From positions 1-18,216 of the forward strand of contig JAQGOW010000205.1 of assembly GCA_028293405.1 (NCBI GenBank): 18,216 nucleotides of DNA, read 5' to 3'. A program made the translations under genes and the position numbers. Of this stretch, positions 1-18,216 are shown piece after piece (positions within the stretch are counted from its first letter, which is position 1; each line of letters opens with the position of its first letter). The notes beneath the pieces are model-generated. The model saw only the letters and a program-made list of their open reading frames with translations, did not search any database and was not told the DNA's origin. Source of the stretch: Verrucomicrobiales bacterium (GTDB lineage: Bacteria > Verrucomicrobiota > Verrucomicrobiia > Limisphaerales > Palsa-1400).

Positions 1-1
1 C

Positions 2-208
2 ACCTGCACGCGTCTCGACGCCTCTCATCCATGGGAAGGCCGTCGTGGTCGCATCGACGCTGATTGGGTCCGCAGCCACGTCACCGACCTGCCGAACACC
101 GTGTTCTACGCGTGCGGCCCGAACGCATTAGTCGAAGCGACAGAGAATCTAGTCCTGAAAGAACTAAAAGTTCCGAAGGAACAGATGAAGACCGAGAAGT
201 GGGGTTAA
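2..208 (+). CDS. 3' end of a ferredoxin/flavodoxin-reductase-like FAD/NAD(P)-binding oxidoreductase (5' truncated)
   Basis: Reading codons from base 2 to the TAA at 206-208 gives 68 residues with no start, so the gene begins outside the window. The stretch PWEGRRGRIDADWV followed by NTVFYACGPNALVEATENL is the C-terminal part of the NAD(P)-binding lobe of the ferredoxin-NADP reductase superfamily. The CGP signature there contacts the nicotinamide, and the ending (KVPKEQMKTEKWG) matches the family's usual C-terminus, where the chain closes near the active site. Such proteins move electrons between NAD(P)H, FAD and an iron-sulfur or haem partner. The substrate cannot be told because the FAD lobe and any fused 2Fe-2S domain are missing. 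The gene converges on the PrsK-type kinase with only 27 bp between stops. That gap holds at most a 4-bp-arm hairpin and no convincing terminator. Confidence 0.75.
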   Translation, partial: TCTRLDASHPWEGRRGRIDADWVRSHVTDLPNTVFYACGPNALVEATENLVLKELKVPKEQMKTEKWG

Positions 209-235
209 TCTCTGCGTCTCTGCATAAAAGCGAGG

Positions 236-2353
236 CTAAGTGGCCTTTGACGTAAACGGAAACAGAACGCGGAACGTTGTCCCTTTGCCGAGTTCACTTT
301 GCACTTCCATGCGGCCGCCGTGCGCTTCGACAATCATCCGACTCTGAAACATCCCAATCCCGATGCCTTGCTTCTTCGTGGTTTGAAAAGGGCGGAAGAG
401 CTGTTTGGTCATGAACTCAGGCGTCATGCCAGCGCCGGTATCGCTCACGGTAATCACGGCCCAACCGGTTTGTTGCGCGGTCTGCACTTCGATTTTTCCG
501 GCAGTCATCGATTCCTTCGAGTTGAGCAGCAGGTTGGTCACAACTTTTTGCACCTGCTCGGGATCAATCGAAATGGAGGGCAGGGGAGCAAAGTTCGAAG
601 ACACCTCAATGCCCGCCGCGCCTTCGACGCACTTTAATGCCTCTTGCACCAATTTGTTCAGGTCAGTTTCGACAGGGCGCACGGGCATTTGTTCCCGCAA
701 CATGCTCAGGCGCCGAATGAGATCGTTGATATGATTTACCGTTTTGCCAATGCCGCGCAGCGCGTCTTCGCGGAAAGCCGGGTCGTTGAAGTGAACGGGA
801 AGATTCTGGAGCATTAACGACAATGTCGACGCGGTATTTTTCAAATCATGCACGAAGAAGGTCGACATGGTTTGGAACGCCTGCATTTCTTTGCCCTGAG
901 CGAGCCGTTGCGACAGTTGAATGTTGCGCAAGGTGGCGGCGGTTTGGTCCGCGATTGTTTTTAGAATTTCGAAATCCTGCAATACGAATGGCACTTCGCT
1001 GACACGGTCGCCAAGGATGATGATACCCAAAAGCTCGCCGCCCGCGTTCATCGATACGGCCACGCGATGGCCGCCTTGTTTGAATTGGTTGGGGTGACAG
1101 CGGCGGAGCGTCGCGGCCCAGTCCTCGTTGCGCGCATCGATATCTTGCGGATCGGGATTGCTGCGCATCGCTGTGATAATAGCGAAGGATTCTTCGCGCG
1201 TGGGCCGAATGGTTTCGCTGCTTTGTTGCGAGAGTGACGTTGAAGCAGCGTTGGTGATGCTCTGGTTGGCTTCGTCGACAATCCAAATGCTAACTGAAAG
1301 CGCCTGGAACAATTCGGACAGCATCTTCGCAACAGCACTGCTTAACTCGGATTGTTCCACGCGTGAGGCGGTGGCATCGGTGAAAGTTTTCCAGACTTTT
1401 CGATAATCGTAGAGCGGTCGTTGAAAATGACTACTGAAGAAACGGCGAGTCCAATGCCGGACGCGCTCCGACGTAAGCAACACAGTTATGCCCACGACAG
1501 TGATGAGAACCGCGAGCGCTTTTTCCGTGAACCCGGCGGAACTGCTGCCGAGGTAAGTAATGACTTTGGCGAGAACTCCGACAATCAGCAGGTAAACGCC
1601 GGTGACCACAACGGTGAGGGAGTTGTGTAATACATTCTTCGACGGGTAAACGTTTTGATCGAAATGCCCGGGGCGGAACAGTGACCGGGTGATGACAAGG
1701 CATCCGAGCAAAAGAGCGGCGCTATTGATTTGCAACAGTTGCGGATCGATTGACCGGAACAGCAGCACCTGGCTTGTGGTGTAAGCGCGCACCGCGAGGA
1801 ATAGGCCAACACCGAGCACTATAAATTTGATGCGCCAACGCATCGTGCCAACGGAATCGCGAAAGGTGCGTTCGAGGTTGATGAGGGAGAGAATTGTCGA
1901 AAGCAGAACGGCAATATTGAGCACGCTGCCGGAGATGTTCAGGCGAAGAATCCATTCCTGCACCTTGATTTGCGGTGCGATGATGAGCGCCTGGTGTCGC
2001 ACGCCTATCCACAATGCCGCGGCGATCGGCACGATTGCAGAGGCGACCCAAACCGCCCGCCAACGCGAGAGAAAGTCGCGGTAATTGCCGCGCGCGTAGG
2101 TAAGACTAAAAATCAGCCACAGGACCGGTGACAGGGAGACGGTGATCAACCGCAAGTATTGCCATTGCGCGATTTCGTTGATGTCGAACGATTCAAGTGT
2201 GAGAGCAACAAAGACGTTCTCAACGGCAACCAAAAGCATGCCGAGCGCGAAGCACCAATGCGCGATCGAGCGACGTTGTTCGCGGATAACTACCACCGCG
2301 AGAAGAGCAGCCAAACCCGCGCCCGCATAAGCTAACAATGTCGCACTGTTCAT
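236..2353 (-). CDS. prsK: PrsK-type membrane histidine kinase (PEP-CTERM/exosortase system family)
   Basis: A 705-residue sensor kinase, the usual length of the PrsK family. The first ~300 residues contain about nine or ten hydrophobic membrane segments (for example near 4-26, 32-52, 141-162, 246-266 and 277-294). A GAF-like sensor region lies at about 325-475. The dimerisation/phospho-acceptor box FVHDLKN has its histidine at residue 502; HDLKN rather than HExxTP is typical of this family. The C-terminal ATPase domain shows an N-box (NLLLNSKESM), a G1 box (SDTGAGM) and a G2 box (GIGIGM). In families studied elsewhere, PrsK pairs with the NtrC-like, sigma-54-dependent regulator PrsR to control PEP-CTERM protein and exopolysaccharide genes. 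Neither prsR, an exosortase nor a PEP-CTERM protein is in this window, so the partner lies outside. The gene is divergent from the porin gene, whose leader carries a sigma-54-type promoter. The start is the first ATG after the upstream stops; no strong Shine-Dalgarno sequence is seen. Confidence 0.87.
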   Translation of the reverse strand: MNSATLLAYAGAGLAALLAVVVIREQRRSIAHWCFALGMLLVAVENVFVALTLESFDINEIAQWQYLRLITVSLSPVLWLIFSLTYARGNYRDFLSRWRAVWVASAIVPIAAALWIGVRHQALIIAPQIKVQEWILRLNISGSVLNIAVLLSTILSLINLERTFRDSVGTMRWRIKFIVLGVGLFLAVRAYTTSQVLLFRSIDPQLLQINSAALLLGCLVITRSLFRPGHFDQNVYPSKNVLHNSLTVVVTGVYLLIVGVLAKVITYLGSSSAGFTEKALAVLITVVGITVLLTSERVRHWTRRFFSSHFQRPLYDYRKVWKTFTDATASRVEQSELSSAVAKMLSELFQALSVSIWIVDEANQSITNAASTSLSQQSSETIRPTREESFAIITAMRSNPDPQDIDARNEDWAATLRRCHPNQFKQGGHRVAVSMNAGGELLGIIILGDRVSEVPFVLQDFEILKTIADQTAATLRNIQLSQRLAQGKEMQAFQTMSTFFVHDLKNTASTLSLMLQNLPVHFNDPAFREDALRGIGKTVNHINDLIRRLSMLREQMPVRPVETDLNKLVQEALKCVEGAAGIEVSSNFAPLPSISIDPEQVQKVVTNLLLNSKESMTAGKIEVQTAQQTGWAVITVSDTGAGMTPEFMTKQLFRPFQTTKKQGIGIGMFQSRMIVEAHGGRMEVQSELGKGTTFRVLFPFTSKAT

Positions 2354-2488
2354 TTATTGACGTGAAGTGTAGCCACGGATTGAGCGCAGATGAAACATGG
2401 ATTTTTTCGCCCGATGAACTTGAGCGTTTTTAACCATCCTGTGCAGAGTTGTTCAGCCGAAATTGAAAGGGTTTACGTAAGTTGTTGA

Positions 2489-2504
2489 TTTACTGCGTGG
2501 TAAA
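2489..2504. promoter_or_regulatory. Inverted repeat TTTAC-N6-GTAAA, candidate activator site
   Basis: A perfect 5-bp-arm dyad with a 6-bp spacer, centred about 25 bp upstream of the -24 GG of the sigma-54-like promoter (about -49 from the expected start of transcription). An 8-bp palindrome, TTACGTAA, lies just upstream at 2472-2479 and repeats the same half-site motif (TTAC/GTAA). Dyads of this form are typical of dimeric regulators. The location between prsK and the sigma-54 promoter makes PrsR or another enhancer-binding protein a plausible ligand. No protein is assigned from sequence alone, and AT-rich 5-bp arms do occur by chance. Confidence 0.4.
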
Positions 2505-2519
2505 GTTCTGTTGACACGA

Positions 2520-2535
2520 TGGTACGCCCCCTGCT
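2520..2535 (+). promoter_or_regulatory. Sigma-54 (RpoN) -24/-12 promoter of the porin gene
   Basis: TGGTACGCCCCCTGCT matches the consensus TGGCACG-N4-TTGCW at 10 of 12 fixed positions. The invariant GG (2521-2522) and GC (2533-2534) have exactly 10 bp between them. It points at the porin gene, whose likely start is 117 bp downstream, giving a leader of about 105 nt. Sigma-54 promoters need an AAA+ enhancer-binding activator, and the divergent kinase belongs to a family (PrsK) whose known partner is such an activator. A TTGACA hexamer at 2511-2516 overlaps this region but has no -10 box at the right distance. Confidence 0.65.
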
Positions 2536-2567
2536 TGGAGGTGAACAGAGTTCCTCAGTGCATGTTG

Positions 2568-2593
2568 GACCGGGGTCTTTCGAGGCCCCGGTC
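2568..2593 (+). promoter_or_regulatory. Strong 5'-leader hairpin with UUCG loop
   Basis: GACCGGGGTCT (2568-2578) pairs with AGGCCCCGGTC (2583-2593) in an 11-bp stem with one G-U pair, closed over the tetraloop UUCG (2579-2582). It lies in the middle of the predicted porin leader, 58 bp before the ATG. It is not followed by a T-run, so it does not look like a simple intrinsic terminator. Stable 5' stems are known to protect outer-membrane protein mRNAs such as ompA from decay, and a similar role is plausible here. Confidence 0.6.
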
Positions 2594-2651
2594 TGATTGT
2601 TCGAGGTGCGATTTTAATCAAAACCAAAAAAGAAAAGCCAACTCCCTGTAT

Positions 2652-3908
2652 ATGGAAATGAAAAAATTGTGCGGCGCGATTCTGATTGCCGCGTCGTTCA
2701 CCCCTGCAATCGTTCAAGCTGAAGAGGCGAAAACCACGCCGTTGTTGACGGCGTTATCCGCGACGACGATCAGCGGTTATGTGGACACTTCTGCGATTTG
2801 GAACCCGGGCACGGGCAACGCCAATCCCGCTCCGTTCGGCTTCAATATTCCGTCGCGTCGCGATGGTTTTAATTTGGATTCAGTCGCCTTGAATATCGAG
2901 AAGCCGTTGTCTGACGAAGGATGGGCTGCGGGTTACGCAGTTGATTTGATGTTTGGGCCAGACGCCCCGGGTGTGACCGGATCGGGTGTGATCGGCAGCG
3001 GAATCGGTGAGAACATCCGCCAGGCTTACGTGTCACTGCATGCGCCCGTCGGAAACGGACTCACATTCAAAATGGGTCGTTGGGACACCGTTATCGGTTA
3101 CGAAAGTAACGACGCCTACAAGAACGATAACTTCACCCGTTCGTATGGGTGGTCTGTCGAGCCTACTGAACACACCGGCTTACTCGGTGAATATCGCTTC
3201 TGCGATTCGATGTTGTTGGATGTCGGCGTTGCGAACACGGTCACGACCGGTCCGATCAATGCGAAGAGTCCTCGTGCCGAAAGCAAGAAAGCGATTGTCA
3301 GCTTGCTCACGCTCACGGCTCCCACGAATTGGGGATCGTTCAGTGGTTCGACCCTTGCCGTCGGCCTGGATTACGGTCCGGGTGCAGTGACGCATGATCG
3401 CACGCATCTGTATGTCGGTGGCACGATCAGCTTGCCCATTACCAACCTGACTGTCGGCGCGGCGTGGGATTCCATGAACCATTGCGACATCGGCGGAGTC
3501 GACACGGGATATATGTATACCGTCGCAGGCTACGCAAAATATCAGTTCACCGACAAAGCCAGTTTGCATTTGCGTGGTGAATACGGTCGCGGCGCAGGAT
3601 TGGGTCTCTTGGCTGGAACGACCACTGCGTCTTTTGGCGCATCTAACGCTGGAACAACATTCAACAACGAGCCGTTCACCAAAGTCATCGCGCTCACTGG
3701 CACGTTTGAATATGACCTGTGGGCCAATGTCATCAGCCGCATCGAAGTCCGCTGGGATCACGCTGCCGACGGCAGTCGTCCGTTCGGTGGAACTCTTTCG
3801 CCAGCTCAGGCTGACGCCGCCACCGCCGCAGTCGGAGGAGTCTCCGGCCCTACCGGCTCGAAGAAAAACGACCTCATGGTCGCAGCCAATCTGATCTTCA
3901 AGTTCTAA
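2652..3908 (+). CDS. Outer-membrane beta-barrel porin-like protein (BBP2/OmpL-like)
   Basis: The product is 418 residues from the ATG at 2652 (416 from the alternative ATG at 2658). It opens with a clear Sec signal peptide: MKKL, a hydrophobic core, then a predicted AXA-type cleavage after IVQA. The mature chain has many short amphipathic strands with aromatic residues at their ends, and motifs typical of putative beta-barrel porin-2 proteins (SGYVDTSAIWNPG, NIRQAYVSLHAPVGNG, FKMGRWDTVIGYES). It finishes on phenylalanine (LIFKF), the usual recognition end for the BAM assembly machinery. It probably forms a diffusion channel or structural barrel in the outer membrane; the substrate is unknown. 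The reading frame stays open back to 2511, but a start there would bury the signal peptide and overlap the promoter, so it is rejected. Control is likely through sigma-54 and the leader hairpin. A terminator follows 44 bp after the stop. Confidence 0.83.
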   Translation: MEMKKLCGAILIAASFTPAIVQAEEAKTTPLLTALSATTISGYVDTSAIWNPGTGNANPAPFGFNIPSRRDGFNLDSVALNIEKPLSDEGWAAGYAVDLMFGPDAPGVTGSGVIGSGIGENIRQAYVSLHAPVGNGLTFKMGRWDTVIGYESNDAYKNDNFTRSYGWSVEPTEHTGLLGEYRFCDSMLLDVGVANTVTTGPINAKSPRAESKKAIVSLLTLTAPTNWGSFSGSTLAVGLDYGPGAVTHDRTHLYVGGTISLPITNLTVGAAWDSMNHCDIGGVDTGYMYTVAGYAKYQFTDKASLHLRGEYGRGAGLGLLAGTTTASFGASNAGTTFNNEPFTKVIALTGTFEYDLWANVISRIEVRWDHAADGSRPFGGTLSPAQADAATAAVGGVSGPTGSKKNDLMVAANLIFKF

Positions 3909-3952
3909 GCGTCTTGCAGGTACCCCTGCATCGCTCGAACGTCAGACAATTT

Positions 3953-3990
3953 GGTCGACGGCTTCATTGAGGCCGTCGACCATTTGCTTT
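3953..3990 (+). terminator. Rho-independent terminator after the porin gene
   Basis: GGTCGACGGC (3953-3962) and GCCGTCGACC (3972-3981) form a perfect 10-bp stem over a 9-nt loop. A T-rich but interrupted tail (ATTTGCTTT) follows. It separates the porin transcript from the lipoprotein gene. Confidence 0.72.
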
Positions 3991-4069
3991 GATCAGGGAT
4001 GCCGGAAATGATTGACGCAGGTGGTGCGGAGCATGACTCTGTCTCGAAGAGGTTCACAAGTTCTCACGT

Positions 4070-4339
4070 ATGAAAAAACTCATCACAATCGGTTTCGCCG
4101 CAGTGTTGTTCGTCGGCTGCAAGAGCAGTTACGACGTTACACTTAACAATGGCTCGCAGTACACTAGCGTGAGCAAACCGAAGCTGGACCCGGACAGAGG
4201 CGTCTACATTTTTAAGAACATGTCGGGCAAATCTTACACGGTCCCGGAGACGCGCGTTCGCACGATTGAACCACACACGAAGAGAGACCCGAAGTTCCGC
4301 AACCAATCGGATTCGGAATTTAAGTCTTCCGGAAGGTAG
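4070..4339 (+). CDS. Small YgdI/YgdR-family lipoprotein
   Basis: An 89-residue protein starting MKKLITIGF with a lipoprotein signal peptide. The lipobox LFVGC puts the lipidated cysteine at residue 17. The mature part has the small SH3-like fold pattern of the YgdI/YgdR (DUF903) family: YDVTLNNGSQYTSVSKPKLD, a turn, then a strand pair ending in VRTIEP. This matches the Escherichia coli proteins, whose function is unknown, but the tail after about residue 70 is an extra charged extension. A purine-rich GAAGAGG lies about 17 nt upstream of the ATG, further than ideal. A TTGACG -35-like hexamer at 4012-4017 lacks a good -10. The last 20 bp overlap the 3' end of ribE on the other strand, so the two transcripts converge with antisense ends. 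Confidence 0.75.
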   Translation: MKKLITIGFAAVLFVGCKSSYDVTLNNGSQYTSVSKPKLDPDRGVYIFKNMSGKSYTVPETRVRTIEPHTKRDPKFRNQSDSEFKSSGR

Positions 4340-4928
4340 CAAAGCGCTCGGCGTATTTGCCAAGCATATCGGCCTCGAGATTCACCGCTTCGCCGACTTT
4401 GCGTTCGTGCAATGCCGTCACTTTGTAAGTGTGCGGAATGATCCAGACGCGGAACGATTTTTTGTTCACGTCCGCAACAGTCAGGCTGATGCCATCGACA
4501 GCGATTGAGCCTTTTTGCACGATGTAACGGAGAATTTCCGGCGGAGCGCTGATGTCCAACACGTAATCTTTGCCCGACGGTTCCCAACGGATGATCTTAC
4601 CGGTGCCATCGATGTGGCCCGTGACAAAATGTCCACCAAAACGACCATCAGCACGCAACGGGCGCTCAAGGTTGAGGACATTGCCTGGCTTCGCGAATTG
4701 CAGGTTGGTGCGGTTCCACGTTTCGGCGAGCAGTGAAAATTGAATAACCTTTTTACCCGCACGCCTGGTCATTTTTTCGGCCGTTAAACAGCAGCCATTG
4801 ACGGCCACGCTGTCGCCCTGTTTCAGGCCGCGCGCGCAGACGCGGCTGCTGACGAGCAGCCGAATGCCGTTTTTGAGCGGCTCGATTTTTTCCACGTTTC
4901 CCGTTTCTTCAACGATGCCTGTGAACAT
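4320..4928 (-). CDS. ribE: Riboflavin synthase, alpha chain
   Basis: A 202-residue protein of the usual length for the enzyme that dismutates two 6,7-dimethyl-8-ribityllumazine molecules to riboflavin and the pyrimidinedione precursor, in the cytosol as a homotrimer. The N-terminus MFTGIVEETG is diagnostic. The two duplicated lumazine-binding barrels each show their signature: VNGCCLT (43-49) in the first and VDGISLT (144-150) in the second, with GGHFVTGHIDG (98-108) opening the second barrel and IPHTYKVTAL (164-173) near its end. The ATG follows the ribD stop with a single base between (TGA-T-ATG), so translation is probably coupled. It is the last gene of the nusB-PHP-ftsY-ribD-ribE string. 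The enzyme supplying its substrate (RibH) is not in the window. The symbol ribC is used for the same enzyme in some species. Confidence 0.96.
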   Translation of the reverse strand: MFTGIVEETGNVEKIEPLKNGIRLLVSSRVCARGLKQGDSVAVNGCCLTAEKMTRRAGKKVIQFSLLAETWNRTNLQFAKPGNVLNLERPLRADGRFGGHFVTGHIDGTGKIIRWEPSGKDYVLDISAPPEILRYIVQKGSIAVDGISLTVADVNKKSFRVWIIPHTYKVTALHERKVGEAVNLEADMLGKYAERFATFRKT

Positions 4929-4929
4929 A

Positions 4930-6048
4930 TCAGCGCGCTTTCACTCTCGCGTTCAAGAGTAGGTCGCCTCCCAAGCTATGCCATTCGACGTCCTCTAAAA
5001 CAATCTTGTCTTCGAGTTTCAAAATGCCGTCCCCGCCCACCGCCCGAGGCGCTTCGCGTCCGCCGATGACGATCGGCGCGAAAAAAAATGCAACCCGATG
5101 CGCAAAACCATTCAGCAAAAAGTGCGCATTCGTTTCGCCGCCGCCTTCGATGAGCAATTGGGTGACATTTTCCTGTCCAAGTTTCTTGAGCAACCACCGT
5201 ATATCGATTTTGCCGCGACGCTCCGGAGCGACGATTACATTGACGCGTTTGCGGAGTGTTTCGATTTTGCGTTTCGGCGCTGATCCAGAAACGACAACTG
5301 TTGTGGCTGTTTTAAATTCGTCGATGAGCAGTTTTGCATCGAGTTGAATTCTGGCCGACGGATCCAAAACGATTCGGCGCAACGGAAAGGTTCGTTTCGA
5401 AGCGTATTCGCCGCGAACGGTCAGGCTTGGATTGTCGCGAAGAACTGTGTTGATCCCGACGATAATGGCGTCTGACCCAGCGCGAATTTTCATTCCCACT
5501 GCGCGCGATTTATCATTGGTGATCCATTTGGATTCGCCGGTTTTAGTCGCAATGCGGCCATCGAGCGACATCGCCGATTTAACAATAACGAACGGAGTGC
5601 GATGGATGATCCAATGATTGAAGGCCTCATTGAGCCTCGTGCATTCGGTTTCGAGGACGCCAGAAGTGACGGCGATTTTCGCGCGCTGCAAGATTTTGAG
5701 CCCGTTGCCGGCATGTGTCGGATTTGAATCGATAGCGCCGGTAACGAGTCGTTTGATCCCGGCCTTAATCAACGCATCGCTGCAAGGCGGTGTTCGGCCG
5801 TGTGTCGAACAAGGTTCGAGCGTGACGTAGAATGTCGCGCCTTTTGGGTTGTGGCCCTTTCGCTCTGCATCGCGAAGCGCCTCGATTTCCGCATGAGGCA
5901 ACCCCGCGCGATGATGCCAGCCTTCGCCGATAATTTTTCCGGCCTTCACCAAAACAGCGCCGACCATTGGGTTTGGAGAAGTCGCGCCGTAAGCGCGTTG
6001 CGCCAACTTGAGGGCGCGGCGCATCATTAATATGTCCGTCGCAGGCAC
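4930..6048 (-). CDS. ribD: Bifunctional diaminohydroxyphosphoribosylaminopyrimidine deaminase / 5-amino-6-(5-phosphoribosylamino)uracil reductase
   Basis: 372 residues, the usual size of the two-domain RibD that carries out the second and third steps of riboflavin synthesis. The N-terminal cytidine-deaminase-like domain (about 5-145) contains the zinc and catalytic site HAE (52-54) and PC...PPC (Cys80, Cys89). The C-terminal reductase domain (about 150-370) has the dihydrofolate-reductase-like fold with SLDGRIA, WITNDKSR, an NADPH-binding segment IIVGINTVLRDNP, and LIEGGGETNAHFL near the end. The start ATG is 2 nt after the ftsY stop, and the stop is 1 nt before ribE, placing it firmly in one operon. 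ATGs at residues 8 and 9 are possible alternative starts. Confidence 0.96.
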   Translation of the reverse strand: MPATDILMMRRALKLAQRAYGATSPNPMVGAVLVKAGKIIGEGWHHRAGLPHAEIEALRDAERKGHNPKGATFYVTLEPCSTHGRTPPCSDALIKAGIKRLVTGAIDSNPTHAGNGLKILQRAKIAVTSGVLETECTRLNEAFNHWIIHRTPFVIVKSAMSLDGRIATKTGESKWITNDKSRAVGMKIRAGSDAIIVGINTVLRDNPSLTVRGEYASKRTFPLRRIVLDPSARIQLDAKLLIDEFKTATTVVVSGSAPKRKIETLRKRVNVIVAPERRGKIDIRWLLKKLGQENVTQLLIEGGGETNAHFLLNGFAHRVAFFFAPIVIGGREAPRAVGGDGILKLEDKIVLEDVEWHSLGGDLLLNARVKAR

Positions 6049-6050
6049 GG

Positions 6051-6965
6051 CTAATCCTTTTCGAACAAAGCGTCCGCGAATTGTTTAGCGTCGAATGGCT
6101 GCAGGTCTTCGGCCTTTTCGCCGAGGCCGACGAACTTGATTGGCAACCCAAGTTCTTTTTGAATCGCGACGACCATGCCGCCTTTGCTGGTGCCGTCGAG
6201 TTTCGTCACGACAAGGCCGGTGAGTTTGACGGCTTTGTGAAATTCGCGCGCTTGATTCAGCGCGTTCATGCCAGTCGTGGCATCGAGCACAAGGAGAGTT
6301 TCGTGCGGTGCGCCGGGAAGTTTTTTGTCCATGACGCGGTGAACTTTCTGAAGTTCCTGCATCAGGTTGTGTTTGGTGTGCAAACGGCCGGCGGTATCGA
6401 TGAAGAGATATTGTGCGTTGCGCGCCTGCGCTGCGGTGATGGCGTCATGCGCGACCGCCGCTGGATCCGCGTTCGGCGCGCCAGCGACGACTTCGATATT
6501 CAACCGCTCGCCCCAAACTTTTAATTGCTCAACCGCTGCCGCGCGGAATGTGTCGCAAGCCCCGAGCATCGCGAGTCCTCCGTCTTGTTTTACGGAATAC
6601 GCAAGCTTCGCGGCCGATGTCGTTTTTCCAGTGCCGTTCACGCCGACGACGGAAATGACCGTCACCCCGGGAACTCGCTTTAACGTCGGGTCAGCCGTCG
6701 ATAAACTTTTTGTCACTTCCGCGCTGGCGATCGCAAAAACATCCAGACCCGCGCTCCCCTGCGTTTCGTAAGCCTTCTTCACCGCCGTAACGATTTCGCT
6801 CGTCATGGCCATGCCGAGGTCCGCCGCAATCAACGCCGCTTCCAAATCCTCCAGCGTCGCCGCCGTCATTTTCGGCGACGAAGTGACGATGCGTTTGATC
6901 TCGTGCGTGAGCTTGGAATGCGTCTTCTGTAAGCCGTCCTTGAACTTCTTGAATAGTCCTAACAT
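6051..6965 (-). CDS. ftsY: Signal recognition particle receptor FtsY
   Basis: The 304-residue GTPase docks the SRP-ribosome complex at the inner membrane for co-translational insertion of membrane proteins. An NG core is visible. The helical N domain occupies about 1-95. The G domain shows G1 GVNGTGKTT (108-116), DTFRAAA (138-144), G3 DTAGR (190-194), G4 TKLDG (254-258) and the closing GLGEKAEDLQPFD (280-292). The acidic A domain of the E. coli protein is absent; only a short amphipathic basic start (MLGLFKKFKDGLQK) remains, which in such short FtsY proteins serves as the lipid-binding helix. I chose the ATG at 6965 because GAGG lies 8 nt upstream and it gives the standard N-terminus. An upstream ATG at 7025 would add 20 residues and overlap the PHP gene. 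The stop is 2 nt before ribD. Confidence 0.95.
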   Translation of the reverse strand: MLGLFKKFKDGLQKTHSKLTHEIKRIVTSSPKMTAATLEDLEAALIAADLGMAMTSEIVTAVKKAYETQGSAGLDVFAIASAEVTKSLSTADPTLKRVPGVTVISVVGVNGTGKTTSAAKLAYSVKQDGGLAMLGACDTFRAAAVEQLKVWGERLNIEVVAGAPNADPAAVAHDAITAAQARNAQYLFIDTAGRLHTKHNLMQELQKVHRVMDKKLPGAPHETLLVLDATTGMNALNQAREFHKAVKLTGLVVTKLDGTSKGGMVVAIQKELGLPIKFVGLGEKAEDLQPFDAKQFADALFEKD

Positions 6966-6973
6966 GCCGATGA

Positions 6974-6977
6974 CCTC
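6974..6977 (-). promoter_or_regulatory. Shine-Dalgarno site that sets the ftsY start
   Basis: On the minus strand, GAGG within CTCGAGGTCA sits 8 nt before the ATG at 6965. This supports that start over the upstream in-frame ATG at 7025. The site lies in the short gap after the PHP gene. Confidence 0.6.
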
Positions 6978-6987
6978 GAGGTGCTTG

Positions 6988-7821
6988 CTATCGGCGCGGA
7001 TTTTTCCGCGCTTCGTGTGCAGCAATAAGTTTTTCCAAATGATCGCCGGCCAATTTCACCGTGCCGATGAGCGGCTTGCCTTTGCTGTAACCGTGGCAAT
7101 CCGAACCGCCCGTGACCAATAAATTATAGCGCGCGGCGATCTTCAAATAATGTTCGCTGGTCGAGGGCGAATGCTTGGTGTGATAACACTCGATGCCGTC
7201 CAAACCTTGATCGACCATGCTCGGAATCAATTCATCAGTCCGGTTCAATCCCGGATGCGCCATCACTGCTAACCCGCCAGCGTTGTGGACCAGTTCGATT
7301 GCATCCAACGCCGAAACGCGCATCTTCGGCACAAACGCAGGCCGATGCTTTTTCAGAAATCGATCAAACGCTTCGTCCATGTTCGCGCAATAACCTTCCT
7401 GCACGAGCGCGCGGCCAACATGCGGACGCCCCGGAGACTGGCAATTCGCGAGTTTAAAAACTGTTTCGGCCTTTAACGGTATATTGAGCTCGTTTAGCTT
7501 CTTTACCATCTCGTGAATGCGGCTTTGGCGAACGGTCTGATATTTCTTCATCTCCCCGAGCAGCTTCGGGTTTTCAACATCAATGAAATATCCAAGAAGA
7601 TGGACTTCGTTGCCCTCGATTTCAGCCGTCAGTTCGGTGCCGCTGATGAAGCGAATCCCGTGTCCCGCGCAGGCTGCGGCCATGCGCGCGCAACCTTCAA
7701 CCGTATCGTGATCCGTCAAAGACATCGCACCCAACCCTGCCTTCTGGCCGCGATCGGCCAACTCTTCCGGCGTAAATGTGCCGTCTGAGAAATTGGTGTG
7801 AAGGTGAAGGTCGGCGAACAT
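6988..7821 (-). CDS. PHP-domain metal-dependent phosphoesterase (RNase AM/TrpH-like)
   Basis: A 277-residue single-domain PHP protein. The four metal-binding motifs are all present: DLHLHTNFSDG (4-14), TDHDT (36-40) with Glu63 in GTELTA, AHP (188-190), and GGSDCHG (238-244). This arrangement matches the YciV/TrpH group, of which E. coli RNase AM is a 5'-3' exoribonuclease that matures 5' ends of small and ribosomal RNAs and also hydrolyses 3',5'-nucleotide bisphosphates. That activity is likely but not certain here, as the family also holds histidinol-phosphatase-like members. An inserted helical segment near 84-165 is usual for the group. It starts 4 nt after nusB and ends 22 nt before ftsY, so it sits between RNA and protein-export genes in one operon. 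Confidence 0.88.
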   Translation of the reverse strand: MFADLHLHTNFSDGTFTPEELADRGQKAGLGAMSLTDHDTVEGCARMAAACAGHGIRFISGTELTAEIEGNEVHLLGYFIDVENPKLLGEMKKYQTVRQSRIHEMVKKLNELNIPLKAETVFKLANCQSPGRPHVGRALVQEGYCANMDEAFDRFLKKHRPAFVPKMRVSALDAIELVHNAGGLAVMAHPGLNRTDELIPSMVDQGLDGIECYHTKHSPSTSEHYLKIAARYNLLVTGGSDCHGYSKGKPLIGTVKLAGDHLEKLIAAHEARKNPRR

Positions 7822-7825
7822 GCGG

Positions 7826-8326
7826 CTATTTCACAATCCGAGCCGGCCTCATCAGCTCACCTTTGATTTTGTCCAAAATTCCGTTAACAAATTTGCCGCT
7901 ATCCTGTGTGGAAAATTTCTTCGCAATATCGACGGCTTCGTTGATGCTCACGACCGGCGGGATATCGTCGCGATACAACATTTCGTAAACGGCGAGACGC
8001 AAAATATTACGATCCACCACCGCCATACGGTGCATGTCCCAGTTAGCCGCGTGTTCTTTGATTCTCACGTCGAGGGCGTCGCGATTCTCGAGCACGCCAC
8101 GAATCAAGCGGTCGGCAAACAAACGGGTGGACGCTTCTTCCGCGCTGATCGGTGGCAATTCCGTCTTTTGCCCCCAGGTGGCCGGGCCTTTTTCTTCAGC
8201 GATAGCCGGGGCGCGTTGCGTTTCCCAAAAATGGTCAAGCGCCTCATCCATCATTGCTGGTGGATTGAGATCATGCTGAAACAAAAATTGCACTGCGCGT
8301 TCACGCGCTTCACGTCGCTGACCCAT
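7826..8326 (-). CDS. nusB: Transcription antitermination factor NusB
   Basis: A 166-residue all-helical RNA-binding protein that, with NusE (S10), binds boxA RNA and supports antitermination on rRNA operons. The N-terminus RREARERAVQFLFQHDL and the C-terminal block NWDMHRMAVVDRNILRLAVYE...INEAVDIAKKFS...KFVNGILDKI are diagnostic. It is slightly longer than the usual ~140 residues because of an insertion at about 35-65 rich in Pro, Glu and Lys. It is the first gene of the minus-strand string nusB-PHP-ftsY-ribD-ribE. In many bacteria nusB directly follows ribH (lumazine synthase), but here the upstream neighbour is the divergent giant kinase, so ribH has been separated or lost from this site. 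No strong Shine-Dalgarno or promoter is evident just upstream; a weak -10-like TAGAGT lies very close to the ATG. Confidence 0.95.
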   Translation of the reverse strand: MGQRREARERAVQFLFQHDLNPPAMMDEALDHFWETQRAPAIAEEKGPATWGQKTELPPISAEEASTRLFADRLIRGVLENRDALDVRIKEHAANWDMHRMAVVDRNILRLAVYEMLYRDDIPPVVSINEAVDIAKKFSTQDSGKFVNGILDKIKGELMRPARIVK

Positions 8327-8567
8327 ATTTTGAAAAGACTCTAAGGCGTGGAGCGGGTCAAAGCAACCCTCGGCGCAAAAAGCGCTCCGCGCCGGCCCTC
8401 GACCTGATGCTGCCTACTAAACGGTTGCGAGGTTGGCCCTGTCGTGTCCTCGGTGAAACACCTAACGGTTGTCTCAGTCATCTTACTGACAATTAGGTCG
8501 TTACCTACCCGATGTTCTTTAACGCCGACATGCTCAACGATAGCCGTTGCAAAATTGTACCCCGATT
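8327..8567. other. Divergent intergenic region between nusB and the giant kinase gene
   Basis: About 240 bp without a gene. It must carry the promoters of both the minus-strand nusB operon and the plus-strand kinase. I find no confident sigma-70 or sigma-54 promoter on either strand. The clearest structure is the stem-loop at 8460-8498. A TTG at 8547 in frame with the kinase gives an alternative start seven codons upstream of the ATG. Confidence 0.6.
8460..8498. promoter_or_regulatory. Stem-loop or operator upstream of the giant kinase
   Basis: ACCTAA (8460-8465) pairs with TTAGGT (8493-8498), TTGT (8469-8472) with ACAA (8489-8492), and CAGT (8475-8478) with ACTG (8485-8488). This gives 14 base pairs with two small bulges on the 5' side and a 6-nt loop. 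There is no following T-run. It could be a leader RNA element or a bulged DNA dyad bound by a regulator. It does not match any riboswitch consensus that I recognise. Confidence 0.45.
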
Positions 8568-11500
8568 ATGCCAAATTTACTGATTACGAAGAACGGGAAG
8601 AAGCCGCTGTCTCCCTCCGCTAAAGCGGTCAAACTCGACTCGGCAACCATCTCGTCATCCACCAACGGCCGCACGCGCTCCGGTGCGAACGGTCGCAGTA
8701 ATGGTGTGAATGGCAATGGCAACGATAACGGCAATGGCAAAGCCCATCGCGCTCGCGCCGTCGCTGCCATCGTTGCGGACGATATCGATCATCGCCAAGT
8801 GCTTTCCGCGCTGACCGCTTTCAAGCGCGGCGATTTTTCCGTGCGCCTGCCCGTGCATTGGCTGGGCGTCGGCGGGAAAGTCGCGGAAGCCTTCAACGAC
8901 GTCGCCGACATCATGTCGCAATCCACGCGCGACCTGAACCGCATCAGCCGACTGGTTGGTCACGAAGGTAAAATCAACGAACGTCTTGCCACCGGTCACG
9001 TTACCGGGGAATGGGCGCAACGCATCGATTCGGTTAACACGCTGATTAACTGCTTGGCGCACCCGATTTCTGAAACGGCGCGCGTCATCGGCGCTGTCGC
9101 CAAAGGTGACCTTTCGCAAACGATGGCGGTCGATATCGAAGGTCGTAAACTGGAGGGTGAATTTTCCCGCACAGCGCGAACGGTTAATACAATGGTGGAC
9201 CAGCTCTCCGCGTTCGCCTCTGAAGTGACGCGCGTAGCGCGCGAAGTCGGTACCGAAGGTAAACTTGGCGGTCAGGCGAAAGTTAAAGGGGTCGCCGGCA
9301 CGTGGAAGGACTTGACCGATAACGTCAATCTGATGGCGTCGAACCTCACGTCTCAGGTGCTTAACATCGCGACGGTGACGACGGCGGTGGCTAACGGTGA
9401 CTTAACCAAGAAAATTACGGTCGACGTCAAAGGCGAATTTTTGGAACTCAAAGACACCATTAACACGATGGTGGGTCAGCTCCGTTCGTTTGCGTCTGAA
9501 GTGACGCGCGTGGCGCGCGAAGTCGGCACCGAAGGTATCCTCGGCGGTCAGGCGAAAGTCGAAGGTGTTTCTGGAACGTGGAAAGACCTTACTGACTCAG
9601 TGAACTTCATGGCGTCCAACCTGACGTCCCAAGTTCGTAACATCGCGGCGGTCACGACTGCTGTGGCTAACGGCGACCTCTCGAAGAAAATCACCGTCGA
9701 CGTTAAAGGTGAAATTTTGGAACTAAAGAACACCGTCAATACGATGGTGGACCAACTTTCCTCATTCGCGGCGGAAGTGACCCGTGTCGCACGCGAAGTC
9801 GGCACCGAAGGAAAACTCGGCGGCCAGGCGGAAGTCAAAGGCGTCGCCGGCACCTGGAAAGACCTCACTGACTCGGTGAACTCGATGGCCGGTAACCTGA
9901 CCGCGCAAGTTCGTAACATTGCGGAAGTCACTACGGCTGTTGCGTCGGGCGATCTTTCGAAGAAGATCACGGTCGACGTCAAAGGCGAAATTCTCCAGCT
10001 CAAGAACACCATCAACACGCTGGTCGATCAGCTCTCGTCATTCGCTTCGGAAGTGACTCGTGTCGCGCGCGAAGTCGGCACCGAAGGTATCCTCGGCGGC
10101 CAGGCGTACGTCAAAGGCGTCGCCGGCACGTGGAAAGATCTGACCGACAACGTCAATTCGATGGCAGGCAACCTCACGTCTCAAGTCCGTAACATCGCGG
10201 CGGTGACGACTGCAGTTGCGAATGGTGACCTGACCAAGAAAATCACGGTGGACGTTAAAGGCGAAATTTTGGAACTGAAGAACACCGTCAACACGATGGT
10301 GGACCAGCTCTCGTCCTTCGCGGCGGAAGTGACTCGTGTCGCGCGCGAAGTCGGTACCGAAGGTAAACTTGGCGGCCAAGCGAACGTCAAAGGAGTCGCG
10401 GGCACGTGGAAAGATCTCACCGACTCGGTAAATTCAATGGCCTCAATCCACACCGGCCAGGTCAGTAATATCGCCGAAGTGACGACCGCTGTCGCGACCG
10501 GAGACCTGTCTAAGAAAATTACGGTCGACGTCAAAGGCGAAATTTTGGAACTCAAAAACACCATCAACACGATGGTGGACCAGCTCTCGTCCTTCGCGGC
10601 GGAAGTGACGCGTGTCGCACGCGAAGTCGGCACCGAAGGTAAACTCGGTGGTCAGGCTGAAGTGCGCGGTGTTGCCGGCACGTGGAAAGATCTCACGGAC
10701 TCGGTGAACTCAATGGCCGGTAACCTTACCGCGCAAGTTCGTAACATTGCAGACGTGACGACGGCTGTGGCGACCGGTGACCTTTCCAAGAAAATCACCG
10801 TCGACGTCAAAGGCGAAATTCTCCAGCTCAAGAACACCATTAATACGATGGTGGACCAACTTCGTTCGTTCGCCGCGGAAGTAACTCGTGTGGCTCGCGA
10901 AGTCGGCACCGAAGGAAAACTCGGTGGTCAAGCAGACGTGCGCGGTGTTGCTGGCACGTGGAAGGACCTTACCGACAACGTGAATTTCATGGCGTCAAAC
11001 CTGACGTCTCAAGTCCGTAACATCGCGGCGGTCACGACGGCCGTCGCCAATGGTGACCTGTCCAAGAAGATCACGGTCGACGTCAAAGGCGAAATCCTCG
11101 AACTCAAAAACACCGTTAACACGATGGTGGACCAGCTTTCGTCGTTCGCGGTGGAAGTGACCCGCGTCGCGCGCGAGGTCGGCACCGAAGGAAAACTCGG
11201 CGTGCAAGCGAACGTCAAGGGTGTCGCCGGAACGTGGAAGGACCTCACCGATTCGGTGAACTCCATGGCCTCCAACCTGACCGCTCAAGTGCGTAACATC
11301 GCAGCGGTGACGACCGCTGTCGCGACCGGTGACCTTTCCAAAAAGATCACGGTCGACGTCAAAGGTGAAATTCTCGAACTCAAAGACACCATCAACACGA
11401 TGGTGGACCAACTCCGCTCGTTCGCCTCGGAAGTGACTCGTGTCGCCCGCGAAGTCGGGACCGAAGGCAAGCTCGGCGGTCAAGCTGACGTGCGCGGTCT

Positions 11501-14500
11501 CGCTGGCACGTGGAAGGACCTTACCGACAACGTGAACTACATGGCGTCCAATCTGACGTCTCAAGTCCGTAACATCGCGACTGTCACAACGGCGGTGGCG
11601 AACGGCGACTTGACCAAGAAAATCACGGTCGAAGTTAAAGGCGAGATTCTCGAACTGAAGAACACCGTCAACACGATGGTGGACCAACTTTCTTCGTTCG
11701 CATCTGAAGTGACCCGCGTCGCGCGCGAAGTCGGTACCGAAGGTATCCTCGGCGGCCAGGCGGAAGTCAAAGGTGTCAGCGGCACATGGAAAGATCTCAC
11801 GGACAACGTGAATTCCATGGCTGGTAACCTGACCAACCAGGTGCGCGGTATTGCGAAAGTCGTCACCGCAGTCGCGAACGGCGATCTCAAACGCAAACTG
11901 CTTGTCGAAGCGAAAGGTGAAATCGCCGCGCTCGCGGACACGATCAACGGCATGATCGACACGCTCGCAACTTTCGCTGACCAGGTCACGACGGTGGCGC
12001 GCGAAGTCGGTGTCGAAGGAAAACTCGGCGGTCAGGCCTCGGTGCCCGGCGCTGCAGGTACGTGGAAAGATCTTACCGATAACGTCAATCAGCTCGCCGC
12101 GAATCTAACTACCCAAGTCCGCTCCATCGCGGAAGTGGCGACGGCGGTGACGAAAGGTGACCTCACTCGTTCCATTCAAGTTGATGCCAGCGGTGAAGTC
12201 GCGTCGTTGAAAGACAACATCAACGAGATGATTCGTAACCTCAAAGACACGACGATCAAGAACAACGAGCAGGACTGGCTCAAGACCAACCTCGCCAAGT
12301 TCACTCGTATGTTGCAAGGCCAACGCGACATGCTCACCGTCGGTAAACTCATTCTCTCCGAACTCGCGCAAGTCGTCTCCGCGCAACAAGGCGTGTTCTA
12401 CATTGTTGAAACGCCGAAGGACGAACAGGCAAAAGGCAGCACGGTCGAAGATCACACCGAGCCATTCCTCAAGCTCCTGGCCAGCTACGCCTATCGCAAT
12501 CGCAAGCATGTCGCCAACAAGTTTGCGCTTGGCGAAGGATTGGTCGGACAAGCTGCGCTCGAGAAGGAACGCATCCTCCTCACCAATGCCCCACCGGATT
12601 ACGTCCAAATCGGTTCGGGTCTCGGCCAGGCGCCACCGACGAATATCATCGTCCTGCCCATTCTGTTCGAGGGCGGCGTGAAGGCGGTTATGGAACTGTC
12701 ATCGTTCGAACAATTCAGCCCGACGCACCAGGCGTTCCTTGATCAGCTCATGGAATCCATCGGCATCGTGTTGAATACGATCGAGGCCAATACGCGAACG
12801 GAAGATTTGCTCAAGCAATCGCAAAAACTGGCCAAAGAACTCCAGAGCCGCCAGGAAGAATTGCAGAACACGAACGAACAGTTGCAGGAAAAAGCGAAAC
12901 TGCTCGCCGACCAAAACGCGGAAGTCGAACGCAAGAACAGCGAAGTCGAACAAGCCCGTCAGGCGCTGGAAGAAAAAGCCGACCAGCTCGCGCTTACTTC
13001 CAAATACAAATCAGAGTTCCTTGCGAACATGTCGCACGAATTGCGCACGCCGCTCAACAGCTTGCTCATTCTTGCCGACTCCCTCGCCGGCAACAACGAA
13101 GGCAACCTGTCCAACAAACAAGTCGATTACGCCAAGACCATTCATGCGTCCGGTAACGACCTGCTCACGCTCATTAACGACATTCTCGACCTCTCCAAGA
13201 TCGAGTCTGGAACGGTCACGCTCGAAATCGGCGAACGCCGCTTCACCGACTTGCGCGATTACGTGGATCGCACGTTCCGCCACGTCGCCGAGTCGAAGAA
13301 CCTCGCGATCAAACTCGATCTCGACGAGAGCCTGCCGAGCTTCATCACGACGGACTCGCAACGTCTCGAGCAGGTTATCCGCAACCTGCTTTCGAACGCG
13401 TTCAAGTTCACCGAAAAAGGCCAGGTCACATTCAGCATCGCCAACGCGACGGCAGGTTGGAGTCAGGACCGCGAAACACTCAATCGCGCGCGTCAGGTCA
13501 TTGCCTTCTCCGTGTCCGATACCGGTATCGGTATCGCGCCGGAGAAACAGCAACTCATCTTCGAAGCGTTCCAACAAGCGGACGGTTCGACCAGTCGCAA
13601 ATACGGCGGCACCGGCCTCGGTCTGGCGATCAGCCGCGAAATTGCACGCTTGCTCGGTGGCGAAATCCGCCTGGCCAGCGCGCTCGGTCAAGGCAGCACC
13701 TTCACCTTGTATCTGCCAGTGAGTCCTGCGCCGATGCGCACGGTCAAGCGCGTCGCGCCGATGCCGGTTGTGCCGCCGCAACTGTTGCCGCCGTCCGATC
13801 GCATGACGACCTTGTCGCCGATGAACGCGGAAGAGTCGGCAACCGAATTGGTCGAGTTCAGCGTCGTCGACGATCGTTCGTCCATCCATCCGGGCGACCG
13901 CGTCCTGCTGATTGTCGAAGACGATCCGCACTACGCCGCGTTGTTGCTCGAAATGGCGCACAACAAAGGCTTCAAAGGCGTCATCGCCTCCCACGGCGCG
14001 GCGGCCTTGTCGCTCGCGCGCGAATTGAAACCCGACGCCATCACGCTCGACCTGCGCCTGCCCGACCTCGATGGCCGTCGCGTGCTCGATCGTTTGAAGG
14101 TCGACTTCACCACGCGCCACATCCCGGTGCATATCATTAGCATGTGCGAGGACTTGCAGCCCGAACTGGCTCAAGGCGCGCTCGGCTACCTGACCAAGAC
14201 GCACATTCGCGAGACGCTTGAACAAACCTTCAGCGACATCAAGATGTTCGTCGAACGTCCCGTCAAGAACCTGCTCGTGGTGGAAGACGACGATATCCAG
14301 AGCCGAAACATCCGCGAATTAATCGGTAACGGCGACGTCCACACCACCACCGTCAAGACCGGCAAAGAAGCCTTGGACGAACTGCAGAAGCACAAGTACG
14401 ACTGCATCATTCTCGATCTCAAGCTCCCGGACATGCCCGGCATGCAGTTGCTCGAGACCATAAAGAACAAGCCCGGCGCCAAGCCCATTCCCACGCTCGT

Positions 14501-15065
14501 CTACACCGCGTTGGACTTGCAGAAAGACCAGCACGCGCATCTCAAGACCATGGCCGAAGCCATCTTGATCAAGGACGCGCGCGCCCCAGAGCGCCTGCTC
14601 GACAAGGCCTCGCTCATCCTGCACCGCAACGTTTCCAAGTTGCCCGACAAGCAACGTCAAATGTTGCAAACGCTCCATCACGCCATTCTCGAAGGCAAAC
14701 GCGTGCTCGTCGTCGACGACGACGTCCGCAACATCTTCGCCATGACCAGCGTGCTCGAACGCTTCGAGATGAAAGTCTTGTCGGCCGAAAACGGCAAAGA
14801 CGCCATCGACATGCTCGTGAAGAAAAAGAACGAGATCGACATCGTTCTCATGGACATCATGTTGCCCAACATGGACGGTTACGAAACCATCCGCACCATC
14901 CGCCAAATCGCCGGGTTCGAGGAACTGCCGATCATCGCCGTCACCGCCAAAGCGATGAAAGGCGACCGCGAAAAATGCATCGCCGCCGGTGCATCCGACT
15001 ACGTGGCCAAACCGGTCGACCGCGAGCACCTGCGGTCGGTATTGCATGTCTGGCTGCATAGGTAA
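8568..15065 (+). CDS. Giant soluble poly-HAMP hybrid histidine kinase with three receiver domains
   Basis: 2165 residues from ATG 8568 (2172 from TTG 8547); neither start has a clear Shine-Dalgarno. Order: a Ser/Asn/Gly-rich low-complexity leader (about 20-65), a divergent HAMP region (about 75-219), eleven 92-residue HAMP plus HAMP-like units (220-1231), a GAF domain (about 1240-1400), a Gln/Glu-rich coiled coil (about 1400-1480), and HisKA with His1490 in [12 protein letters not shown]. An HATPase domain follows ([29 protein letters not shown]; to about 1720). Three receivers close the protein, with predicted phospho-aspartates Asp1828, Asp1950 and Asp2096. No signal peptide or membrane helix is seen, so it should be cytosolic. 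The architecture matches bacterial poly-HAMP kinases and resembles fungal group III (Nik1/Os-1) kinases, whose HAMP chains act as the sensor or conformational relay. No HPt domain is present, so onward transfer needs a separate protein. The input signal is unknown. Confidence 0.93.
9225..12260 (+). repeat. Eleven tandem 276-bp (92-residue) in-frame HAMP units
   Basis: Units begin at 9225, 9501, 9777, 10053, 10329, 10605, 10881, 11157, 11433, 11709 and 11985, with no indel between them. Each encodes [17 protein letters not shown], a [10 protein letters not shown] block (HAMP-like linker), then [19 protein letters not shown] and LK-T-NTMVDQL (canonical HAMP). Units 1-9 are nearly identical. Unit 10 diverges in its second half and unit 11 throughout, as expected at the edge of an array. 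Units 3-5 resemble units 6-8 in order, which suggests duplication of a three-unit block. Long shared DNA stretches make the locus prone to unit gain or loss and to mis-assembly. Confidence 0.97.
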
Positions 15066-15141
15066 AAACATGCCCAAAACAGGGTTAAATATCTTGTTTA
15101 TAGAGACTTGCGTCTTCCAGGCGCAGGTTTCCCCCCTCGCG

Positions 15142-15330
15142 TCGCGGGCGTCCGCGACGCCGCCGCGGGCGTCCGCGGAGCGACGGGGGACGTCCGCGAT
15201 CCCTCCGGGGACGCCCGCGAACCGCTCGCGGGCACCCCTGAGCCCATCGCGGAACTCCCCCAACCGTTCGCGGGCATCCCTGAGCCGTTCGCGGACGCCC
15301 GCGAGCTATTCGCGGGACTCGATAAGTCGT
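15142..15330. repeat. Nine tandem 21-bp repeats, mostly dyad-symmetric
   Basis: Nine units start every 21 bp from 15142. The core is TCGCGG-NNNN-CCGCGA. Units 1 (15142), 2 (15163) and 8 (15289) have perfect 6-bp inverted arms; the 16-bp core of unit 8 is the exact reverse complement of that of unit 1. Units 3 and 4 keep most of the right arm and units 5, 6 and 7 most of the left arm. The period is a multiple of three, and the frame of the downstream REC-PAS gene stays open through the whole array back to a TTG at 15108. The array would then encode nine 7-residue Gly/Ala/Pro/Arg-rich units. No ATG lies in that frame before 15360, so it may instead be an untranslated spacer. Confidence 0.85.
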
Positions 15331-15359
15331 CCGCTGAGCCCAACAACCCTTCAGTAAAT

Positions 15360-16277
15360 ATGATCCACGACCTCATGGAAGCTCCCCCGGTCCCGATGAG
15401 CACCGCTCGTGTTTATCATGAACAATCACTGGCTCCCGCGAAGATCCTCATCGTCGATGATCGCGAGGACAAACTCATCGCCCTCGAATCCGTCCTTTCC
15501 ACCTTGGGCGAAAATATTATTCTCGCGCGCACGGGCCGCGAAGCCTTGCGCGAAATCTTGAATCACGAATTCGCCGTCATCCTGATGGACGTCTTCATGC
15601 CAGCCATGGACGGCTTTGAAACCGCCGCCATGATTCGCCAGCGCGCTCAATGCGCCAACACGCCGATTATTTTCATCACCAGCGTTCACAATACCGATGA
15701 CTTGACGGCGCGCGGCTATTCGTTGGGCGCGGTCGATTACATTTTTTCACCCATCGTGCCCGACGTCTTGCGCACGAAGATCGGCGTGTTCCTGGAGCTC
15801 TATCGCAAAAACAAAATTATCGAGGAACAAAGCAAAATCATCAGCAAGCGGCCCGCGTCGATGGACCCGGCCTCGGGAACCGGCGAGGACCGCTTGCAAT
15901 TGCAAACCCGCGCCAACCCGTTCTTCATGCTCTCGCCGCAATTGCTCGCGGTGATCGATGGCCGTGGTTTGTTTCGGCGCGTCAACCCCGCGTGGGAACA
16001 TCACCTGGGTTTCATCGAAGATGAGTTGCGCGACAAATCGATCCTCACGTTGGTGCACAATGACGATTGGGAAGACGTGAGCAAAGCGCTGATGCAAGTC
16101 GGGCGCGGTGCGCCGACGACCTTTAACGCGCGCCATCGCTGCAAGTCGGGCGGATACCGGAAGCTGGCTTGGACCGTCCTGCCGTTCGTCGGCACTGATT
16201 TCTATTACATCTTCGCCCGCGACCTCGCTCCAACGCCCGCCAGTAAGAAGTTGCACATCGGTTTCTCGCGGTCATAA
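15360..16277 (+). CDS. REC-PAS response-regulator-like signalling protein
   Basis: 305 residues from ATG 15360. A receiver domain (about 25-150) has the acidic pocket DD in ILIVDDRED, the predicted phospho-aspartate Asp77 in LMDVFMPAMDG, and a Thr/Ser switch in IIFITS. The usual lysine position reads FSPIVP: there is no lysine in the beta5 motif (YIFSP in place of the usual KP pair), which may alter phosphorylation chemistry. A short helical linker leads to a PAS domain (about 185-290) with NPFFMLSPQLLAVIDGRG, FRRVNPAWEHHLG and a closing FARDL. There is no DNA-binding or enzymatic output domain, so it probably works by protein contact, for instance as a phosphate sink or scaffold for the upstream hybrid kinase. 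The upstream gene ends about 295 bp before this start. ATGs at 15375 and 15396, or a TTG at 15108 that would add 84 residues and include the 21-bp repeats, are alternatives. Confidence 0.82.
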   Translation: MIHDLMEAPPVPMSTARVYHEQSLAPAKILIVDDREDKLIALESVLSTLGENIILARTGREALREILNHEFAVILMDVFMPAMDGFETAAMIRQRAQCANTPIIFITSVHNTDDLTARGYSLGAVDYIFSPIVPDVLRTKIGVFLELYRKNKIIEEQSKIISKRPASMDPASGTGEDRLQLQTRANPFFMLSPQLLAVIDGRGLFRRVNPAWEHHLGFIEDELRDKSILTLVHNDDWEDVSKALMQVGRGAPTTFNARHRCKSGGYRKLAWTVLPFVGTDFYYIFARDLAPTPASKKLHIGFSRS

Positions 16278-16292
16278 TTCGTCGTCGCCCGA

Positions 16293-16472
16293 ATGCAACT
16301 CACCGAACAAGTCCAATGCCCCTTCTGCGGGAGCCGCTTCGAGTTGGAATTCGACACCACCATCCGCGACCAGTGTTTCACCACCGATTGCGAAGTCTGC
16401 TGTCGGCCCTTCGAAGTCTCCGTCCAATGCGAAGGCGGCGAAGTCACCACGCTGGACATTCGCGGCGAGTAA
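16293..16472 (+). CDS. CPXCG-motif cysteine-rich small protein
   Basis: A 59-residue protein beginning MQLTEQVQCPFCGSRFELEF. It has the CPxCG pair near the start (Cys9, Cys12), Cys28, a DCEVCCRPF segment with Cys33, Cys36 and Cys37, and a further Cys46. This matches the CPXCG cysteine-rich family of short conserved proteins (about 60 residues), with two CxxC pairs that likely bind one zinc ion in a ribbon-like fold. The function of the family is unknown to me. It starts 15 bp after the REC-PAS stop, so the two genes are probably co-transcribed. The next gene, argA, starts 99 bp downstream. Confidence 0.87.
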   Translation: MQLTEQVQCPFCGSRFELEFDTTIRDQCFTTDCEVCCRPFEVSVQCEGGEVTTLDIRGE

Positions 16473-16504
16473 ACGCGTCGTCGGAGTTCGCGCTTCAGCT
16501 TGTT

Positions 16505-16528
16505 CGCAGATTTTGTTTGAAAACTGCG
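16505..16528. other. Weak hairpin in the CPXCG-argA gap
   Basis: CGCAG and TTTT (16505-16509, 16511-16514, one bulged A) pair with AAAA and CTGCG (16520-16528) across a 5-nt loop. It is not followed by a T-run. It may be a weak transcript end or chance; the gap has no clear promoter. Confidence 0.25.
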
Positions 16529-16571
16529 GCGACTTGCCTACTTATCTCTTGCAAAGAAGCGACGACCAAAA

Positions 16572-17909
16572 GTGAAACTGACCGATTTACGGGGCATCCT
16601 CCAATACATCCCGCGGTTCCGGGAAAAGATTTTCGTGCTCAGCATCGATGGGGCGATTGTCACGAGCGAGAACTTCGCCAACATCCTCCTGGATGTCGCC
16701 GTCCTGCGCTCGCTGAACATCAAAATCATTTTGGTCCACGGCGCCGCTGCACAAATCGGCTTGCTCGCGCAGGAACAAAACATCACCCCGTCCAATCTCG
16801 ACGGCAGCGGCGTTACTGATGCCGCGACTTTCAAACTCGCGCTCACCGCCGCGAACCGTTTGACCCACGAAGTGCTCGAAGGCCTCAGCGCCAATGACCT
16901 CCGCGCCGCGAGTACGAACGCAATTATTTCCCACCCGATGGGCATCATCCACGGCGTCGATCATTTGCTCACCGGCAAGGTCGAGCGTGTTGACGTCGAG
17001 TTGCTGCAATCGTTGTTGGCGCAAAATATTGTCCCGGTCGTTTCGCCGCTTGGCTTCGACGGCGACGGCAAAACCTATCGCGTCAATTCCGACAGTGTCG
17101 CGTATGAAGTCGCCAAGGCGATGAACGCGACCAAGCTGATTTACATCACGACGGCCGACGGTTTGATCTACAACAAGGAAGTCATCCCGCAGATGCTGGT
17201 CGCTGAACTCGAGGCGTTGCTGTCGCAACACAAAGAAAAGTTCGCGCCGGAGATTTTATCCAAAGCCGTCAACGGCGCCGCCGCCTGCCGCGCCGGTGTG
17301 CCGCGGGTGCATATCATCAATGGACGCATCGACGAAGCCGTGTTGGCCGAAGTGTTTTCCAACGAAGGCATCGGCACCTTGGTTTACGCCAACGAATACC
17401 AGCAGATTCGCCGCGCGCTGAAGAAAGACGTCCGCGCCATCATGATGCTGACCAAGAACTCCGTCGCGAGCGAGGAGTTGGCCAAGCGGACACGTCCGAT
17501 GATGGAAAAAATGATTTCGGACTTTTACATTTTCGAAACGGACAAAAACCCGATCGCCTGCGTTGCGCTGCATCAACTCGATGCGACCAAGGGCGAACTG
17601 GCGTCGTTGTTCGTCAGTCCGTCGCACGAAAATCAAGGCATCGGCAAGAAGTTGATTCAGTTCGCGGAAACGAAAGCCCGCGACATGGGCCTGACCGATT
17701 TAATCACGCTCTCGACGCAGGCCTTTACGTATTTCCAATCCAAAGGCGGATTCAGCGAAGGTTCGCCCGATGATTTGCCACCCGAACGTCGTGCCAAGTA
17801 CGACGCCAGCGGCCGCAATTCCAAGGTGCTGGTGAAGAAGCTCACAAGGCCGACCACGACGCCCGAAACCAGAATGGCCATCGAAGCCGTTGCGCAAACG
17901 CTGACATGA
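16572..17909 (+). CDS. argA: N-acetylglutamate synthase (amino-acid N-acetyltransferase)
   Basis: 445 residues, almost the length of the classical ArgA enzyme, which transfers an acetyl group from acetyl-CoA to glutamate as the first step of arginine synthesis. The N-terminal amino-acid-kinase-like domain (about 1-280) usually binds arginine for feedback inhibition. It has IILVHGAAAQI, SGVTDAATF, VVSPLG, RVNSDSVAYEVA and YITTADGLI, but SIDGAIV in place of a glycine-rich kinase loop, as expected for a non-catalytic domain. The C-terminal GNAT domain (about 290-425) has ASLFVSP and the acetyl-CoA loop ENQGIGKKL, then LSTQAFTYFQSKGF-like residues typical of ArgA. I chose the GTG start at 16572 because it gives the expected N-terminus (GILQYIPRFREKIFVLSIDG); a weak AAGAAG lies upstream. 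Its TGA overlaps the ATG of a mini-ORF leading to the L,D-transpeptidase gene. Confidence 0.93.
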   Translation: MKLTDLRGILQYIPRFREKIFVLSIDGAIVTSENFANILLDVAVLRSLNIKIILVHGAAAQIGLLAQEQNITPSNLDGSGVTDAATFKLALTAANRLTHEVLEGLSANDLRAASTNAIISHPMGIIHGVDHLLTGKVERVDVELLQSLLAQNIVPVVSPLGFDGDGKTYRVNSDSVAYEVAKAMNATKLIYITTADGLIYNKEVIPQMLVAELEALLSQHKEKFAPEILSKAVNGAAACRAGVPRVHIINGRIDEAVLAEVFSNEGIGTLVYANEYQQIRRALKKDVRAIMMLTKNSVASEELAKRTRPMMEKMISDFYIFETDKNPIACVALHQLDATKGELASLFVSPSHENQGIGKKLIQFAETKARDMGLTDLITLSTQAFTYFQSKGGFSEGSPDDLPPERRAKYDASGRNSKVLVKKLTRPTTTPETRMAIEAVAQTLT

Positions 17910-17941
17910 GCGTGACTCTTCGCAATTTCGTCCGGACCTGA
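17906..17941 (+). other. 11-codon mini-ORF overlapping the argA stop
   Basis: ATG at 17906 overlaps the argA TGA as ATGA and runs MSVTLRNFVRT to a TGA at 17939-17941. It is in the same frame as the L,D-transpeptidase, whose GTG start is 15 bp after that stop. It could be a translational relay from argA to the next gene, a leader remnant cut off by a nonsense change, or chance. Confidence 0.35.
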
Positions 17942-17956
17942 AAACAGCAAGGCGTT

Positions 17957-18216
17957 GTGCCTACGCGCTATCTGCTCACCGTCAACATCGCCAAGCAAAC
18001 GACGACGTTGTGGCAGCGCGACAATGAATTCATCCCGCCGTTTCGGTTCGTGAAAACTTTGCGTTGCTCCACTTCCAAATACGGCATCGGCGAAAAAGCT
18101 GGCTCGAACATGACCCCGCGCGGATTGCATCGGGTAGCCAAAAAAATTGGCGGCGGTTGGCCCGTCGGCGCGGCCTGGAAGAGCAGGGAACTTATCGGTT
18201 TCACTTGGACGAACCA
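17957..18216 (+). CDS. L,D-transpeptidase (YkuD family), 5' part, truncated by the window end
   Basis: Eighty-six codons are visible before the window ends. VPTRYLLTVNIAKQTTTLWQ starts the YkuD fold. The block that follows (CSTSKYGIGEKAGSNMTPRG, then LHRVAKKIGGGWPVGAAW) matches the substrate-cradle region of murein L,D-transpeptidases of the ErfK/YbiS group. The catalytic HGT...SHGC motif lies beyond the window. Such enzymes attach or cross-link peptidoglycan stems at the meso-diaminopimelate residue, or are found as small single-domain cytoplasmic-start forms like this one without a signal peptide at the visible N-terminus. The GTG at 17957 is the only start after the in-frame TGA at 17939 that keeps the conserved N-terminus, and AAGG lies just upstream (about 17949-17952). 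Confidence 0.8.
   Translation, partial: MPTRYLLTVNIAKQTTTLWQRDNEFIPPFRFVKTLRCSTSKYGIGEKAGSNMTPRGLHRVAKKIGGGWPVGAAWKSRELIGFTWTN

Follow-up and report, generated by a model that had tools for sequence, protein, structure and literature searches.

The window, i.e., the whole stretch of 18,216 nucleotides analysed here (contig JAQGOW010000205.1 of assembly GCA_028293405.1, from a Verrucomicrobiales bacterium), carries on its forward strand the gene of a poly-HAMP hybrid histidine kinase (8568..15065; ATG start, 2165 codons plus stop, no internal stop). The protein begins with a low-complexity tail rich in Ser, Asn and Gly (8568..8780), which has a net charge of +7 across its first 59 residues. 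It is followed by a family-specific N-terminal block (8781..9224) of probably three HAMP modules, the third being a clear Pfam HAMP; the connectors of these putative modules lie at 8829-8852, 8964-8987 and 9105-9128. Then come eleven units of exactly 92 residues each that tile 9225-12260: units 1-9 (9225..11708), made up of a HAMP-like and a canonical HAMP module apiece, and the divergent end units 10 and 11 (11709..12260). A GAF domain (12324..12773; Pfam and structure model) has the HAMP chain on one side and the kinase on the other, and a long helix, the coiled-coil linker (12774..13007), leads into the kinase. The latter consists of the HisKA dimerisation domain (13008..13211; Pfam), with the expected phospho-histidine in the motif SHELRTP (13032-13052), and of the HATPase_c catalytic domain (13353..13724; Pfam), with its N, G1 and G2 box motifs. 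The C-terminal part is formed by three Pfam receiver domains, at approximately 13905..14240 (LDL aspartate in 14040-14066), at approximately 14271..14630 (LDL aspartate in 14406-14432) and at 14703..15044 (MDI aspartate in 14844-14870).

The HAMP, GAF, kinase and receiver domains all score above the Pfam cut-offs, and in the one kinase core and the three receivers with their aspartate motifs every kinase and receiver motif searched for is present. The structure model of the GAF domain is good (mean pLDDT 79) and matches GAF structures with a best E of 1.4e-7. A hydropathy scan of the protein revealed no membrane helix: within the N-terminal 220 residues, the region singled out in the first-pass annotation, the 19-residue maximum is 1.01, and the maximum for the whole protein (1.57) is located within the GAF domain. 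Scan and domain content thus bear out the view, taken there, that the protein is a cytosolic hybrid kinase without a membrane segment. The gene is a real, intact one for a soluble bacterial signalling kinase and an ordinary member of a widespread, already studied family.

Downstream on the same strand follows a partner gene (15360..16277), which encodes a receiver and a PAS domain without a kinase half and which is homologous to the REC-PAS-kinase partners of relatives. Among 87 loci with 600 bp or more of sequence (window included), 61 have a frame with a receiver match that opens 400 bp or less downstream; in the other 26 no such partner was found within this distance. Of the 45 partner frames that are closed, 42 have a kinase-core match as well, at a lenient threshold of 15 bits; those without one are the partners of the window and of the loci L154 and L162. 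The alignment of the partners at L040, L042, L043 and L047 to that of the window ends with PAS (46-50% identity); for their kinase halves the window offers counterparts solely in its other kinases. The same short REC-PAS form is found in the sister species G001, the one other genome of the genus that was compared (L180; 311-aa frame, 74% identity), and an assembly fault is for this reason unlikely. In the window and in G001 the partner has shrunk to REC-PAS with loss of the kinase half. Although receivers form the end of the kinase, no HPt protein was detected in the genome of the window (G000, 67% complete).

Several features of the surroundings should be mentioned in their own right. Between the stop of the kinase gene (15065) and the ATG of the partner (15360) there is a 21-bp tandem repeat (15143-15316), in frame with the partner. 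The two coding regions of G001 are only about 46 bp apart, and in the piece compared the 21-bp repeat is unmatched. At L109, L129, L123 and L165, which group with Oxalobacteraceae, a receiver gene is located upstream instead of downstream, at L165 on the opposite strand. Behind the partner gene of the window are a short frame of 59 residues with the cysteine pairs CPFC and CEVC (16293-16472), which by these pairs we take to be of the CPXCG type, and, on the forward strand, a frame with an amino-acid kinase and an acetyltransferase domain (16572-17909), presumably a pair as in the N-acetylglutamate synthase ArgA. The reverse strand carries a second histidine kinase with a 7TM region, GAF and HATPase (236-2353), which we assume to be PrsK-like, and a housekeeping run (4320-8326) for a lumazine-binding protein, RibD, an SRP-type GTPase (presumably FtsY-like), a PHP domain protein and NusB.

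The frame is unbroken from 9225 to 12260 and the units account for 1012 of the 2165 residues, i.e., for almost half of the protein, as had been stated from the start. The array was recovered independently by TRF (9192-11821, period 276). Compared with itself, the protein is 83% identical when offset by 92 residues and 85% when offset by 184. That there are eleven units of 92 residues is correct; their alleged near-identity holds for units 1-9 only (84-93% identical), unit 10 being 67-74% identical to units 1-9 and unit 11 58-63% identical to the rest. The last unit is strongly conserved among the 22 relatives that were aligned with that of the window. At the DNA level units 1-9 are pairwise 74-86% identical, and for the same residue they use the same codon in 45-71% of cases, where 46% would be expected from the codon usage of the gene. 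Silent codon choice among these units is therefore near random, which indicates that their likeness is old and has been kept by selection on the protein rather than generated by recent copying; a recent expansion of the array is thereby ruled out. A two-unit super-repeat was also considered and rejected, since in the window a shift of 184 gives barely more likeness than one of 92, and since in 51 genes, some with misphased arrays, mean identity falls from 87.2 at a distance of one unit to 83.8 at seven units without even/odd alternation.

Within one protein the inner units resemble each other more than they resemble the units of relatives at other positions. In 17 proteins that had 11 units by an earlier count, the inner units of one protein are 86-93% alike and off-position units of different proteins 79-83% (a range that leaves out the misphased L073). 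When units are compared position by position, the window shows a significant excess of similarity (3-4 points) with just three proteins, those of L040, L043 and L047. From these comparisons we infer a long-lasting homogenisation of the units within lineages.

How many HAMP modules the chain contains depends on how the profile matches are read. In the whole protein Pfam finds 12 HAMP and 12 HAMP_2 stretches, one of each per unit and one of each in the N-terminal block, and when units 1, 5, 10 and 11 and the N-terminal block were scanned singly, all five pieces were above the cut-off for both profiles. It would be wrong, however, to add these stretches up to 24 modules: in the singly scanned pieces HAMP and HAMP_2 mark one and the same stretch, the second half of the unit, and none of the five first halves submitted matches a Pfam family. 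Because both profiles fall on the identical half-unit, Pfam supports 12 modules. The first halves nevertheless show the HAMP register when a profile of the 11 first halves is aligned with one of the 11 second halves (hhalign probability 87, E 4.2e-6, 45 columns). Within the N-terminal block the first module gives a sub-threshold Pfam HAMP match (14.2 bits, cut-off 25) and the second none, both of these modules being seen from the helices of the structure model. In this AlphaFold model of the rod, a low-confidence monomer (mean pLDDT 50.4) that was used for the helix pattern alone, a helix-connector repeat alternates between 51 and 41 residues. The chain is thus likely to comprise 25 HAMP-like modules (3 + 22), of which 12 are plain, firm HAMPs. 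The first-pass annotation had assigned to each unit one canonical HAMP and one HAMP-like module, which is right for the second halves and likely for the first; its total of about two dozen is firm for the 12 modules recognised by Pfam and likely for the remainder, to which profile comparison and the low-confidence model point.

The start of such a rod is already covered, in a relative, by a solved structure. PDB entry 9trk ("histidine kinase,Gcn4p") can be aligned gap-free (E 1.5e-113, residues 11-293 of 343) from the N-terminal block through unit 1 into unit 2, and the related entry 9trj matches the same N-terminal region (E 1.1e-67). Both have the N-terminal block and first units in common with the window protein, but they cover only the rod's start, fused to GCN4, whereas the window protein has the full chain. 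Neither entry is among the structure-library matches listed for the rod model (library entries end April 2026). The top three matches of the low-confidence rod-start model are poly-HAMP structures of Aer2 (4i44, 4i3m and 3lnr; probability 1.00, E 0.008-0.025). Aer2 from Pseudomonas aeruginosa, which likewise has concatenated HAMPs, is also found by sequence (3vol; E 0.0035 with a single sequence, 2.1e-8 with a profile of the second halves), and the NCBIfam Aer2 model reaches 323 bits (cut-off 1200) on the window protein through the HAMPs. Aer2 is, however, a chemoreceptor with PAS and few HAMPs rather than a kinase, and a Pfam scan of the window protein found neither an MCP signalling domain nor a haem PAS. 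For Aer2 two HAMP packings with opposite output have been reported (PMC3570549).

The likening of the window protein to fungal Nik1 in the first-pass annotation is right, or likely so, as far as architecture is concerned: the fungal group III kinases (Nik1/Os-1/Bos1) and the window kinase are both cytoplasmic and have HAMP repeats, a kinase and a receiver. The nearest studied relatives are bacterial, namely AskA/AskB and the protein of 9trk. Fungal group III kinases have one receiver and are not known to carry a GAF domain. The cytoplasmic fungal class III enzymes have five to six HAMP repeats (PMC3418262). These repeats adjoin the kinase, and the window kinase departs from this arrangement with its eleven units and its intervening GAF domain. 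AskA and AskB from Myxococcus xanthus and Amb07 from Sorangium are described as hybrid kinases that lack transmembrane regions and combine a long poly-HAMP part with several receivers (PMC7643160). By this description the window protein, with its many N-terminal HAMPs, its lack of a transmembrane segment, its HisKA and HATPase_c domains and its several receivers, is to be placed beside AskA/AskB. For AskB 11 repeated HTH-like matches are reported (PMC7643160), from which about 11 units can be inferred there. Directly after askB lies askC, a further hybrid kinase gene, whose product binds AskA and AskB; its receiver interacts with Rec3 of AskA (PMC7643160). It should be noted that askC encodes a kinase, whereas the adjoining partner in the window is REC-PAS without a kinase half, so that a behaviour of the AskC type cannot be assumed. 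A link of the window's genus to fruiting bodies or ambruticin was not found in this analysis.

The chain itself was initially regarded as the probable sensor, a view that is wrong or incomplete since it overlooked the GAF domain and the downstream partner gene. According to this explanation osmotic, crowding or small-molecule effects would act directly on the HAMP stack, as for fungal Nik1. The window protein, almost half chain and without a membrane part, would fit, and HAMP mutations alter osmotic and fungicide responses in fungal class III kinases (PMC3418262). On the other hand, a GAF sensor domain sits between chain and kinase, ambruticin was bound weakly in vitro by AskC but not by AskA or AskB (PMC7643160), and fludioxonil reportedly does not have the kinase as direct target (PMC6433957). 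We consider it improbable that the chain is the sensor.

Spacing along the chain is strict. The 93 arrays of related genes that were counted (see below) gave 798 unit-to-unit steps, of which 776 span precisely 92 residues; only 12 arrays have any other step, some of them compensating ones (94 + 90) that are possibly motif shifts. This suggests that helix phase matters. Among 86 genes whose coiled-coil linker to the kinase was measured, 33 have a linker length other than that of the window; for 23 of these 33 the difference is a multiple of 7. The ten non-heptad differences are due to L163, perhaps a misread motif, and to nine genes of one divergent Verrucomicrobia clade, within which 8 of the 9 linkers measure 36, 43 or 50 and are thus again sevens apart (the exception is L135 with 60). 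Variation by whole heptads is what should be expected of a coiled coil that transmits rotation.

The spacing also bears on the proposal that the chain mainly serves as a scaffold or spacer, which would hold the dimer, recruit kinases or position the kinase on DNA with little signal passing along the chain. A function of this kind would be in line with findings on other systems: binding of AskB to the mrpC promoter has been seen in vitro, the Ask kinases interact among themselves (PMC7643160), and in cytosolic FrzCD a di-HAMP tunes DNA binding and oligomerisation (PMC12077210). HTH-like matches, as cited for the Ask proteins, are found in the window protein too (SpoIIID with 31.2 bits, cut-off 27; HTH_6 with 18.7 bits, cut-off 28.3). 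However, no single stretch passes alone and both lie within the HAMP chain, so that they probably reflect chance resemblance added up across the repeats; real helix-turn-helix domains within the chain were therefore rejected. The basic N-terminal tail would speak for a scaffold, but basic N-termini are common in bacteria. Considering also the strict spacing, which counts against a mere spacer, we judge this proposal unlikely.

We favour as the probable interpretation that the window protein is a bacterial poly-HAMP hybrid histidine kinase of the AskA/AskB type (group III-like) that acts as a HAMP-rod relay. Two parallel chains would pair up into a stiff rod in which about 25 HAMP four-helix bundles are stacked; by a geometric estimate of about 2.4-2.6 nm per module, its length would come to roughly 50-65 nm. 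Each HAMP would flip between two helix packings, and the rod would in this way carry a conformational state between a binder, at the N-terminus or along the flanks of the rod, and the GAF-kinase end, where GAF ligand binding and rod state would jointly set autophosphorylation. The phosphate would pass through the protein's own receivers to the receiver of the partner. The 92-residue unit and the whole-heptad changes of the linker may serve to hold the helix phase constant when the protein changes in length.

The family is found well beyond the window's genus. The N-terminal block is present in 21 of 97 near genomes (E<=1e-3), in 11 of 387 genomes of the phylum (E<=1e-8), in 20 of 338 genomes of the class of an Azospirillum locus (E<=1e-15) and in 14 of 236 genomes of the phylum of a Sorangium locus (E<=1e-15), the centre genome being included each time. 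From a scan of species genomes the best 80 of at least 570 confirmed stretches were kept. Units were counted in 93 genes drawn from the window and the loci L039-L178 (141 sources), in frames with a kinase motif, an uncut 5' end and a start more than 80 residues before the first unit; sources cut by contig ends, broken or without a kinase motif were left out. Two units were found in 3 of these genes, three in 2, four in 2, six in 2, seven in 5, eight in 9, nine in 18, ten in 3, eleven in 36, twelve in 4, thirteen in 6, fourteen in 2 and sixteen in 1, in a sample that is not random but ranked by similarity to the window's N-terminal block, with part of the loci chosen mostly for long frames. Eleven is thus the commonest count (36 of 93 genes; range 2-16), and the chain of the window, which had been called unusually long, is at the mode. 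Many draft contigs break off inside arrays; three counts of Sorangium (9, 7 and 11), however, come from complete chromosomes, and variation is therefore not an assembly effect alone.

The count seems to be drawn to 11 and 9, values that were chosen after the data had been seen, and this hints at a selected rod length. A tree was built for 91 genes, with two near-copies set aside; on it the label 11 must have changed at least 18 times, and 13 of these changes are forced by well-supported branches. Allowing easier entry to 11 (about sixfold) raises lnL from -189.1 to -183.6 and lowers AIC from 384.2 to 375.1; it should be kept in mind that in all count-preference models the targets were picked after the counts were seen and that the tree was built quickly. 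With easier entry to 9 alone lnL is -184.7, with easier entry to both 11 and 9 it is -179.5 (AIC 369.0), and with harder entry to 10 it is -181.6. With 7, 8, 12 or 13 as target there is next to no gain (lnL -189.1 to -188.6), and a smooth pull to a mean brings no improvement (lnL -188.6). We treat the preference for 11 as a lead.

It is conceivable, if rather doubtful, that the rod length is a selected molecular ruler, with the count drawn to 11 and 9 across phyla, 10 avoided and the units homogenised within lineages. If this were true, the protein would need a defined length, or a defined number of helical turns, to reach from an anchor at the N-terminus to the kinase. Set against this ruler, we regard it as fairly probable that eleven is a neutral outcome, i.e., that an ancestral 11-unit array has mostly lost units by recombination with its length unselected. 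Counts change often, even between close relatives: for example, two Sorangium genes that are 92% alike have 9 and 7 units. A model in which 11 is merely left more slowly gives almost the same fit as one with easier entry (lnL -184.1). Odd counts predominate (67 of 93), an excess that is owed to the peaks at 9 and 11, yet a strict odd-number rule was rejected since the sister pairs that differ (n=29) do so by an even number in 13 cases and by an odd one in 16; a factor of 3.0 for even steps in the rate model, with an lnL gain of 2.6, is regarded as weak. What a neutral count explains less well is that sixfold easier entry to 11 fits better than no preference and that adding 9 improves the fit again. 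No published unit counts or repeat statistics were found in the titles and abstract openings listed; the 92-residue stepping, the whole-heptad changes of the coiled coil and the drawing of the count to 11 and 9 are possibly new.

The general question on which this family bears is how HAMPs transmit signals and for what reason certain proteins have them stacked by the dozen. Nature provides here a series of rods from 2 to 16 units in nearly fixed steps of 92 residues, with which the dependence of signalling on rod length is directly testable. The gene of the window, otherwise a typical member of a known family, derives its value from being one point in this natural series of rod lengths.
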